Of a DNA stretch of 64,000 bases, positions 1 to 64,000 are shown piece by piece; within the stretch, counting starts at the first letter, position 1, and each line of letters opens with the position of its first letter. The notes beneath the pieces are model-generated. The model did no database searches. It saw nothing but the letters and a program-made list of their open reading frames with translations, and was not told the origin of the DNA. This DNA comes from Olivibacter domesticus (lineage in GTDB: Bacteria; Bacteroidota; Bacteroidia; Sphingobacteriales; Sphingobacteriaceae). The stretch is taken from contig NZ_FOAF01000001.1 in NCBI RefSeq assembly GCF_900109575.1, positions 2,017,662-2,081,661 of the forward strand, read 5' to 3'. Both the position numbers and the translations under genes were made by a program.

Positions 1-344
1 ACTGCTTTAAATCCGATGTGGGCAATGAAAGGTCTTGGGCGCTTAAATATTTTTTTGAGCGCAAAATTCAGTAAGGCTGTAGTGGCAGTACTACTTGCGA
101 CATAAGCAGCGTTCTGACGCATTCCTTTATTACCATCTATAGCTCCAGCTACAAAAAGTCCAATTGGAATGGCAGCATTGACATAATTATTAGCATCAGA
201 GATAACCCGCATAACCTTGGTTTGTTGCATGGTACGTTTTGCAGCTAAACTTTCTAAAATCCTTAAATCTATTTTGTCTATCGCAGATTGTGCATCTACA
301 GTGTTATAAGTGAAAAGAATAAGGATAAAGGCCCAGACTTTCAT
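1..344 (-). CDS. PAP2-family phosphatase, N-terminal part (cut by window edge)
   Basis: The reading frame opens at an ATG at 344 and runs off the left edge. It encodes about 114 residues with a short N-terminal signal peptide ending near DAQS. The segment LKKIFKRPRP fits the first PAP2 motif, K-x6-RP, and it follows small-residue-rich membrane-like stretches (PIGLFVAGAIDG, STATTALLNFALK). PAP2 enzymes remove phosphate from lipid pyrophosphates or phosphatidic acid at the membrane. The remaining motifs (PSGH and SRxxxxxHxxxD) would lie outside the window, so activity cannot be judged. A hairpin module lies 65 bp upstream. Confidence 0.8.
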   Translation of the reverse strand, partial: MKVWAFILILFTYNTVDAQSAIDKIDLRILESLAAKRTMQQTKVMRVISDANNYVNAAIPIGLFVAGAIDGNKGMRQNAAYVASSTATTALLNFALKKIFKRPRPFIAHIGFKA

Positions 345-405
345 CAAGTAAAGATTTAAATCTCAAACATAGCCAAAAATCGGGAAAAGATCATATCGTA
401 TAAAT

Positions 406-472
406 AAAAAAAGGTCTTCAATCGGTGAAATTGAAGACCTTTAGCTAAGCAATTATAAAGCTAAATTATGAC
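406..472 (-). ncRNA. Small-RNA-like hairpin module, copy A
   Basis: Read on the minus strand, an A/T-rich lead is followed by a 12-bp hairpin (arms 430-441 and 411-422, 7-nt loop) and a T-tract, an intrinsic terminator shape. The hairpin plus about 30 nt before it is nearly identical to copy B at 1265-1333. Copy A lies 63 nt after the yceI-like stop codon, so it may simply terminate that gene. The upstream TTTGTCT of copy B is kept (about 505-511) but the -7 box is degenerate, so independent transcription is doubtful. Confidence 0.35.
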
Positions 473-534
473 CTAACGATCATTTATAAAAATGCTGAGA
501 CAAAATAATTTATAATTATCGATCACCTTAAAAT

Positions 535-1107
535 CTATTCTACGCTAAATTCACCATCGGCAGTAAGTTTTACTTGCTCCCCTAACATCTCTGCCGGAAA
601 CTTAGTACCAATTGCAAAATCGGATCGGTTCAAACTGCCTGACACATTAAAACCAGCAACCTGCTTTTTACTCTTTGGATTCGTGATCGTCCCTCTATGC
701 CACAATTCTAATTGAATGGGTTTAGTAACACCATGCAAGGTCAGGTCACCGGAAAGTTTATATCTCCCCTCACTAATTTTCTCAAGGCCAGTGCTTTTAA
801 AAGACAATGTTGAAAATTGTTCTACATCGAAAAAATCTGCACTTCTTAAATGTTTATCACGCTGTTCAATACCTGTATTGACAGAAACCGCTTTTGCAGT
901 AAAATTAAATACAGCATCGCTAAAATCATCTTTTGTGGTGGTTAGGCTCGCTTCAAAATCTGTAAATGCGCCTGAAACAGTGGAGATCCCCATGTGGGTA
1001 ACATCAAATTTAATTTGCGTATGTGCTTTGTCGGCTTTCCAGATCGTTTGGGCCAGGCCTGGTAAGGATATTGCTGCTAATAGCAGGAGAACTAATAACT
1101 TTTTCAT
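535..1107 (-). CDS. YceI-family periplasmic protein
   Basis: This is a 190-residue exported protein. Start 1107 is chosen because it gives a clean signal peptide (MKKLLVLLLLAAISLPGLAQ); an in-frame start at 1134 adds nine residues ahead of it. The mature part has the YceI layout: WKADKAHTQIKFDVTHMGIS at the start, a DFSDAVFNFTAKA strand, RDKHLRSADFFDVEQF, and SGDLTLHGVTKPIQLEL near the end. YceI proteins are lipocalin-like barrels that bind polyisoprenoid-type lipids; the physiological ligand is usually unknown. It is flanked on both sides by copies of one small hairpin module. Confidence 0.88.
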   Translation of the reverse strand: MKKLLVLLLLAAISLPGLAQTIWKADKAHTQIKFDVTHMGISTVSGAFTDFEASLTTTKDDFSDAVFNFTAKAVSVNTGIEQRDKHLRSADFFDVEQFSTLSFKSTGLEKISEGRYKLSGDLTLHGVTKPIQLELWHRGTITNPKSKKQVAGFNVSGSLNRSDFAIGTKFPAEMLGEQVKLTADGEFSVE

Positions 1108-1264
1108 AATTTGTTGTTTACTGATGAATGACAAGGATTATTTATATTCAATAATATTACTCAAAAGAAATCATGAATCGTTAAATAAGACAAATAATGT
1201 TTTCATTTTGTTTAAAACTTCTTGTAAACAATATCCAGAATAAAAGCAACGAGAGTAGACATAA

Positions 1265-1333
1265 ACAAAAAAGATCTTCAACCGGGGAGATTGAAGACCT
1301 TTAACTAACCAATTATAAACCTAAATTATGATG
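1265..1333 (-). ncRNA. Candidate small RNA, copy B, with own promoter and terminator
   Basis: On the minus strand a perfect-looking promoter (1337-1368) is followed by about 65 nt and then a hairpin (arms 1291-1300 and 1272-1281) running into six T's. One stem position is A/C if read on the plus strand but a G-U wobble on the minus strand, supporting minus-strand transcription. No open frame of useful length lies between promoter and terminator. The unit is a near-duplicate of copy A across yceI. Function is unknown; expression is inferred only from the signals. Confidence 0.45.
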
Positions 1334-1336
1334 ACA

Positions 1337-1368
1337 CAAAGATAGTGTACAAAAAACACTAAGACAAA
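1337..1368 (-). promoter_or_regulatory. Promoter of candidate small RNA
   Basis: Minus-strand TTTG (1365-1368), a 20-nt spacer and TATCTTTG (1337-1344) match the Bacteroidota housekeeping promoter consensus TTTG-N19/20-TAnnTTTG exactly. The predicted transcript start is near 1330. Confidence 0.55.
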
Positions 1369-1578
1369 TGGTATTTGTAATTTATTTGTCATTTACTAAA
1401 AATTAAACACATAGGTTCTTGCCTTGTTATATTCGTTTAACATTATTACTAATCATTGTTAACCTTTTCATAAAGTTGAATTAACAATCTAAAAACACGA
1501 TAATGCTATCATTGCACCCAATATAATAGACGGTTATCTTTTAATACATTGTTTTAACATTTCACACCCATTATTTGC

Positions 1579-3159
1579 ATGAAAAAATCTAACTTTTTAT
1601 TTTTCACCTCCCTTTTTTTTTCCTCACTTAGTTACGGACAGGAGTTCGTTAAAGGTTATGTATACGATGATGCTAATGGGAATGGGAAAATGGATAAAAA
1701 AGAAATTGGTTTAGCACAAGTGTCTGTCAGTAACGGAATTGAGGTTGCTCAAACGAGCGACAAAGGTTATTATGAATTACCTGCGAGAGAAGATCAAGTA
1801 ATATTCGTGATCAAACCCACCGGGTATCAATCACCGCTTAACGAAAACAATTTACCCCAAAACTATTACCTTCATAAACCAAACGGTTCGCCTGCCGACT
1901 TCAAATATAAGGGTGTATCCCCTACTGGGCCGCTACCTAAACTTCTAAACTTTGCTTTAATCAAGCAAGAGGAAAATGATAACTTTAAAGCACTTATTTT
2001 TGGCGATCCACAACCTTATGATGAAAAGGAAATCGAGTACTTCTCTAAAGGCATAGTATCAGAAGTTGTAGGAATTAAAGGAGTTGCTTTCGGTTTAAGC
2101 TTGGGAGATTTAGTAGGAAATGATCTTAGCTTACACAGTCCTTATATAAAAGCGGTAAAAGAAGTTGGTTTGCCGTGGTACAACTTAATGGGAAACCATG
2201 ATATGAATTTTGACGCCACCGCCGACTCGTTATCCGACGAAACGTTCGAAGCTAATTTCGGGCCAGTCAATTATGCATTTAATGTAGGAAAAGCACATTT
2301 TATTGTGCTGGATGACATTCTTTATCCTGATCCACGTGATAACAAAAGTTATTGGGGAGGCTTTCGCGAAGATCAGTTACAGTTCATTGAAAACGATTTA
2401 AAATATATTGACAAAAATCATTTGATCGTGTTGGCTTTTCATATTCCTTTAATGCATCACGAGGAAGACGCCTTTAGAAATAACGATCGCCAGCGCTTGT
2501 TCGACTTGCTGAAAGACTTCCCTCATACCTTATCTCTATCAGCCCATACGCATCTACAACGACAAAACTTCTACACCAAAGAAGACGGTTGGCAACAAGA
2601 AAAGCCACACCATGAATACAATGCAGGTACTACTTCGGGTGATTGGTACTCGGGTGAATTGAACGAGCAAGGCGTTCCTATCTCGACTATGCGCGATGGT
2701 ACACCGAAAGGCTATGCTTTTATTACTTTTAAAGGTAATGAATATAGTATTGATTATAAAGTTGCCGGAAAGCCTGCAGATTACCAGATCGAACTTTTCG
2801 CACCAAAAATCCTGCCCCGTAACAAAAGAACGTCTGCGGGTATTTACGCCAACTTTTTTATGGGAGCCAAAGGTGATGATGTTCTGTATCGTGTAGACAA
2901 CGGTCCTTGGAAAAAAATGGAATATGTAGAAGGGGCCGATCCAAACTTCTTGGATATTTTACATAAATACGACCATAGTAAAATACTTTTATCTGGTAGG
3001 CGTCCGTCCAATCCCGAAGACTGCACGCATCTCTGGCGGGGAGTAATACCCACAAAATTGACTGTTGGTGCGCATCAGATAGAAGTGAAAGCAACTGATC
3101 GCTATGGAAAAATCTCAACGGAAATAATAAATTATGAGATAGCAGAACAGGCAAATTAA
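1579..3159 (+). CDS. Exported calcineurin-like metallophosphoesterase with N- and C-terminal accessory domains
   Basis: A 526-residue protein with a signal peptide (about 1-20). An N-terminal Ig-like domain (about 22-130) contains a DDANGNGKMDKKE acidic loop resembling a calcium site. The catalytic metallophosphatase domain carries the metal-binding series GDPQ (D143), GDLVG (176-180), GNHD (205-208), a histidine in AFHIPL, and SAHTH. A beta-rich C-terminal domain (about 400-526) follows. The order corresponds to the Metallophos_N, Metallophos and Metallophos_C families common in Bacteroidota. It probably hydrolyses phosphoesters in the periplasm or at the surface; the substrate cannot be read from the sequence. 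No operon partner. Confidence 0.9.
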   Translation: MKKSNFLFFTSLFFSSLSYGQEFVKGYVYDDANGNGKMDKKEIGLAQVSVSNGIEVAQTSDKGYYELPAREDQVIFVIKPTGYQSPLNENNLPQNYYLHKPNGSPADFKYKGVSPTGPLPKLLNFALIKQEENDNFKALIFGDPQPYDEKEIEYFSKGIVSEVVGIKGVAFGLSLGDLVGNDLSLHSPYIKAVKEVGLPWYNLMGNHDMNFDATADSLSDETFEANFGPVNYAFNVGKAHFIVLDDILYPDPRDNKSYWGGFREDQLQFIENDLKYIDKNHLIVLAFHIPLMHHEEDAFRNNDRQRLFDLLKDFPHTLSLSAHTHLQRQNFYTKEDGWQQEKPHHEYNAGTTSGDWYSGELNEQGVPISTMRDGTPKGYAFITFKGNEYSIDYKVAGKPADYQIELFAPKILPRNKRTSAGIYANFFMGAKGDDVLYRVDNGPWKKMEYVEGADPNFLDILHKYDHSKILLSGRRPSNPEDCTHLWRGVIPTKLTVGAHQIEVKATDRYGKISTEIINYEIAEQAN

Positions 3160-3201
3160 AATTAATTGAATATACAAAAAAGTAGAAAATACACTAAAAG
3201 T

Positions 3202-3226
3202 AACTGTAATTCATTATAGTTTTTTT
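3202..3226 (+). terminator. Intrinsic terminator after metallophosphoesterase
   Basis: An 8-bp stem with one G-T wobble (3202-3209 with 3214-3221), a 4-nt loop, then a T run to 3226, 43 nt after the stop codon and between convergent genes. Confidence 0.55.
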
Positions 3227-3250
3227 GAATAGTAAGCAAGTTATTTTCAA

Positions 3251-4216
3251 TTATTTATTACTTATCGATTTGAAGAAATAGGGAGAGTCATTCCATTTTA
3301 TTTTCTTATATGGAAATGCCGTTTTGAGATTTTCTGGAAGATTATTCCATATAACTTGGCTCATTTTCTCTAATAAAAGTTTGCGCGAAAAGGAATCATT
3401 TACGACAAGGCTGATTTCCCGAACGGGTTGTGGGTCCATAAACTTTTTAAAAAGCGGATTGGGTAATTCATGAAGAATAGATAGTTCTGGGATGATGGCA
3501 AAGCCCAAATTTGCTCTTACTAGGTTTTTTAACGTTTCTATTGTACGGATGTCATAGGAATAATTAGAAGACTCATTGGTATAATCTATATCACAAATAG
3601 CCAACATCTGCGCATTATAGCAATACTCATCATGCAATAATAACAACGAATTTGCACCTATATCTGTCATTTTATACAATGGTTCATTCGCTGCTGGATG
3701 ATCTGCATGCAGAAACGCAATAAAAGGTTCGTTAAAGACGTGAAATTCCCTTAAGTTTTTCTTACCTGTTGGTGTTGCCATCAGTGCAATATCGATTATT
3801 CCAGCTTCTAAATCATTCATTAACGATAAGGTAGAACCTTCCTTAATAGTAAGATGTAGTTGAGGAGCTATTTCCCGCATCTTCTGAATAAAATCGGGTA
3901 CTATATACGGAGAGAGGGTGATGATGACTCCCAAATTTATATTACCCGCCAGTGTATTTTTTTCACTAATAATAAGGTTTTGCATTTCATCAACCTCCCT
4001 CATTATCTTTTTTGCTTTGTTGATAATCTGTTCTCCGAGTATAGTAGGTTTTAACGGCACTTTATTTCTGTCAAAAATTTTCACGCCGATTTCCTCTTCT
4101 AAATTTTTTAATTGAATGGTTAAGCCTGGCTGCGATACCATACACTCCTCTGCTGCTTTAGAAAAATGTCGCTCCTTATCTAAGGCAATTATATATTTAA
4201 GCTGTTGCAAAGTCAT
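3251..4216 (-). CDS. oxyR: OxyR-type peroxide-sensing LysR regulator
   Basis: A 321-residue LysR-family protein. The N-terminal helix-turn-helix (about 1-60) reads MTLQQLKYIIALDKERHFSK, typical of Bacteroidota OxyR, followed by an effector domain. LLHDEYCYNAQMLAIC places cysteines at 199 and 208, the same numbers and spacing as the disulfide-forming pair of E. coli OxyR, so peroxide sensing is very likely. It is divergent (106 bp) from an esterase-OsmC operon, consistent with an oxidative-stress regulon. A 14-bp palindrome with GATAA/TTATC arms sits in the gap just upstream of the operon promoter. Confidence 0.9.
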   Translation of the reverse strand: MTLQQLKYIIALDKERHFSKAAEECMVSQPGLTIQLKNLEEEIGVKIFDRNKVPLKPTILGEQIINKAKKIMREVDEMQNLIISEKNTLAGNINLGVIITLSPYIVPDFIQKMREIAPQLHLTIKEGSTLSLMNDLEAGIIDIALMATPTGKKNLREFHVFNEPFIAFLHADHPAANEPLYKMTDIGANSLLLLHDEYCYNAQMLAICDIDYTNESSNYSYDIRTIETLKNLVRANLGFAIIPELSILHELPNPLFKKFMDPQPVREISLVVNDSFSRKLLLEKMSQVIWNNLPENLKTAFPYKKIKWNDSPYFFKSISNK

Positions 4217-4237
4217 ATTATAAATAAATTTTATAAA

Positions 4238-4285
4238 GATAAAAAATTATCAATTTGAATTATAAACAAATGCACCCTACTTTTG
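4238..4285 (+). promoter_or_regulatory. Promoter of the esterase-osmC operon with adjacent palindromic site
   Basis: TTTG (4254-4257), a 20-nt spacer and TACTTTTG (4278-4285) match the Bacteroidota promoter consensus exactly. A perfect-arm palindrome GATAA-N4-TTATC occupies 4238-4251, immediately before the -33 element. That is where a LysR-type activator such as the divergent OxyR would be expected to bind. Confidence 0.6.
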
Positions 4286-4322
4286 GTTCCATAAATAACA
4301 AGAAGCATTAAAAAGTAAATTT

Positions 4323-5315
4323 ATGGAAACTTCAAACATCTTTGGCCAAATCGACCCTTCCCTTGCCGGAAGCTATAGCGTAGAAAAAGAAACACATGAA
4401 TTCTTAAAAGCTGTCCATGGAAATACCGGGCCTCAACTTTATGAATTGTCTATTCAAGATGCTCGCCAAGTACTCATCGATGCCCAATCAACAACTGTCG
4501 AAAAATTGCCTGTCGACACGGAAGAAAAAAACATAGAAATAGACGGAAAATCCATTTCCTTACGCATTGTCAAGCCTAGTGAAACGAAAGGAAATCTACC
4601 CGTATTGATTTATTTCCATGGAGGCGGTTGGGTACTAGGTGATGCTTTTACACATGACCGATTGGTGCGAGAACTAGCTGTTGGGGCAAATATAGCAGTC
4701 GCCTTTGTTAATTATTCTCCCTCTCCTGAGGCCAAGTATCCGACGGCAAACGAAGAGGCTTACGCCGCTACTAAATGGATAAAGGATCATGGAGCATCTT
4801 TTGGACTTGACACCCAAAAAATTGCTGTAGGTGGGGATAGTGTGGGGGGTAATATGGCCATTGCGGTAACACTGATGGCGAAAGAACGTAAAGGTCCAAA
4901 AATAGACTTTCAACTACTATTTTATCCTGTAACAGATGCAGCATTCAACACAGCCTCCTACCAACAGTTTGCTAATGGACATTTTTTAACGCTGAACGCG
5001 ATGATCTGGTTTTGGGACAATTATGCACCCGACAGAAGGGTACGTGATCATATTACGGCCTCTCCTCTCCGCGCCAGCTTTGAAGAATTGAAGGAACTCC
5101 CGGAAGCATTGATTATCACGGCAGAGAATGATGTGCTACGAGATGAGGGAGAAGCCTATGCAAAAAAACTCAACGCCGCTGGAGTAAAAGTCACTAGCAC
5201 CCGTTACCTAGGAACCATACACGATTTTGTCATGCTGAATCCAATAACGAATACACCCGCGCCAAGGGCAGCAATCAAACAGGCCATCAATGCATTAACA
5301 GAAAAACTACATTAA
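4323..5315 (+). CDS. Alpha/beta hydrolase, hormone-sensitive-lipase family esterase
   Basis: A 330-residue cytoplasmic esterase without signal peptide. It has the HSL (family IV) signature HGGGW (99-103) for the oxyanion hole, nucleophile S173 in GDSVGG, acid D270 in TAENDVLRDEG, and H300 in TIHDF, so a complete triad is visible. Such enzymes hydrolyse short acyl esters and related xenobiotic esters. It is first in a two-gene operon with osmC (57-bp gap), divergent from oxyR, which suggests a role in detoxifying oxidised or peroxidised esters (inference). Length is normal for the family. Confidence 0.88.
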   Translation: METSNIFGQIDPSLAGSYSVEKETHEFLKAVHGNTGPQLYELSIQDARQVLIDAQSTTVEKLPVDTEEKNIEIDGKSISLRIVKPSETKGNLPVLIYFHGGGWVLGDAFTHDRLVRELAVGANIAVAFVNYSPSPEAKYPTANEEAYAATKWIKDHGASFGLDTQKIAVGGDSVGGNMAIAVTLMAKERKGPKIDFQLLFYPVTDAAFNTASYQQFANGHFLTLNAMIWFWDNYAPDRRVRDHITASPLRASFEELKELPEALIITAENDVLRDEGEAYAKKLNAAGVKVTSTRYLGTIHDFVMLNPITNTPAPRAAIKQAINALTEKLH

Positions 5316-5372
5316 CATAATACAAGCGAAGGCAATAATTCATTAAATTAGTAACATTATAAAATAAAAATC

Positions 5373-5789
5373 ATGAAATTTACAAGAAAAGCAAATGCCA
5401 ATTGGAAAGGTACCGGAATGGAAGGTAAAGGTACCATTAGCACACAAAGTAATACACTCGATAACGCTCAACTTTCTTTTAAAACCCGTTTTGAACAAGG
5501 TGTAGGTACGAACCCTGAAGAGTTGGTGGCCGCCGCACATTCCGGATGTTTTACTATGCAGCTTAGCTTCTTGCTTAGCGAAAAAGGGTATACACCCGGT
5601 AATTTAGATACGGAAGCGCAAGTTACTTTTGAAGATGGTTCTATTACCAATATCGCTTTGATCTTAAAAGGAGAAGTAGAAGGAATTACCGAAGCAGAAT
5701 TTAAAGAAATCGCCCAAAAGGCTAAAGAAATCTGTCCAATTTCTAAGTTACTGAACACCAATATTACGCTTGATGCGTCCTTGGTATAA
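5373..5789 (+). CDS. OsmC-type hydroperoxide reductase
   Basis: A 138-residue OsmC/Ohr-superfamily protein. The two redox cysteines are at C59 (AAAHSGCFTMQLS) and C121 (EICPISKLL), the pair used to reduce organic hydroperoxides in homodimeric OsmC proteins. EELVAAAHSGCF and the N-terminal KANANWKGTGMEGKG are typical of the OsmC rather than the Ohr branch. It lies downstream of an esterase and next to oxyR. A strong hairpin follows the stop codon. Confidence 0.9.
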   Translation: MKFTRKANANWKGTGMEGKGTISTQSNTLDNAQLSFKTRFEQGVGTNPEELVAAAHSGCFTMQLSFLLSEKGYTPGNLDTEAQVTFEDGSITNIALILKGEVEGITEAEFKEIAQKAKEICPISKLLNTNITLDASLV

Positions 5790-5797
5790 ATGAATCT

Positions 5798-5831
5798 AAA
5801 GCACAGCGTTCCCCTATTATCGCTGTGCTTT
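5798..5831. terminator. Hairpin between convergent osmC and sugar transporter genes
   Basis: A perfect 11-bp stem (5798-5808 with 5821-5831) and a 12-nt loop, 9 nt after the osmC stop and 51 nt beyond the stop of the opposing transporter. Flanking A and T runs are short, so strength is uncertain. It could serve both genes. Confidence 0.5.
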
Positions 5832-5881
5832 ACATCTATCCACAATTTGAAATATCGAATTCCCTCTCTTAATTAAGAGCG

Positions 5882-7234
5882 TCAATGCTCAATTAATTGT
5901 TGTTCTAGTTGTTCCAAGGTTTGTCCTTTTGTTTCTTTCACCTTGCGCTTTACAAAAAGAAAACCCAACAAACAGATACCCGCATAAAGATAAAATGGTC
6001 CGTATGTTCCTAACACTTCAGCTAGAACTGGAAAGGTAAACACCAAGATAAAATAAGCAATCCAAAGCGATACAATAGCTACCGAAGAGGCCAACCCACG
6101 TATCCTATTCGGAAAAATTTCCGATATCAACACCCAGGTTACTGGCGCCAATGATGTTGCATACATGGCAATAGCGATCAATACAAAAGCGGAAACCAAA
6201 CTTGGCGCCGCCTGGCTTTGAAGTAAGTATGCCAATACTATATATACGATTGATAATCCGAGTGAACCGATGAGCATCAGTGGACGCCGACCCAAACGAT
6301 CAACTTGCCACATGGCTATCAGCGTAAAAACTAAATTGACTAAACCAATAGCTACCGTTTCAAATAACTGTCGATCTAAATCAGCACCCACTGACTCAAA
6401 TATGGTTGAGGTATAATTGAAGACAACGTTAATACCGCAAAGTTGCTGAAAAACAGCAAGCGTTATTCCGACAATCACTGCTGGACGAACTCCTTTTTCA
6501 AAAACTGCCTTAAAAGATTGTTTAGTAGTCCCTCGAAGCGATTGCTGTATATCGCGACAGGTATCTTCTACAAACACTTCGCTACCAATATTATTTAAGA
6601 CCTTTTTTGCCTCTTCTGCTTTCCCTGCTTTAAGCAACCATCTTGGACTTTCAGGCAACCAGATTACACCTAAAAAAAACAACGTTGCGGGGAGCGCCCC
6701 TAACCCAAACATCCAACGCCAAGCATCCGGACCGTTATCAGCAAGGGTGTAATTCACTAAATTAGTGGTTAGAATACCTACAACAATAGTCAACTGGTTA
6801 ATCGCAACATTACGTCCACGGATATTTGCTGGAGATACTTCTGCAATATATAATGGACTTAGCATGGAGGCCATCCCCACACCAATACCTGCTGCAAAAC
6901 GCATGACAACAAACAGGGTGAGGCCAGATGAAAAGGCCATTCCCAATGACGAGACAGCAAAAATAAATGCGGCAAGCATCAAACCTGGCTTACGCCCATA
7001 GCGTTCTGAGAAACCTCCTGCTATTAAACAACCTACTATACAGCCTAGGGCCAATGAACCGGTAAGAAATCCCTCCCACCAAGCATTTAATTCAAATTCA
7101 GGACGAAGAAAAGGTAAAGCACCAGCTATTACGGCAAAGTCAAAGCCAAACAGATACCCTCCAAGAGCAGAAATAAAGGAAATTCCTAGTATATAAGCAT
7201 TTTTAAACGTCACTGATTGTTGCGTAGCAGTCAT
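5882..7234 (-). CDS. Sugar porter (MFS), sugar:H+ symporter
   Basis: A 450-residue, 12-helix MFS protein of the sugar porter family. Family signatures are present: ERYGRKPG after helix 2, RGRNVAINQL, PESPRWLL at the end of helix 6, QQLCGINVVFNYTS in helix 7, DRLGRRPL after helix 8, and a C-terminal VKETKG. The closest general type is the XylE/GalP-like proton symporters. It is divergent from susC at the head of a galactoside-type locus, so it most likely imports the monosaccharide or small sugar released in the periplasm; galactose is a guess from the GH36 enzyme and epimerase. Confidence 0.9.
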   Translation of the reverse strand: MTATQQSVTFKNAYILGISFISALGGYLFGFDFAVIAGALPFLRPEFELNAWWEGFLTGSLALGCIVGCLIAGGFSERYGRKPGLMLAAFIFAVSSLGMAFSSGLTLFVVMRFAAGIGVGMASMLSPLYIAEVSPANIRGRNVAINQLTIVVGILTTNLVNYTLADNGPDAWRWMFGLGALPATLFFLGVIWLPESPRWLLKAGKAEEAKKVLNNIGSEVFVEDTCRDIQQSLRGTTKQSFKAVFEKGVRPAVIVGITLAVFQQLCGINVVFNYTSTIFESVGADLDRQLFETVAIGLVNLVFTLIAMWQVDRLGRRPLMLIGSLGLSIVYIVLAYLLQSQAAPSLVSAFVLIAIAMYATSLAPVTWVLISEIFPNRIRGLASSVAIVSLWIAYFILVFTFPVLAEVLGTYGPFYLYAGICLLGFLFVKRKVKETKGQTLEQLEQQLIEH

Positions 7235-7424
7235 ATAGATACAGTAGCTATAGGTTTATCATTAGAAACAAAGATTCGAACTTTGCCTAAAAGAAAAAAT
7301 GGAAAGTATTATGAAAACAATAGACTATATTACGATTCATCATTAAAATTTCACAGGAAAGCAACCACGATCAGTCTCTAATTTGTATTTGTAATATAAT
7401 CCATCTTTTCCCTATTATTCTCTA

Positions 7425-7455
7425 TTTAAGGTAAGCTCTTCGCTTTCTACATTTG
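7425..7455 (+). promoter_or_regulatory. Promoter of the susCD-GH2 operon
   Basis: A perfect -7 element TACATTTG (7448-7455) preceded after 19 nt by TTTA (7425-7428), one base from TTTG. The predicted start is near 7462, giving a leader of about 30 nt before the susC ATG. Confidence 0.5.
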
Positions 7456-7493
7456 CGGTATAACCTACTAATTATTAACCAATATAAACATTT

Positions 7494-10400
7494 ATGAAAT
7501 ACTGCAATATTATAAAATGCCGATTTCCATGTTTAGCCGCCTTAAAATACAAGGTGTTTATTTTTTTATTTTGTTGTATATCCTTTCAATCGATTATGGC
7601 CCAGCAAAATCAGAAAAATATAAATGGAGTTGTTAGCGATCAAACAGGCAAACCGTTAAATGGTGTTTCCGTAGCCATTGTGGGAAAAGCCGGAAAAGGA
7701 ACCTCCACTAACAAGGAGGGGGTTTATCAAATTCCTGTTGTTTTAGGCGATAGGCTACGTTTTACTTTCGTAGGGCATCAAACAAAAGAGATATTGATAG
7801 AAAAGTTCGATGCACTGAATGTCCAATTAAATGCAGATAACCAAGCCCTAGATGAAGTGGTAGTGGTTGGATATGGTACGCAAAAACGATCAAATATCAC
7901 AGGTGCTATCGCGTCCTTATCTGCTGATGATATTGTTTCTGAAGGATTTAATAATATTGGGCAAGCCATTCAAGGTAAAGTTGCAGGTGTACAAATCGAG
8001 TCAGGCGGTGGCAACCCTGGTTCAGGTGTGCGCGTGCTTATTCGTGGAACCGGATCTTTAAATAACAATAATCCGCTCTACATCGTCGACGGGGTGCAAG
8101 TAGATAACATCAACAATATTGCTCCCAATGATATAGCCTCAATGGACATACTGAAAGATGCTTCCGCTGCCGCCATTTATGGCTCTAGGGCAGCAAACGG
8201 AGTGGTGCTGGTTACAACTAAAGGAGGAACTACAGGAAGCAACAATATTTCTCTTTTAGCAAACTATGGTCTACAAAATTTGGCCAAAAGACTCGATGTG
8301 CTAAACGCCGCGGAATGGGCGCAAGTAAGTAATGCAGCACATGATAATGCAGGTTTGGCCCGTCTGGATATTGCTAATAATTATGCTGAACTAGCGGACG
8401 TAGATTGGCAAGACGAGGTTTTTACGACTGCACCCATGCAAAACTACAATCTGAACGCGAATGGTGGAGGTGAAAATTTCCACTATAATATATCAGGGGA
8501 TTATTTTGGCCAGGACGGGATTGTACGTAAAACTTATTATGAAAGATATAACCTACGGATTAAGACCGATTTCACCAAAGGTCGCCTTAAGGTTGGCGAA
8601 ACGGTTATACTATCGAATGAAAAGTGGAGAAACATGGCTAATGGATGGGGCGGACAAGGAGGAGGGCCTGTTGGTGCTTCACTGAAGATGATTCCCGTAT
8701 TTAATGTCTATGACCCCACAGCGGAAGGTGGATATGGTGGCGCCTACGGCCCTGTTATGAATGTGGCCAACCCGGTTGCCCAGCTCAATCTCGAAAAACC
8801 AGAAGTTTATGCAACGAATGCCGTCATTAACGCATATGCCCAGTTCAACATATTAGAGGGGTTAAACTATAAATATAATGCAGGTTATACACGCACTTAT
8901 GGCCGAAACTTCACCTACCAATATCCTTACGAAGTAGGCACGCTGTTTATCAATCGCATGGCGAATCTGAGCGAAAGTAGAAACGAGAAATCTACTGTAT
9001 TGCAAGAACATACCCTTACCTACGATAAGGACTTTAATAAGCACCAAATACAAGCGATGGCTGGGTACACCTATCAGAATACCAACTATAGATCATTAAG
9101 CGGAAGCAAAAGCGGAATGCCTCGTGGAATTGAGGTAATAGATGCAGGTACTACGAATACAGTTGCTGGATCAAATGCTTGGGAAAACACCTTGATATCT
9201 TATTTTGGAAGAGCTATTTATACCTATGATGATCGTTATACGTTAACGGCTATTTTACGTAGAGACGGTTCCTCAAGATTCGGCAATGCTTATAAATACG
9301 GGAATTTTCCATCTGTAGCTGCTGCATGGAATATTTCAAACGAGCCCTTCTTTAACCATTCAAACACCGTACTTACCACCTTAAAGCTACGTGCAGGGTA
9401 TGGCGAATTGGGTAACCAAGAGATAGCAGATTACCAGTTTTTAGCCAATATTAACCCTAACATAAATTATGTAATAGGTGCCGATCAGCATTTGATGCCA
9501 GGAGCTACTCAATTAGCATTTGCTACCCCTGATATACGATGGGAAAATTCAGTCACCTATAATGCCGGATTAGACATTGGACTGTTTAACAACAACTTAT
9601 CGATAATTGCCGATTACTTTGTTAAAGATAGTAAAGATATATTATTACAAGTACCTATCCCACTTTCGACAGGTGCAAGTGCTCAAAGTCCCTATCTGAA
9701 TGCCGGAAGTATCCGCAACCGCGGTTTCGAGGCAGATATCGCTTATAACAAACAAGAAGGCGACTTTCATTATGGCGTCAATGCTACATTTTCTACCGTC
9801 AGCAATGAGGTACTCGAACTGGGAACCGGCTCCCAGCAGATCTTTGGAGGACGCCCTACTCATCATGGAGCGAATGCGACCGTCACACAAGCGGGATGGC
9901 CTGTTGGTGCCTTTTACTTAATAAAAACAGCGGGCATATTCCAATCGCAAGAAGAAGTGGAAGCTCATAATGTAAATGGGCAGCTCATACAGCCAAATGC
10001 AAAACCGGGTGATATCCGTTTTACCGACGCGAATGGCGACGGGAGAATAGATCAAAACGACCGACAATATGTTGGAAGTCCGGCACCTAAATTTAGTTTT
10101 GGGTTAGGAGGAAATGCGCAGTGGAAAAACATTGATATTAATCTTTTCTTTCAAGGTACTTACGGAAATAAAATCTACAATGGTTTGCGGCAGGACTTAG
10201 AAGGCATGAGCGCCGAATTCAACTATGCAAAATCTACCTTAAATGCCTGGACACCCGAAAATAGGAATACCGATATACCTCGAGCGGTCATCAACGATCC
10301 TAATTTAAATTCGCAAACATCCGATCGGTTTCTCGAAAATGGTTCATATTTAAGATTAAGAACCTTACAAATGGGATATACCTTCTCTGAAACGCTTTCA

Positions 10401-10589
10401 GAAAGGTTAAAAATCAGTAAGTGTAGAATTTATGTGAGTTTTGACAATCTCTTTACTATCACAAAATATAAAGGGTATAATCCCGACTTAGGACGAGCCG
10501 GATCGATTTTAGACAGAGGGGTGGATTATGGTCATATTGCTTACCCTTTGGCCAGAACATCCATGTTGGGTGTACAGATTTCATTTTAA
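7494..10589 (+). CDS. SusC/RagA-type TonB-linked outer-membrane transporter
   Basis: A 1031-residue SusC-family receptor. The signal peptide ends near residue 36 (SIMAQ). A carboxypeptidase-D-like regulatory domain occupies about 43-115, followed by the family hallmark DEVVVVGYGTQKRSNITGAI (120-139) that includes the TonB-box region. The plug contains VLIRGTGSLNNNNPLYIVDG and AAAIYGSRAANGVVLVTTK, and the barrel ends in a terminal phenylalanine (MLGVQISF). It imports oligosaccharide across the outer membrane with the SusD partner 13 bp downstream. The GH2 gene follows on the same strand, so the three are probably one operon. Length is normal for SusC. Confidence 0.97.
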   Translation: MKYCNIIKCRFPCLAALKYKVFIFLFCCISFQSIMAQQNQKNINGVVSDQTGKPLNGVSVAIVGKAGKGTSTNKEGVYQIPVVLGDRLRFTFVGHQTKEILIEKFDALNVQLNADNQALDEVVVVGYGTQKRSNITGAIASLSADDIVSEGFNNIGQAIQGKVAGVQIESGGGNPGSGVRVLIRGTGSLNNNNPLYIVDGVQVDNINNIAPNDIASMDILKDASAAAIYGSRAANGVVLVTTKGGTTGSNNISLLANYGLQNLAKRLDVLNAAEWAQVSNAAHDNAGLARLDIANNYAELADVDWQDEVFTTAPMQNYNLNANGGGENFHYNISGDYFGQDGIVRKTYYERYNLRIKTDFTKGRLKVGETVILSNEKWRNMANGWGGQGGGPVGASLKMIPVFNVYDPTAEGGYGGAYGPVMNVANPVAQLNLEKPEVYATNAVINAYAQFNILEGLNYKYNAGYTRTYGRNFTYQYPYEVGTLFINRMANLSESRNEKSTVLQEHTLTYDKDFNKHQIQAMAGYTYQNTNYRSLSGSKSGMPRGIEVIDAGTTNTVAGSNAWENTLISYFGRAIYTYDDRYTLTAILRRDGSSRFGNAYKYGNFPSVAAAWNISNEPFFNHSNTVLTTLKLRAGYGELGNQEIADYQFLANINPNINYVIGADQHLMPGATQLAFATPDIRWENSVTYNAGLDIGLFNNNLSIIADYFVKDSKDILLQVPIPLSTGASAQSPYLNAGSIRNRGFEADIAYNKQEGDFHYGVNATFSTVSNEVLELGTGSQQIFGGRPTHHGANATVTQAGWPVGAFYLIKTAGIFQSQEEVEAHNVNGQLIQPNAKPGDIRFTDANGDGRIDQNDRQYVGSPAPKFSFGLGGNAQWKNIDINLFFQGTYGNKIYNGLRQDLEGMSAEFNYAKSTLNAWTPENRNTDIPRAVINDPNLNSQTSDRFLENGSYLRLRTLQMGYTFSETLSERLKISKCRIYVSFDNLFTITKYKGYNPDLGRAGSILDRGVDYGHIAYPLARTSMLGVQISF

Positions 10590-10602
10590 AATTCTTAACA
10601 TT

Positions 10603-12123
10603 ATGATACGTGGAATTAAAAATAAAAACATATTAGCAACATTGCTGCTGTTTTTAGTTCTTTTTGTAGGCTGCACCAAGAAACTGGAGCTAGAAAATCC
10701 AAACTCCTTAACCAACGAAAATTTTTGGAAAACAGAGGGCGATGTATTAAGTGGACTTGCAGCCACTTATAAGGTCTTTAAGGATATAAACGGAGGCTTC
10801 TTCGGTGTTAGAGGTGTTGAGCTTACCAATGGAAGAGGAGACGACTTTTTTATACGCAATGATGTCCAAGCGCTTTATCAGCTTTCTACTTTTACAAATA
10901 ATCCGACAACGCAAACACCCCGCGACATTTATGCTACCGGCTTTAAGGCAATATTTAGGGCAAATCAAGTGATTGAAAATACACCTAAAATAGAAATGGA
11001 TGAAGCAAAAAAATCGACTTTAATAGCGGAAGCGAAATTCCTTCGTGCCTTAAGCTATTTCCATCTCGTAATAAACTTTGGTTCTCTTCCTGTTATCACC
11101 ATCGTGCCTCAAAACCGAGAAGACTATTTTGTTAGTGCCTCTCCTGAAGAAGATATTTGGAATCTTATCGTAAGCGATCTATCCGAAGCCAAAGAAATAT
11201 TACCGCTCGAATATCCCAGTGAATCTGTAGGTCGTGCTACCAAAGGTGCGGCGATCGGTATGTTGGGAAAGGCATATCTTTACATGGAACGGTGGACGGA
11301 TGCGGAAAGGGAATTAGATATTGTTACTAAGGCCCCTTTTAGCTATGACCTACTAGCTGATTACGAACATAACTTTATGGCCGAATTCGATAACAATAAG
11401 GAATCGTTATTTGAAATACAGATGCAGAATGTGGGTGGTCCTAGCCCGTGGGCGGGAGAGAACGCAAATGAATCGCAAGGTACAACTGTTGCTCAGGAGT
11501 TTGCCCCAGCGGAGGTTGCAGGTTGGTTTGAAGCTTTCCCCACCAATAAAATATTTGAAGCATTTCAACAAGAAAAAACAATCGATAATGACTTTGACCC
11601 GAGAATGTATGCTTCGCTCGTTTGGAATTACCCGAATGCTATGTATTATAACAAACCATTCTCTACTTTTAAACCGCAATTCGGCTTTCATTCGATGATT
11701 AGAAAATACCAGAATTGGAGGCAGAACGATGAAGGTATATTTATTTCTGAAATTAATGAAAAGGTGCTCCGTTTTGCTGATATTCTATTAATGCGTGCGG
11801 AAGCGCTCATTAACTTAAATAGATCTGCGGAGGCTTATCCACTGATAAATCGTGTAAGACAAAGAGCTAATTTAAAACCTCTTACGGATGGAATGACTGA
11901 TGCAGCATTGAAAAATGAGCTGATACATCAACGGATGATTGAATTTTTTAGAGAAGGCTTGCGGTTTTATGATCTCAAAAGGTGGGGTTTAATTGAACAG
12001 GAAATAAAAAACAGTGATAAGGAGGGACGACAGTTTTTAACCTTGCCTAAGCACGCCTATTTTCCTATTCCGCAACATGAATTAAATACAAACCCGAATA
12101 TGACTCAAAATCCAAACTGGTAG
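10603..12123 (+). CDS. SusD/RagB-type glycan-binding lipoprotein
   Basis: A 506-residue lipoprotein. Start 10603 is preferred over in-frame 10528, which overlaps susC and lacks a signal; the chosen start gives a type II signal with lipidated C24 in VLFVGC. The SusD fold is supported by LENPNSLTNENFWKTEGDV, the TPR-like LIAEAKFLRALSYFHLVINFG, and the C-terminal signature RMIEFFREGLRFYDLKRWGL. SusD proteins cap the SusC channel on the cell surface and hand over glycan. It is followed 28 bp later by the GH2-type enzyme. Confidence 0.96.
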   Translation: MIRGIKNKNILATLLLFLVLFVGCTKKLELENPNSLTNENFWKTEGDVLSGLAATYKVFKDINGGFFGVRGVELTNGRGDDFFIRNDVQALYQLSTFTNNPTTQTPRDIYATGFKAIFRANQVIENTPKIEMDEAKKSTLIAEAKFLRALSYFHLVINFGSLPVITIVPQNREDYFVSASPEEDIWNLIVSDLSEAKEILPLEYPSESVGRATKGAAIGMLGKAYLYMERWTDAERELDIVTKAPFSYDLLADYEHNFMAEFDNNKESLFEIQMQNVGGPSPWAGENANESQGTTVAQEFAPAEVAGWFEAFPTNKIFEAFQQEKTIDNDFDPRMYASLVWNYPNAMYYNKPFSTFKPQFGFHSMIRKYQNWRQNDEGIFISEINEKVLRFADILLMRAEALINLNRSAEAYPLINRVRQRANLKPLTDGMTDAALKNELIHQRMIEFFREGLRFYDLKRWGLIEQEIKNSDKEGRQFLTLPKHAYFPIPQHELNTNPNMTQNPNW

Positions 12124-12151
12124 CATTTTAGGTGCCCTTAAATTTTATGAT

Positions 12152-14998
12152 ATGTTAAATAAAGCTAGCAAATTATTTCTTATTCCCTTACTTACACTTT
12201 TTATCGGTTGTAAAGGTACATTTAATCCAAAGCAGGAAATTGATTTACATGGAAAGTGGCGCTTCGCCATGGATGAGAAAGATGAAGGTATTGAAGGCAA
12301 ATGGTATGAAAAAAAATTGGATGAGGAAGTCACACTACCAGGATCAATGACTACCAATGGTAAAGGCAAGGAAGTGGATATCAATACGCCTTGGACAGGA
12401 GGCATTAATGATTCAGCTTGGTTTACCGAGGCGGAATATGCTCCCTATAGAAAAGCAGGAAATGTTAAAGTTCCTTACTGGCTTCAACCTACAAAATATT
12501 ATAAAGGAGCAGCATGGTACCAAAAGGATGTCGACATACCAGAAAAAGGATATGAAAATGGAGCTGAATTGTTTATTGAACGAAGCCACTGGGAAAGCAC
12601 TGTTTGGATAGATAGTAAAAAGGTAGGCATGAAGAATAGTTTAGCAACAGCCCATCGTTATGACCTGACAGGCTTATTAACGCCAGGAAAACATACAATA
12701 ACGATACGTATTGATAACCGTGTAAAAGATATCGATGTTGGTCCTAACTCCCACAGTATATCCGATCATACCCAAAGTAATTGGAATGGAATGATTGGTA
12801 AATTATATGTTGAGCCTTTAGAAAAGATACAAATAACTGACTTACAACTATTTCCAGATGTTCAGAAAAAAGAAGTGCTTGCCAAATTTAAAATAACGAA
12901 CAAAGGAGCTGCGCGGCAGGCTCGTATCCACCTACAAGCTGCATTAAAACAAAAAAATAATAAAAGCATAAACGATTTAACGCAAGAACTAACGATCGTG
13001 GAAGGCGATAATGCGTTAGAAATAGCCTATCCTATGGGAGAGCATCCGGCTATTTGGGATGAATTTAATCCAACGTTATATGAGATGAATGCCCAATTAA
13101 ATGTAGGTGACTCCATTGCAGACCAGCAACTGAAAGTATTTGGCATGCGGAATTTCTCGACCAAAGGCAGGCAGATATTATTAAATGATAAGCCTGTGTT
13201 TTTTAGAGGAACCCTTGAAAGTGCCATTTTTCCAAAGACAGGCTTCCCTCCTACAGACATCACATCGTGGGCTGAAATTTTTTCTGTTTGCAAAGATTAT
13301 GGGTTGAATCACATTCGTTTTCATTCTTGGTGTCCACCAGAGGCTGCATTTGATGCAGCGGATAGCTTGGGCATGTACCTTCAGATAGAATGTAGCTCTT
13401 GGGCCAATCAGGGTTCAGGTCTAGGAGACGGTAAGCCTATCGATCAGTTTATCTATGATGAAAGCGAGCGCATTGTTAAAGATTATGGCAATCATCCTTC
13501 CTTCTCATTGATGGCGTATGGCAATGAACCAGGAGGTAAAAATCACAAACAGTTCCTAACCGAGTTCGTAAAATATTGGAAAAAAAAGGACGGCAGAAGA
13601 CTCTACACCTCGGCAGCAGGATGGCCAGCAATACCTGAAAATGATTATAATGACATCCCTGAACCGAGAATACAAGGATGGGGTGAAGGGCTCAATTCTA
13701 TTATCAACAAAGAGATCCCGCGTAGCAATTATGACTGGTTTGACGATATTAAGCAATTTAACATCCCCACCATTAGCCATGAAATTGGACAGTGGTGCGT
13801 ATATCCTGATTTCAAAGAGATAAAAGAATACACGGGGGTACTCAAGGCCAAAAATTTTGAAATCTTTAGAGATAAATTAAAGGCCAACGGAATGGCTGAT
13901 TTAGCAGAGAAGTTTTTAATGGCATCCGGTAAATTACAAGCTTTGTGCTATAAAGCAGACATAGAAGCAGCTTTAAGAACACCAGGCTTTAGCGGCTTCC
14001 AGCTATTAGATTTGCATGATTTCCCTGGGCAGGGCACTGCTTTAGTGGGCGTATTAAATCCTTTTTGGAAAAGCAAGGGCTACATCGATGCAAAAGGCTA
14101 TAGCGAATTTTGCAATAGCACTGTACCACTAGCGCGTTTTCCTAAGATGAACTTTTTAAATAACGAAGCATTTAACGTGCCGATTGAAATTGCTCATTAT
14201 GGCAATGCACCCTTACAAAATGAAACACCTATTTGGACCATCACTGATAAAAGCGGAAAAGCCTATGCTACTGGAGAGCTAAAAAAGGGAAGTATCCCAA
14301 TTGGACATAATTTCTCCCTCGGTAGCGTTAGTGCCGACTTACAACATATTAAACAGGCTTCTCAATTAACATTAAAGGTAAGTGTGGGAGATTTTACTAA
14401 TTCTTGGCATTTTTTCGTATACCCAAGTCATTTACCCGCTCCCGGCCAAGAAGTATATGTAACGCAACAACTAGACGAGAAGGCTAGAAAGCTGTTAAAT
14501 AACGGAGGGAATGTTTTATTAACCCTCAAAAAAGGGGCCCTAAAACCTGAAAAGGGAGGAGATATAGCCGTCGGGTTTTCTAGCATTTTCTGGAACACCG
14601 CATGGACAAAACAGCAACCGCCCGTAACCTTGGGTATCTTGTGTAATCCTCAACATCCTGCGTTAGCCAATTTCCCAACTGAATACCACAGTAATTGGCA
14701 ATGGTGGGATGCAATGACACATTGTAATACTATCAAGTTGGATGCTGTTGATCCGTCAATCGACCCCATTGTAAGAGTAATAGATGATTGGGTAACTGCT
14801 CGACCACTATCTTTGTTATTTGAATGCAAAGTGGGTAAAGGCAATTTACTCGTGTCGGGAATTGATTTCCTGACAGATATTGAACACCGACCTGAATCAA
14901 GGCAACTTTTGTATAGTTTAACAAACTACATGAACAGTCAAAAATTTAATCCCAAGACAAAGGTCGACGAAAAAGTAATCAGTAATCTTAGTAATTAA
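12152..14998 (+). CDS. Glycoside hydrolase family 2-type lipoprotein
   Basis: A 948-residue lipoprotein (lipid anchor at C20 in LFIGC). The jelly-roll sugar-binding domain (about 30-220), an Ig-like domain (225-330) and a TIM barrel follow the GH2 order. The acid/base E459 lies in AYGNEPGG and the nucleophile is probably E544 in ISHEIGQW, as in clan GH-A. A long beta-rich C-terminal region (about 680-948) is present. GH2 enzymes remove beta-linked galactose, glucuronate, mannose or related sugars; specificity cannot be assigned here, but the GH36 neighbour points to a galactoside. Third gene of the susCD operon; a terminator follows. Confidence 0.85.
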   Translation: MLNKASKLFLIPLLTLFIGCKGTFNPKQEIDLHGKWRFAMDEKDEGIEGKWYEKKLDEEVTLPGSMTTNGKGKEVDINTPWTGGINDSAWFTEAEYAPYRKAGNVKVPYWLQPTKYYKGAAWYQKDVDIPEKGYENGAELFIERSHWESTVWIDSKKVGMKNSLATAHRYDLTGLLTPGKHTITIRIDNRVKDIDVGPNSHSISDHTQSNWNGMIGKLYVEPLEKIQITDLQLFPDVQKKEVLAKFKITNKGAARQARIHLQAALKQKNNKSINDLTQELTIVEGDNALEIAYPMGEHPAIWDEFNPTLYEMNAQLNVGDSIADQQLKVFGMRNFSTKGRQILLNDKPVFFRGTLESAIFPKTGFPPTDITSWAEIFSVCKDYGLNHIRFHSWCPPEAAFDAADSLGMYLQIECSSWANQGSGLGDGKPIDQFIYDESERIVKDYGNHPSFSLMAYGNEPGGKNHKQFLTEFVKYWKKKDGRRLYTSAAGWPAIPENDYNDIPEPRIQGWGEGLNSIINKEIPRSNYDWFDDIKQFNIPTISHEIGQWCVYPDFKEIKEYTGVLKAKNFEIFRDKLKANGMADLAEKFLMASGKLQALCYKADIEAALRTPGFSGFQLLDLHDFPGQGTALVGVLNPFWKSKGYIDAKGYSEFCNSTVPLARFPKMNFLNNEAFNVPIEIAHYGNAPLQNETPIWTITDKSGKAYATGELKKGSIPIGHNFSLGSVSADLQHIKQASQLTLKVSVGDFTNSWHFFVYPSHLPAPGQEVYVTQQLDEKARKLLNNGGNVLLTLKKGALKPEKGGDIAVGFSSIFWNTAWTKQQPPVTLGILCNPQHPALANFPTEYHSNWQWWDAMTHCNTIKLDAVDPSIDPIVRVIDDWVTARPLSLLFECKVGKGNLLVSGIDFLTDIEHRPESRQLLYSLTNYMNSQKFNPKTKVDEKVISNLSN

Positions 14999-15012
14999 AA
15001 AAAAACTACCAA

Positions 15013-15048
15013 GCACCATCATTGGCAACAATTGATGGTGCTCCTTTT
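15013..15048. terminator. Terminator between convergent GH2 and GH36 genes
   Basis: A perfect 9-bp stem (15013-15021 with 15033-15041), an 11-nt loop, and T-rich sequence to 15049 on the plus strand. An A-rich stretch before the stem provides T's on the minus strand, so it may work in both directions. Confidence 0.7.
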
Positions 15049-15087
15049 TAACTAGTCAAACACAAACCAGAACGCCTTCGGCGCCTG

Positions 15088-17295
15088 TTAAACTCCATTA
15101 GCAGTCACTTTCAATACTACGCTTTTTCTGCTCGCTTTTAGTTGCGGATTAAAGCCTACCTTCATTAAAAAGTCGCCAGAATACAATTGATTCTTATCAA
15201 TTGGAGACACTGATTGATCGTATAGATTAATTTCTTCCAGTCGGTATTGTTTGTTAGGATCCAGTCCTTTTAATTTAATCGGGCCTGCTGTGCCAGTATT
15301 ATAACGGTAATTGACAAGGTAGTTAAATAGGAGGCCTGTATCTTTATTTTTGTTGACGTATAAGATGGATGCATAATCTTCCTCTCTGGGGTTTGCCAGC
15401 CTAAACTGATCACCATGCCAAATTACATCTTTTAACTGATTATAATTTTGAACTGCCTGTTGGCAAAATTGAAGGTCTTTCTCCGGGAGCTCGCTCACGA
15501 CAATATCAAAACCCATTTTTCCCATCATCGCTACGTCAACCCTGAACTTGATAGGTTGTTTGCCCCAGTCCGTTACATGGTTGGAGCTGGCTATGGCTGG
15601 GTAGAAATATGAATATTCGTACTGCATAAAAATACGTTCCAAAGGATCTGTATTGTCACTTGGCCAATATTCAGTAAAATATTGCAACGACCCGTAATCT
15701 ACTCTACCACCACCTCCTGAACAGAGCATCATAGGTATCTTCGGATATTTTCCCCTAATTCTTTCCAGTACTTTGTATAATCCACGAACATAATCGACGT
15801 AAAAATTGGCCTGCTCTTTCAAGTATGGCGAATGCGCATTGTAAATGACTGCGTTACAATCCCACTTCACGTAGGCTAAACCAGGGTTTTTAATAAATAA
15901 ATCATCAAGTGTTTTAAACACGAAATCCTGCACTTTTGGGTTGGACAGATCCAGTACCAGCTGACTACGAAAATAATACTCTGGGCGGTTTTCCTGTTTC
16001 ACAACCCAGTCAGGATGCCGTTCATAAAGCTCGCTCTTAGGGCTGACCATTTCAGGTTCTACCCAAATGCCAAATTTCACATCATTGCTCGAAGCTTCTT
16101 TAATCAAAGAAATCAATCCATTCGGAAGCTTTTCCTTATTTTCTTCCCAATCACCTAGCGAAGAAGTGTCGCCGTTTCTCGGATACTTATTACCAAACCA
16201 CCCGTCATCCAATAAAAATAAGTCAACACCCAACTTTTTTGTATCCTTTAGCAAGGAAAACAATTTATTTTCGTTAAAATCAAAGTATGTAGCCTCCCAG
16301 TTGTTCAAAAGAGTTAAACGCTCTCCTTGGCCATCCAATAGTTTATATTTCCTCGACCAATTGTGCAAATTTCTACTTGCTTCCCCGGTCCCATTATTCG
16401 ACAGCGTGTATAGAAATTTAGGCGTAATAAACTCCTCGTTTGCTTTCAATACGTAGTTAGATGCATGATTATTCATACCGGCTAATATTCGTAAATTATC
16501 TTGAGGATCTAGTTCAAAGTCGAGCTTAAAATTACCACCCCACTCTAAACCACCCAGCAACACACTTCCTACATCTTCATGAGAAGGTTCATTAAAGGAC
16601 AAGATAAAAGCAGAAGGTTGAAATAAATTAGCTCTAGTACCCAATTTACTATCAATCGTTTTAATGCCATGTGTGAGTTTGGTTTCCTCAGGCTGCATTT
16701 CCATTGCCCAATCACCATGATAGTGTTTAAGCCAAAAACTTTCTGCCTTGATATTCAAATTGGCGGAAGCATATTTTGTTAATTCAATTGTTCCCTTTTC
16801 TTGGTGTTTAATTACAGCCCATTGCTCTATTACATTTTCGGCGGCATATACTTGATAGTAAAGATCTACTTCAAGGGCATATACAGCATCTTTTACGGTC
16901 ACCTTAAGTTGGGTAACATTGGGTTCTATTTCTCGTTGTTGATGTTTGACATATTTTAAATCTAGCGATTGGTTGCCATCGGCATGAATAACGCTAATAG
17001 CAGGCTCTAATAGATTACGAGATCCGGAAGCAGTGTAGGCTGCCTTATACATGCCTGTATAGTCATCCGCTTGCTTATACGCTGATGCCAGCATGTTGTA
17101 TTCTTGCTTATTATGAAGCTTGGGGCCTAAATAGGCCATATTAACATCTTTGTTTTCTTCGATTTGCAATACTAATGCTTGATTTTTGGTTTCCAAAACC
17201 AATTGCTCCGTTGTTTTCAATTGCAAACCATTCGACTGAGCGCTCACAAAGATATAGCAGCAAATCGCTAATAAGGATAGAATGGATCTCTTCAT
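15088..17295 (-). CDS. Alpha-galactosidase, GH36
   Basis: A 735-residue secreted GH36 enzyme with a signal peptide ending near SAQ (residue 20). It has an N-terminal beta-supersandwich, a TIM barrel with FLLDDGWFG and WVEPEMVS, the nucleophile D479 in YVKWDCN, and the acid/base D547 in YWPSDNTDP. Length and motifs match bacterial alpha-galactosidases of GH36. The retained alpha-1,6-galactosidase activity would free galactose from raffinose-type or galactomannan side chains in the periplasm. It is convergent with the GH2 gene and on the same strand as galM and the DUF5107 gene but separated by 216 bp, with its own -7 box. Confidence 0.93.
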   Translation of the reverse strand: MKRSILSLLAICCYIFVSAQSNGLQLKTTEQLVLETKNQALVLQIEENKDVNMAYLGPKLHNKQEYNMLASAYKQADDYTGMYKAAYTASGSRNLLEPAISVIHADGNQSLDLKYVKHQQREIEPNVTQLKVTVKDAVYALEVDLYYQVYAAENVIEQWAVIKHQEKGTIELTKYASANLNIKAESFWLKHYHGDWAMEMQPEETKLTHGIKTIDSKLGTRANLFQPSAFILSFNEPSHEDVGSVLLGGLEWGGNFKLDFELDPQDNLRILAGMNNHASNYVLKANEEFITPKFLYTLSNNGTGEASRNLHNWSRKYKLLDGQGERLTLLNNWEATYFDFNENKLFSLLKDTKKLGVDLFLLDDGWFGNKYPRNGDTSSLGDWEENKEKLPNGLISLIKEASSNDVKFGIWVEPEMVSPKSELYERHPDWVVKQENRPEYYFRSQLVLDLSNPKVQDFVFKTLDDLFIKNPGLAYVKWDCNAVIYNAHSPYLKEQANFYVDYVRGLYKVLERIRGKYPKIPMMLCSGGGGRVDYGSLQYFTEYWPSDNTDPLERIFMQYEYSYFYPAIASSNHVTDWGKQPIKFRVDVAMMGKMGFDIVVSELPEKDLQFCQQAVQNYNQLKDVIWHGDQFRLANPREEDYASILYVNKNKDTGLLFNYLVNYRYNTGTAGPIKLKGLDPNKQYRLEEINLYDQSVSPIDKNQLYSGDFLMKVGFNPQLKASRKSVVLKVTANGV

Positions 17296-17371
17296 ATGAT
17301 GATGTAATTGTTCTTAGGTGTTTTTTGATTAGTAACCAACTCGATCTATACTAGTCTGTACTACTATCAAG

Positions 17372-17402
17372 CAAAAGTAACTATTCCATAGCAATAAGTA
17401 AA
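17372..17402 (-). promoter_or_regulatory. Promoter of GH36 gene
   Basis: Minus-strand TACTTTTG (17372-17379) is an exact -7 element, preceded after 19 nt by TTTA (17399-17402). The same -7 sequence occurs upstream of the DUF5107-galM operon. Confidence 0.45.
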
Positions 17403-17511
17403 ACTAATTTAGAATTAAAGAAAATCCATTAGAAAATTAGCCAACGAATTTCCCTTTTTATTCATTCTACCAAATGATTCGTTTGGTATTTTATTAGGTC
17501 AAAAAAGCGCG

Positions 17512-18459
17512 TTAAACTATACTGAATTTATAACAAACGGAATGACTATACCTTTCTGATGGCTTTAATATTGGCGAAGGAAATGCTTTTTTATTTGGGG
17601 CATCAGGAAAATGCTGTGGCTCTAAACATAATGCTTGATAAGGCTGGAAGGGATCTGATAAATAGTTTCCAAAATACAATTGCATTCCTGGTTGCGTAGA
17701 ACTAATCTGCAGACATCTTCCGCTAAGCTTATCCATGAGCGTCGCCATCAACTGTAGTCCACGCTTATCACCAAAAACGTAGTTCACCGTATCAAACTTC
17801 AGCATAGCAGCGTTTAGAAGGCTATCTTTCCTGAAATCAAAAATTGTATTTTCTACTGATGCAATACTGCCTATCGGAATATTATGTTCATCAGCCGGTG
17901 TGTAGTATTCGGTATGAATTTGCAAATGATGGGTACGAATGTCCGACGAATCGGATAAGTTAAAATAGCTATGGTTACATAGATTAACGATGGTTGTTTT
18001 ATTAGTGGTAGCTTGATAGTGAATCCATAATTCGTTATCGTTATTTAGCAGAAATGAAACGATAACATTTAGCTTACCGGGATATCCTTCCTCATTATCT
18101 GAGCTGGTATAGGCAAGATCAACCCTATCGTCCGTCTGTTTAACTATTTGCCAAAGCTTTTTACTAAAACCTGAAAATCCACCATGTAAATGGTTGTTCG
18201 CTGCGACTTCATTAACAGATAACTGACAACATTTATTATCAATCGTTAATTTACCTGCCTTTATTCTATTGGCATACCTACCAATTGTTGCCCCAATATA
18301 ATAGGGATCAGGTATGTAATCAGGCAGAAGTAAATATGATAAGACAACATTTGTTAACTTGCCATTTCTATCCGGCACCAGTAATTTAGTAAGCGTAGCT
18401 CCCAGATTAGTAATCCCTACCTGGATTCCACTCTTATTCTTTAGCAGAAGCTGCTTCAT
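17512..18459 (-). CDS. galM: Aldose 1-epimerase (galactose mutarotase)
   Basis: A 315-residue GalM-family enzyme without signal peptide, so cytoplasmic. It interconverts alpha and beta anomers of galactose or glucose for entry to the Leloir pathway. Substrate and catalytic residues are visible: R61 and N64 in GRYANRI, H90/H92 in NNHLHGG, catalytic H163 in LCNHSYFNL and E280 in CLEPQHFPDAPN. It overlaps the upstream DUF5107-TPR gene by four bases (ATGA), so translation is probably coupled. The pairing with GH36 supports a galactose-releasing pathway. Confidence 0.92.
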   Translation of the reverse strand: MKQLLLKNKSGIQVGITNLGATLTKLLVPDRNGKLTNVVLSYLLLPDYIPDPYYIGATIGRYANRIKAGKLTIDNKCCQLSVNEVAANNHLHGGFSGFSKKLWQIVKQTDDRVDLAYTSSDNEEGYPGKLNVIVSFLLNNDNELWIHYQATTNKTTIVNLCNHSYFNLSDSSDIRTHHLQIHTEYYTPADEHNIPIGSIASVENTIFDFRKDSLLNAAMLKFDTVNYVFGDKRGLQLMATLMDKLSGRCLQISSTQPGMQLYFGNYLSDPFQPYQALCLEPQHFPDAPNKKAFPSPILKPSERYSHSVCYKFSIV

Positions 18460-21400
18460 ATATTTATGCCGGTAAGCTGTTTCAGAAAAGGCACCATTTT
18501 TTTATGTATTCTAGCGCCCATATGGCTGTTGTTCAACTGAAGAACTTGGTCGAAATAAGCGACTGCTTCTGCTATATTACCAAAACCGAGCGCTGCAAGT
18601 CCTATCATATATAAACAATGGATATGATTTTTAAATGAAAGATCTTGCTCAAAGACCAAGAGATCAGGCAGTGACACGGCCATATAATCAATTGCAATGG
18701 TGTCATGTAGGTGCTTATTACCAAAAGCTAATAGCTTGTTAAAAATCCGATTTGCCTTATCACGCTTGCCCAATTTCAGCCAAGCTAGCCCCTGATAAAA
18801 AATCTTGTCCGGTTGTGGATCATTGTAGAAAATGGCTTGTACAGGTTCCTCATCACCGTTGGTAGCCAACGTCAGTTGTTGATTAGCTTTTTCGTCTTCT
18901 CCAAGTTGTTCATATGTCAGTCCCTCTAGGTAGTTTACATCATTTTCAGCGGTGTTCGGCAACTTTCCTTCTCCTAAATTATATGGATATTTTTTCAACA
19001 CATGGAGGTAATTCAGTGCATTCAAAGCATCATTATTTAAAAGTGCGGCTTTAGCAAGTTCTTGTCCCGCTACTAAAAATTGATCTGTAACCTTTCCCTC
19101 TCCGCCTTCCCACGGATGAAATTGTCGCATATTTAATAAGCTATACGCTTCTTCATTTCTTCCCAACAAATTCAAAAGGGTGATACGTTCTAAAAATAGG
19201 TCATCACGATCTTCTACCAAAGGCATATGCATTTCCAAAAAGTCCAACCTTTTCTGCGGGGCGACCTGCTGTAATTTATATAATTGATCTAGCTCCATCA
19301 ATACTCTCGCATCCGTACTATCCAATAAAAATGCTTCTTCCAGCATATCCTTAGCCTTTCCATACTCCTTCAACTTATTATAGTAAGCTAAAGCAAGGTT
19401 TCTTTTCACAGTTGCAAAATGAGGGTCCAACTTTACAGACTCCTCCCAGCAGGAAATGGCCTTTTGATGCATCCTTTTATCGTACCAATAGTTACCAAGG
19501 TAGTAGTATGCTTTCGCGTCAGCGGAATTAAGTTGAATGGCTTGCTCCAATACGATCATATCCTCAATCCTGTTAGGGAAACAATAATCAGGTGTGCATG
19601 ATGATGCTTTATCAAAGTAAGAATGAGCCGCTGATAATGTTCCTTTGGTCCATAAGATAGCACCTATATGGTAATTCAATAATGGGTTATTTGCTGCGGA
19701 AGCTGCTATCCACAACAAAAAATTGAAGGCTTCATCATAACAACCTGCTTGCTTATAATCAAGTGCATATTCAATAAAAGTATCGACTCTCCCATCCATT
19801 AAGGATACCGCGTGCTGCCGAACAGTTATTGCTTCCGCTGTTTTGGATAGCGTCGACAAGAGTAGGTGCTTTTCAAAATAAACACTGTAATTAAATGGAT
19901 CGAGTGTAAGCGCCTCATCAGCACATCGCAAGGCCTCTTCATATTTTTCTAATTTTCTAAGTATAAGCACCTTAAGATGTAATATTTGACCACTTTTCGT
20001 ATTTCGATTCAGCGAAGCCTCTGCATGTTCCAGCGCCAACTGATAGTTTTCTTTCTCTACATCAATTCTAGCAAGCATTAAATAGGCACAGTCTTTCCAT
20101 GCAGCACTCCATGTCGCTTTATAAAATAGCTCATATGCCTCAATAAGCTTATTATTGAACTTTAGTGTGAGTCCAAGATTATACAACACCTCACTATCAT
20201 AAGCATTGACATTACGCATAAACAGGCGCTCCTTTGCTTTGCGGAAATACCCTTCGGCTTCTTCAAACATACCCCTTCGTAACAACCAGAGGCCCATCGC
20301 ATTATTGTTTCGTAAATCACCCGCGTCACGTTTTAGGGCTTCTCGGTAATAAGCGGTTGGATCAAATGTTGCATGTCTATATTGTTCTAAGTGCAAGCCA
20401 TGCAAATAAAGTTCTTCTGTGTTAAGTACATCAATGGGACTAGGTGCTGGGCTTGCGGGAGGAGGTATCTCTCTTTCCTCTTCCTTCTCTGGCTGATAAC
20501 TGATCAACAAGTTTTCCTTGTTGTTATATATTTCCAGTAAATAGTCGTGTAGGGGCTGGTTCCCAACCCCTGCCGTAATTGTTTCTATATATACCTCTGA
20601 GGGAGATAAAGAACACGTTCTTTCTATAAAAGGAGTACTTCCACGTTTCAGAACAATATATATGTTCTTGAAAGTACTGGTAGCGTACACCCCTAATGTG
20701 AGCTGTCCATCTTGCAGGTCCAGATGTACCGCAACATTTTTATTGGCATTTTTCACCATACCAATGGTGTTATATGGCATAAAATACTGCACAAATGACT
20801 TTTCTTCATTGGGCTGTAACCAAGAAAAATCTGGCTGATTATCCGTATAAGCCCCTGTCATTAGCTCAATATAAGGCCCATCTTCATCCGTAAGATTGCG
20901 ATCCCAAGCTTGTCCGAAGTCCGCATTTCCCCACGTCCACTGTTTTTTACCCGGAACGGTATGATGATTTGCAATGTGAAGCATACCAGCAGCGGTATCA
21001 TACTCGTAACCTCCCATAAAATCATACTTTGAGTTAACGGCCATAAAGGAGGTGGGTACAGGGATATTTTTATAACGGGAAATATCTGTTCCGGGCGAAT
21101 AATCCATTTTATAATACACTCCTTTTGCAATAGGAAAGGAGGAAACATCTCGCTTACCGTGATCAAATACGGCGTGCACATCAGGCGGAAAAATTGATTG
21201 ATAAAAATCATTCACCTTAACAGCTGGATTCGCCCACCATAGAAATGTTTGAGGAAATAGGGTTCTATTGGTTAGATGTGCTTCGATTTCTAAATAAGCC
21301 TTCTGGGGATATAATGTGAAGCCTACTTTGGCCTTTGTACGAAACATCACTTCTACTTCATTAATCCAAATCGTTTTCACACCCATACCACGCTCTTCAA

Positions 21401-21806
21401 GCGTATAATCAACCGGTAGAAAAGTACTCGGACGATGATGTTGTGGCCAGTTAAATTCAATTCCACCGGAAATCCAAGGCCCTGTCAATCCCACCAAGGC
21501 CGGTTTGATCACCTGATTGTAATAAACAAAATGTCTTTTCTTTACCTTATCATAAGCCATTTGTATTCTACCACCCAACTCAGGCAAAATCATAATTTTC
21601 AGATAGCTATTTTCCAAGAATACTGCGTGATATACCCTGTCTTCTTTCTCATTCGCTATTTTCTCAATTACTGGATATGGATAAACAACACCGCTACTTC
21701 CCTGGTACACCCTTTTTTCTAAAAACATAGGATTTTTTTCCGGCTTACCAACGCTATAGGTAGGAATGGTTATCTCCTCACTCCAAATATTTACATCTGT
21801 ATGCAT
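18456..21806 (-). CDS. DUF5107 and tetratricopeptide-repeat protein
   Basis: A 1116-residue protein with no signal peptide. The first part (about 40-340) is the DUF5107 domain, related in fold to aldose mutarotases, with ILPELGGRIQMAYDKVKKR and GPWISGGIEFNWPQHHR. The second (about 460-1100) is a long run of TPR helices (AYYYLGNYWYDKRMHQKAIS, CWEESVKLDPHFATVKRNLA). Its biochemical role is not established to my knowledge; the fold and the four-base overlap with galM suggest sugar binding or processing in the cytoplasm. It is divergent from an AraC regulator, the likely controller. Confidence 0.85.
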   Translation of the reverse strand: MHTDVNIWSEEITIPTYSVGKPEKNPMFLEKRVYQGSSGVVYPYPVIEKIANEKEDRVYHAVFLENSYLKIMILPELGGRIQMAYDKVKKRHFVYYNQVIKPALVGLTGPWISGGIEFNWPQHHRPSTFLPVDYTLEERGMGVKTIWINEVEVMFRTKAKVGFTLYPQKAYLEIEAHLTNRTLFPQTFLWWANPAVKVNDFYQSIFPPDVHAVFDHGKRDVSSFPIAKGVYYKMDYSPGTDISRYKNIPVPTSFMAVNSKYDFMGGYEYDTAAGMLHIANHHTVPGKKQWTWGNADFGQAWDRNLTDEDGPYIELMTGAYTDNQPDFSWLQPNEEKSFVQYFMPYNTIGMVKNANKNVAVHLDLQDGQLTLGVYATSTFKNIYIVLKRGSTPFIERTCSLSPSEVYIETITAGVGNQPLHDYLLEIYNNKENLLISYQPEKEEEREIPPPASPAPSPIDVLNTEELYLHGLHLEQYRHATFDPTAYYREALKRDAGDLRNNNAMGLWLLRRGMFEEAEGYFRKAKERLFMRNVNAYDSEVLYNLGLTLKFNNKLIEAYELFYKATWSAAWKDCAYLMLARIDVEKENYQLALEHAEASLNRNTKSGQILHLKVLILRKLEKYEEALRCADEALTLDPFNYSVYFEKHLLLSTLSKTAEAITVRQHAVSLMDGRVDTFIEYALDYKQAGCYDEAFNFLLWIAASAANNPLLNYHIGAILWTKGTLSAAHSYFDKASSCTPDYCFPNRIEDMIVLEQAIQLNSADAKAYYYLGNYWYDKRMHQKAISCWEESVKLDPHFATVKRNLALAYYNKLKEYGKAKDMLEEAFLLDSTDARVLMELDQLYKLQQVAPQKRLDFLEMHMPLVEDRDDLFLERITLLNLLGRNEEAYSLLNMRQFHPWEGGEGKVTDQFLVAGQELAKAALLNNDALNALNYLHVLKKYPYNLGEGKLPNTAENDVNYLEGLTYEQLGEDEKANQQLTLATNGDEEPVQAIFYNDPQPDKIFYQGLAWLKLGKRDKANRIFNKLLAFGNKHLHDTIAIDYMAVSLPDLLVFEQDLSFKNHIHCLYMIGLAALGFGNIAEAVAYFDQVLQLNNSHMGARIHKKMVPFLKQLTGINI

Positions 21807-21829
21807 AAGTACGATAATGGTTTACATAG

Positions 21830-21837
21830 CAAAAGTA
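21830..21837 (-). promoter_or_regulatory. -7 box of the DUF5107-galM operon
   Basis: Minus-strand TACTTTTG matches the Bacteroidota -7 consensus exactly and lies 24 bp from the start codon. No TTTG is found at the right distance, so activation, perhaps by the divergent AraC protein, is plausible. Confidence 0.4.
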
Positions 21838-21921
21838 GTTTTTGTTAAATAGATGAAAATGGAGAAATCGTTTTTAACAATGGATTATTTTCTTAAATTG
21901 CTCCACCAAACAACCTTTATA

Positions 21922-22812
21922 ATGAGAAAGAAAGAAGGCTTTGAAGGGGAACGTGCCATTATTATACCTCCTAAGATTATTAAACAATATCGGGATAAGC
22001 CAATAACAAAAGAATTTTATATTACGGACATTGGCTATTACCCAAAAGCAAAGCACCATTATAGGGATCGACCTGAAGGAACGGAAGAACATATTATAAT
22101 CCATTGTATTGAAGGTAAAGGTGTCGCGATCATAAACAACCATAGCTTCGAAATCCATCCTAATGACTTTTTAATTATTCCATCTTCTATCAAGCACACC
22201 TACCATGCGGACACTATTTCCCCTTGGACGATCTATTGGGCCCATTTTAGCGGACTTCAATCCGATATCATAAGTGCGTGTTTGTACAAAAAGATGCTAG
22301 CGCAGCAAAACAGCATCATGTACAATGAAAAACATCTCGAACTATTTAATACTATCTACAGTACCCTTCAGCAAGGCTATAGTCGAGAAAACATGGAATT
22401 TATAGCTCTTACACTCCCATACTATTTTAGTGCTTTTCTACTCCATGATCGGTTTAATTTCTCTCAAGGTACGCAAACAGAAGACCCGACAGATCAAGCG
22501 ATTATATTTTTAAAAAATCGGGTTAACGAGCCTATAACATTAAAAGACATAGCCGAACATGTGCATCTTTCTATTTCGCACTTTTCCAATATCTTCCATA
22601 AAAAAACAGGCTACTCGCCCATTGAATACTTTAATCACTTGAAAATCCAAAGAGCTTGCCAGCTCCTTCAATTCACCGATAAAAGAATTTTTGAAGTGGC
22701 CCTCGCTATCGGACTTGAAGATCCTTATTATTTTTCGCGGCTCTTTACTACACATATGGGTATTTCTCCAAAAAACTATCGCATGAGATGGTCACTAAAA
22801 CCTAAACTGTAA
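21922..22812 (+). CDS. AraC-family regulator with cupin sensor domain
   Basis: A 296-residue AraC protein. The N-terminal AraC-type cupin (about 20-140) contains EEHIIIHCIEGKGVAIINNH and the phrase TIYWAHFSG; the C-terminal double helix-turn-helix (about 195-290) has LKDIAEHVHLSISHFSNIFH and ALAIGLEDPYYFSRLFTTHM. Start 21922 (MRKKEGFEGERAI) is chosen because related regulators begin there; in-frame ATGs at 21853, 21859 and 21880 would add up to 23 residues. It lies divergent from the DUF5107-galM operon and probably senses a mono- or disaccharide and activates the locus (inference from position). Confidence 0.88.
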   Translation: MRKKEGFEGERAIIIPPKIIKQYRDKPITKEFYITDIGYYPKAKHHYRDRPEGTEEHIIIHCIEGKGVAIINNHSFEIHPNDFLIIPSSIKHTYHADTISPWTIYWAHFSGLQSDIISACLYKKMLAQQNSIMYNEKHLELFNTIYSTLQQGYSRENMEFIALTLPYYFSAFLLHDRFNFSQGTQTEDPTDQAIIFLKNRVNEPITLKDIAEHVHLSISHFSNIFHKKTGYSPIEYFNHLKIQRACQLLQFTDKRIFEVALAIGLEDPYYFSRLFTTHMGISPKNYRMRWSLKPKL

Positions 22813-22846
22813 ATGAACATTCAGTCCCTATCTATTCAATTCTTAG

Positions 22847-22877
22847 TTTTAGCTACTATGAGCTTTTTTTATTTTTG
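22847..22877 (+). promoter_or_regulatory. Possible promoter downstream of AraC gene
   Basis: TATTTTTG (22870-22877) is an exact -7 element with TTTT 19 nt upstream (one base from TTTG). It faces a strong terminator about 100 nt away and no coding region. Such matches can occur by chance in AT-rich DNA. Confidence 0.3.
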
Positions 22878-22883
22878 CTGCGA

Positions 22884-23002
22884 TTTGTAGAATTTATTTA
22901 TTATTTTTATAACACGCAAACCTTAAATACTAAGGAAAAGAAAAAAGGACAACTAATCAACCTTTATATAAGTCGGCCGAGTGTTACTACTCGGCCTTTT
23001 TT
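22884..23002 (+). ncRNA. Candidate orphan small RNA ending in a strong terminator
   Basis: A 120-nt noncoding segment lies between a possible promoter and an intrinsic terminator. It contains a small hairpin (arms 22921-22925 and 22931-22935) and ends in an 8-bp GC-rich stem (22975-22982 with 22989-22996) followed by six T's. No useful reading frame is present. It could equally be a long 3' untranslated region of the araC gene, whose stop codon is at 22812; the terminator itself is well supported. Confidence 0.35.
22975..23002 (+). terminator. Intrinsic terminator after AraC gene
   Basis: A perfect 8-bp GC-rich stem (22975-22982 with 22989-22996), a 6-nt loop and a run of six T's on the plus strand, about 160 nt after the araC stop. 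Confidence 0.8.
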
Positions 23003-23064
23003 GTAATTATTTCTTTCAATTCTCTATCGACGCACAATAAATCAACAATGTATTTGAATTGCTA

Positions 23065-24504
23065 TTATTCATTCCAATTATCTGTTCTAAATGGGGCAGC
23101 CGGCAAACCTTCCACATTAAATAAGACAACATTTGGGTTATTTGCCCAGGCATAACGAATAGCCACAGGCTCTTTCACTTGCGGACTACTTACCACCATT
23201 CTATTTCCATGAATTTTAGCATCCGCCCAATAGAATTTATGATCATTGCCAGCTACCGCGAAGGCATGACTGCCGCTATTTCCATTTAAAACCAATTGGT
23301 TCTCAGTCCCGTCAAAACGAAGTAATACTTCGCCCTTTTTTATTTTATAGGACTTTAAAGATGGGCCACGACATACTGTTTTTTGTTGATAGGTATTTTT
23401 TAATGCTAAAAGAGCTAAGCGTTTTCCTACATCTTGCTTATTTTTTGGATGAATATCATCGGCATCCCCAATATCCATAATTACAGCCATGCCCGTGTTT
23501 GGTAACTTAAGTGCATATGTTTGTGCTTCTCGCAACATTGCCCAATCGGAGGCTACTGGCGATTCTTCCTTTTTCTTATAATTAGCCAACTGAACAAAGT
23601 AAAATGGGAAGTTGCCTATCCCCCATTTGTTCCTCCAATCTTTAATCATGTCTGGAAATAATGCCCGATAAGCCATCGCTCTACTAGCATTTGATTCGCC
23701 TTGATACCAAATAGCACCTTCAATGGGAAAACCAATAAAAGGTTCTACCATCGCATTATATAATGCTGTGGGTTGATTTCCATTTTTAACATCAAATAAA
23801 CCTCCATCTGTGGTTTTCATTTTATCGTAGGCTTCTTTTAATTCCTCATATTTAGTGAGTGTTTGTTCACTCATCCATGCCTCAACATAGGTACCACCCC
23901 ACGAACTATGTATTAACCCTATAGGGATATGTGTTTTTTCATAAATTTCCTTAGCGAAAAAGTAAGCAGTTGAAGAAAACTCAGGAATACTCGTTGGACT
24001 GCACGTCTGCCATCCACCCTCCCAAAGCCTTGCTTCGTCGGTTGGTTTTTGCCCTGCAGTATGTAGTACTTGTAACAATCGTATATTTGGATAATTTGCC
24101 TTTGTAATTTCCTGCTCATAGTGCTCTATTTTCCCCCAACCTGCCAAAGGCATTTCCATATTCGACTGCCCTGAACAAAACCAAACATCTCCAATCAAAA
24201 TATTATGCAGCGTCAGAACTTCGCCGTCAGAAATCACCACTTCATATGGTCCACCATATTGAGGTGTTTGAACGATCACCTTCCATGCACCTGTAGCATC
24301 AGCAGCTGTTTCGTAATTCTTTCCATCCCACGATGTCGTAATAACTACAGAAGCAGATGAATTTGCTTTACCTGAAAAAGTAACCTTCGTTTTTTGCTGT
24401 AATACCATATTATCGGTAAAGAAATTTGGCAATGTGATTTTAGCTTGAATTGATTGGATAAATAAACAACAGATCAGTGCCGTCAGTTTAAAAGATGATT
24501 TCAT
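23065..24504 (-). CDS. Sialate O-acetylesterase-like SGNH hydrolase
   Basis: A 479-residue secreted carbohydrate esterase. Start 24504 gives a signal peptide ending at IQA; the frame is open to 24588 but the extra 28 residues are not signal-like. The SGNH/SASA motifs are CSGQSNMEMP with nucleophile S114, IWYQGESN, and DIGDADDIHPKNK with the Asp-x-x-His dyad. An Ig-like N-terminal domain (about 22-105) and a C-terminal beta domain follow the usual bacterial pattern. It probably removes acetyl groups from the glycan handled by the SusCD locus. Transcribed alone toward the araC gene. Confidence 0.9.
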   Translation of the reverse strand: MKSSFKLTALICCLFIQSIQAKITLPNFFTDNMVLQQKTKVTFSGKANSSASVVITTSWDGKNYETAADATGAWKVIVQTPQYGGPYEVVISDGEVLTLHNILIGDVWFCSGQSNMEMPLAGWGKIEHYEQEITKANYPNIRLLQVLHTAGQKPTDEARLWEGGWQTCSPTSIPEFSSTAYFFAKEIYEKTHIPIGLIHSSWGGTYVEAWMSEQTLTKYEELKEAYDKMKTTDGGLFDVKNGNQPTALYNAMVEPFIGFPIEGAIWYQGESNASRAMAYRALFPDMIKDWRNKWGIGNFPFYFVQLANYKKKEESPVASDWAMLREAQTYALKLPNTGMAVIMDIGDADDIHPKNKQDVGKRLALLALKNTYQQKTVCRGPSLKSYKIKKGEVLLRFDGTENQLVLNGNSGSHAFAVAGNDHKFYWADAKIHGNRMVVSSPQVKEPVAIRYAWANNPNVVLFNVEGLPAAPFRTDNWNE

Positions 24505-25043
24505 AATATATAGTTTAAAAGTTGTCTTCGTGTATATTGGCCTTTTGGTTCTTCGTACAACAATTTTATTAAGTTTAGTTGCTACCAAAATAAAACAAAA
24601 TTTTCAATATCTAAACGTCATCGATCATTCGGTATTTATAGTTCGAGCGGATCATCTAAGATTCTTTTTTGATGCAAATACGAAAAAAACTATCAAAACA
24701 GGTGGTTTATTAATACTAAACTATTATTTTATATATCTATTATTCAATTATATAAAACATTTAACTAAATAAAAAAATCATATTAAATACGAGCATATCA
24801 CTTAGTCGCATATGGCCCTTTAATTTGTCGTTTCTTCACTCCATCATTTAAAATATTTAGGCCTAAGTTTGTATACATTAACAGACAAGCTACCTGGGAG
24901 TATAGCCGTGAATCCAAAAGATTCTCGTCACCCATATAGAGCGTATTCTTTATTTATTAAGAACCTCTAAGGCCAAAAAAAGCCTCATACATAGAGCTTA
25001 ATGTTAAAAACATCAGACTATCTAATATAAATACGCTGTTATT
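24505..25043. other. 539-bp intergenic region
   Basis: Very AT-rich. It contains an inverted repeat TTTTGAT/ATCAAAA (24667-24673 with 24692-24698) upstream of the acetylesterase gene, and one short protein-like frame on the minus strand (24798-24935, listed separately). No RNA gene or mobile-element end was recognised. Confidence 0.5.
24798..24935 (-). CDS. Possible 45-residue ORF or gene remnant
   Basis: An ATG-started frame on the minus strand encodes 45 residues with protein-like composition, including SQVACLLMYTNLGLNIL and ending in KKRQIKGPYATK. No family is recognised and no promoter match was found. A stop codon lies seven codons upstream of the ATG, so it is not the visible end of a longer intact gene. 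It may be a remnant, a small protein, or chance. Confidence 0.2.
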   Translation of the reverse strand: MGDENLLDSRLYSQVACLLMYTNLGLNILNDGVKKRQIKGPYATK

Positions 25044-25849
25044 ATGTTATTAAAAGATAAAAATGCAATTATCTACGGTGCTGGAGGTTCTCTCGGGAGC
25101 GCCACAGCTAAAGCATTTGCTCAAGAAGGCGCCCACGTATTTCTAACAGGCACCTCTATTCATTCACTTGAAAGAGTCGCAGATGAAATAAAAAGAGCGG
25201 GCAATAAAGCAACGGTTGATTTGGTAGATGCCTTAGACGAGACATCTATTAAAGCTCACGCAGAAAAAGTACACCATTCTCAACAAAAAATTGATATTAC
25301 TTTTAATGCGATAGGCTTACAAGATGTACAAAATATCCCACTGATAGACATGGAATTAGAAGACTTCATAAGACCTATCACAAGAGCTATGAGAACACAA
25401 TTTTTAACTGCTAAAATGTAGGATCTATCATGAAAAAGCAGGGATCTGGCGTCATCTTATCGATTACTGCTACTCCTGGGGGAATGTGCTATCCCAATGT
25501 GGGAGGATTCGGCCCGGCATGTAATGCGATCGAAGGTTTTTCTAAGAATTTAGCCGCAGAACTCGGTCTCAACGGTATCCGCGTTATAACAATTCGGTCA
25601 GCAGGATCTCCAGATTCACGCCCCTTCCAAGAAGCGTTGGATCAGAATAAAGAAATGGCCGATACATTCATCCAGAAATTAGTCGAGGACACCATGCTAA
25701 ACAAACTCCCTTCAACAAAAGATATCGCAAATATAGCGGCATTCCTAGCCTCCTCTCACGCCTCCGCAATAACAGGAGTAACGGTCGACGCCACAAGTGG
25801 AACAACAAGCGGATTAAATGCAAACAAGACACCTATTGCTTTTATTTAG
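25044..25849 (+). pseudogene. Short-chain dehydrogenase/reductase, frameshifted
   Basis: Two frames together make one SDR of about 267 residues. 25044-25421 carries the nucleotide-binding part (YGAGGSLGSATAKAFAQEGA; FNAIG); 25430-25849 carries the rest, starting MKKQGSGVILSITATPGG. The frames differ by one base, and the join near 25410-25430 would read smoothly through a single-base indel, so this is a pseudogene or a sequencing error. The classical YxxxK is absent even in the second part: GPACNAIEGF has Gly and Asn at those positions, as in a subgroup of atypical SDRs. First of a run with the next three genes. Confidence 0.75.
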
Positions 25850-25901
25850 GTTAACTATTATAAATGATACACCATCAAGATCATTAACAAAAAAATTATC
25901 A

Positions 25902-26477
25902 ATGAGAAAAATAATTGTATGTAACTGGGTATCCTTAGATGGATTTTTTTCTGGACCTAAAGGCGAAACGGATTGGTTCTATTGGAACGAGGAACTTGAA
26001 GCGCACCAGCATAATTTCTTTAAAGAAATTGATACTATGCCATTTGGAAGAATTACTTACGAGATCATGTCGAGCTATTGGCCAACACCTGCCGCCTCAC
26101 AAGAATCGCCTCTTATAACCAATTTTATGAATCAGACGAAAAAAATAGTATTTTCTAAGAGTCTTAAAAAAGTACAGTGGGACAATACCGATCTAACAGC
26201 TGATCTTATATCATCGAACATCTTAACACTTAAAGAATCTGCTGGAAAAAACATCTTGATTTTAGGGAGCGGGAGCATCGCCTCTCAACTACTTACCCTT
26301 GAGTTGGTAGATGAACTTCAACTACTCGTCAATCCCATTATCCTCGGCCAAGGTAAATCAATGTTTCAAAGCATGCAAAAGAGAACACCAATGGATCTCA
26401 TAGAAAGCAAAACCTTCGGTAATGGCTTAATGTTATCTAAATACGCAAAACAAAATACTAATAAATATAAATTATAA
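25902..26477 (+). CDS. RibD C-terminal/dihydrofolate reductase-like protein
   Basis: A 191-residue protein of the DHFR-like family (YyaP/YwjB type). The start at 25902 gives MRKIIVCNWVSLDGFFSGPK, the usual beginning; the longer frame from 25818 overlaps the SDR gene. FGRITYEIMSSYW and GSGSIASQLLTLELVDELQL match the family, which binds NADPH; substrates are mostly unknown. Ends nine bases before a VOC gene and is probably cotranscribed with it. Confidence 0.85.
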   Translation: MRKIIVCNWVSLDGFFSGPKGETDWFYWNEELEAHQHNFFKEIDTMPFGRITYEIMSSYWPTPAASQESPLITNFMNQTKKIVFSKSLKKVQWDNTDLTADLISSNILTLKESAGKNILILGSGSIASQLLTLELVDELQLLVNPIILGQGKSMFQSMQKRTPMDLIESKTFGNGLMLSKYAKQNTNKYKL

Positions 26478-26486
26478 AGTACAATT

Positions 26487-26924
26487 ATGGCTACAATGAT
26501 GAATCCTTATTTAAACTTCGATGGCAAGGCCGAAGAAGCTTTTAATTTTTACAAATCGATCTTTGGCGGTGAGTTTTTAGGCCCCATTAATAAAATGAAA
26601 GATGCCCCCGGCACAGAGGATCTTCCTGAAGACGAAAAGAACCGTGTCATGCATGTTTCATTACCTATTGGCGGAGGTACCATTCTAATGGCTTCTGATA
26701 TTTGCCCTTCAATGGGTCACAAACTTACTGTAGGGAATAATGTCTATGTTTCTTTACATCCAGACAGCCGTGAAGAAGCTGATCGTTTGTTTAATGGTCT
26801 CTCTGATGGTGGAACAATAGAAATGCCTTTAGAAGACGCCTTTTGGGGAGATTATTTTGGAAGTTTTACGGATAAATTTGGTATCAAATGGATGATCAAT
26901 TATAATCCAAATCAAAGGAAATAG
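26487..26924 (+). CDS. VOC-superfamily (PhnB-like) protein
   Basis: A 145-residue glyoxalase/bleomycin-resistance-fold protein of the PhnB-like group. MNPYLNFDGKAEEAFNFYKS, IFGGEF, MHVSLPIGGGTILMASD and WGDYFGSFTDKFGIKWMINY are characteristic. PhnB-like proteins are often mis-named methyltransferases; most have no proven reaction. It lies between the DHFR-like and DinB genes, with gaps of 9 and 16 bp. Confidence 0.88.
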   Translation: MATMMNPYLNFDGKAEEAFNFYKSIFGGEFLGPINKMKDAPGTEDLPEDEKNRVMHVSLPIGGGTILMASDICPSMGHKLTVGNNVYVSLHPDSREEADRLFNGLSDGGTIEMPLEDAFWGDYFGSFTDKFGIKWMINYNPNQRK

Positions 26925-26940
26925 TTAAAGCACAATTCGA

Positions 26941-27465
26941 ATGGAAAATATTAAAAGCAATTTAGTAAAAGTGCTTATTCCCGGTTACCGTATGCATAGT
27001 CAGCTTTTTAACAATGTAATCGATGGAATTAGCGTAGAAGATACTAAGCAACGGATTAATGGACGAACAAACCATGTGTTGTGGATGGTGGGTAATCTTG
27101 TAAACTGCAGGTATTGGTTGGCCAATGCTTTGGGTCTATCTGAAAAGGATCCCAACGATGCGTTATTCGCTGACGCTAAGGCACTGGATGAAAGTTTTAA
27201 CTACCCACAGCTTGACGAATTAAAGCTTGAATGGCATAAGATCTCTCCTATTCTTTTTAACAAACTATGTAATCTGACAGATGAGGAGCTCCTGCGCAAT
27301 TTTTCTATGGGGATGGGGACACCTTTTATTGAAGAGAATTATTTAAATGCAGTGGGTATGTGTGTAGATAGAGAAGAATACCTTATGGGACAACTAGCAT
27401 TGATGCGAAGGATACTGGGATACGATGCCATGAAGTATAACCTTGATGCTAACATCAATTATTAA
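26941..27465 (+). CDS. DinB-like four-helix-bundle protein
   Basis: A 174-residue DinB/YfiT-superfamily protein. TNHVLWMVGNLVNCRYWLA supplies the first metal-ligand histidine (H45), and the last helix shows MGQLALMRRILGY, the family's terminal motif. The usual His pair before GQ (HxxxHxGQ) is replaced by VDREEYLMGQ, so the metal site is probably incomplete. Last of a four-gene run; a long terminator starts at its stop codon. Biological role unknown. Confidence 0.75.
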   Translation: MENIKSNLVKVLIPGYRMHSQLFNNVIDGISVEDTKQRINGRTNHVLWMVGNLVNCRYWLANALGLSEKDPNDALFADAKALDESFNYPQLDELKLEWHKISPILFNKLCNLTDEELLRNFSMGMGTPFIEENYLNAVGMCVDREEYLMGQLALMRRILGYDAMKYNLDANINY

Positions 27466-27508
27466 AAAAGGAATGACTGATACAATAAATATCAGTCATT
27501 CCTTTTTT
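27464..27508. terminator. Bidirectional terminator
   Basis: A perfect 19-bp inverted repeat (27464-27482 with 27490-27508) whose arms begin with six A's and end in six T's, with a 7-nt loop. It overlaps the dinB-like stop codon and lies downstream of the opposing response regulator, so it should stop transcription in both directions. Confidence 0.9.
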
Positions 27509-27581
27509 AATAGGAAGACATTGTCTTATATCAATAATGATCCTTTACTTTATATTAAAATGATTATATAACTAATAATCA

Positions 27582-28271
27582 TTAATTTATAATAAGCTTA
27601 TAGCCGATACCGCGTATATTTACAATCTCGATATTTCCATCTTCCTTCAAGTGTTTTCTAAGTTTGGTAATAAAGACATCCATACTTCTGGCATTAAAAA
27701 AATTATCCTCTCCCCATAAAACCTCGAGTGCCGTCTTTCTATTCAGCACATCATTTTTATTTTCAGCTAACAGCTTTAGAAGAACCGATTCTCGAAAAGA
27801 AAGCTTGGTAATAGTTGAACCACATATGAGTTCCTGATTTTGGTTATTAAATGAAAATTTTCCAATTTCAAAGCGCTCATTTATTGAATCCTTTTTTATG
27901 GGGGGAAAGCGATTTAAAAGTGCATTCATACGCACAAGCAGTTCTTCCATGCTAAAGGGTTTTTTAAGATAATCATTACACCCCAGCTCAAACCCTTTCA
28001 CTACATCTTTCGTTAACGATTTGGCTGTTAGAAAGATTATAGGCACTTGTACATCAATCTTCCGAATATCTTCTGTTAAACTAAAACCATCTTTAACGGG
28101 CATCATGACATCCAGTATACATATATCCGGACTTAACGTACGAAAAGCGGAATAGGCTCTTAGGCCGTCCTGCACAAGCGTGACTTCAAAACCTTTTAGT
28201 TCAAGGCTTTCCTTTACAATTTTACCTAAAAAGGGCTCATCTTCCGCAATTAGAACTTTTAGTGGTTTCAT
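27582..28271 (-). CDS. OmpR-family response regulator
   Basis: A 229-residue regulator. The receiver domain has the acidic pocket ED at 10-11, phospho-acceptor D54 in CILDVMMP, T82 and K104. The C-terminal winged helix (about 135-229) has RESVLLKLLAENKNDVLNRK and the ending NIRGIGYKLIIN. It is 42 bp downstream of the histidine kinase gene and cotranscribed. The probable target is the divergent GLPGLI/receptor operon, where TTAAC half-sites recur at 10-bp steps. Confidence 0.95.
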   Translation of the reverse strand: MKPLKVLIAEDEPFLGKIVKESLELKGFEVTLVQDGLRAYSAFRTLSPDICILDVMMPVKDGFSLTEDIRKIDVQVPIIFLTAKSLTKDVVKGFELGCNDYLKKPFSMEELLVRMNALLNRFPPIKKDSINERFEIGKFSFNNQNQELICGSTITKLSFRESVLLKLLAENKNDVLNRKTALEVLWGEDNFFNARSMDVFITKLRKHLKEDGNIEIVNIRGIGYKLIIN

Positions 28272-28313
28272 ATAGTTAATATTGAAGTATTATCTAATCA
28301 GATGGATATATGG

Positions 28314-29804
28314 TTAAGCATTTAATGGTTTCACGGGCAATGTAATGGTAAATACGCTCCCTTCGTTGAGCTTACTTTTCAATTTAATCGCTCCTCCGTG
28401 CATCTTAATAATAGTGGAGACATAACTTAAACCCATGCCAAAACCTTTTACATTATGAATGTCGCCAGTAGGTACACGAAAAAAATTCTCGAACACCTTA
28501 TCTTGATAAGCCGTCGGAATCCCAATGCCATTATCACTTACTGTTATCTGTAAATGATGGTCGCCTTCACACTTACACGATATCTCTATAACAGGTTCAT
28601 TATCAGAATACTTAAGACTGTTTTCAATGAGATTATAAAACACGTTGGCCATATGATCCCGATCTAACATCACTTCTGGCATATCTTCGGAGGTGATCAC
28701 CCGAAGCTTCGCCTGCCTATTTACTAATTGGGGTTGCATAGTAGTTACTACACTTTCAATCAACTGGGGTATATCCGTTTGCTGAAGGGAGAGATCTATT
28801 TCACTTTTCTCGAAAGCTGCCATTTTTAACACCTTGTCAACCATGGCGGATATCCGTTTCAATTCATGTTGACATATAGCTAAATATTCTTGAGAACGCG
28901 TTAGATTATCCGATATCTCCCTATTTTTAAGTGCTTCGACCGCCAATGAGACGGTCGCAATTGGCGTCTTGAATTCATGCGTCATATTATTAAAAAAATC
29001 ATTTTTGATATCAGATAATTTTTTTTGCTGAAAAATCGTGCGCAGCATATATAAAAAGGCCCATGACGTTATACCTATAATAATAACCGACGCAATCAGT
29101 ACCCACTGCATCTTTCTGAGGATAAAAAGAATATTATTGTTTAACGAAAAATCAAGGTAAAATGGTTTCAATACGCCTATTTTCAGCTTGGTTAATTTTG
29201 GTGAAAGTTGTTGGAATAATAAACTATCTGTAAAATAGGCTTCTCCCAAACCACTAAGGTTAGAAAATTTCAATGCATAAGGTGCGTTTATGCCATTAAG
29301 TAACATTAGCGAGTCGATGTCTTGTATTAGGGGCTTCGCAATATTGCGAAATGCCTGTTTACTGTAATAAATGTCTTTTACATTAAAGATTTCCGTTTTT
29401 TTAAATTTAGTACGCACCTGATCATGCTTAATACTATCTGTATCATGAGTCACTATTGAAAATTTAATGGATCTTCTGCTTGTATCATCTAAATTTAGAT
29501 CAGGCAGTTCCGGCAGATCAGCGGCTGAATTATTAAATGAAAGGAAAAAGCTGTCTGTCTTACCACGCTCTAGCCCAATGATTCTTTTACCCATATGAAG
29601 ACTATCTACGGGGACTCCCATTTTCTTCATATCTGTTTTGACATATTTTTGTCGTAGCGCTTGCATTATCTTTGCCACCTCCTTATCAAATTGCTCCGCA
29701 CTCAATTGATAAGAATTATATAGCCAATACCCCTGTAACAGAAATATGCCCAGCAATGAACAGCTCACAATGATAACAATAAAACGGATTCTCTTTAATA
29801 GCAT
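28314..29804 (-). CDS. Membrane sensor histidine kinase
   Basis: A 496-residue kinase. TM1 spans about 7-30 and TM2 about 234-255, enclosing a periplasmic sensor of about 200 residues without a recognised domain. The H-box FFNNMTHEFKTPIATVSLAV carries H276; the N-box NVFYNLIENSLKYS, G1 VSDNGIGIP and GFGMGLSYV complete the ATPase domain. No HAMP is evident between TM2 and the H-box. It forms an operon with the response regulator and is divergent from the GLPGLI gene (178 bp), an arrangement that suggests outer-membrane or envelope sensing. Confidence 0.95.
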   Translation of the reverse strand: MLLKRIRFIVIIVSCSLLGIFLLQGYWLYNSYQLSAEQFDKEVAKIMQALRQKYVKTDMKKMGVPVDSLHMGKRIIGLERGKTDSFFLSFNNSAADLPELPDLNLDDTSRRSIKFSIVTHDTDSIKHDQVRTKFKKTEIFNVKDIYYSKQAFRNIAKPLIQDIDSLMLLNGINAPYALKFSNLSGLGEAYFTDSLLFQQLSPKLTKLKIGVLKPFYLDFSLNNNILFILRKMQWVLIASVIIIGITSWAFLYMLRTIFQQKKLSDIKNDFFNNMTHEFKTPIATVSLAVEALKNREISDNLTRSQEYLAICQHELKRISAMVDKVLKMAAFEKSEIDLSLQQTDIPQLIESVVTTMQPQLVNRQAKLRVITSEDMPEVMLDRDHMANVFYNLIENSLKYSDNEPVIEISCKCEGDHHLQITVSDNGIGIPTAYQDKVFENFFRVPTGDIHNVKGFGMGLSYVSTIIKMHGGAIKLKSKLNEGSVFTITLPVKPLNA

Positions 29805-29844
29805 TACACAAAGCTAAGTTTAATTAGCACTACTGCCTACACCA

Positions 29845-29908
29845 TTAACACAAGTTAGTACTAATTAACAGTATTTAACGTTGAGACTTCGCCTTAACAG
29901 TGTTTAAC
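29845..29908 (+). promoter_or_regulatory. Tandem TTAAC half-sites, putative response-regulator array
   Basis: TTAAC or close variants begin at 29845, 29855 (TTAGT), 29865, 29875, 29894 and 29904. Two units are nearly identical: TTAACAGTATTTAAC (29865-29879) and TTAACAGTGTTTAAC (29894-29908). Ten-base spacing places half-sites on one face of the helix, as expected for OmpR-family dimers. The array ends 33 bp before a TACCTTAG (29942-29949) -7-like box that lacks a TTTG partner, consistent with an activator-dependent promoter. Confidence 0.6.
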
Positions 29909-29982
29909 ATTCATAAAGAGCTTATACTCAATCCACCTAAATACCTTAGTGGCTATAAAGATTCACCTAAAAAATTTAATTT

Positions 29983-30876
29983 ATGAATAAGAAATTTCTT
30001 TTGAAAACAGGTTTATTATTAGGCATTACCTGCTTTAAATTTCCGCTTTACGCACAGGAAGAAGAAAAAGCTTTAGCAAGCATTGTTTACGATTTTGTAC
30101 ACATCACAGATACAAATCAACGGCAACATCCGAAAAAAGAGACTATGATTCTCTACATGGGCACCGACAGAAGTGTTTTTAAAAGCCAAACACTTGCACT
30201 CAAATTGGAGGAGATGAAAAAGGAAATGGACGGAAACCTGCCGGACGGAAAAATGGGAAAAAACCGTATTTCCTTCAATGCGCCTAATATTTCGAATGAA
30301 GAGTTGTTCTTATTTCCGCAGGAAAAGAAAATAATAACGGTGGATAAAATAGGAATGACGGACTACCTCATTCCGGAAGATTTCCCAACTATTAACTGGG
30401 AAATAACTGATGAGACAAAGGTAATTGGTGGTTATACTTGTCAATCAGCAAAAGGTTCTTTTGGCGGAAGAAAATACACGGTTTGGTTTACTACCGAACT
30501 CCCTTTCCCCTACGGTCCATGGAAATTACGTGGATTACCCGGGTTGATTCTTCAAGCTTCCGATAGTAAAAATGAAGTTTTGTTCAATTATGCAGGTTTT
30601 GATAAAATTGATAACACCGAGCTGACAATTGTCCTTCCCAAAGATGCCATAACGGCCAATCGTCGTGATTTTGAAAAGGCTAAAGCGGTTCAAGAGAAAA
30701 ATTTCATGTCGAACTGGAAAAATACATTGCCAGCTAACTCGAAAGCTAAAATCGTTCTTAAAGATCAATCTGGTCGTGAACTGTCGGAAGACGAGATGAG
30801 GGCAGCAATGGAAAGAAGGGCAAAAGATAAAAAGAATCAATTAAACAATCCACTCGAGTTAGACCAAAAACAGTGA
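29983..30876 (+). CDS. GLPGLI-family exported protein
   Basis: A 297-residue protein with a signal peptide (ending near LYAQ, residue 25) and the diagnostic motif LRGLPGLILQA near residues 182-192. IGGYTCQSAKGSFGGRKYTVWFTTELPFPYGP precedes it, split by the family's conserved aromatic pattern. The C-terminus is charged and probably helical. The family is confined to Bacteroidota and its function is unknown; it usually neighbours a receptor-like barrel, as here (next gene 60 bp on). Likely controlled by the divergent two-component system. Confidence 0.9.
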   Translation: MNKKFLLKTGLLLGITCFKFPLYAQEEEKALASIVYDFVHITDTNQRQHPKKETMILYMGTDRSVFKSQTLALKLEEMKKEMDGNLPDGKMGKNRISFNAPNISNEELFLFPQEKKIITVDKIGMTDYLIPEDFPTINWEITDETKVIGGYTCQSAKGSFGGRKYTVWFTTELPFPYGPWKLRGLPGLILQASDSKNEVLFNYAGFDKIDNTELTIVLPKDAITANRRDFEKAKAVQEKNFMSNWKNTLPANSKAKIVLKDQSGRELSEDEMRAAMERRAKDKKNQLNNPLELDQKQ

Positions 30877-30936
30877 TTTATTGAAATAATACCAATGTGT
30901 GGTGGTCCCTACATTAAAAAAACTTACTAGCTCTGA

Positions 30937-33612
30937 ATGAAACAAGCATTATTGATCATCTTTTTATTTACTGTTGCTGCCGCATCTGCTCAAACAATAC
31001 AAATTGCCGGCAACTTAAAAACTACTACGGGAGAGGCTGTACCCTATGCCAGTATAACGTTAAAGAATAGCCTTCAGCATATTATTACTTATACAACAAG
31101 TGATGTAAACGGTCATTTTAAGCTCAGTGTACACGATACTATCAATATACAGGGCAAAACAATCGAAATAAATCATTTAGGTTATAAAAAAGTAAGTACT
31201 GTACTGCGTTCAGGGCAAACATTATACGACATTATACTGGAGGATAAAAAAATAAACCTTGCTGAAGTTGAAATAAAGAGTCCCCCGAAGATACGTTCGA
31301 AAAATGACACATTGAGTTATGACGTTGGCTCCTTTACAAAATCGGAGGACAGGTCGATAGGTGACGTATTAAAACGTATGCCGGGAATTGAGGTGGAAGA
31401 AAGTGGTCAGATTAAATATAATGGAAAAAATATAGCTAACCTATATATCGATGGAGATGACCTCTTGAACGATCGATATAATGTAGGGACCAAAACCATT
31501 CCACATGAAATGGTAAAGGATATTGAAGTATTGCAAAATCATCAACCCATAGAAGTGATGAGGAATAAAAGCATAAGTGACGAGGTAGCGATCAACTTAA
31601 AGATTAAAGAGGAGGCTAAGCTTAAGATGAGCGGGCAGGCAAAAATTGGTGGAGGAACGCCGAATCTATACGATTTAGAGTTAAATAGCATCCTTTTTAA
31701 TAAAAAACACAAAATGCTCAATGTCGCGAAGGCTAATAATATTGGAATAGATTTATCCACAGACCTTACCGCGTTCAATGCCAAGAACATGCTTCAGGCC
31801 ATGGACAACAGACGCCCCGCAGAACTGCTTTCATCTGGAACAGCTTCCACACCGGGATTGCCAAAGGAACGTTATTATTTTAACGAATCGGCATCACTTA
31901 ATGCAAACAATTTAACCAACCTAAAAAATGGTTTTCAGTTAAAGTCGAACATTGGCCTATTTATCGATAACAATCATCTAGACTATAATAGTTGGAACGA
32001 GGTTTATCTTAACAACGATACCATTCGCTATAGTGAATCCCAAGATATTTCAAAGAAGCCTTATTTAGCAAATATTTCGCTCAACCTTAAGGCTAATAAA
32101 AAAACATATTACTTCAATAACACCCTAAAAGTTGATTTATCCGGTCAAAAGGATGCATCTTCTTTAAACAGCAATAATCTAAATATTGGACAGCTATTGC
32201 GAACAAATACATATGACTTTTCAAATACTCTGAACTATATCCCAGAGCTGAAGAACAAAAATATTTTAAGCGTTAACTGGTATATAAATCATTATAACCA
32301 ACCTCAATCGCTCGCAATAACACCTGGAATGAATGAAAACACCTTCAATGACAGCATTCCATTTCAAGGGATCAATCAATCAACTGAAATCCCTACATGG
32401 TTTAACAATGTTTCCTTCGGCTACAGGCTTCCCAAAGGCCTGATTAAACAGAACTATCTGGTTGGCCTCATAAGTGAGTGGCAACATTTAAAATCTGACT
32501 TAGAGTTAACGCAGGCGAATGGCGAACAAACATCATTTGCGAAAAGTCAAAATAACGATTTATACTGGAATCGTCATCGATTTTATATCAATCCATCTTA
32601 TGAGTATGAGCGTGGTCCATGGGAAAGTATATTATCCATTCCTCTTGCTTTCCAAGGCATCACCTATAGTGATGAAAATTTCACCCTCCAAGAACAGCAT
32701 AAGCGATTTTTATTTAACCCAAATTGGCTGCTAAAATATAGTGTTAATAGTGAAGACTATATTGCGACGAATTATTCCTATAGCAATCAGATAGGGAATA
32801 TAAACGACATTTATCGAGGTGCTATCCTAACAAACTACCGTAACCTCCAAACAAACCGTACAACACTGCAAGAAAAAGACACACATAACGTAGACGTGCG
32901 TTATAACTTTCAAAGAAGTATCAGCATGCTTTTTATGAATGTAGGGGCTAATTATAGTATCGTATCGGCTAACACCATTAATTCTTTAGAAATCACAGAT
33001 AATCTATCGCAAACTGTTCAACTGCCTTTCGCTAACAGCACAAATACATTCAGTGTGAACGGCGGTATTAGTAAATACATTTTTGCTTTGGATCTCAATG
33101 TAGGATTAAGAAGCTCCTGGAGCAATACGCGTTATAATCAGTTCCTTAACGACCAGCTTTTACCTTTTAACAATATCTCTTTTGTCTTTAATCCCTATTT
33201 CGAAACCAGGCTACTAAATCAAATTTCATTAAAATATGAGGGCAAAGGAACTTGGACTACCAGTAAATTAATTTCCGATAAGGTCAATAACTCATTTCCT
33301 AATAGGCAAATTAATGTATTAGATCAATCTTTGGGGCTCTCATATGCACCTACCAAAGACATGTTTATGAAAATAAGTGGAAGACAACTGATGACCAAGC
33401 AAAAAAATATGGAGAAAATTGATTATTTCTTCACGGATCTAAGCATCCGTTATCGGATAGATAAGTGGAAAGTGGATTTACAATTAGACGCCAACAATCT
33501 TGCAAATATAAAATCGTACGAGATGTACAGTTTATCAGCAAATGAATTTGCTTATAGCCATTATCAATTGCGTGGAAGAACCTTCTTATTCAAATTGACA
33601 GTTCGTTTATAA
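30937..33612 (+). CDS. TonB-dependent-receptor-like outer-membrane barrel
   Basis: An 891-residue outer-membrane protein with a signal peptide ending near ASAQ. A carboxypeptidase-regulatory-like domain (about 22-105) is followed by a plug-like segment (SIGDVLKRMPGIEVEESGQI and NIANLYIDGDDLL) and a long beta-barrel ending in FLFKLTVRL. No clear TonB box is visible, and the barrel resembles the outer-membrane beta-barrel family linked to GLPGLI proteins more than SusC. It forms an operon with the GLPGLI gene; the cargo is unknown. Confidence 0.85.
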   Translation: MKQALLIIFLFTVAAASAQTIQIAGNLKTTTGEAVPYASITLKNSLQHIITYTTSDVNGHFKLSVHDTINIQGKTIEINHLGYKKVSTVLRSGQTLYDIILEDKKINLAEVEIKSPPKIRSKNDTLSYDVGSFTKSEDRSIGDVLKRMPGIEVEESGQIKYNGKNIANLYIDGDDLLNDRYNVGTKTIPHEMVKDIEVLQNHQPIEVMRNKSISDEVAINLKIKEEAKLKMSGQAKIGGGTPNLYDLELNSILFNKKHKMLNVAKANNIGIDLSTDLTAFNAKNMLQAMDNRRPAELLSSGTASTPGLPKERYYFNESASLNANNLTNLKNGFQLKSNIGLFIDNNHLDYNSWNEVYLNNDTIRYSESQDISKKPYLANISLNLKANKKTYYFNNTLKVDLSGQKDASSLNSNNLNIGQLLRTNTYDFSNTLNYIPELKNKNILSVNWYINHYNQPQSLAITPGMNENTFNDSIPFQGINQSTEIPTWFNNVSFGYRLPKGLIKQNYLVGLISEWQHLKSDLELTQANGEQTSFAKSQNNDLYWNRHRFYINPSYEYERGPWESILSIPLAFQGITYSDENFTLQEQHKRFLFNPNWLLKYSVNSEDYIATNYSYSNQIGNINDIYRGAILTNYRNLQTNRTTLQEKDTHNVDVRYNFQRSISMLFMNVGANYSIVSANTINSLEITDNLSQTVQLPFANSTNTFSVNGGISKYIFALDLNVGLRSSWSNTRYNQFLNDQLLPFNNISFVFNPYFETRLLNQISLKYEGKGTWTTSKLISDKVNNSFPNRQINVLDQSLGLSYAPTKDMFMKISGRQLMTKQKNMEKIDYFFTDLSIRYRIDKWKVDLQLDANNLANIKSYEMYSLSANEFAYSHYQLRGRTFLFKLTVRL

Positions 33613-33659
33613 GGATATATTAGTATATTCGATAACCGTTTAAATTAATAAGTTAGGTT

Positions 33660-34325
33660 ATGGACAATGAATTATTTACACTGGTTGACAATTATATAAG
33701 TAAACTTGTCGCTGTAGAGGATGACGTTTTACAGGGCGTAAATACCTCAATAGAACAAGCAGATATGCCACAAATTAGCGTCTCTGCTAGTCAAGGAAAA
33801 TTCCTACAGCTATTAGCAAAATTAACACAAGCACGGAAAATATTAGAGTTGGGGACCTTAGCTGGTTACAGCACTATTTGGCTCGCGAGGGCACTCCCGA
33901 ATAATGGCAAACTAATAACGATAGAATATAGCGAAAAACATGCGCAAGTAGCTTTAACGAATATTAAAAAAGCCAACTTACAAGAGATAGTGGATATTCG
34001 TGTAGGTAGGGCATTGGATATATTGCCTCAAATAGAAAAAAAGAACGAAGGGCCTTTTGATCTTATATTTATAGATGCTGATAAGCCCCCATATCTTGAA
34101 TACTTTGATTGGGCCATAAAATTAGCGAGACCAGGCACTCTTATTATCGCCGACAATGTGATCAGAGAAGGGAAAGTATTGGACGCTAAAAACGCCGATG
34201 AAAGGGTTAAAGGTGTTCAGCGATTAAATGAATCTTTAAGCAAGGATACGCGCGTATTTTCTACCATTATCCAGACCGTTGGAACGAAAGAGCACGACGG
34301 GATGATTCTAGCAATTGTAAATTAA
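33660..34325 (+). CDS. SAM-dependent O-methyltransferase
   Basis: A 221-residue class I methyltransferase of the COMT/caffeoyl-CoA type. The SAM-binding motif I ILELGTLAGYST (61-72), LITIEYSEKHA, and DLIFIDADK (134-142) with metal-binding D139, then IIADNVIREG, are all present. Such enzymes methylate catechol-like hydroxyls with Mg2+. It stands alone, 47 bp after the receptor gene, and may be read through from it. Two inverted repeats lie directly after its stop codon. Confidence 0.9.
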   Translation: MDNELFTLVDNYISKLVAVEDDVLQGVNTSIEQADMPQISVSASQGKFLQLLAKLTQARKILELGTLAGYSTIWLARALPNNGKLITIEYSEKHAQVALTNIKKANLQEIVDIRVGRALDILPQIEKKNEGPFDLIFIDADKPPYLEYFDWAIKLARPGTLIIADNVIREGKVLDAKNADERVKGVQRLNESLSKDTRVFSTIIQTVGTKEHDGMILAIVN

Positions 34326-34327
34326 CT

Positions 34328-34362
34328 GTTCGCAAACGAACGATTGATGTTCGATTGTGAAC
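34328..34362. promoter_or_regulatory. Two GTTC/GAAC inverted repeats
   Basis: GTTCG-CAAA-CGAAC (34328-34341) and GTTC-N6-GAAC (34349-34362) are dyads whose starts are 21 bp apart, two helical turns. They sit three bases after the methyltransferase stop and about 100 bp before the DUF2807 gene, so they look like an operator for the latter. The regulator is not in the window. Confidence 0.45.
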
Positions 34363-34460
34363 GCTTTGTATTCCACCAAATGTAGGTAGTGGTGGTTTAA
34401 ATGTTATTTTAATGCGATGGCAGACTTCTTGTACAGCTAATTATAAAACAACAATTAGCC

Positions 34461-35234
34461 ATGATGAAATATTACTTTCGGTCAGCACTTTATTCGCTAT
34501 TTTTACTCGTTTCAGTTTCAAAATCAATTGCGCAAAATAAGCAAACCTCAACTCTTTCCCCTTTCGAAAAAGTTACAGTAAGCCCTCATATAAAACTATA
34601 CTTGGAAGAAGGAAGCGAAGAAACGATCACTATTGAGGAGAACAAGGTACCGCTCGAAAAAATAAATATAAAAGTTGAAGGAAAGAACCTCCTTATCTAT
34701 TTAGACGATGCAAAAATCACGACGAAACAAATAAAACAAACAGAGAATGGTCATACGCAATCGGTACCCATTTACAAGGGCACGCAAGTAACTGCTCATG
34801 TTACCTATAAAAGGCTAAAAGACTTATCGATAAGAGGAGAAGAAACAATTACATGTTTAAGTCCCCTAAAGGAAGAAAAGTTAACAGTTAATCTATACGG
34901 CGAATCTAACCTTCTGATTGACAGTATTGAAACGAACGAATTAAAGGCTACGCTGTATGGAGATAACCATCTTACGATTGACAAGGGTTCGGCTGTTTCT
35001 CAACTATTTAAGTCGTACGGTGAAAGTGAGATAAACGTACAAAATTTAACAAATGAATTTTCAAAAGTTACCGCCTACGGAAACAGCACCTTTAATTTGA
35101 ACACGAAGAACAAAATAAAAGTTTGGGCTTTTGGCGAAGCACGTATTAACTATTTAGGGGATCCAGAAATACAACGTTCCATTACCATAGGAGATTTAAA
35201 AATAGTAAAGTTAACGAGTCCCCCACTCCAATAG
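34461..35234 (+). CDS. Exported DUF2807 (GIN-domain) protein
   Basis: A 257-residue protein with a signal peptide (ending near SIAQ). The rest forms short beta repeats: FEKVTVSPHIKLYLEEGSEE, then LYGESNLLIDS, LYGDNHLTIDKGS, SYGESEINVQN, AYGNSTFNLN and AFGEARINYLG, a beta-helix ladder typical of the putative auto-transporter adhesin head (GIN) domain. The role in Bacteroidota is unknown. Paired operator-like dyads lie upstream. Confidence 0.85.
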   Translation: MMKYYFRSALYSLFLLVSVSKSIAQNKQTSTLSPFEKVTVSPHIKLYLEEGSEETITIEENKVPLEKINIKVEGKNLLIYLDDAKITTKQIKQTENGHTQSVPIYKGTQVTAHVTYKRLKDLSIRGEETITCLSPLKEEKLTVNLYGESNLLIDSIETNELKATLYGDNHLTIDKGSAVSQLFKSYGESEINVQNLTNEFSKVTAYGNSTFNLNTKNKIKVWAFGEARINYLGDPEIQRSITIGDLKIVKLTSPPLQ

Positions 35235-35260
35235 CCTAATCAACATATTTGTAAAGAACG

Positions 35261-36982
35261 CTAAATCAGCCTCCCAATCGGGTAGCGGAGATGAGACTTT
35301 TCGTAGTATACGGAATGCTTGTAAATCCAATCAAGCTGTGCTTTAGCATCCTTTTCTAGCAAGGGGTCTTGTCTTTTGGCTTCAATAAATTTGCGGGAAA
35401 GCGCTTTATCTTTATGTAATATCCGAGCAGCCTCGTCTTCAAAGATATATGCCGAAAAATATTCCTTTTGTCCCAAAATGGCATCAAAAAAGTTCCAATT
35501 AAAATAGGAGTCGACCGCCTGTGGTTCGAGCGTCTCGATAATAAACCTATTCATTTCCTGATCCGTCTGTACCAATACATCTCCTGCATAGAAAGGAATA
35601 TCCATTTGTTTTGTTTCCAGCTCAACTTGACTATGAAGATAATGCCCTTCAAATGGAGTAGAGATTGTTTTAAAATCTTTGATATAATACATCTCAACAG
35701 TTAACATGGTGTCCTGCTTTATCCTTTCCAGCTTCACTCCATTCAATGCTAAGAGGTCTGTAATTTTTTCATAAGCTTGGGGAATTATGTAAGCCTTCGG
35801 TTTTTGTATTTGAATGGTAGGTTTATAATGATCATACAATTTAATTTCGCGGTTAGTTGGTTTTTCCCGATTATAGTACATCCTTTGTTGGTTACTTACC
35901 TCACTTTGTTTATACTCGGCTTCATAACCCAGAAAATTGATTTTGTTATACGTGGTGGTATCAAGCTTCCATTCTAGTGGAAAACATTCCTGTTCTTTTA
36001 CCGATTTTTTTGCAGCTGCCCTTACCTGTAATAAGCGCTCACCTTGTTCTGAAGTTATGTCAATGAGGTCTTGCATGAGGGCATAAGTAGACATTACACG
36101 CTGCTTGAACGGTTTCCACATATGTGTTTCAGGCATATAAGCAATTGTATTATGTAAGGCAGCGTATCCGGTGGAGTATCTTGGATTCTCCAGAAACGAA
36201 ACAATACCCGATTCAGGATTTTCACCACGAAAATCGACGTAAGGCACCAAATTGTAGCCTTTTTTTTCCATACGGCGATAAAGTTCTTTGGTGTAATTTT
36301 CAGTCATATAAGTCGCTAACACATGATTTAATTTATCACGCTGAGTATCTATTAGCGTCATAACATACTGATAATCGGCACCATTACTTGAGTGATTATC
36401 CATAAAAACATCGGGGTCCCACGTGTTAAAAATTTCCTGAAAAGCTTTGGAATTATGTGTGTCTGTCTTAATAAAATCACGGTTAAGATCGAAGTTTTGC
36501 CTATTCCCTCTAAAGCCGTAACTTTCTGGTCCATTCTGATTAACACGAGAAACACCTCGATTCAGCATGCCGTCAATATTATATACCGGTATAAAGCAAA
36601 GCACTACATTTGTTGGAATCGCATTATTTTTCAACAAATCTCTAATGAGCATCATAGAAGCATCAATACCTTCTGGTTCGCCTGGATGTATTCCGTTGTT
36701 AAAAAGAATAATACTCTTATTTTTTTTACGAATAGCGCTTGGATCAAAATCGCCATCATTTGATAAAACCATTAATTGTAGAGGCTTCCCTACATCTGTC
36801 ACACCATACGACAATAGCTTGGCTTTCGTATATGTTTTATCTATCGATTGATAGAATTGCTGTACTTCTTCGTAAGTGGCCGTGCGATTATGATGACTAT
36901 CTAATTCAAAAGCTATCTGCTGGGCTTCTCCTAAAAAAAAGGACAAAAGAAATAGCACCAATAGTGTTAAGGACTGGTTCAT
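35261..36982 (-). CDS. Secreted M14-family zinc carboxypeptidase
   Basis: A 573-residue protein with a signal peptide ending near GEAQ (residue 21). The M14 zinc site is visible: H99 and E102 in GIHPGEPEG and H197 in FMDNHSSNGAD; FDLNRDF supplies the substrate-binding Asn-Arg. A long C-terminal beta-rich domain (about 370-573) follows. It probably trims C-terminal residues from peptides in the periplasm or outside. It stands alone between an opposing DUF2807 gene and the sulfatase genes. Specificity is unknown. Confidence 0.88.
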   Translation of the reverse strand: MNQSLTLLVLFLLSFFLGEAQQIAFELDSHHNRTATYEEVQQFYQSIDKTYTKAKLLSYGVTDVGKPLQLMVLSNDGDFDPSAIRKKNKSIILFNNGIHPGEPEGIDASMMLIRDLLKNNAIPTNVVLCFIPVYNIDGMLNRGVSRVNQNGPESYGFRGNRQNFDLNRDFIKTDTHNSKAFQEIFNTWDPDVFMDNHSSNGADYQYVMTLIDTQRDKLNHVLATYMTENYTKELYRRMEKKGYNLVPYVDFRGENPESGIVSFLENPRYSTGYAALHNTIAYMPETHMWKPFKQRVMSTYALMQDLIDITSEQGERLLQVRAAAKKSVKEQECFPLEWKLDTTTYNKINFLGYEAEYKQSEVSNQQRMYYNREKPTNREIKLYDHYKPTIQIQKPKAYIIPQAYEKITDLLALNGVKLERIKQDTMLTVEMYYIKDFKTISTPFEGHYLHSQVELETKQMDIPFYAGDVLVQTDQEMNRFIIETLEPQAVDSYFNWNFFDAILGQKEYFSAYIFEDEAARILHKDKALSRKFIEAKRQDPLLEKDAKAQLDWIYKHSVYYEKSHLRYPIGRLI

Positions 36983-37049
36983 TTATATTATTTTGGTCGT
37001 AAAAGTAACAAATCACACACTAAACAGCTAAAGAAGCAATAAAATCTTG

Positions 37050-38555
37050 CTATTTTTTCTTTGGAAGTTTACTACTGATAAATTCCCATTCTAAAATATG
37101 CGCTGGTTGATGTTCTTTTTTTACAATTAAATCTAATTGCTCAATTATTTTCGGATATTGAGATGCTAAATCAGTCGTTTCATTTCGATCCTTTTTTAAA
37201 TCAAACAGCATCCATTTACTGCCGGCACCCTCGCGAACGTTTAGCTTTACACCTTTCCAATCTCCCAAACGGATCGCTAATTGTCCGCCTTTTTCGGGAT
37301 ACTCGAAATATAGATATTGATGTTTTTGCTGTTGGTTTTCCTTGCCTATGAGGGTAGGTAAAAATGAAATTCCGTCTGTGTTGCCGGCATCTTGCCCCGT
37401 GAGCTCAGCCAAAGTTGCCATTACATCATATTGAGCAGATATATGTGTATTTATACTATTAGCTTTTATTCTTTTGGGCCACCTAACCAAAAACGGTTCT
37501 CTTATGCCTCCTTCAAAAACGTCCATTTTTAAACCTCGCATATTCGACACACTATTAAAAAACCGATAATCAACCCCTCCATTGAAAGTTGTACCATTGT
37601 CACTTGAAAACATAATGATTGTATTCTCGTCCAAGCCTAATTTCTTTATATGTTGCATAATAAGGCCTACCTGTGCATCTAAAAATGAAATCATAGCCGC
37701 ATAAGTTGCTCTAGGGTATTTGGTACTGGCGTATCCTTTTTGTCCATAATAAGGCTGGTCATCAAACTTATCTTTATATTGTTCTATATATTCTTCTGGT
37801 GCTTGAAGGGAAACATGTGGAATAGTATAGGGCATATAAAGAAAAAAAGGTCTGTTTTTATTTGTTTGAATAAATTCTAGTGCTTTTTGAGTCATTAATT
37901 CGGGTGCGTACTCCTTGCCTTTAAAATAATTAAAATCATCGTCTGCTGCTCTTGCAGAATCTATTGTTTTGTGCACAAAAATTACTGGATTATCCAATTT
38001 TAGGCTTTCATCATTTTCCCACAAATGAGTTGGATAAAAGTTATGTGCCTGTTTTTGGTCGAGGTAACCAAAATAATAATCAAAACCTTGCTTGAGCGGA
38101 GAGCCCGTAGTGTTATGCATGCCTAAGCCCCATTTACCGGTCAATGCTGTAACATATCCGGCTTGTTTCAACATCTTGGCCACTGTATAAGTGCCTTCAG
38201 GTAAAGGCATCTGCCCACCTTCCAGACTGTCTGGAAATCCACCCATTTCATAATTACCTCTTATGTATGAATGTCCTCCATGCTTGCCAGTGAGTAACAT
38301 ACAACGTGCCGGAGCACACACCGGTGTACTTGTATAATGATCGGTAAACCGCATCCCTTCATTGGCCATTCTATCCAAATTAGGTGTTTTAATTTTCTCC
38401 TGACCGTAAGGTCCAATTTCAGCATAACCCAAATCATCAGCATATATGTATATAATATTTGGTCTTTCCGCCGAATCTGCAGTTGCATCCTGCGCAAAAA
38501 TTGCTGCTGAATAGATAAGTAGTAATATACTTGGCATAACATATTTAAACAACAT
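37050..38555 (-). CDS. Arylsulfatase, S1 family
   Basis: A 501-residue secreted sulfatase (signal peptide to about residue 21). The formylglycine signature CAPAR begins at C80 (STPVCAPARCMLLTG), a CxPxR site matured from cysteine by a formylglycine-generating enzyme encoded elsewhere. Metal ligands D40 and D41 (YADDLGYAEIG) and MFSSDNGT are present. It removes sulfate esters from glycans or small molecules. It lies 27 bp downstream of a second sulfatase gene, so the two are cotranscribed. Confidence 0.93.
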   Translation of the reverse strand: MLFKYVMPSILLLIYSAAIFAQDATADSAERPNIIYIYADDLGYAEIGPYGQEKIKTPNLDRMANEGMRFTDHYTSTPVCAPARCMLLTGKHGGHSYIRGNYEMGGFPDSLEGGQMPLPEGTYTVAKMLKQAGYVTALTGKWGLGMHNTTGSPLKQGFDYYFGYLDQKQAHNFYPTHLWENDESLKLDNPVIFVHKTIDSARAADDDFNYFKGKEYAPELMTQKALEFIQTNKNRPFFLYMPYTIPHVSLQAPEEYIEQYKDKFDDQPYYGQKGYASTKYPRATYAAMISFLDAQVGLIMQHIKKLGLDENTIIMFSSDNGTTFNGGVDYRFFNSVSNMRGLKMDVFEGGIREPFLVRWPKRIKANSINTHISAQYDVMATLAELTGQDAGNTDGISFLPTLIGKENQQQKHQYLYFEYPEKGGQLAIRLGDWKGVKLNVREGAGSKWMLFDLKKDRNETTDLASQYPKIIEQLDLIVKKEHQPAHILEWEFISSKLPKKK

Positions 38556-38582
38556 AAGATTTATTTATGAGAAACAATAGTA

Positions 38583-40652
38583 TTAATGATATAAATCAAC
38601 CGCACCCCAATCCTCTCCTTCTTTCTTCCATTCAAGTTTAGTCGCTAACGAGTTGTTACCCGTAGTTTTTTGCAAATAAATTTTAATTGGATGGACTCCC
38701 ACTTCCAAAGGCACTTTGTATATGATTTTTTCTCCTGATTGATAACCAAAATCAGCATCGATGGCTACTGTCTCGTAGATGCGGATAAGGCCTTTTCCAT
38801 GTGTCGTGAATGAAAATTCATAAACACCACTTTCAGGAACATTTACATATCCATTATATAAAATGATACCATTATATTTCAATGCATTACCATCAATAAC
38901 AGTACTTACCCCTTTACTATCTTCTTTTAGGCCGAACTCCGAGATCAAATAAGGAAAATTACCGGTAAACAGTTTATAGCTTAAGCCCTTAGAAAGTTTT
39001 TTCGGTTTCACTAGTGAAGGCACCAGATCATTATCGTATGGCCTTGGGGCAGCGGTATCTGCACGATGCCATTGCAGCGCTTTCATTTTAAATTCTTTCT
39101 GAAGCGACCGCATATTACCGTTCGCCAGATTTTTGCTTTGCTTCGGGTCTTTTACTACATTGTATATTTCAAATGTATCATCAGCAGACTGAATATTATA
39201 CCTTACTCCCACCATATCGCCTATCCTTAGCATCTGCATCTGTCCTCTTTTTTTACCTCGGCGAGAAGGTTCAAAGGCTTTGAAATCGGGCGTAGCCCCT
39301 CCAACAGCATACTCTACATAAATATTACTTTGAATTGAGGATTTTTCTCCTTTTAATGCGCGAAGTAATGAACGGCTATCCGTTCTTGCCGGAGAAGGTA
39401 ATCCGGCGGCATTAGCAAAAGTAGCCAACCAGTCTGACAGCATACTTGGCTCATCTATAGTTGATCCAGCTCTTATTTGACTTGGCCATAAAGCAATCAC
39501 AGGCATCCGCAAACCTCCTTCCCAGCAGTCGCGCTTTATCCCATCAAAAGGACCGTAGCTGGCAAAAAAAGTAGGTTTATAGGGCACAAAATCTTCAGGC
39601 AGGTAAGATTCTATGGATGGTCCATTGTCAGAAGAAAATACAATTAGCGTATTGTCGTCAATATGAAGGTCGTCCAAAAGCTTCAAAATATCTCCTATAC
39701 CATCATCAAGTCTTCTCACGGCCGTTGCATAACGTTTGTAAGTTTCAGGCCATGGTACATCTGAGGTAGCTGGATCGTTATCGTCATCATACATAGCATC
39801 CGCATAATCAGGATGGACAAAACTATCTGGCCGACCGCTAGCCGTGTTTATCATATTTCCAGCACTTCCTAACCATTGAATGCCGCCATTCAAACCTCCT
39901 CCCTCTGGATACGCTTGGGTAGGAAGTTCTAAAACAGCATGTGGCGAATCATAAGCCAAATACATAAAAAAGGGCTGGCCGGCATCTGTTCCTTCTTCAT
40001 GCTTTTGAATCCAACGTTTAGCGGATGCCGTCCACAAATCAGTCGTATAACATTTCGCCAACAACTTACTTACCTCGTTGTTATTTTCCCAAACCTGTTT
40101 CTTACCTCTATAAATTCCTTCAAAAGGATAATGCTCATGTCCATCAGCATGTCTCATATATCCATAATAAAAATCAAAACCCCTTTTTAATGGATGAGCA
40201 GGCCAATTTGACGCTATACTCTTTTCACCCTGTAATCCCCATTTACCAATTGCAGCAGTAGCGTAACCGGCATGTTTTAGCACATTAGCTATTGTGTAAT
40301 TGTCTTCAAGCGCTTTATCAAATTGATTATCTCTAACATGAGCATTACCTTGATTCATACCGGTCAAAAAGGACGCTCTTGAAGGTGCGCAAACTGGTGC
40401 GTTACAGTACTGGTTAGTAAGTACTACTCCCTGTCTCGCCATTTTATCAAGCGATGGTGTGAAATGAAATGGTTTGGATTTATCTTGTTGTTTCTTCCGA
40501 AGATTTTGATAGAAAACACCAAGATCGCCATAACCAAGGTCGTCCACCAATATAAATATGATATTTGGCTTCCCCTCTTTTTTTGGCTCCTGGGCAAAAC
40601 CTACAACCACCATCAAAAGTAAGATGCCGAGCAACAATACATTTTTCATCAT
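38583..40652 (-). CDS. Arylsulfatase, S1 family, with C-terminal PA14-like domain
   Basis: A 689-residue secreted sulfatase (signal ending near GFAQ). C88 in NAPVCAPSRASFLTG is the formylglycine site (CxPSR); D37/D38 in LVDDLGYGDLG and VFSSDNGPS are metal ligands. Compared with its neighbour it has about 130 extra C-terminal residues (NGYVNVPESGVYEFSFTTHG) resembling a PA14-like carbohydrate-binding module. First gene of a two-sulfatase operon. A LacI-type operator lies 131 bp upstream of the start. Confidence 0.92.
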   Translation of the reverse strand: MMKNVLLLGILLLMVVVGFAQEPKKEGKPNIIFILVDDLGYGDLGVFYQNLRKKQQDKSKPFHFTPSLDKMARQGVVLTNQYCNAPVCAPSRASFLTGMNQGNAHVRDNQFDKALEDNYTIANVLKHAGYATAAIGKWGLQGEKSIASNWPAHPLKRGFDFYYGYMRHADGHEHYPFEGIYRGKKQVWENNNEVSKLLAKCYTTDLWTASAKRWIQKHEEGTDAGQPFFMYLAYDSPHAVLELPTQAYPEGGGLNGGIQWLGSAGNMINTASGRPDSFVHPDYADAMYDDDNDPATSDVPWPETYKRYATAVRRLDDGIGDILKLLDDLHIDDNTLIVFSSDNGPSIESYLPEDFVPYKPTFFASYGPFDGIKRDCWEGGLRMPVIALWPSQIRAGSTIDEPSMLSDWLATFANAAGLPSPARTDSRSLLRALKGEKSSIQSNIYVEYAVGGATPDFKAFEPSRRGKKRGQMQMLRIGDMVGVRYNIQSADDTFEIYNVVKDPKQSKNLANGNMRSLQKEFKMKALQWHRADTAAPRPYDNDLVPSLVKPKKLSKGLSYKLFTGNFPYLISEFGLKEDSKGVSTVIDGNALKYNGIILYNGYVNVPESGVYEFSFTTHGKGLIRIYETVAIDADFGYQSGEKIIYKVPLEVGVHPIKIYLQKTTGNNSLATKLEWKKEGEDWGAVDLYH

Positions 40653-40782
40653 CTTTATATCATTTATTTTTGGTATCGAAATAACAATGCGCTAATATGA
40701 TTTCTTAGGTATAAGAAGCAAGTATTACTGATAAAGAAACAATGTTAAGGTTTACTATTCTGAAAACCAAACTTGACATAAA

Positions 40783-40796
40783 CGCAATCGGTTGCG
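40783..40796. promoter_or_regulatory. LacI-type palindromic operator
   Basis: CGCAATCGGTTGCG has 5-bp perfect arms and a central CG pair, the shape of LacI-family operators. It lies between the LysR gene and the sulfatase operon. No LacI regulator is encoded in the window. Confidence 0.45.
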
Positions 40797-40809
40797 ATAA
40801 AATATGCCG

Positions 40810-41712
40810 TTAATCTCCCATTTCTTGTTTTTCAAAAATCTCTTTCACTTGTTGGATCTCTTTTTCATACATCGTCTTCTTTCGGGTCCCAAAGTACAGT
40901 ATATTTTCAATAATGGGTTTTCCTTCCCATACAAGCCTAAGCTTTCCCGACTTAATTTCTTCGCGACATAAAAAATTTGGAATAATAGATAAACCATCTC
41001 CGTCACTAAGACATCGCACAATGGAGCAAATGTTTGGCACTATATAGTTAGGTTTAAAATCAGGATGGTGCTTGAAGTTTAACTGCCAAAACTTTTTAAC
41101 ATTTTCCATATCCGCTGCAGTGCTATACCAAGTTTGTTCCTTAAGCCATCTCTCACCACCGTCGAGATCATCTCTCAATAATAACTGTTCAAGTTTTTTG
41201 GTATCTGTATTAGCTCCTGCCACCAAAACAATCCTTTCTTTAGAAAAGGGCACAAATTCCAAATTTTTCTCTATTCCTTTTTGAGGAGTGATAATTAAAT
41301 CTAAAAGACCTTTATCAAGATCTTGAATCATTTGCGGGTATTCGCCAAATTTAATAATTACATTAAACGATAAGGATGATATATGTTTTTCAAGCGTAAA
41401 TTGGAAAGTTTCAAAACACATACCAATACTTATCGTTGCTCTATCAAGCTTAGAGCTGCGATGAAACAGTTGTTCAGAAGTTTCGAGCTTAAGGAGTGGT
41501 TCTAATACAAAATTATACAAAACCTTTCCTCTTTCCGTGGGGACCATCCTTTTTGCAGAACGATCAAAAAGCTTATAGCCGGTGTACGCTTCTAAGGAAT
41601 TCAAATGTAAACTCACTCCCGGTTGGGAGATATATAAAGACTGCGCCGCCCCAGTAAGCGTACCTGTTTCGTAGATTGCCTTAAAGGTTCTAAACCATTC
41701 TAAATTAAGCAT
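40810..41712 (-). CDS. LysR-family transcriptional regulator
   Basis: A 300-residue LysR protein. Start 41712 (MLNLEWFRTFKAIYETGTLT) is the standard beginning; the frame extends eight codons further. The helix-turn-helix (about 1-60) reads GAAQSLYISQPGVSLHLNSL; the effector domain (about 85-290) is divergent. Genes on either side, sulfatases and fabF, share its strand, so the target is unclear. No paired redox cysteines as in OxyR. Confidence 0.88.
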   Translation of the reverse strand: MLNLEWFRTFKAIYETGTLTGAAQSLYISQPGVSLHLNSLEAYTGYKLFDRSAKRMVPTERGKVLYNFVLEPLLKLETSEQLFHRSSKLDRATISIGMCFETFQFTLEKHISSLSFNVIIKFGEYPQMIQDLDKGLLDLIITPQKGIEKNLEFVPFSKERIVLVAGANTDTKKLEQLLLRDDLDGGERWLKEQTWYSTAADMENVKKFWQLNFKHHPDFKPNYIVPNICSIVRCLSDGDGLSIIPNFLCREEIKSGKLRLVWEGKPIIENILYFGTRKKTMYEKEIQQVKEIFEKQEMGD

Positions 41713-41764
41713 ATTTGTATTATTAAAATAATACAAATATATATCATTAATAACTAAACCTAAT

Positions 41765-43009
41765 TTATTTTAACTTTTTAAAAACGACGATGCCATTGTG
41801 TCCTCCAAAACCAAATGTATTACTCATCGCAACATTTACATCTTTTGTTAAGGCTTTTAGTTTAACAATTTTTAAATCTGCGGGTATGGTATCATCTGGG
41901 TCTGTCAGATTGATTGTAGGCGCAATAATTCCTTCTTTAATGGTCATCACGGAAGCAATTGCCTCAATGGCGCCAGCTGCACCGAGTAGATGGCCGGTCA
42001 TCGATTTGGTAGCACTAATATGTAGCTGAGAGCTGTTTTCTCCAAAAAGCTTCGTAATAGCTTTCAACTCACTCATGTCTCCAACAGCTGTAGACGTGGC
42101 ATGTGCATTCAGGTAATCTACATCTTCCGCCAATAAGCCTCCGTCTTTAAGTGCTAAACGCATGGCGTTATAAGCACCTTCACCCTCTGGATGTGTAGAT
42201 GTCATATGATACGCATCAGCAGTCATAGCGGCTCCAGCTATTTCTGCATATATCGTTGCGCCTCTAGCTAAGGCATGTTCATACTCTTCTATAACCAAGG
42301 CTCCTGCCCCCTCTCCCATTAAAAAACCATCGCGGCCTTTGTCAAATGGCCTACAGGCTAATTCAGGAGCATCGTTCCTAGTGGTCATGGCTTTCATCGC
42401 GCAAAAGCCCCCTATGGATGCTTCCGTAATAGGTGCTTCTGATCCCCCAGTAATCATCATCTTGGCCTTTCCCCAACGTATATAGTTAAAAGCATCCATA
42501 ATGGCTGTATTTGAAGTAGCACAAGCAGAAACCGTTGAATAATTTATACCTTTCAGACCATATTTAATAGAGATTAATCCGGAAGCCATATTAGCTATCA
42601 ATTTTGGAACAAAAAACGGACTAAAGCGGGGTGTAAAATCATTCATAGTATACTCCTTTACCTGTTCCTCGAAAGTAAGCATCCCTCCTTGTCCGGTTCC
42701 CCAGATAACACCAACATCATAAGCGTCTACTGTAGAAAAATCTATCTGCGCATCTTTTATTGCCTCATCTGCTGCAATAAGAGCATATTGCGTAAAGGGA
42801 TCGGTTCTTTTGATTTCGGCTCTATCCAACCAATCATCTGCCTTAAACGCCTTTAACTCACATGCAATTTGTGTTCTAAATTTCTCCGGGTTGAACCTAG
42901 TTATTCGTCCTGCACCATTTTTTCCTAACTTAAGGTTTTCCCAAAAGCTTTTTAAACCTAACCCCACGGGAGTTAGCGCTCCCATACCTGTTATTACTAC
43001 TCTTTTCAT
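41765..43009 (-). CDS. fabF: Beta-ketoacyl-ACP synthase II
   Basis: A 414-residue condensing enzyme. Start 43009 gives MKRVVITGMGALTPVGLG; the frame from 43024 adds five residues. The Cys-His-His triad is complete: C163 in VSACATSNTA, H303 in NAHATST and H340 in KSMTGHLLGAAG; FGFGGHNG closes the site. It extends acyl-ACP with malonyl-ACP. It stands apart from acpP or other fab genes and is divergent from an HxlR regulator through a shared control region, so it may be an inducible or specialised paralog rather than the housekeeping enzyme (inference). Confidence 0.9.
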   Translation of the reverse strand: MKRVVITGMGALTPVGLGLKSFWENLKLGKNGAGRITRFNPEKFRTQIACELKAFKADDWLDRAEIKRTDPFTQYALIAADEAIKDAQIDFSTVDAYDVGVIWGTGQGGMLTFEEQVKEYTMNDFTPRFSPFFVPKLIANMASGLISIKYGLKGINYSTVSACATSNTAIMDAFNYIRWGKAKMMITGGSEAPITEASIGGFCAMKAMTTRNDAPELACRPFDKGRDGFLMGEGAGALVIEEYEHALARGATIYAEIAGAAMTADAYHMTSTHPEGEGAYNAMRLALKDGGLLAEDVDYLNAHATSTAVGDMSELKAITKLFGENSSQLHISATKSMTGHLLGAAGAIEAIASVMTIKEGIIAPTINLTDPDDTIPADLKIVKLKALTKDVNVAMSNTFGFGGHNGIVVFKKLK

Positions 43010-43048
43010 AATATATCTTTGCAAGGTACTATATTTATCTTTATCTTT

Positions 43049-43110
43049 CTACTTGTTTTTCACAAGTAGTTGCAAATATACAGCAAACCACTCTATATTT
43101 GCAAGTAGTT
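43049..43110. promoter_or_regulatory. Divergent fabF-hxlR control region with HxlR-like operators
   Basis: Two identical -7 boxes TATATTTG point away from each other (plus 43094-43101; minus 43073-43080), forming an 11-bp inverted repeat TTGCAAATATA/TATATTTGCAA with a 13-bp spacer. Overlapping this are CTACTTGT-N5-ACAAGTAG (43049-43069) and a second CAAGTAGTT (43102-43110). One protein bound here could switch both promoters. Confidence 0.6.
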
Positions 43111-43123
43111 AAAAATTCTTACT

Positions 43124-43543
43124 ATGAGATCTGATTGTCCGCTAAATTTTGCTATAGAAATATTCGGTGATAAATGGACATTATTAATTATTCGTGATTT
43201 AATATTTTTTGACAAACGCTATTATCAGGAATTTTTGTCGTCCCAAGAAAAAATATCAACTAACATATTGGCGGATAGATTGACCGCACTAGAAAAGAAT
43301 GGCTTTGTAAAAAAGGAAAGGGACGAACACCATAAACAAAAAATTATTTATCGATTAACAGAAAAAGGCATTGACCTTGTGCCTATGCTCATTGAAATTG
43401 CTTTATGGTCCGACAAGTATGGAGAAAACTTACCTCAATACAAGAAAGACTTTATATTGAAAGAAGTAAGAAAGAATAAAACGACTGCCGTAAAAAAATT
43501 AACGAAAGATCTACATAAAAGGCACATACTGCTGCAAACATGA
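43124..43543 (+). CDS. HxlR-family winged-helix regulator
   Basis: A 139-residue HxlR protein. The N-terminus MRSDCPLNFAIEIFGDKWTL includes C5, the position of the redox-sensing cysteine in HypR-type members. The winged helix continues with KISTNILADRLTALEKNGFV and IYRLTEKGIDLVPML. It is divergent from fabF (114 bp), and the shared region holds CTACTTGT/ACAAGTAG dyads like HxlR targets. It probably represses itself and fabF, perhaps responding to electrophiles; this is inference. Confidence 0.9.
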   Translation: MRSDCPLNFAIEIFGDKWTLLIIRDLIFFDKRYYQEFLSSQEKISTNILADRLTALEKNGFVKKERDEHHKQKIIYRLTEKGIDLVPMLIEIALWSDKYGENLPQYKKDFILKEVRKNKTTAVKKLTKDLHKRHILLQT

Positions 43544-43697
43544 CAGCGCACCCCCTAGGGTCATGTTCTACTATTCGCGTTTCACTTTCCCTTAAAATAC
43601 GATTTAACATTTTTTAAGATTAGGAAGCCTTAACCTTAAAACTAATTAACACTTCTTTAGTTAGTTTTGGCTGCAATGAATAAAAGAAAAGAAAATT

Positions 43698-44330
43698 ATG
43701 AAAAGATTGATTATTTTATGGCTAGTTTTTGGATTTGTACATCAAACCTACGCACAAGATTGGAATTTCCGTTATGGATTAAAATTGGGACTAAATGCTC
43801 CTTCTTATCATTTGTCTAACATAAATACCGGAACCTCAAGAGAAGCCTCAAGAACTTATGGTCTTTCTTTCACAGGGACTATAGAAGCCGCTCGCAACAA
43901 TTACTTTGCCATCCAATCGGGCTTGTCTTTTCAAATGTTGGGATCGCAGCTTGATTATTCTGAATTCGGCAACACGCCCGTAACACAGCGCACTTTTTGG
44001 TTACAACTACCTGTCAACTTCGTCGCAAAACTTCCACTAAGGGATTCAAGCAACTTTTTTTTAAGTGCGGGGCCCTATGGTGCCATGGGCTTTTTTGGCG
44101 TCAATAGTTTTACCAGTAATTACCAAGGTTCACGTGAAGATTTTAGCTTTGGCAATGATGGCACCCAAAATCGATTTGATTATGGATTAAACTTAAGTAT
44201 TGGCTACCATTTAAAAAGAGGATATAGCCTAGCTGCTGGGTATATGATGGGTTTAGCAGATTTGTCAACTAATTCAAGATACGAACAACGTAATAGGGCA
44301 TGGAACATTTCCTTTGGGTACACCTTTTAA
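43698..44330 (+). CDS. Small outer-membrane beta-barrel protein
   Basis: A 210-residue protein with a signal peptide (ending TYAQ) and about eight amphipathic strands: FRYGLKLGLNAPSY, YFAIQSGLSFQMLGSQLDY, FWLQLPVNFVAKLPL, YGLNLSIGYHLKRGYSLAAG, and a final WNISFGYTF with terminal aromatic. This fits the porin-like OmpW/OMP_b-brl families. Function unknown. It stands alone and converges on the 2H phosphoesterase gene. Confidence 0.8.
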   Translation: MKRLIILWLVFGFVHQTYAQDWNFRYGLKLGLNAPSYHLSNINTGTSREASRTYGLSFTGTIEAARNNYFAIQSGLSFQMLGSQLDYSEFGNTPVTQRTFWLQLPVNFVAKLPLRDSSNFFLSAGPYGAMGFFGVNSFTSNYQGSREDFSFGNDGTQNRFDYGLNLSIGYHLKRGYSLAAGYMMGLADLSTNSRYEQRNRAWNISFGYTF

Positions 44331-44343
44331 CATTGGTATTAAC

Positions 44344-44919
44344 CTAAATTCGATTATCACTTAGCTCGCCATTAAATATCACTTCATATTTACTGTCTTG
44401 CAACATCAGATTTTTCTTTAAAATGAGCACATTATTGCAAAAAAAACTGTCCTCATAATTTATCAATTGAAATAGCTTTTGCACAGCAGGCTTGCTTTTG
44501 TTGTCTATATCTCTGGCAATGGTTAAATGTGGGTAAAAATTTGTCTTTTTAAATTTAAATGTTGCCCGTAAAGATTGATGTAAAGCTATTATCTTTTCCG
44601 GTTTAGCTACTTTAACGCATACGCTAAAAGAGACATTTCCATGCGTCAGATACTCGATACCATTTAAAGGTTGGTGAAAACTTGTATGTGCAGCGATTGC
44701 CATAGACACCTTCCTTTTTATGATTTCATCGTTATCCGCTGTTTTTATTTTGTACAACGAGATATGCGGTACAGCATATAGGTTAACGTCACTTAACTGT
44801 ATTTCAGTATGAAGTCTTTTTTTTTGATCAACTATCCAATCACGTATTTTTTTTGCAGGTGAAATTAAAATAAAATAGGTTACTTCTTCGAACAGCGTCA
44901 ATTGATTCTTGTTTTTCAT
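44344..44919 (-). CDS. 2H phosphoesterase (LigT/2'-5' RNA ligase-like)
   Basis: A 191-residue protein with the two HxT/S motifs of the 2H superfamily: PHISLYK (H52, S54) and PHLTIARD (H131, T133). No signal peptide is present. The family includes RNA 2',3'-cyclic phosphodiesterases and 2'-5' ligases; the substrate is unknown here. It lies beside a 460-bp hairpin-rich noncoding stretch. No other RNA-repair gene is near. Confidence 0.85.
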   Translation of the reverse strand: MKNKNQLTLFEEVTYFILISPAKKIRDWIVDQKKRLHTEIQLSDVNLYAVPHISLYKIKTADNDEIIKRKVSMAIAAHTSFHQPLNGIEYLTHGNVSFSVCVKVAKPEKIIALHQSLRATFKFKKTNFYPHLTIARDIDNKSKPAVQKLFQLINYEDSFFCNNVLILKKNLMLQDSKYEVIFNGELSDNRI

Positions 44920-44944
44920 TCGAATAATTGTTCTTTTAATGGCA

Positions 44945-45208
44945 ATGAAGCTTGCATAAATTATTCATCGTTTTCTATATATGGCAATTTATGCAGGTTT
45001 CATCAGCATAAATTGTTTTTTTAATTGCGATGAGGCTTGCTTGAGCTGTTTTATTAATAACCTTTTTGAATGGCAACTCATGCAGGTTTCATATGTCTTG
45101 TTCTACAATTTAATTATTAGAGCCAGTTTAAATTTAAATGTTTATAGCATATTTTTGAGCGAAACGAGGCATATTTTCTTGAGGCACCTTGCCTCTATCT
45201 CAAGAAAA
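44945..45208. repeat. Tandem imperfect hairpin repeats in a noncoding region
   Basis: Hairpin 1 pairs 44945-44962 with 44986-45003 (18 bp, two G-T wobbles). Hairpin 2, 85 bp later, pairs 45030-45047 with 45075-45092 less perfectly; its 3' arm shares ATGCAGGTTTCAT with the first. A third pairs 45174-45183 with 45199-45208 and nests a smaller GAGGCA/TGCCTC stem. The 463-bp gap 44920-45382 contains no convincing gene. It may be a structured RNA, a repeat family member, or decayed sequence. Confidence 0.5.
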
Positions 45209-45382
45209 CATAACAAAATCGCAGCCAAAAAAGAGCACAAACAAATTATTGGATGAATTTTAAACAGGCTCCCAAGTTAGCCATAAAATTAAATGGTTTT
45301 AAGGGTTACCTTATTGATAAAAGCGGAATCAATTTATGGAATTTTGTAAAAACAGCATTCCTAAAAAAGACAATTTTTTAAA

Positions 45383-46204
45383 ATGAAAAATAAAAACTGC
45401 ACCCTAACAAGCTTGCCAAAAAGTTATCTTTTTATTTTTTTGGTGCTCCTACTTACCGCTTGTAACAAAAACTCAAGTAAGGAAGCCGTCACTAGTGGTG
45501 CTTCCCCAGAAAGTATTCTTACATCAAACGAACTACCCGCCGTTCAAGCAGAACCGCTAACACGAAAGCTTATAAAAGAAGGCAGCATCACTTTTGAAAC
45601 AACGGATTTAATTCAAACAAAGAAACGTATTGAGCAAGCTGTCAAAAAGCATAATGGCTATATATCTTCTGAAAATGAGCATAACCTTTCGGGTAGTTTA
45701 AGCCGTACATTGACGATTAGAATACCTGCCAAACAATTTGATGTATTTATAAACGATGCTACAAGTGGCATAGAAAAATTTGATACGAAAGACATACAAG
45801 TGAAGGATATTACTGAAGAATTTGTGGACCTTCAGGCGCGGCTTAGTACAAAAAAGGAGCTGGAACAACGATATCTCGAACTACTTAAGAAAGCTAACAA
45901 AATAGTAGAAATTTTGGCAATTGAAAAGCAGATAGGCGACTTAAGAGCAGACATTGAAGGAACGGAGGGACGTTTACAGTATTTAAACAATCAATCCGTT
46001 TATTCTACCATCTCTATTACTTACTATAAATCTATCCCTAAACAAACGGCATTTACTAACAAATTCAAAGAGGGATTTTCCAACGGTTGGCAGCATTTCA
46101 TGTGGTTCATTGTTGGCTTAGTAAATATATGGCCTTTCATTCTGGTGATGAGCGTATTAATCTTCCTACTGAGACGTTGGTGGCAAAGAAGAAAGGTTAA
46201 TTAG
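45383..46204 (+). CDS. DUF4349 lipoprotein
   Basis: A 273-residue lipoprotein (lipobox LLLTAC, about residue 27). The DUF4349 domain (about 55-220) has RKLIKEGSITFETTDLIQTK, an internal coiled coil (LQARLSTKKELEQRYLELLK) and YSTISITYY; one membrane helix follows (about 238-262) and a basic tail. DUF4349 proteins are thought to sit in the envelope; no function is established. It converges on the efflux operon; a hairpin overlaps its stop. Confidence 0.88.
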   Translation: MKNKNCTLTSLPKSYLFIFLVLLLTACNKNSSKEAVTSGASPESILTSNELPAVQAEPLTRKLIKEGSITFETTDLIQTKKRIEQAVKKHNGYISSENEHNLSGSLSRTLTIRIPAKQFDVFINDATSGIEKFDTKDIQVKDITEEFVDLQARLSTKKELEQRYLELLKKANKIVEILAIEKQIGDLRADIEGTEGRLQYLNNQSVYSTISITYYKSIPKQTAFTNKFKEGFSNGWQHFMWFIVGLVNIWPFILVMSVLIFLLRRWWQRRKVN

Positions 46205-46228
46205 CGAATCAAAATATTTGCTAATTAA
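46197..46228. terminator. Hairpin between convergent DUF4349 and permease genes
   Basis: A perfect 9-bp inverted repeat TTAATTAGC/GCTAATTAA (46197-46205 and 46220-46228) overlaps both stop codons. It is A/T-rich without a long T run, so termination is uncertain. Confidence 0.35.
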
Positions 46229-47349
46229 CTTGTTTTCTTATAATTCCAAATGGCCCAGCCATTGAGCAAACCCGCAAAACCAATAAGATATAGAAATTCC
46301 ATTTTAACATCGGAAAATCCGCTACTCTTTAAAATTATCATTCTTACCACTTTAACAAAGTGAGTTACCGGTGTTAAATTAGAAAAAACCCGTGCCCAAT
46401 GAGGCATACTATCAGTTGCCGTAAAAAAGCCGCTCATTAACATAAAAATCATCATAAAAAAGAAGGCTACAAACATAGCTTGCACCTGATTATCGCTATA
46501 GGTAGAAATAAGTAGACCAAGGCCGAGCACAGCGATCAGATAAATAAATGCAAATGCATATAACAACCATAGACTTCCTTTAGGGTATATATCATAAACA
46601 AAACTGCAAACACCTAAGCCCACCGTGAAGATGATCATTCCAATGATCCAAAAAGGGATCAATTTACCAGAAATAAATTGCCATTTTTTTATTGGCGTTA
46701 CATTAATCTGTTCGATGGTACCTATTTCCTTTTCCCTTACTATGTTAAGTGTTGTCATAAAGCCACCAATTAGTGTAAGCAAGAGCACCAATACCGCTGG
46801 AACTATATTGAATTTATATTCCTCTAGCGGATTGAACCAACTTCTTTGTCGAATTTCAATTGCTCCACCTTGGTTCGTATTATTAGCATTTATCTTTTGT
46901 ATATTAAAATCTACTTCATTATTAAAGTCTGCGATCACCATATTCAAATAGCCACTGCCAATCCCGGCTTTTGTCCCATTAATTGCATCTGCATAGACGC
47001 TCAATTGCTGTTTGCCGGCTCTTACTAAGTTGCGTTCAAAATTGGGTGGAATTTCCATCACCACATCAGCCTCTTCTTTTTCTATATGTTTAATGGCCTG
47101 CTGATAATTCGGATCGACACTTATTATGTTAAAATAGCCTGAAGAACTTATTTTGCTGACAAGTTTTTGCGAATAAGAGCTATGATCGTTATCTACAATC
47201 GACAGATTAATACTCTTGATATCAAAATCCATTGCCAAGGGTAAAACTACCAATTGAATCATGGGCATGGCAAACATCATTACTAAGATAGATTTATCGC
47301 GAAAAATCTGGCGAAACTCCTTTTGCAATATAAATCGAAGTACTTTCAT
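46225..47349 (-). CDS. ABC-2 type permease, second of two
   Basis: A 374-residue membrane protein. One helix near the N-terminus (about 20-42) precedes a large extracytoplasmic domain (45-175) and five helices follow, the ABC-2 layout of YbhR/YbhS. EKEIGTIEQINVTPIKKWQF before the second helix is the family's coupling motif. Last gene of a six-gene efflux operon, 25 bp after its sister permease. It most likely forms a heterodimer with that protein for export of a drug or lipid-like compound. Confidence 0.92.
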   Translation of the reverse strand: MKVLRFILQKEFRQIFRDKSILVMMFAMPMIQLVVLPLAMDFDIKSINLSIVDNDHSSYSQKLVSKISSSGYFNIISVDPNYQQAIKHIEKEEADVVMEIPPNFERNLVRAGKQQLSVYADAINGTKAGIGSGYLNMVIADFNNEVDFNIQKINANNTNQGGAIEIRQRSWFNPLEEYKFNIVPAVLVLLLTLIGGFMTTLNIVREKEIGTIEQINVTPIKKWQFISGKLIPFWIIGMIIFTVGLGVCSFVYDIYPKGSLWLLYAFAFIYLIAVLGLGLLISTYSDNQVQAMFVAFFFMMIFMLMSGFFTATDSMPHWARVFSNLTPVTHFVKVVRMIILKSSGFSDVKMEFLYLIGFAGLLNGWAIWNYKKTS

Positions 47350-47374
47350 AAGCTAATTTTTTCACCTAAGGGTT

Positions 47375-48484
47375 TTATAACCTAACTTTAAATTTCTTCA
47401 GTGCGATGCTTAACAATCCTACCGTCATGCCTGTCAACACCAGTGTTTCCTTCCAGACATAACTGAATCCCAATCCTTTTAACATCACCGATTTGACTGC
47501 CAGATAATACCACCTGGAAGGGATAAAATTTGAAATAACCTGAAAAATTTTAGGCATATTCTCCAATGGCATAATAAATCCTGTAAATATTAAGGTAGGT
47601 AACATCATTCCCATTAAAGAAATCAGCAAGGCTGTTTGTTGCGAATTGGTAACATTTGAAATCAGCAGTCCCAAAGAAAGGCAGGTGATAATAAATAATG
47701 TACTTTCCAAGTACAATAACAACAAGCTCCCGCGCACCTCTACGTCGAGCACAAACACAGCTAATAATAAAATTAAAGTAAAATTGGCGAGCGATAATAG
47801 CAAATAGGGTATGGCCTTAGCTATCAATACAAAAACAGGTTTAAAAGGAGAAACCAGTAAGACTTCCATCGTTCCCATTTCTTTCTCCTTCACAACCGAA
47901 ACGGAAGTCAAAGCGGTGCAAATAATCATCAGTATCAAAGCCATCACTCCCGGAATAAAATTCAATGAACCGTTACCTTCCTCATTGAAGAGCATACGAA
48001 CTTCGGGCTGGATGCTTAATAGCGCTGGCACCTGGTCCGAAAGGGCTTCCTGCTGTTGAAAATCAACAATAATGGCAGTAAGATAGTTCGTTATTGTTTT
48101 TGATATATTCGGATCCGATCCATCTGTGATTACTTGAATTTGGGATTTCCCGCTGTGAAGTAAATCACTGCTAAAATTTACAGGAATTATTAATGCCCCC
48201 TTCACCTCTCCTCGCTTAAATTCCTGCTCGATCTCTTGATAGTTCAGATTCACTTGCTCTACGAGTAGATATTCAGAGGTCATAATTTTATTAATGAGTT
48301 TTTGGCTTTTAACATCTTTCGAATAATCAGCAATAACTAGGTGAATATTTTTAACTTCACTTGACAAAGCAAAGCCAAATAAAATGATCTGCACGATGGG
48401 AAGACCAAACATAATCAACAATGTTCGGCGATCACGAAAAACGTGATAAAACTCCTTTTTAATAAATACGAGCAATTGTTTCAT
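47375..48484 (-). CDS. ABC-2 type permease, first of two
   Basis: A 369-residue ABC-2 permease. Start 48484 (MKQLLVFIKKEFYHVFRDRR) is the usual beginning; eight more codons are open upstream. Topology is one N-terminal helix, an external domain, then five helices; VKEKEMGTMEVLLVSPFKPV is the cytoplasmic coupling segment. It is homologous to the next gene and to E. coli YbhS/YbhR. It works with the two upstream ATPase genes. Confidence 0.92.
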   Translation of the reverse strand: MKQLLVFIKKEFYHVFRDRRTLLIMFGLPIVQIILFGFALSSEVKNIHLVIADYSKDVKSQKLINKIMTSEYLLVEQVNLNYQEIEQEFKRGEVKGALIIPVNFSSDLLHSGKSQIQVITDGSDPNISKTITNYLTAIIVDFQQQEALSDQVPALLSIQPEVRMLFNEEGNGSLNFIPGVMALILMIICTALTSVSVVKEKEMGTMEVLLVSPFKPVFVLIAKAIPYLLLSLANFTLILLLAVFVLDVEVRGSLLLLYLESTLFIITCLSLGLLISNVTNSQQTALLISLMGMMLPTLIFTGFIMPLENMPKIFQVISNFIPSRWYYLAVKSVMLKGLGFSYVWKETLVLTGMTVGLLSIALKKFKVRL

Positions 48485-48558
48485 TTCGTAGTTTTTAGAT
48501 ATTGGCACAATTACACCAAAAAATCGGTTAATCAGCTAATGAATGATTATCAGTCGCA

Positions 48559-49305
48559 CTAGTTATCACTCCGCTTGGCTCCTCTCGCCAGCAAATAAAA
48601 AACTTCATCCATCGTGGTAACTTGATGTTTTTCTTTTAGATTTCTCGGTGAGTCAAGTGCCTCTACTTTTCCATCCACCATAACGGAGATACGATTACAA
48701 TACTCCGCTTCATCCATATAATGTGTGGTCACAAAGATGGTTATCCCACTCGCTGCAGCTTCATAAATCATATCCCAGAACTGCCTGCGTGTCACAGGAT
48801 CTACTCCTCCAGTTGGCTCATCCAAGAATACAATTTTTGGCTGGTGGAATATGGCAACAGAAAAGGCCAATTTTTGTTTCCATCCGAGAGGAAGCTCTCC
48901 TACCATTTTCTTTGCTTCTTTCTGTAGGCCTAATGTATCTATCAATTTTTCGGTTCTCCTTTTTATCTCCTTCCGTTCCAATCCATAAACACCGCCAAAA
49001 AATTCGATATTCTCTAAAATCGTCAGGTTTTCATACAGCGAGAACTTTTGACTCATATAACCAATATTCTTTTTAATCTGCTCCTGTTGTTTATACACGT
49101 CGTAGCCTGCTACGGTAGCTTCACCGCTTGTAGGAAAAGATAGACCGCACAAAATGCGCATGGCAGTAGTTTTTCCTGCGCCATTGGCGCCTAAAAAACC
49201 GAAGATTTCCCCCTTCGTAATATCAAAAGATATTTCGTTTACGGCGGTAAAATCGCCAAACCTTTTGGTTAAATTCTTGCAAATAATAACTTTCTCTTGA
49301 TCCAT
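48559..49305 (-). CDS. ABC transporter ATPase, second of two
   Basis: A 248-residue ATPase with Walker A GANGAGKTT, signature LPLGWKQKLAF (a diverged LSGGQ with LPLGW), and Walker B IVFLDEPTGGVDPV. Start 49305 is an ATG; the frame continues to a TTG at 49326 adjoining the upstream stop. E. coli YbhF carries two ATPase domains in one chain; here they are split into two adjacent genes. The unusual signature motif in this subunit suggests the two NBDs are not equivalent. Confidence 0.9.
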   Translation of the reverse strand: MDQEKVIICKNLTKRFGDFTAVNEISFDITKGEIFGFLGANGAGKTTAMRILCGLSFPTSGEATVAGYDVYKQQEQIKKNIGYMSQKFSLYENLTILENIEFFGGVYGLERKEIKRRTEKLIDTLGLQKEAKKMVGELPLGWKQKLAFSVAIFHQPKIVFLDEPTGGVDPVTRRQFWDMIYEAAASGITIFVTTHYMDEAEYCNRISVMVDGKVEALDSPRNLKEKHQVTTMDEVFYLLARGAKRSDN

Positions 49306-49326
49306 TCTAAGTCTTAGTTCAACCAA

Positions 49327-50259
49327 TTACACCTTTGCTTCCTTTTCTCCCATTAAACGAATAAAGCTGTCTTCAATCGTCGCTTTAATTTCCTTCACTT
49401 GAATTTCAACATGTCCCTTTTTCTCCGCAATTTCATTTAGCTTAGAGAGCCCATCATGCACTTTATTATGGAGGGTAATATGTAAATATTCTCCGAAGGC
49501 ATAACTACTTTCAATAGCTTCGTCCGAGCGGTAGTCGAGCAATAAGCGATAAATTTCCCTAGATCTTGCAGCATACAATTTAGTCGGGTATGCCTTCATA
49601 ATATTTTCAGGAGCATCAACTGTCATAATTTTACCATCTTGTATGAGCGCAATTCGTTCGCAAAGTGTTGCTTCATCCATGTAAGGGGTAGACACTAGTA
49701 TCGTAATTCCCTGACGTTTGAGTGTCTTCAACATTTCCCAAAACTCTTTACGAGAAACCACATCTACTCCCGTGGTAGGCTCATCTAATAATAACACTTT
49801 TGGTTTATGAATCAGGGCACAACAAAGCGCCAATTTTTGCTTCATTCCTCCAGATAACTTCCCTGCCCGACGATTGTTAAAAGGTTTGATCTGATCATAA
49901 ATATCTTTTATAAGCTCATAATTTTCTTCTATAGTTGTACCAAATACCGTTGCAAAAAAATTCAAGTTTTCCAAAACGGTTAAGTCTTGGTATAAAGAAA
50001 ATTTGCCGGGCATATATCCAACACTGGCCCTTATCTCTTTATAATCTTTTACAACATCGAAGCCAGCAACGCTTGCCTGTCCCTTATCTGCTAGCAAAAC
50101 CGTTGTTAAAATTCGAAAAATAGAGGTCTTGCCTGCTCCATCAGGTCCAATTAATCCAAATAATTCCCCTTCTTTAACAGTAAATGAAACGTCGTCTACC
50201 GCTTTTACGCTTCCGTTGTTATACGTTTTAACAATATTTTGAAGTGTTACCGTTTCCAT
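49327..50259 (-). CDS. ABC transporter ATPase, first of two
   Basis: A 310-residue ATPase: Walker A GPDGAGKTSIF, signature KLSGGMKQKLALCCAL, Walker B VLLLDEPTTGVDVV. About 80 residues beyond the ATPase core (LLDYRSDEAIESSYAFGEYL) form a C-terminal regulatory extension typical of such exporters. It has a canonical signature, unlike its partner. Nineteen bases separate it from the membrane-fusion gene. Confidence 0.93.
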   Translation of the reverse strand: METVTLQNIVKTYNNGSVKAVDDVSFTVKEGELFGLIGPDGAGKTSIFRILTTVLLADKGQASVAGFDVVKDYKEIRASVGYMPGKFSLYQDLTVLENLNFFATVFGTTIEENYELIKDIYDQIKPFNNRRAGKLSGGMKQKLALCCALIHKPKVLLLDEPTTGVDVVSRKEFWEMLKTLKRQGITILVSTPYMDEATLCERIALIQDGKIMTVDAPENIMKAYPTKLYAARSREIYRLLLDYRSDEAIESSYAFGEYLHITLHNKVHDGLSKLNEIAEKKGHVEIQVKEIKATIEDSFIRLMGEKEAKV

Positions 50260-50278
50260 GGGCGACTAAAATTTTCTA

Positions 50279-51193
50279 TCATTTATTATTGTTTTCACCT
50301 TTCAATACAATCTGGCCATACATCCCAATCTTCAAGTAACCATCATTCTTGACACGTACTTTTATAGCATATACTAAATTGGCTCGCTCATCTTTCGTTT
50401 GGATAGTTTTTGGCGTAAATTCAGCTTTATCACTTATCCACTCTATAACACCTGCGTATTCTTTAAAAGTATCTTTACCTTGATCGATTTGTACGCGTAC
50501 AGGCTGACCTACTTTTATATTCGAGAATTTTTCTCCATTGATATAAGCCCTTAAAATAATACTAGATATATCTGCGATACGGTAAAGAGGTTTACCTACT
50601 GTTGCCATTTCATTCTCTTCAATATATTTAGTCAGAACCGTACCTTTTACGGGATTTATTATTTTGCTTTTCGCGAGCTGATCATTCAGCTGTTCAATTT
50701 GCGCATATAAGGGGTTAGTCTCCTCTTGAAGACTAGTAGAAGTAATGCCTAATGAAGATTGTTGGGCCGTTATCCGCTTTTTTATGATATTCATTTCTGC
50801 CGTAGCGTCGTCCAGCTGCTTAGGTGTAGCTGCATCGGCCTTCACAAGATTCACAAGTCTTTCCTGCTCCCTTTTAGCATGTCTAAGTTCTTCCTGTAAG
50901 GCAGCCATTTCTGCGGCGACATTTGGCCGCTTGCTAAGTACAGCCATTGCCTGTGCTTCAAGCTGTTTTTTCTTAAGATACAGCTGGATAGTATCAATGT
51001 AACCTACATCTTGCCCTGTATTAAGCGCTTGGCCTTCTTCCAAAGAAAGCTTTTTTATAACACCATTTGCTTCTGCTGAAACAATCGTTTCTACTGCTTC
51101 AAAGGAGCCCGAAGCATCATAAGGAAGCTTATCATCGGTACAGGATGTATAAAAGAAGGTGAATAAACTAAATAATAACACAGTCGTTCTCAT
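50279..51193 (-). CDS. HlyD/YbhG-type membrane-fusion lipoprotein
   Basis: A 304-residue periplasmic adaptor, probably lipidated (FFYTSC, C18). Order: short lipoyl half, a long coiled-coil hairpin (about 75-150, AMAALQEELRHAKREQERLV), then the second lipoyl half and beta-barrel (KIINPVKGTVLTKYIEENEM). It links the inner-membrane ABC complex to the TolC-like channel encoded upstream. Length and order match YbhG. Confidence 0.92.
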   Translation of the reverse strand: MRTTVLLFSLFTFFYTSCTDDKLPYDASGSFEAVETIVSAEANGVIKKLSLEEGQALNTGQDVGYIDTIQLYLKKKQLEAQAMAVLSKRPNVAAEMAALQEELRHAKREQERLVNLVKADAATPKQLDDATAEMNIIKKRITAQQSSLGITSTSLQEETNPLYAQIEQLNDQLAKSKIINPVKGTVLTKYIEENEMATVGKPLYRIADISSIILRAYINGEKFSNIKVGQPVRVQIDQGKDTFKEYAGVIEWISDKAEFTPKTIQTKDERANLVYAIKVRVKNDGYLKIGMYGQIVLKGENNNK

Positions 51194-51221
51194 TTTTTTT
51201 AAAATTTAAGATGCTAATACA

Positions 51222-52484
51222 TTAATTGCCTTGCGTATACTTATTGTTGTATTGAGATAATAAAAGTTGAATTTCATGCACAATTTTATTCTGCCTTGCT
51301 TGATCTTCCGCATTAACTTCCCGCAAATAATCACTTGTTGTAATGACCCCATTTTCCAATTGCGCGATGGATGTATTTTTCACCTTTTCACGAAGTGCGA
51401 TAATTTCATCATCCGACTTTAACAAATCGCTATACTTATCGATCACAGCTTGCTCTTGCTTCGTTTGATAATTTGTATTAAATAAAAATGTTTCTTTATC
51501 GACCATTATTGCTATTCGGTCATTTTCGAGAAGGGCCTTCTCTTTCTTCTGTGTATATAAACCTGCTATATTCCAACGAAGACGCACACCACCTATATAA
51601 TAAGTTTCGAAGCTAGGTTTTAGAATATTCAGGGCCGGCCTACCATAACCACCTTGGAAAAAGAAATCTAATTTGGGTCTGTTTCTAGCACTTATCGCAT
51701 CCTCTTGTACATCAAGGTTATGTAGCTGATAATTAAACAATGCTAATTCAGGCCTGTTAATGGCAGAAGTAGATAAAATTGGCGTGGGTCTGATGAAGAC
51801 AATCGCCGTATCTAAGGGTTGATGCATAAATAAACCTAACATTTCGACATAAGCCTTGCGCGTTGCTTTCATATCAATTGCCTGTTGTAGAGCGTTTAAA
51901 TGCTCAGCTTTCAATACATCGACGTTGCTTTTAAGCGCCGTTCCATTGTTAACAGCTCCTTGCATTTTATTTATTCCCAGGTTGATATCCTTTATCAACA
52001 ATGAATTTTGACGCAATTGTTCTTGAATCAATAGAATCCCAAAGAACAATTGATTTACGCGTTCCTTCAACTGATACAATTCTATCTCCAAACGTTGCTC
52101 TTCAATAGCCGAGACTGTCCGATGAGTCTCTTTTTGCTGTTTAATGTCGCCTCCGTCATAGATAGATTGATTTATCTCGCCGTAGATTTTATATTGGTCC
52201 TTCTTTAACTGTGGTACTTGAATACCAGGTACTGAAATGGGAATTTCCGTAACCGCAGATTGATAAGTGGCTTGCCCATTTATACTTAATTGAGGCAGAT
52301 AACCTTTTTCTGCATTTTCAATAGAATACGCTTTACTTTTATTGATCAAAGCACGTTTTTTTATCAAAGGGTAATTAGCTTTTGCTTGCTCATAACATTC
52401 ATCCAATGTAAGGTCTTGCTTATCCTGAGCAACGGCAGTTATTGCTTGCATTAAAAAAAAGCATGTAGCTAGCACCAATTTCAT
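51222..52484 (-). CDS. TolC-family outer-membrane efflux channel
   Basis: A 420-residue OEP-family protein. Start 52484 gives a good signal peptide (MKLVLATCFFLMQAITAVAQ); the frame is open to 52601 but the additional 39 residues are basic and Cys-containing and do not resemble a signal. DLTLDECYEQAKANYPLIKK, VNQLFFGILLIQEQLRQNS and repeated coiled-coil segments fit TolC. First structural gene of the efflux operon. Two identical operator palindromes lie upstream. Confidence 0.9.
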   Translation of the reverse strand: MKLVLATCFFLMQAITAVAQDKQDLTLDECYEQAKANYPLIKKRALINKSKAYSIENAEKGYLPQLSINGQATYQSAVTEIPISVPGIQVPQLKKDQYKIYGEINQSIYDGGDIKQQKETHRTVSAIEEQRLEIELYQLKERVNQLFFGILLIQEQLRQNSLLIKDINLGINKMQGAVNNGTALKSNVDVLKAEHLNALQQAIDMKATRKAYVEMLGLFMHQPLDTAIVFIRPTPILSTSAINRPELALFNYQLHNLDVQEDAISARNRPKLDFFFQGGYGRPALNILKPSFETYYIGGVRLRWNIAGLYTQKKEKALLENDRIAIMVDKETFLFNTNYQTKQEQAVIDKYSDLLKSDDEIIALREKVKNTSIAQLENGVITTSDYLREVNAEDQARQNKIVHEIQLLLSQYNNKYTQGN

Positions 52485-52607
52485 AGCAGGTGCATTACTT
52501 TTCTTTTTTACCGACTGGTTTATTTGCTTTGGGCTTACTCCTCTTAAGAAGCAATCTGATTTCCACCAATTTAAACACTTCAAGAAACATATGTTATTCA
52601 TATTTTT

Positions 52608-52759
52608 TAATCATTTGATTAGTTTATAGACAACATTCAACTACCCTTACACACTTCTATATTTGCTCTCTTTTCTATTCGGAAAGAACCTATCGCACTT
52701 CCTTTCACAAAGTTATAACTAATTTTTAGATTTAAAAATTTATTCTAATCATTTGATTA
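52608..52759. promoter_or_regulatory. Two TetR-type operators and promoter of the efflux operon
   Basis: The palindrome TAATCATTTGATTA occurs identically at 52608-52621 and 52746-52759. Between them a minus-strand -7 box TAACTTTG (52708-52715) matches TAnnTTTG, with operator 2 just upstream of the -33 position and operator 1 in the leader. A half-site TAATCA also lies before the tetR gene (53495-53500). The arrangement suggests repression by the adjacent TetR protein. The rest of the 350-bp gap shows nothing else. Confidence 0.6.
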
Positions 52760-52833
52760 AAAATAGATTGTATGCAGCTATCGTTTATCTTTTGTAAAAA
52801 AGAGGAACAAATTTAAAATAAGGTATTGGTTAC

Positions 52834-53433
52834 TTACTTTGTATTTAGTATACTATTAAACCAAATGGGGATCAGCTTTTTCCGCTCAATAATAAATTTC
52901 TTGAATTTTTTATCTTTCATCGCATCTATCTGACTAATAACGGGCTGTGCCAGTATCGGGAAGATGATCATACTTAATAGATTCAGTATAAAATGGAATA
53001 CATTTATATCCGGACGGACTTCGTTTAATTGTCGAAAAAATACTGATTTCAATAACCTGCTAGAAATTCTATCACTAAAAAGCGCTGGATTATTTTTGAT
53101 TTCACTTAATACAAATATTGGTAGATCAGGATTAGCTAAAAGCATATCAATATAGTCATTAGCCACCGCGGTTACCTTTTTTTCTAAAGAGGTAGATTCA
53201 TCATCAAGCAGTCGAATAATCATTCCAAAAAACTGCTCAAATTTTTCTTCCATAATAATATGGAATAATTTCTCCTTACTTCTAAAATAGTAATTTAACA
53301 ATGCCAGGTTAAGACCTGCTTCTTCTGCAATATCACGCGTCCTAGTAGCTGAAAAACCCTTTTTTGTAAAAACAATTCTAGCTGCTTCCTTAATTTTTTC
53401 TTCCGTTGAAATATCCTTTTCTTTTTTTTCCAT
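52834..53433 (-). CDS. TetR-family repressor of the efflux operon
   Basis: A 199-residue TetR protein. The DNA-binding domain (about 8-56) reads IKEAARIVFTKKGFSATRTR, then DIAEEAGLNLALLNYYFRSK. The C-terminal ligand domain is helical. It is encoded directly upstream of TolC, HlyD, two ATPases and two permeases on the same strand, the gene content of the E. coli cecR-ybhGFSR locus. Two palindromes between it and tolC are the likely targets. The ligand is unknown. Confidence 0.92.
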   Translation of the reverse strand: MEKKEKDISTEEKIKEAARIVFTKKGFSATRTRDIAEEAGLNLALLNYYFRSKEKLFHIIMEEKFEQFFGMIIRLLDDESTSLEKKVTAVANDYIDMLLANPDLPIFVLSEIKNNPALFSDRISSRLLKSVFFRQLNEVRPDINVFHFILNLLSMIIFPILAQPVISQIDAMKDKKFKKFIIERKKLIPIWFNSILNTK

Positions 53434-53635
53434 TCTCTTATGGCTATTTGCCTACAAAGGTATAAAACTAAACAATCATTTTAAAAAATAAATTTAATCA
53501 ACTATTTAAAACAGGCATCAATTGACATAGCATATCACTTGTTCGATTTAACTATCAACATCATCACTTCATTTTCAGCACATTAATCATTGGTGGAAAT
53601 TTATTCATATATTAGTTATATGAAATGTTTCAACC

Positions 53636-54235
53636 ATGGAAGCTTTTAAAACAGCAAACGATTTTTACAATGCGCAACAACAATGGCATGAAGAATTAAA
53701 GGTTTTACGAAAACTAATTTTAAGCGCAGGCTTAACAGAAGAGATAAAATGGGGTGGCCCCATTTACACGCATAATGGCAAAAATATTGTCGGTTTGGCT
53801 GGTTTCAAATCTTATTTTGGCATCTGGTTTCATCAGGGCGTTTTCTTAGAAGACAAGTATAAGTTACTGATTAATGCCCAAGAAGGAACAACAAAGGCGT
53901 TAAGGCAAATGCGTTTTACCTCTATAAAAAAAGTTGATTTGCCCATTATCTTAAGTTATGTAAAAGAGGCTATTCTTAATCAGGAAAAAGGTTTAGAAAT
54001 GAAGGCCGATAGGAATAAACCTATTCTTATCCCAAATGAACTTGCACAGCTTTTTAAAGAAAACAAAATACTGCAACAGCGTTTCTCTCAGTTTAAAAAG
54101 ACTCAACAACGAGAATTTGCTGAATATATCAGCACAGCCAAACAAGATAAAACCAAGCAGGAAAGGCTGAAAAAGATTATTCCGATGATTGAACAAGGTC
54201 TGGGCTTAAACGATAAATACCGTTTTAATCAATAA
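53636..54235 (+). CDS. YdeI/DUF1801-like protein
   Basis: A 199-residue cytoplasmic protein with an N-terminal DUF1801 domain (about 10-115; EEIKWGGPIYTHNGKNIVGL and SYFGIWFHQGVFLED) and a C-terminal YdeI-type helical region (KKTQQREFAEYISTAKQDKT, QERLKKIIPMIEQG). Members are widespread, with no firmly known function. It probably shares an operon with the YciI-like gene 13 bp downstream. Confidence 0.82.
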   Translation: MEAFKTANDFYNAQQQWHEELKVLRKLILSAGLTEEIKWGGPIYTHNGKNIVGLAGFKSYFGIWFHQGVFLEDKYKLLINAQEGTTKALRQMRFTSIKKVDLPIILSYVKEAILNQEKGLEMKADRNKPILIPNELAQLFKENKILQQRFSQFKKTQQREFAEYISTAKQDKTKQERLKKIIPMIEQGLGLNDKYRFNQ

Positions 54236-54248
54236 ATTAACATGACTC

Positions 54249-54704
54249 ATGAAAAGGTTATTATTCCTCCTATTTATGCTTATGGGATTCTTTGCTAAAG
54301 CACAGACAGAAAATCCAAACTATGATAAGGTGCTAGCAGACTCATTAGGCGCCGATGAATATGGTATGCGCCCGTATATATTTGTTATATTAAAAACAGG
54401 CACCCATGTAATAGACGACAAAGAACAAGTTGCCACCATTTTCAAAGGGCATCTCGATAATATTAATCGTCTCGTGGGACTGGGGAAATTAATAGTCGCC
54501 GGTCCTTTTAAAAAAAATGAAAAATCATATCGAGGCTTGTTTATACTAACAGTCAAAACAATAGATGAAGCAAAAATATTATTAGAAACCGATCCTGCAA
54601 TCAAAGCAAAGTTGCTAGCGCCCGAACTTTATGAATGGTACGGTTCAGCAGCGCTGCCACTCTATCTAAATGCTTCAAAGAAAATAGAAAAAAAGTCCTT
54701 TTAA
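54249..54704 (+). CDS. Exported YciI-like protein
   Basis: A 151-residue protein with a signal peptide (MKRLLFLLFMLMGFFAKAQ). The YCII-related domain (about 45-130) shows YIFVILKTGTH, FKGHLDNINRLVGLGKLIVA, GPFKKNEKSYRGLFIL and ETDPAIKAKLLAPELYEWYG. YciI proteins are normally cytoplasmic dimers; export is less usual but seen in Bacteroidota. The catalytic role is unknown. Confidence 0.82.
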   Translation: MKRLLFLLFMLMGFFAKAQTENPNYDKVLADSLGADEYGMRPYIFVILKTGTHVIDDKEQVATIFKGHLDNINRLVGLGKLIVAGPFKKNEKSYRGLFILTVKTIDEAKILLETDPAIKAKLLAPELYEWYGSAALPLYLNASKKIEKKSF

Positions 54705-54821
54705 ATTAGTCGTTATAGCATGTGATATTTAATTGTTCATCAGCTGAATTGCAAAAGACACTTGAGAACATTTGACTTGATAATATATGAAATAAAAAGG
54801 TTTTTGCTAATACGTTAAAGC

Positions 54822-54850
54822 AAAAAAACCCAGCATTTGGGATGCTGGGT
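54822..54850 (-). terminator. Intrinsic terminator downstream of exbD-like gene
   Basis: A perfect 9-bp stem (54828-54836 with 54842-54850), a 5-nt loop and seven T's on the minus strand. It lies 137 nt past the stop of the exbD-like gene. The rest of the gap 54705-54986 shows no gene. Confidence 0.7.
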
Positions 54851-54986
54851 AAAAACATATGTTTTTATCAACCTAAACCTATTGTATACAATAACGGTCA
54901 ACATTTGAGAATATTATACGCAACAGATTTTTTTTTAAAAAAAGATCTTTCATCTCATTTAACTTCATTTTACCTCTTCTATTTTT

Positions 54987-55493
54987 TTAATAAAGCGCCT
55001 TCTCCCGTAAAAGCTGGATCTCCTCTTCACTAATTTCTCCCATCATATACTGTTTCACATTATTAATTTTCATTTCGTCTAAAATAGCTACTAAGTCACT
55101 GTAATCAGATCTATTACTGGGATGTATTATAACCATTAAACCTTTTAAGTTATCGTCTTCTTGCGTAGCGATTTTTTTCATTTTGTCTTCTATTTCCAAT
55201 CTTATCCCCTGTTTTCCGTGTGTCGTAATTTGTGGCATTTCTATGGGTTGGTCCAGCCTTCCCCAATACCATACAATTTTATTATCTGCCCCTAATAACA
55301 CGGTCATCGTACGGCTGTCGGAAAAGGGTGTTAATTCAGTTGGATCGGAGACATCTGGCATCGTCACATCCATTGCTTGCGGCTGGTTTAAACTGGTAGT
55401 TAGCATAAAAAAGGTAATCAATAAAAAAGCTAAATCTACCATGGGGGTAAGATCAACCCTAGGTTGCAATCTACCTGTAACTAATTCTGCCAT
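54987..55493 (-). CDS. ExbD/TolR-family energy-transducing protein
   Basis: A 168-residue protein with a single N-terminal helix. RVDLTPMVDLAFLLITFFML places D20 where the essential membrane aspartate of ExbD/TolR lies (D25 in E. coli ExbD). The periplasmic domain has KGLMVIIHPSNRSDYSDLVA and ILDEMKINNVKQYMM. ExbB and TonB partners are not adjacent, so it is an orphan exbD that must work with proteins encoded elsewhere. Confidence 0.9.
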   Translation of the reverse strand: MAELVTGRLQPRVDLTPMVDLAFLLITFFMLTTSLNQPQAMDVTMPDVSDPTELTPFSDSRTMTVLLGADNKIVWYWGRLDQPIEMPQITTHGKQGIRLEIEDKMKKIATQEDDNLKGLMVIIHPSNRSDYSDLVAILDEMKINNVKQYMMGEISEEEIQLLREKALY

Positions 55494-55678
55494 AACGTTC
55501 GAAGATTAATAAATGATTTATATTCTTTTAACAGTAGATGCTAGCGAACATAAAATTCCATAAAGGGTAAAGGTTCGTCGAAATCCTTCCGCTAAATCAC
55601 AATATAAAGTAATCGTAAGGTAATAGGTAAACGAGTTAAATTTTTAAACAATTGGAAAAGAATTAACCAAGAGTTGAT

Positions 55679-56464
55679 TTACTCTTTGAAAAACTTAACA
55701 TGGTTTATCATTTCTAATTTTTTAATTTCCTCTGTAGTCAAATCTTCAGATTCTTCTAACTTTTTCTTAATAAGCTCATTACAAAAAATTTCACCGTAAC
55801 TATACGTATGGATTCTCATAAGCTCAGATACATTGAGTTGATCAGCAAAATTCACTAAAATAGCTTCTGGAATTTCAAAGTCGTCCGCATCAGTATGGCC
55901 TATATAAGCAAATTTCATCGACTTCCATACCTCAAAAAGTTTTGATTCATTCACATTTTCCCCGAAAAAAATAAAAATATGCTTTAAAAGCTCGTTTCGC
56001 TTTTCTAATCCCATGCTTCTGGTGAACACCTTTTCTATAAACTCGCAATATTGAATAAATTTTTTATCATGTAGTTTATCTGAAAAGTATTTCGTGACCG
56101 CATTAAAAATCTGTAAGGTAGATTTTCCATTTAAGTATTGATAAGCAGCTATTTCTGCAAGATGATTGTTTGAATGATGAGGGAAGTCTTTTGAAGCAGC
56201 GGTTTTCTTAAACGGTAACCGCTTCAAGGCTAAAGCGATTATGAGGTCCCAATCCTGCTCGTCCCCTAACATGCGTGAATGTATGGCAACCATATTTTGG
56301 CTCTTGGGATCTGTTCTCTTCTTAAACAGGATGGTATGCCTATTTTCGATGCTTTTCGGTTTAATTTTGAAGCTTTTTATATGCACAAACACCTGGCCAT
56401 CAACAGTATCTGCGACGCCGAAACCCTTTGTATTATTGAACCATTTTATCACACCCAATTCCAT
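55679..56464 (-). CDS. Cold-shock-domain protein with unknown helical C-terminus
   Basis: A 261-residue protein. Residues 1-60 are a cold-shock-like OB fold: GVIKWFNNTKGFGVADTVDG with RNP1-like KGFGVA and RNP2-like VFVHIKSF. Residues about 70-261 are mostly helical (IALALKRLPFKKTAASKDF, HLAEIAAYQYLNGKSTLQIF) and match no family I recognise. Typical CspA proteins are about 70 residues, so the fusion is large. It probably binds single-stranded nucleic acid; the second domain may link it to a partner. No operon partner. Confidence 0.75.
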   Translation of the reverse strand: MELGVIKWFNNTKGFGVADTVDGQVFVHIKSFKIKPKSIENRHTILFKKRTDPKSQNMVAIHSRMLGDEQDWDLIIALALKRLPFKKTAASKDFPHHSNNHLAEIAAYQYLNGKSTLQIFNAVTKYFSDKLHDKKFIQYCEFIEKVFTRSMGLEKRNELLKHIFIFFGENVNESKLFEVWKSMKFAYIGHTDADDFEIPEAILVNFADQLNVSELMRIHTYSYGEIFCNELIKKKLEESEDLTTEEIKKLEMINHVKFFKE

Positions 56465-56605
56465 AGTGTCGATTTAAAGGTTTAAGAAGTCTAAAAGAAC
56501 CAATCTTGCAGAAGACAAGGTAACTATTAAATTTCAAAAACCCAAAACAATCAGGAAAGAATATGCACAAAACAAGTTGTATTACAACACGTTGAAGCAA
56601 AAAAA

Positions 56606-57436
56606 CTACACCCCATTGATCAGTTCATCTGCTTCTTGATAAATTTTTTCTAAACGTTGCGATGTAATACCAAGATGTTCCAATGTATGAGATTTCTTAA
56701 GAATATCTTTCACCAAAATATTTCCCGACGATAATAATCGATCTTTTTCTAATTTATTGATAGTTGTTAAACAGGTCAAAGGATAAAGCCCCATGCTATC
56801 TACTCTTCTTTTAATACTGCTTTCTAGTGGATAATCCCATGAAAGTAAACGGATCTTATAACAATTTGCAAAACTAATGGCATCTTTCGTTAAATAGGCA
56901 TTTGTCACAAGCCAAGGTTCCGTAAATTTAACTTCTCTATTGAAAAAAGAAAAGGATTTATCCTTCAAATCAACAAATCGCGATAAAAAATACATAGGAT
57001 TTGTTACGTCAACTTTTGCGTCAACAGTATTTCTAAATTTGCACTCTATCAACAACATCTCTCCTTCTTTTTGTGCAATTACATCTACTTCATGATTTAC
57101 GGCTCTTCCTGCTAACATGAGGCTGGTCTCTGTTTTATAACCAATATGCTCAAAAAGACGGCCTATCCATTTTTCAAACAAGTATCCAGTAGGTCCTAAG
57201 TCCCTCAATGCCTTTTTTAAACTATAGCGCGCTGCCAGGGAACTACGTTCCTCCTTTAACAATTGAAAAGCAAGCTTATAAATTTGTTTTGTAGAAATAC
57301 CATCGAAAAGAGCGGTATTCATTTTCTCCCAGACAATAGCTACTGTTTCTTGAGATGCGCCTGATTTTAACAATGACCCTTTCAACCTATTTATATCAAA
57401 ATCAACTAATTCACCAGAGTACTTTTTTATTTTCAT
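56606..57436 (-). CDS. ATP-cone domain fused to PD-(D/E)XK nuclease
   Basis: A 276-residue protein. Residues about 1-88 are an ATP-cone (MKIKKYSGELVDFDINRLKG; IYKLAFQLLKEERSSLAARY) as found on ribonucleotide reductases and NrdR. Residues about 89-200 are an Mrr-type nuclease: GYLFEKWIGRLFEHIGYKT, then D118 in NHEVDVIA and E131/K133 in LLIECKFRN, the PD-(D/E)XK set. A C-terminal helical segment (IKRRVDSMGLYPLTCLTTIN, then LEHLGITSQRLEKIYQEADE) may bind DNA. It suggests a nuclease gated by ATP or dATP. A perfect inverted repeat lies upstream; no methylase is adjacent. Confidence 0.85.
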   Translation of the reverse strand: MKIKKYSGELVDFDINRLKGSLLKSGASQETVAIVWEKMNTALFDGISTKQIYKLAFQLLKEERSSLAARYSLKKALRDLGPTGYLFEKWIGRLFEHIGYKTETSLMLAGRAVNHEVDVIAQKEGEMLLIECKFRNTVDAKVDVTNPMYFLSRFVDLKDKSFSFFNREVKFTEPWLVTNAYLTKDAISFANCYKIRLLSWDYPLESSIKRRVDSMGLYPLTCLTTINKLEKDRLLSSGNILVKDILKKSHTLEHLGITSQRLEKIYQEADELINGV

Positions 57437-57500
57437 ATAGTCCTTTTTATTAAATATGGGTGTAAATTAATAAATTGCAGACTATAAGCATGGAAAATAA

Positions 57501-57528
57501 TGACAGATAATATAAATCTTATCTGTCA
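57501..57528. repeat. Perfect 10-bp inverted repeat
   Basis: TGACAGATAA (57501-57510) and TTATCTGTCA (57519-57528) with an 8-bp spacer. It lies 41 bp after the NmrA-like gene stop and 65 bp before the ATP-cone nuclease start, both on the minus strand. Lack of a T run favours an operator over a terminator, but either is possible. Confidence 0.45.
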
Positions 57529-57568
57529 AGTGAAAGAACCTCCAAAATAGACTCTCTATAAAACACCG

Positions 57569-58420
57569 TTAAGGCATCTGTATATATTCAATTAAGCTTT
57601 TCCTCTTCTTTCCAATGATTCTTTCAAGGCTTTTATCAGTTTGTGCAAATTCATTAGCTTTAATGCCATCGGCCATACTTAAATAAAATGCTCTTTCTGC
57701 CTCAGGCATATGAAGCTCGGCTAGCTCCTTTTCATAATCCTCGTTTTTGATATTAAAATAGGTTGAATTTAATCCTTTTTCCTGGTTTAGCAGTTTTGCT
57801 ATACCGTCAAAAGTGAAGGCCTCTTCGCCTGTGATACTATAAATGTGACTTGTAATGGTGCTTTCAGTGAGTGTGTTACTTAATGCTTCTGCTATATCTT
57901 CTCGGGAAACAAAACTTATTTTTCCGTTTTCTGCGGGGTAATATATCTGTCCGTCATACAAACCATTTCCTATAAACAATGGAATGGTTTCCATATACAT
58001 GCTATTACGGAAAATGGTATACGAAATACCAGAATCCATGATCAATTGCTCTGTATGTGCACATGTTTTTGCTGCCATGAAATGGGCCTGTGAACCTGGA
58101 CTGAGTGTACTGGTGTACATAATATGTTGCACACCTGCTAGTTGTGCGGCCTTTACAACATTTTGTTCTTGCTTCGTTCCCACATCACCGATAGCAGTGG
58201 TCGAAATCTGTAATACTCTTGTTATTCCTTCAAAAGCATTGTTCAGTGAATGCGGATCTTCATAATTAGCTTCCCTTATAATGATACCCGTATTTAAATA
58301 ATCAGCGATCCTTTCCTTGTCCCTTACTATTGCTACAAGTTGTGTAGGTGCTACTTTTTTTAACAACAGAGAAAGTGTTAATTTTCCTAAATGGCCGTTT
58401 GCTCCTGTAATTGCTATCAT
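57569..58420 (-). CDS. NmrA-like NAD(P)-binding protein (QorB type)
   Basis: A 283-residue atypical SDR. The N-terminal ITGANGHLGKLTLSLLLKK is the GxxGxxG nucleotide site; ANYEDPHSLNNAFEGITRVL and HIMYTSTLSPGS, with SYTIFRNSMYMETI, are typical of NmrA/QorB quinone-reductase-like proteins. No catalytic YxxxK is evident. It stands opposite no partner and is probably a redox sensor or quinone oxidoreductase; the substrate is unknown. Confidence 0.88.
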   Translation of the reverse strand: MIAITGANGHLGKLTLSLLLKKVAPTQLVAIVRDKERIADYLNTGIIIREANYEDPHSLNNAFEGITRVLQISTTAIGDVGTKQEQNVVKAAQLAGVQHIMYTSTLSPGSQAHFMAAKTCAHTEQLIMDSGISYTIFRNSMYMETIPLFIGNGLYDGQIYYPAENGKISFVSREDIAEALSNTLTESTITSHIYSITGEEAFTFDGIAKLLNQEKGLNSTYFNIKNEDYEKELAELHMPEAERAFYLSMADGIKANEFAQTDKSLERIIGKKRKSLIEYIQMP

Positions 58421-58490
58421 AATTTTTTTTTTGACAGCAAATCTACTGCCCAGCTAAGCGTCTAAATAGAACAAACCCGACAAGGCCCCT

Positions 58491-59306
58491 TTAAATAAAA
58501 ATCTGCGGAAAATTAATCACTAATTCTTCAGAATTCCTTAAATATTGATTTGGTGTAAGCGATGTAAACTCTTTAAATGATCTTATGAAATGCGACTGAT
58601 CGGCGTAAAAATTCTCATAGGCTACATCTGTTAACTTGCTATAATTTTCACTCCTCAACATGTTTAACGCCATTTGAAATTGAGTTATCTTGGCGAATGA
58701 TTTCGGGGATATACCAACTTGTTCTTTAAATTTACGTTCAAGCGTCCTCTCTGACCACCCGAGATCTTGCTGTAATTGTTTTAATGACAAGTTCTTGCCT
58801 ATACCTTTTATGTTCGCAAGTGTATATTTCATTTTGTTGTCTACTCCGCTATTATGAAGAAGAATCAATTTATATAAATAATCACATAAGACCTCGATTC
58901 GCTGTGAAACACCTGATAAATTCAAAAGACGTTCAATTAAATTATATTCTTTTAAAGTGGAAAACAGTGTTAGGTCTAGACAGTTATCCGTTAATTCCCA
59001 CGCATCTAAGCCAAATACCGATTTCAGTGCGTGCGGATAAAAATATACGCCTATTGCCTGAAAACTGGCGGGTGAAAGAATTTGAGAACAAGTCGTAGTT
59101 TGACCATAAAGATAAATAATTGGCAGTTGTTTTTCATCCTGATAGGCAAAACCATCCATGGAAACTTGAAAGATCAACCCTGGCGACCCGTCAGCTACGG
59201 TAGCGAATTTCAGCGGATTGCATTGCCCTTTTGCACTATCCAATGTCCAGAAATATTTAACATAATCCCTTAGGCGAGCAGGCGGAACGATATATTGATA
59301 ATTCAT
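58491..59306 (-). CDS. AraC-family regulator
   Basis: A 271-residue AraC protein. Start 59306 (MNYQYIVPPARLRDYVKYFW) is the normal beginning; the frame runs to 59459, adding a hydrophobic stretch that would be an odd membrane anchor. The N-terminal region (about 1-150) is the AraC-linked DUF6597-like sensor; the C-terminal HTH (about 170-260) has LKQLQQDLGWSERTLERKFK and VAYENFYADQSHFIRSFKEF. Target unknown; the NmrA gene downstream shares its strand and is a candidate. Confidence 0.86.
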   Translation of the reverse strand: MNYQYIVPPARLRDYVKYFWTLDSAKGQCNPLKFATVADGSPGLIFQVSMDGFAYQDEKQLPIIYLYGQTTTCSQILSPASFQAIGVYFYPHALKSVFGLDAWELTDNCLDLTLFSTLKEYNLIERLLNLSGVSQRIEVLCDYLYKLILLHNSGVDNKMKYTLANIKGIGKNLSLKQLQQDLGWSERTLERKFKEQVGISPKSFAKITQFQMALNMLRSENYSKLTDVAYENFYADQSHFIRSFKEFTSLTPNQYLRNSEELVINFPQIFI

Positions 59307-59663
59307 TTCCTGACTGTTTTTCTTAACGAATAAATATAAATATGTTTCATCAATATAACAAACGTTCTTATCAAATGGAATTATCAACCCAACGAAAAGT
59401 AATATACAAAAAAACTGAACAAAAAGACCAAGCCCCACCACTCTTTCCCTTTTTCGCAATCAAAACAGGCTTAAACATGCATTTTTGCAGCAAAAACACC
59501 TTTTTTATACTCATTTAACTAGTTGAACATAACCTATCAACGGCTGTAGATAACAAAGTCTGCGCCTATTAATTATATATATTTGTTTAAGTGTTTGGCC
59601 AACACAGGCGCATCCTGAAAAGCCTTAAAAGAGTAAGGACCACAAATAAAAAATCTCTTTGTT
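59307..59663. other. 357-bp intergenic region before the peptide cassette
   Basis: AT-rich. It contains the -7 box of the peptide gene (59578-59585) and, in the leader, a small CCTTA/TAAGG stem near 59622-59637. No gene was recognised. Confidence 0.45.
59578..59585 (+). promoter_or_regulatory. -7 box upstream of the peptide gene
   Basis: TATATTTG matches TAnnTTTG exactly, giving a leader of about 70 nt. No TTTG lies 19-20 nt upstream, so an activator may be needed. Confidence 0.45.
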
Positions 59664-59858
59664 ATGAAAAAATTGGATTTAAACAAATTAGGGGTAGAAG
59701 AAATGAACGCTACTGAATTAAGAACTGTAGAAGGTGGCGGTCCTGTAGGTGATTTATTAAATGTAATCGTTGGTGGTGTTGGTACTATCGCCAATGATAC
59801 CTTCGGATTCTTAAACAAAACTTTAGTAAATATCTTCAAAACACTTGCTTCTTTATAA
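59664..59858 (+). CDS. Double-glycine-leader secreted peptide (bacteriocin- or signal-like)
   Basis: A 64-residue precursor. The leader (1-25) begins MKKLDLNKLGVEEMNATELR and ends in VEGG. Hydrophobic residues V22, L19, M14 and V11 stand at -4, -7, -12 and -15 from G25, the pattern read by C39 peptidases; a shift by one glycine breaks it. The mature product would be 39 residues (starting GPVGDLLNVIVGG), Cys-free, near-neutral and amphipathic, with a GGVG core and a C-terminal helix (FLNKTLVNIFKTLASL). Exporter genes follow at once. It may be an unmodified class II-type bacteriocin or a signalling peptide; no immunity or modifying gene is seen. Confidence 0.8.
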   Translation: MKKLDLNKLGVEEMNATELRTVEGGGPVGDLLNVIVGGVGTIANDTFGFLNKTLVNIFKTLASL

Positions 59859-59883
59859 GCATTGACCTGTTTGAACAAAAAAT

Positions 59884-59925
59884 TAACAGTTATCCCCAAA
59901 AAGGATAACTGTTATTTAGTTTTTG
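59884..59925 (+). terminator. Hairpin between peptide and export genes (attenuator or terminator)
   Basis: A perfect 12-bp stem (59884-59895 with 59903-59914), a 7-nt loop, then TTTAGTTTTTG. The interrupted T run suggests partial termination, which would make peptide mRNA exceed exporter mRNA. No separate strong promoter was found before the next gene. Confidence 0.6.
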
Positions 59926-59987
59926 AGACGCTATAAAACACAACCAGTTAATGTATCGCTATAGTACATCATTTAACTGAATATATT

Positions 59988-61160
59988 ATGTCATTACCGG
60001 CTTATTCCATAGATACGATTACTAACACGAACATCGTTTATTTATCCCGTGTCAAAAGATCAACCCGGGTTATATATATCGGTATATTATTACTTCTCAT
60101 ATCTGCTCTCATAGCACTCCCTTTAATACGAACCAACATCAGTGTGAAAGGTTCTGGCCTTTTACAATCATCCATTGAAAAAACTGAATTAACGATCCCT
60201 ATAAACGGCAGATTAATATATTTCAATGTAAAGGATAATCAGAAAACCAACCTCGGGGATACGCTACTTATTATTGACGGAGCTTCCTCCAATCAGCAAA
60301 ACGTATTAGTTAAAGGTAGGCAACAAGAAATAACTTCATTTATTAGAGATTTAAACATATTAATAAATAAAGCTAGCTCGGAGGATTTCAACCCTCCCAC
60401 CCTTCATGCAGGACAATATTATGCGATTTGGCAACAATATACACAGGAATTAGAAAATACAAAGATTGCACGCGATCAAGCAGAAAACACGTTCAATAGA
60501 TACAGTAAACTATACCGAAAAAAAATGGTATCCTCTGCTGAGTACGACAAGTATGACTTCGAGTATAAGCAAGCATCAGCAAATTATGCCATGATTTCAA
60601 AACGTTATAAGGCCCAATGGCAAACAGAAATTAACCAACTGCAAAACGAATACCGTCAGTTATCGAGTCAACAAATTGAAATCAACGAACAAAAGAAACA
60701 ATATATTGTAACTGCACCTATAGATGGTTCCGTGCAGAATTTAGCTGGTATACAAAAGGGGGCCTATGTTTTTGCAAATCAAAAATTCGCAGAATTATCG
60801 CCAGACACTACCCTTTTAGCTTTCTGCTATATTAAACCATCAGATATTGGTCTCATAAAAAAAGAACAGGAGGTTCGTTTTCAGGTCGACGCCTTCAACT
60901 ATAATCAATGGGGTCTGTTAACAGGGAAAGTTATAGATATATCGGACGACATTGTGATGTTAAATGACAACCAGCCTGTTTTTAAAGTGAGATGCTTATT
61001 GAACAGTGATCATCTAACGTTAAAAAATGGCTATAAGGGCTATCTAAAGAAAGGGATGAACTTCACCGCTCGGTTCTCGGTAACGGAACGGAGTCTATTC
61101 CAATTGCTTTATGACAAAGTGGATAACTGGCTAAATCCAAACATAAAGACAACCTCTTAA
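59988..61160 (+). CDS. HlyD-family membrane-fusion protein of the peptide exporter
   Basis: A 390-residue type I secretion adaptor. One membrane helix (about 28-47), then a lipoyl half (ISVKGSGLLQ), a coiled-coil region (about 130-240, ENTFNRYSKLYRKKMVSSAE, EYRQLSSQQIEINEQKKQYI), the second lipoyl half (VTAPIDGSVQNLAGIQKGAY) and a beta-barrel. It bridges the peptidase-ABC exporter to an outer-membrane channel that is not in the cassette. It lies 49 bp before the ABC gene and is presumably cotranscribed. Confidence 0.93.
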   Translation: MSLPAYSIDTITNTNIVYLSRVKRSTRVIYIGILLLLISALIALPLIRTNISVKGSGLLQSSIEKTELTIPINGRLIYFNVKDNQKTNLGDTLLIIDGASSNQQNVLVKGRQQEITSFIRDLNILINKASSEDFNPPTLHAGQYYAIWQQYTQELENTKIARDQAENTFNRYSKLYRKKMVSSAEYDKYDFEYKQASANYAMISKRYKAQWQTEINQLQNEYRQLSSQQIEINEQKKQYIVTAPIDGSVQNLAGIQKGAYVFANQKFAELSPDTTLLAFCYIKPSDIGLIKKEQEVRFQVDAFNYNQWGLLTGKVIDISDDIVMLNDNQPVFKVRCLLNSDHLTLKNGYKGYLKKGMNFTARFSVTERSLFQLLYDKVDNWLNPNIKTTS

Positions 61161-61209
61161 TTTTTATTGCTAAAATAAGGATAGTAGGCGATTAACAAAT
61201 GACAACAGC

Positions 61210-63375
61210 ATGGGCAAGAAAGTTAAACAAAGAGATATAACTGATTGTGGAGCAGCCTGCATAGCTTCCGTTGCTGCCCACTACAAACTAGCTATTTCTG
61301 TAGCTAATATAAGGCAACTTGCGAGCACCGATAAAAAAGGGACCAACATACTTGGCCTGTTGGAAGCCGCCGAAAAATTAGGATTTGAGGCAAAAGGTGT
61401 AAGAGGATCTTTTGAAAGTTTATTTAAAATACCTAAACCCGCCATTGCACATATAGTAGTTGAAGGAGTTTTACAACATTACGTAGTAATCTACAAGGTA
61501 AGCAAAAGATTTGTCGAGGTGATGGATCCCTTGGATGGTATGACTCATAAAAAATCACATGAAGATTTCAAAAAGATCTGGACAGGTGCGCTCGTTCTGT
61601 TAATTCCCTCCGAAGCCTTCCAAAAAGGAAAAAAGACGGCCTCCGTGCGAAGTCGATTTTGGAATTTAATGAAACCTCAAACAAGCACACTTATTCAGGT
61701 ATTATTTGGGGCCATTATATACACTATACTTGGACTCTCCACCGCTGTTTTTGTACAAAAGATTGTAGATTTTGTGTTGGTTGATGGCAATATTAATTTG
61801 CTAAACCTTATGAGTATTATGATGATCGTAATATTAGGTTTTCAGCTATTCATAGGAGCAACAAAAACAGTCTTTACGCTAAAAATGGGTCAGATTATTG
61901 ATTCCCAACTTATCTTAGGCTACTACAAACATCTTTTAACACTCCCTCAAAAATTTTTCGATACCATGCGTGTCGGAGAGGTTATTTCCAGAATAAATGA
62001 TGCTGTAAAAATAAGAGTGTTTTTAAATGATGTTAGTGTAAATTTCCTCGTAAACATCTTCATTGTTACCTTTTCATTTCTGATGATGTTCACATATTAT
62101 TGGAAGTTAGGTCTACTTATGCTTACCGTCATTCCACTGTATCTTTTAGTATATTTCATTGCCAATAAGCTCAACAGAAAAGTGCAGCGAACACTTATGG
62201 AAGATTCCGCAGAGCTGGAATCTCAATTAGTAGAAAGCCTGAATGCGGTTCGTACCATCAAACAATTCGGCGCTGAATCTTATGCGAATGAAAAAACCGA
62301 AACTAGATTTGTCAAATTATTAAAAACAGGTTATCAATCAAACCTAAACACACTTTTTGCTAGTACTTCATCTGAATTCATATCCCGCTTAATCACCATT
62401 GCTCTCCTATGGGTAGGGGCTACCTATGTATTAAAAAATCAAATCACACCTGGAGAACTTTTATCGTTTTATACACTTATCAGCTATTTTACGACACCTG
62501 TCACTGCTTTAATAAACATGAATAAGACGGTGCAAGATGCTGCTATTGCCACTGATCGATTATTTGAAATTTTAGATCTTGAATGTGAAGAGGATAATAG
62601 CGATATCGAACTGACTAAAGACAAAATAGGTGATATTCAATTTAAAAATATATCTTTTAGATATGGAAGCCGAGCGAATGTTTTTGATGATTTGTCTCTC
62701 AATATACAAAAAGCAAAATTTACGGCAATCGTCGGCGAAAGTGGTTCAGGGAAATCAACACTCATTTCCATTTTGCAACATATTTATCCCGTACAAGGGG
62801 GAACGATAACTATTGGAAAATATGATCTAAAGCATATTAAAAATGCTTCTCTACGGCAAATCGTTTCTGTTGTACCACAACATATTGACTTGTTTTCAGG
62901 GAATGTTGCATCAAATATTGCGCTTGGCGATTATACTCCCGATATGCAAAGAATTATTGATATTACTACTCAACTCGGAATAATTGACTTCATTGAATCT
63001 TTACCTCAAGGATTCTACACAAACATCGGCGAAAATGGTTTATCCCTATCTGGTGGTCAACGACAACGAATTGCGATTGCACGAGCGCTGTATCGTAACC
63101 CTGAAATATTAATTTTAGATGAAGCTACCTCCTCTTTGGACTCCACTTCAGAAAAATTTGTTTTAAATACGATCGATCATTTAAAAAGAGATAACAAAAC
63201 AATTATTGTCATAGCGCATAGGTTAAGTACCTTATATAATGCCGATAAAATTATTGTATTAGATAAAGGAAAAGTAATTGAACAAGGAACCCATCAAGAA
63301 TTGCTTTTGACGGATAATTCTATGTATTCAAATTTATGGAAGCTGCAATCGCAACAATTAATTCTTAAGAATTGA
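61210..63375 (+). CDS. C39-peptidase-containing ABC exporter (PCAT)
   Basis: A 721-residue processing exporter. The C39 domain (1-140) has oxyanion Q7, nucleophile C13 in TDCGAAC, H90 in LQHYVVIYK and D106 in MDPLDG, so it should be active. Six membrane helices (about 155-440) follow, then the ATPase: Walker A GESGSGKST (about 508-516), LSGGQRQR (about 613) and LILDEATSSLD (about 634). It cleaves double-glycine leaders and exports the product with the HlyD protein. The substrate is almost certainly the small peptide 1.4 kb upstream. Confidence 0.96.
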   Translation: MGKKVKQRDITDCGAACIASVAAHYKLAISVANIRQLASTDKKGTNILGLLEAAEKLGFEAKGVRGSFESLFKIPKPAIAHIVVEGVLQHYVVIYKVSKRFVEVMDPLDGMTHKKSHEDFKKIWTGALVLLIPSEAFQKGKKTASVRSRFWNLMKPQTSTLIQVLFGAIIYTILGLSTAVFVQKIVDFVLVDGNINLLNLMSIMMIVILGFQLFIGATKTVFTLKMGQIIDSQLILGYYKHLLTLPQKFFDTMRVGEVISRINDAVKIRVFLNDVSVNFLVNIFIVTFSFLMMFTYYWKLGLLMLTVIPLYLLVYFIANKLNRKVQRTLMEDSAELESQLVESLNAVRTIKQFGAESYANEKTETRFVKLLKTGYQSNLNTLFASTSSEFISRLITIALLWVGATYVLKNQITPGELLSFYTLISYFTTPVTALINMNKTVQDAAIATDRLFEILDLECEEDNSDIELTKDKIGDIQFKNISFRYGSRANVFDDLSLNIQKAKFTAIVGESGSGKSTLISILQHIYPVQGGTITIGKYDLKHIKNASLRQIVSVVPQHIDLFSGNVASNIALGDYTPDMQRIIDITTQLGIIDFIESLPQGFYTNIGENGLSLSGGQRQRIAIARALYRNPEILILDEATSSLDSTSEKFVLNTIDHLKRDNKTIIVIAHRLSTLYNADKIIVLDKGKVIEQGTHQELLLTDNSMYSNLWKLQSQQLILKN

Positions 63376-63414
63376 TCACTGTCAAAGATCAAGTTATTTT
63401 ATAACTATTTTTGC

Positions 63415-64000
63415 TTATTGGATTAAAATTGGCTCATCAACTATAGGTTTTTGCATTTTCTTGCGTAATATTTTATTCTTCCACCTCATAAAAGGGTGTT
63501 CTATTATACGATTTAGTAATAAAGCAACCAAAATGGAGATAAAGGCACAAATCAAAACGCGCCAATTACTATTGCTCGGAATGCCTAAATGATCAAGCGG
63601 TCTTTGCAAGAGATGATTTAAAAATTTATGACATAGGTAAACGCCATAAGAAAGGGCGGCGATAAGGGTACTTAGTTTCCATCTGAGACGGTATAAAAAA
63701 CAAGATGGACACAACACCGCAAGCACCATGAAGCCATATGATACAGCGATCAGCGGATATCCAATTAGCGTCGGCCAAAAATCTAACCTATCATTTTTCA
63801 AGAAAAAATAAGCTATTGTAATTAATATTACTCCTACTATAAATAACCTATTCCCCCATTTTGCCAATCGCTTCTTTACTTCTGGATAGAAAGTTAAAAG
63901 AGCCGCAATGCTAACACCCACTAATAAACCATCCAAACGATTGTATGTCGGGTAATACACCCATTTATTATAAGTAACAAATCTACCTTCAGTTATACCG
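63415..64000 (-). CDS. Membrane acyltransferase, C-terminal part (cut by window edge)
   Basis: The minus-strand frame continues past the right edge without a stop; the GTG at 63960 is probably internal, since RFVTYNKWVYYPTYNRLDGL reads through it. Several hydrophobic helices and a basic C-terminus fit the acyltransferase_3/OafA family, which transfers acyl groups to surface glycans or peptides. About 195 residues are visible of a usual 350-400. It converges on the exporter gene and may be unrelated to it. The catalytic N-terminal His motif lies outside. Confidence 0.85.
   Translation of the reverse strand, partial: GITEGRFVTYNKWVYYPTYNRLDGLLVGVSIAALLTFYPEVKKRLAKWGNRLFIVGVILITIAYFFLKNDRLDFWPTLIGYPLIAVSYGFMVLAVLCPSCFLYRLRWKLSTLIAALSYGVYLCHKFLNHLLQRPLDHLGIPSNSNWRVLICAFISILVALLLNRIIEHPFMRWKNKILRKKMQKPIVDEPILIQ

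Follow-up and report, generated by a model that had tools for sequence, protein, structure and literature searches.

A candidate secretion cassette for an unmodified double-glycine peptide behind a DUF805b RNA leader in Olivibacter domesticus

A 64,000-nucleotide stretch of DNA from the Bacteroidota bacterium Olivibacter domesticus (hereafter the window) carries what appears to be a three-gene cassette for the synthesis, cleavage and export of a 39-residue peptide that stays unmodified. Its genes, all on the forward strand, follow in the order double-glycine precursor, HlyD-type adaptor and C39-ABC exporter. The 64-amino acid precursor (ORF 59664–59858) begins with a 25-residue leader of the double-glycine (GG) type, MKKLDLNKLGVEEMNATELRTVEGG (59664–59738), which resembles PF10439, TIGR04149 and TIGR01847 at scores below their cut-offs. 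Since the two glycines are residues 24 and 25, the mature part, GPVGDLLNVIVGGVGTIANDTFGFLNKTLVNIFKTLASL (59739–59858 with the stop codon), has 39 residues and starts with GPVGDLLN, and C39 cleavage would be expected after Gly25. As the first-pass annotation of this DNA had stated, the mature part contains no cysteine; its counted net charge is 0 and its computed mass is 3989.6. AlphaFold2 (three sequences) places a helix at residues 27–63 of the precursor with low confidence (mean pLDDT 62.2, pTM 0.29). A second precursor, 53% identical to this one and absent from the first-pass annotation, is encoded elsewhere in the same genome.

The adaptor (390 amino acids, 59988–61160) is a HlyD-type membrane-fusion protein according to PF13437 (39.1 bits, cut-off 22.2) and PF16576 (32.1 bits, cut-off 30), and scores below the cut-offs of TIGR01843 and TIGR01000. 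The exporter (721 amino acids, 61210–63375) is assigned to the peptidase-containing ABC transporters (PCATs) by TIGR01193 (530.6 bits, cut-off 523.85). Its C39 domain (PF03412, 61222–61611; 116.9 bits, cut-off 22), ABC_membrane and ABC_tran all exceed their Pfam cut-offs, and the closest PDB chain is 4ry2, an ‘ABC-type bacteriocin transporter’ (E = 1.2e-164). The analysis confirms the GG-leader peptide, HlyD protein and C39-ABC exporter proposed earlier, and the catalytic residues that had been read as intact (Q7, C13, H90 and D106) are all kept. No gene for an outer-membrane or TolC channel was found within the cassette. The gene after PCAT, on the opposite strand, encodes an acyltransferase_3 protein.

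The earlier reading, in which a GG-leader peptide is left unmodified and has a dedicated C39 exporter, is supported; what it had overlooked is an RNA leader. A match to DUF805b RNA (RF02914, clan CL00115) spans 59605–59639 on the forward strand, scores above the gathering threshold (37.8 versus 35.6 bits, E = 9.7e-9 for 1.5 kb) and stops 24 nt short of the precursor's start codon. This orphan cis-regulatory RNA thus belongs to the 5′ UTR of the precursor gene. Helix S1 pairs nucleotides 59606–59609 with 59622–59625, and the pseudoknot helix S2 pairs 59613–59616 with 59636–59639; the segments GAAAA and GAGUA occupy 59617–59621 and 59631–59635, respectively. Upstream, on the same strand, are TATATTTG (59578–59585), a putative −7 promoter box of the Bacteroidota type (consensus TAnnTTTG), and the hairpin P0 (GUGUU-UGGCC-AACAC, 59591–59605), at which the transcript may begin. 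Between the precursor and the adaptor gene lies a forward-strand terminator-like hairpin (59884–59914; 12 bp, loop of 7, T-rich tail), likewise missing from the first-pass annotation, which is also terminator-like on the other strand. Its RNA fold has a z-score of −6.23, with 0 of 200 shuffles as stable, and the terminator search returned 2 hits against 0.5 expected in shuffles.

Comparison with relatives indicates that the precursor is a real gene and not a chance ORF, because it has homologs in genomes of the family, a hidden Markov model (HMM) built from it recovers further precursor-like ORFs, and it shows dN below dS against Olivibacter jilunii (mature part, dN 0.165, dS 1.141). Homologs at E ≤ 0.01 occur in 39 of the 301 family genomes searched, the host genome included, and the HMM found 87 precursor-like ORFs across the 44 loci that were surveyed. 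The first-pass annotation had named a lack of homologs beside exporters as one finding that would refute it, and its reading passed this check. In a survey of 16–19 kb at each of the 44 loci, homologs of both HlyD and PCAT were present in 36 (the window’s own counted), HlyD only in 1 and neither in 7, so that HlyD homologs occur in 37. In the closest group, the median dN/dS is 0.39 for the mature part and 0.29 for the leader, from the 194 pairs out of 253 that were usable. Several distant pairs show a mature dN close to dS or exceeding it, so purifying selection can be stated firmly for close pairs only. We defined 31 core loci by closer exporters (HlyD at least 45% and PCAT at least 60% identity), and common to all of them are only the precursor, HlyD and PCAT, the next neighbour family being present in 14. 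A lone ExbD gene lies near the cassette in 14 of the 44 loci (window copy at 54987–55493). We set it aside as a partner of the cassette, since 13 of the 14 loci come from one genus (g14) and its orientation differs in Olivibacter.

The DUF805b element is concentrated before precursors. By one anchored pattern, it precedes 53 of the 81 GG-precursor genes with an assigned start versus 6 of 368 other large ORFs, leaving 28 precursors without it; 51 of the 53 elements sit 19–27 nt from the start codon, and in the closest group the distance is 22–27 nt for 22 of 23 precursors. The anchored pattern replaced a structure-led pseudoknot descriptor requiring GAAA, which had matched 33 of the 81 precursors, one of them clearly falsely (locus L099 at 14472, 83 nt from the ATG), as well as 2 of the 368 other large ORFs and, among 1620 shuffles, 5. 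Some loci hold arrays of different precursor paralogs, six ORFs in L072 and L073 and seven in L087 and L089. Most array precursors have an element of their own (4 of 6 in L072, 5 of 6 in L073), as expected if the element acts per ORF. Many genes led by DUF805b are not GG peptides: searches that start from DUF805b by itself reach secreted-type proteases, enzymes of secondary metabolism, short peptides with and without a GG leader and, judged by eye, lipoproteins. Its name points to a gene context other than GG peptides, whereas here it leads GG-peptide genes. A literature search with partial coverage found no function for the RNA and, by title, returned papers on DUF805 without it; the portion of PMC9723704 consulted makes no mention of the motif.

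Compensatory change indicates that DUF805b behaves as an H-type pseudoknot. Among 85 copies, of which 41 come from the 48 distinct precursor elements and 44 from the 47 elements taken out of DUF805b loci, 81.6% of the cells of the pseudoknot pairs are paired versus 63.6% in shuffles, and 147 cells are changed on both sides versus 54.0; neither value is reached in any of 500 shuffles. S1 is paired in 79.3% of cells and S2 in 84.4%, and sliding the partners leaves 17.7–55.6% paired. Both sides change in 5 of 5 S1 pairs and 3 of 4 S2 pairs, the fourth S2 pair never varying; S2 pair 16–43, for example, is CG in 33 copies, GC in 24, UA in 12 and AU in 9. Two coarser measures of the five in the test are not significant, namely the number of pairs with both-side change (8 versus 7.2 in shuffles, reached by 127 of 500) and of further pair types (26 versus 24.9, reached by 173 of 500). 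The outer pair fails to form in 52 rows for S1 and in 47 for S2, and S1 is shifted in the alignment, and so scored unpaired, in rows such as L064, L067 and L075. S1 is part of the Rfam model, which biases its counts toward the structure; the nested model shown does not include S2. Seven precursor elements were excluded as overlong, out of place or misread: three from L079 (two pairing 4/4, one 3/4), L077 (3/4), and L087 at 12326, L089 at 14617 and L099 at 8001 (1–2 of 4 each). From the DUF805b loci, L124, L135 and L138 were removed as mis-extracted, and L110, L113, L117 and L119 had been left out ahead of extraction (L117 and L119 were already present as L005). The window leader is not more stable than shuffles by nested folding, which cannot show a pseudoknot (z = −0.06). 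Its nested fold conflicts with the pseudoknot and was not counted as support.

The sequence TAnnTTYG occurs 9–12 nt before the hairpin GGCC in 20 of the 29 distinct precursor upstreams that have GGCC, versus 4.7% in shuffles, which is consistent with a promoter role. At these 29 sites the mean P0 stem is 3.66 bp versus 2.43 bp in 5000 shuffles, none of which reaches it. A palindromic DNA operator would resemble the P0 hairpin.

In architecture, with no claim of sequence kinship, the cassette is like microcin V and class II export by a PCAT, a HlyD-type adaptor and TolC, sharing with colicin V export as summarised in the part of PMC10352776 consulted a GG leader, a C39-ABC exporter, a membrane-fusion protein and an unmodified peptide. 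It is unlike microcin V in that no immunity gene was found, the cassette has no TolC and the DUF805b leader is present. With the bacteroidetocins, as described in the portion of Coyne et al. 2019 (PMC6671954) consulted, it shares a Bacteroidota host, a GG leader, a PCAT and the failure to find an immunity protein. Those peptides have a leader of 15–16 amino acids, at least two cysteines, a transmembrane protein and mostly a thiol oxidoreductase gene, whereas the window cassette has a 25-residue leader, no cysteine, a HlyD-type adaptor and no further gene common to the core loci, and so falls outside the group as that source describes it. Of the 30 precursors given, 16 match PF10439 (Bacteriocin_IIc) at E ≤ 0.01 (best, 1.6e-4); the window precursor scores 21.5 bits against a cut-off of 27.1, over residues 11–40 only, and is not assigned to it. 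By description, DUF805b is like preQ1-I, a small H-type pseudoknot riboswitch of about 35 nt with two helices and an A-rich third loop near the start codon, and differs from it in its conserved core (GAAA, GAGUA).

Four things are established at the level of sequence: the order of the genes, an intact C39-ABC exporter with its adaptor, a conserved precursor, and a pseudoknot as judged from compensatory change. We consider it reasonably probable that these make up a self-contained cassette that secretes an unmodified double-glycine peptide and stands behind the RNA leader, working as follows. The transcript would start at the P0 hairpin, and the pseudoknot, held 19–27 nt before the start codon, would control the frequency of translation initiation at the precursor. 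Peptide output may be kept above exporter output by the terminator-like hairpin. PCAT would cut after Gly25 and export the 39-mer by way of HlyD and a TolC-like channel whose gene lies elsewhere, and the amphipathic peptide would then act outside the cell. Most likely, a translation-coupled RNA leader gates the export of a bacteriocin-like peptide, with signalling as the alternative.

The conserved upstream block might be a DNA regulatory site, an operator with a promoter, in place of an RNA, given the palindromic GGCC core and the −7-like box in or beside it. We regard this as very unlikely, for S1 and S2 interleave, are not palindromic and both show compensatory change, arrays have one element for each ORF at most of their positions, and genes that lack the GGCC hairpin keep the start-codon distance too (19–29 nt for 37 of 46 next ORFs). 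Hardly more probable is that the peptide is a RiPP substrate of a modifying enzyme coded elsewhere. The leader does weakly resemble the radical SAM-targeted GG family TIGR04149 (14.6 bits, cut-off 25) and NF038153 (13.4 bits, cut-off 22), but both matches lie below the cut-offs, so that TIGR04149 membership does not follow, and the mature part lacks cysteine. In agreement with the earlier claim that no modifying gene lies beside the cassette, a Pfam scan of 19 neighbours and the AraC-type gene found no known RiPP-tailoring enzyme, no radical SAM domain was found among those 19, and no tailoring enzyme is common to the 31 core loci.

A conserved pheromone or self-sensing cue, which would need no immunity gene, is a more serious alternative, though one we hold to be rather unlikely. 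The conservation of the mature part among close relatives (the O. jilunii comparison above), its neutral charge and the listing of only one or two precursors in 26 of the 31 core loci suit such a cue, as does the outcome for immunity: the earlier claim of no recognisable immunity gene is borne out in that none is common to the core loci among ORFs of 50 amino acids or more. No receptor kinase or regulator is common to all core loci, however, a LytS-type kinase-like family (by eye) being present in 11 of 31 at a median distance of 3.9 kb; four loci carry the arrays, each with six or seven distinct precursor ORFs; and most peptide pheromones are shorter than 39 amino acids. Those arrays of different paralogs fit a bacteriocin-like weapon against related Bacteroidota, a role to which we give about an even chance, while a surface-active factor seems an outside prospect. 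Class II bacteriocins are typically cationic, in contrast to the mature window peptide, and its net charge of 0 was counted against the weapon reading along with the missing common immunity gene and the sub-cut-off PF10439 score. The median mature dN/dS of 0.39 likewise counts against a weapon, as a fast-diversifying one would be expected to show an excess.

More tentatively, and with less than even confidence, we propose that DUF805b is a small pseudoknot translation switch, at a near-fixed 20–25 nt from the start codon, for mostly exported products across the Bacteroidota (GG-leader peptides, other short peptides, lipoproteins, proteases and secondary-metabolite enzymes), the cassette being one output. 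An orphan motif is now linked with a compact set of genes, those for a secreted peptide and the exporter that goes with it, and the motif's pseudoknot and near-constant start-codon distance make its role directly testable. The analysis further reveals a GG-peptide family that is widespread in this family of Bacteroidota; its member in the window falls below the cut-offs of the bacteriocin models. If the proposal is true, one intracellular cue would decide the timing of peptide release in these bacteria.

The export cassette of O. domesticus is an already known kind of system. Its three genes lie on the forward strand where the first-pass annotation had placed them: a 64-aa precursor (59664-59858), an HlyD-type adaptor (59988-61160) and a peptidase-containing ABC exporter (PCAT; 61210-63375). 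Also as annotated, the double glycine (GG) of the precursor occupies residues 24 and 25 and leaves a cysteine-free mature part of 39 residues, and the exporter retains Q7, C13, H90 and D106. The exporter scores over the cut-off for TIGR01193 and for the Pfam C39, ABC-membrane and ABC-ATPase models; the PDB chain that it matches best is 4ry2 ('ABC-type bacteriocin transporter', E = 1.2e-164). The adaptor exceeds the cut-off for two HlyD Pfam models.

Upstream of the precursor, at 59605-59639 (+), lies a match to the Rfam DUF805b RNA (RF02914; 37.8 bits, gathering score 35.6). The element reads as an H-type pseudoknot with helices S1 (AGGC/GCCU) and S2 (UCCU/AGGA), wherein the UCCU of S2 is directly 5′ of GAAA and its AGGA directly 3′ of GAGUA. 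Among 48 distinct precursor elements, S2 pairing averages 3.52 of 4 positions, compared with 3.05 when the 3′ strands are re-dealt (0 of 2000). In an alignment of 85 rows, some of them from the DUF805b searches, 81.6% of cells are paired (shuffles 63.6, sd 1.1), cells changed on both sides number 147 (54.0 in shuffles, sd 5.1) and the covariation score reaches 0.513 (0.175 in shuffles), each with 0 of 500 shuffles reaching the value, although such shuffle comparisons are inflated by the relatedness of the rows. Pairs with a double change (8 versus 7.2 shuffled) and further pair types (26 versus 24.9) do not differ significantly in these rows, and the outermost pair of S1 and of S2 is mostly unpaired. 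Sliding the partners by one to three columns lowers the paired cells to 17.7-55.6%, and S2 columns 16-43 hold four pair types (CG 33, GC 24, UA 12, AU 9). Because of these last two observations, a pseudoknot is the simplest reading of the element despite the relatedness of the rows.

The element keeps a narrow position. An anchored copy precedes 53 of the 81 precursors with an assigned start, at a median of 23 nt from the start codon and at 19-27 nt in 51 of the 53; in 49 of the 81, the element also has at least three of its S2 positions paired. The anchored pattern stands before only 6 of 368 other large ORFs of the same loci, three with S2 pairing. Just 5′ of DUF805b is a hairpin with a GGCC-containing loop (mean stem 3.66 versus 2.43, 0 of 5000 shuffles), a signal that could be explained by a DNA palindrome instead. 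A TAnnTTYG box, which we take to be a promoter box of the Bacteroidota type, occurs 9-12 nt before GGCC in 20 of 29 distinct upstream regions (4.7% in shuffles), and thus the hairpin probably marks the 5′ end of the transcript.

A one-sequence search with the precursor (E ≤ 0.01) matched 2 of the 5 genus genomes and 39 of the 301 family genomes, the source genome being included in both. The sole named relative found was Olivibacter jilunii, where two precursors (83 and 61% identical) are followed by HlyD and then PCAT. We examined 44 loci, comprising 40 matched places with long flanks plus L005, L009, L010 and the window's own locus, L011; some share a genome, and all were picked by precursor similarity, so they give no estimate of the system's frequency. 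The first-pass annotation had made homologs beside exporters a test of its proposal, and HlyD and PCAT homologs are both present in 36 of the 44. One locus (L087) has HlyD without PCAT, and seven (L009, L074, L080, L081, L083, L091 and L098) have neither homolog. In L065, L075 and L089 the PCAT frame is broken into two ORFs by assembly error or decay.

With a profile built up from the window peptide, 87 precursor-like ORFs were recognized across the 44 loci, including arrays of six in L072 and in L073 and of seven in L087 and in L089. In the closest group (23 precursors, chosen by C-terminal pattern), identity averages 77% for the leader and 57% for the mature part (253 pairs), and median dN/dS is 0.29 and 0.39, respectively (194 usable pairs). 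Between the window and O. jilunii, the mature part has dN 0.165 and dS 1.141. Mature dN is near or above dS in several distant pairs (short sequence, saturation), and the case for purifying selection is therefore secure only among close pairs.

The source genome holds further members. A second GG-peptide system on contig C4 (L010, 6236-10510) includes HlyD (38%), PCAT (62%), a small protein judged by eye to be HTH-like and, downstream of the exporter, two Gly/Ala-rich GG peptides. A precursor paralog (L009 ~8073; L043 ~1497-1537; C10:1278863-1279263) is an orphan: the 17 kb examined contain no exporter. In L043, the ATG of a 14-codon ORF comes ~24 nt after a DUF805b element, with the intact paralog some way downstream, an arrangement that would fit the loss of a first precursor.

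DUF805b is not specific to GG peptides, because the genes behind it vary; GG peptides are a minority, making up roughly one in four of the listed genes. In DUF805b-only searches, which count the source genome each time and whose listed loci cover part of the matches, the RNA occurs in all 5 genomes of the genus at E ≤ 0.01 (3 over cut-off), in 29 of 61 of the family at E ≤ 1e-7 (26 over cut-off; controls 0 of 14) and in 23 of 118 of the phylum at E ≤ 1e-8 (controls 0 of 14). Single weak matches prove nothing, because all 14 control genomes match at E ≤ 10 and two at E ≤ 0.01, with none over cut-off. The source genome has five places at E ≤ 0.01. One precedes the window precursor and another lies upstream of its paralog; the other three precede, respectively, three short signal-peptide proteins in a row (by eye), a terpene synthase (PF19086, 4.6e-29) and a gene judged by eye to be SRPBCC-type.

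From the 51 loci listed we took 47 elements, leaving out L043, L117 and L119 (copies that precede members of the window-precursor family) and L110 (not resolved). A GG-leader peptide follows 9 of the 47 by a strict pattern and three more by eye (L131, L132 and L134); as a background for the strict pattern, it fits 28 of the 792 ATG-initiated ORFs (40-129 aa) in 50 of these loci, a figure that includes the genes just counted and nested starts. The next ORF lies 19-29 nt from the element in 37 of 46 cases with an ORF listed. By eye, other genes encode lipoproteins, short signal-peptide proteins and, in same-genus genomes (L109, L112, L113, L114 and L115), short peptides ending KCIPYEG(L/F) that look like another conserved peptide family. 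Seven of ten scanned genes have Pfam matches (terpene synthase, subtilase, M57 metallopeptidase, trypsin-like, patatin, O-methyltransferase and PKD proteins), and L104, L107 and L146 have none. Genes behind DUF805b vary in other families of the phylum too; in one of these, within the same class, a membrane protein that looks rhodopsin-like by eye begins 19 nt after the element (L151 ~1114).

Because the original DUF805b description, reportedly by Weinberg et al. in 2017, lay outside the literature compared, we claim no priority for the pseudoknot or its gene context. In the literature searched, covering text from PMC10352776 and PMC9723704 and otherwise titles, we found no report that a GG-peptide family is usually led by a covarying DUF805b pseudoknot.

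A Pfam scan of 19 neighbors on both sides, part of the span's ORFs, found no known RiPP-tailoring enzyme, in agreement with the first-pass annotation; an acyltransferase_3 gene adjoins PCAT on the other strand. The annotation recognized no immunity gene, and none is shared by the 31 loci with closer exporters, where the three cassette genes are the only ones common to all (ORFs of at least 50 aa within 6.5 kb). The next commonest neighbor family is a lone ExbD (14 of 31). One lies near the cassette in the window (54987-55493); its homologs adjoin the precursor on the upstream side in 13 loci from another genus, and in O. jilunii a homolog lies nearby. A DUF1801 protein with an OmdA ('bacteriocin-protection') domain is encoded 5.4 kb upstream of the cassette (53636-54235) and is absent from the shared neighbor families listed for the 31 loci. 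An efflux operon at 46225-52601 encodes OEP/TolC-like and HlyD-like proteins, beside which two ABC ATPases and two ABC-2 permeases are recognizable by eye; it could supply an outer membrane channel, but nothing ties it to the cassette.

Export would proceed via PCAT, the adaptor and a TolC-like channel on the colicin V pattern (PMC10352776). A terminator-like hairpin downstream of the precursor (fold z −6.23) would raise precursor output above that of the exporter. For the exported peptide we lean toward a weapon, with confidence evenly balanced, because the precursor arrays and a resemblance to PF10439 argue for that use. Neutral charge, conservation among close relatives and the missing immunity gene would suit a signal, which we consider a doubtful but real candidate. 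That missing gene is not decisive, because bacteroidetocin producers are self-inhibited and have no obvious immunity protein (PMC6671954). Some other role seems unlikely.

The pseudoknot would sit at the rear edge of the initiating ribosome's seat. Most positions of two arrays have one DUF805b element per ORF, and the Bacteroidota use little Shine-Dalgarno pairing. Together, this location, the one-per-ORF arrangement and the sparse Shine-Dalgarno use point to DUF805b as a putative control element for translation start.
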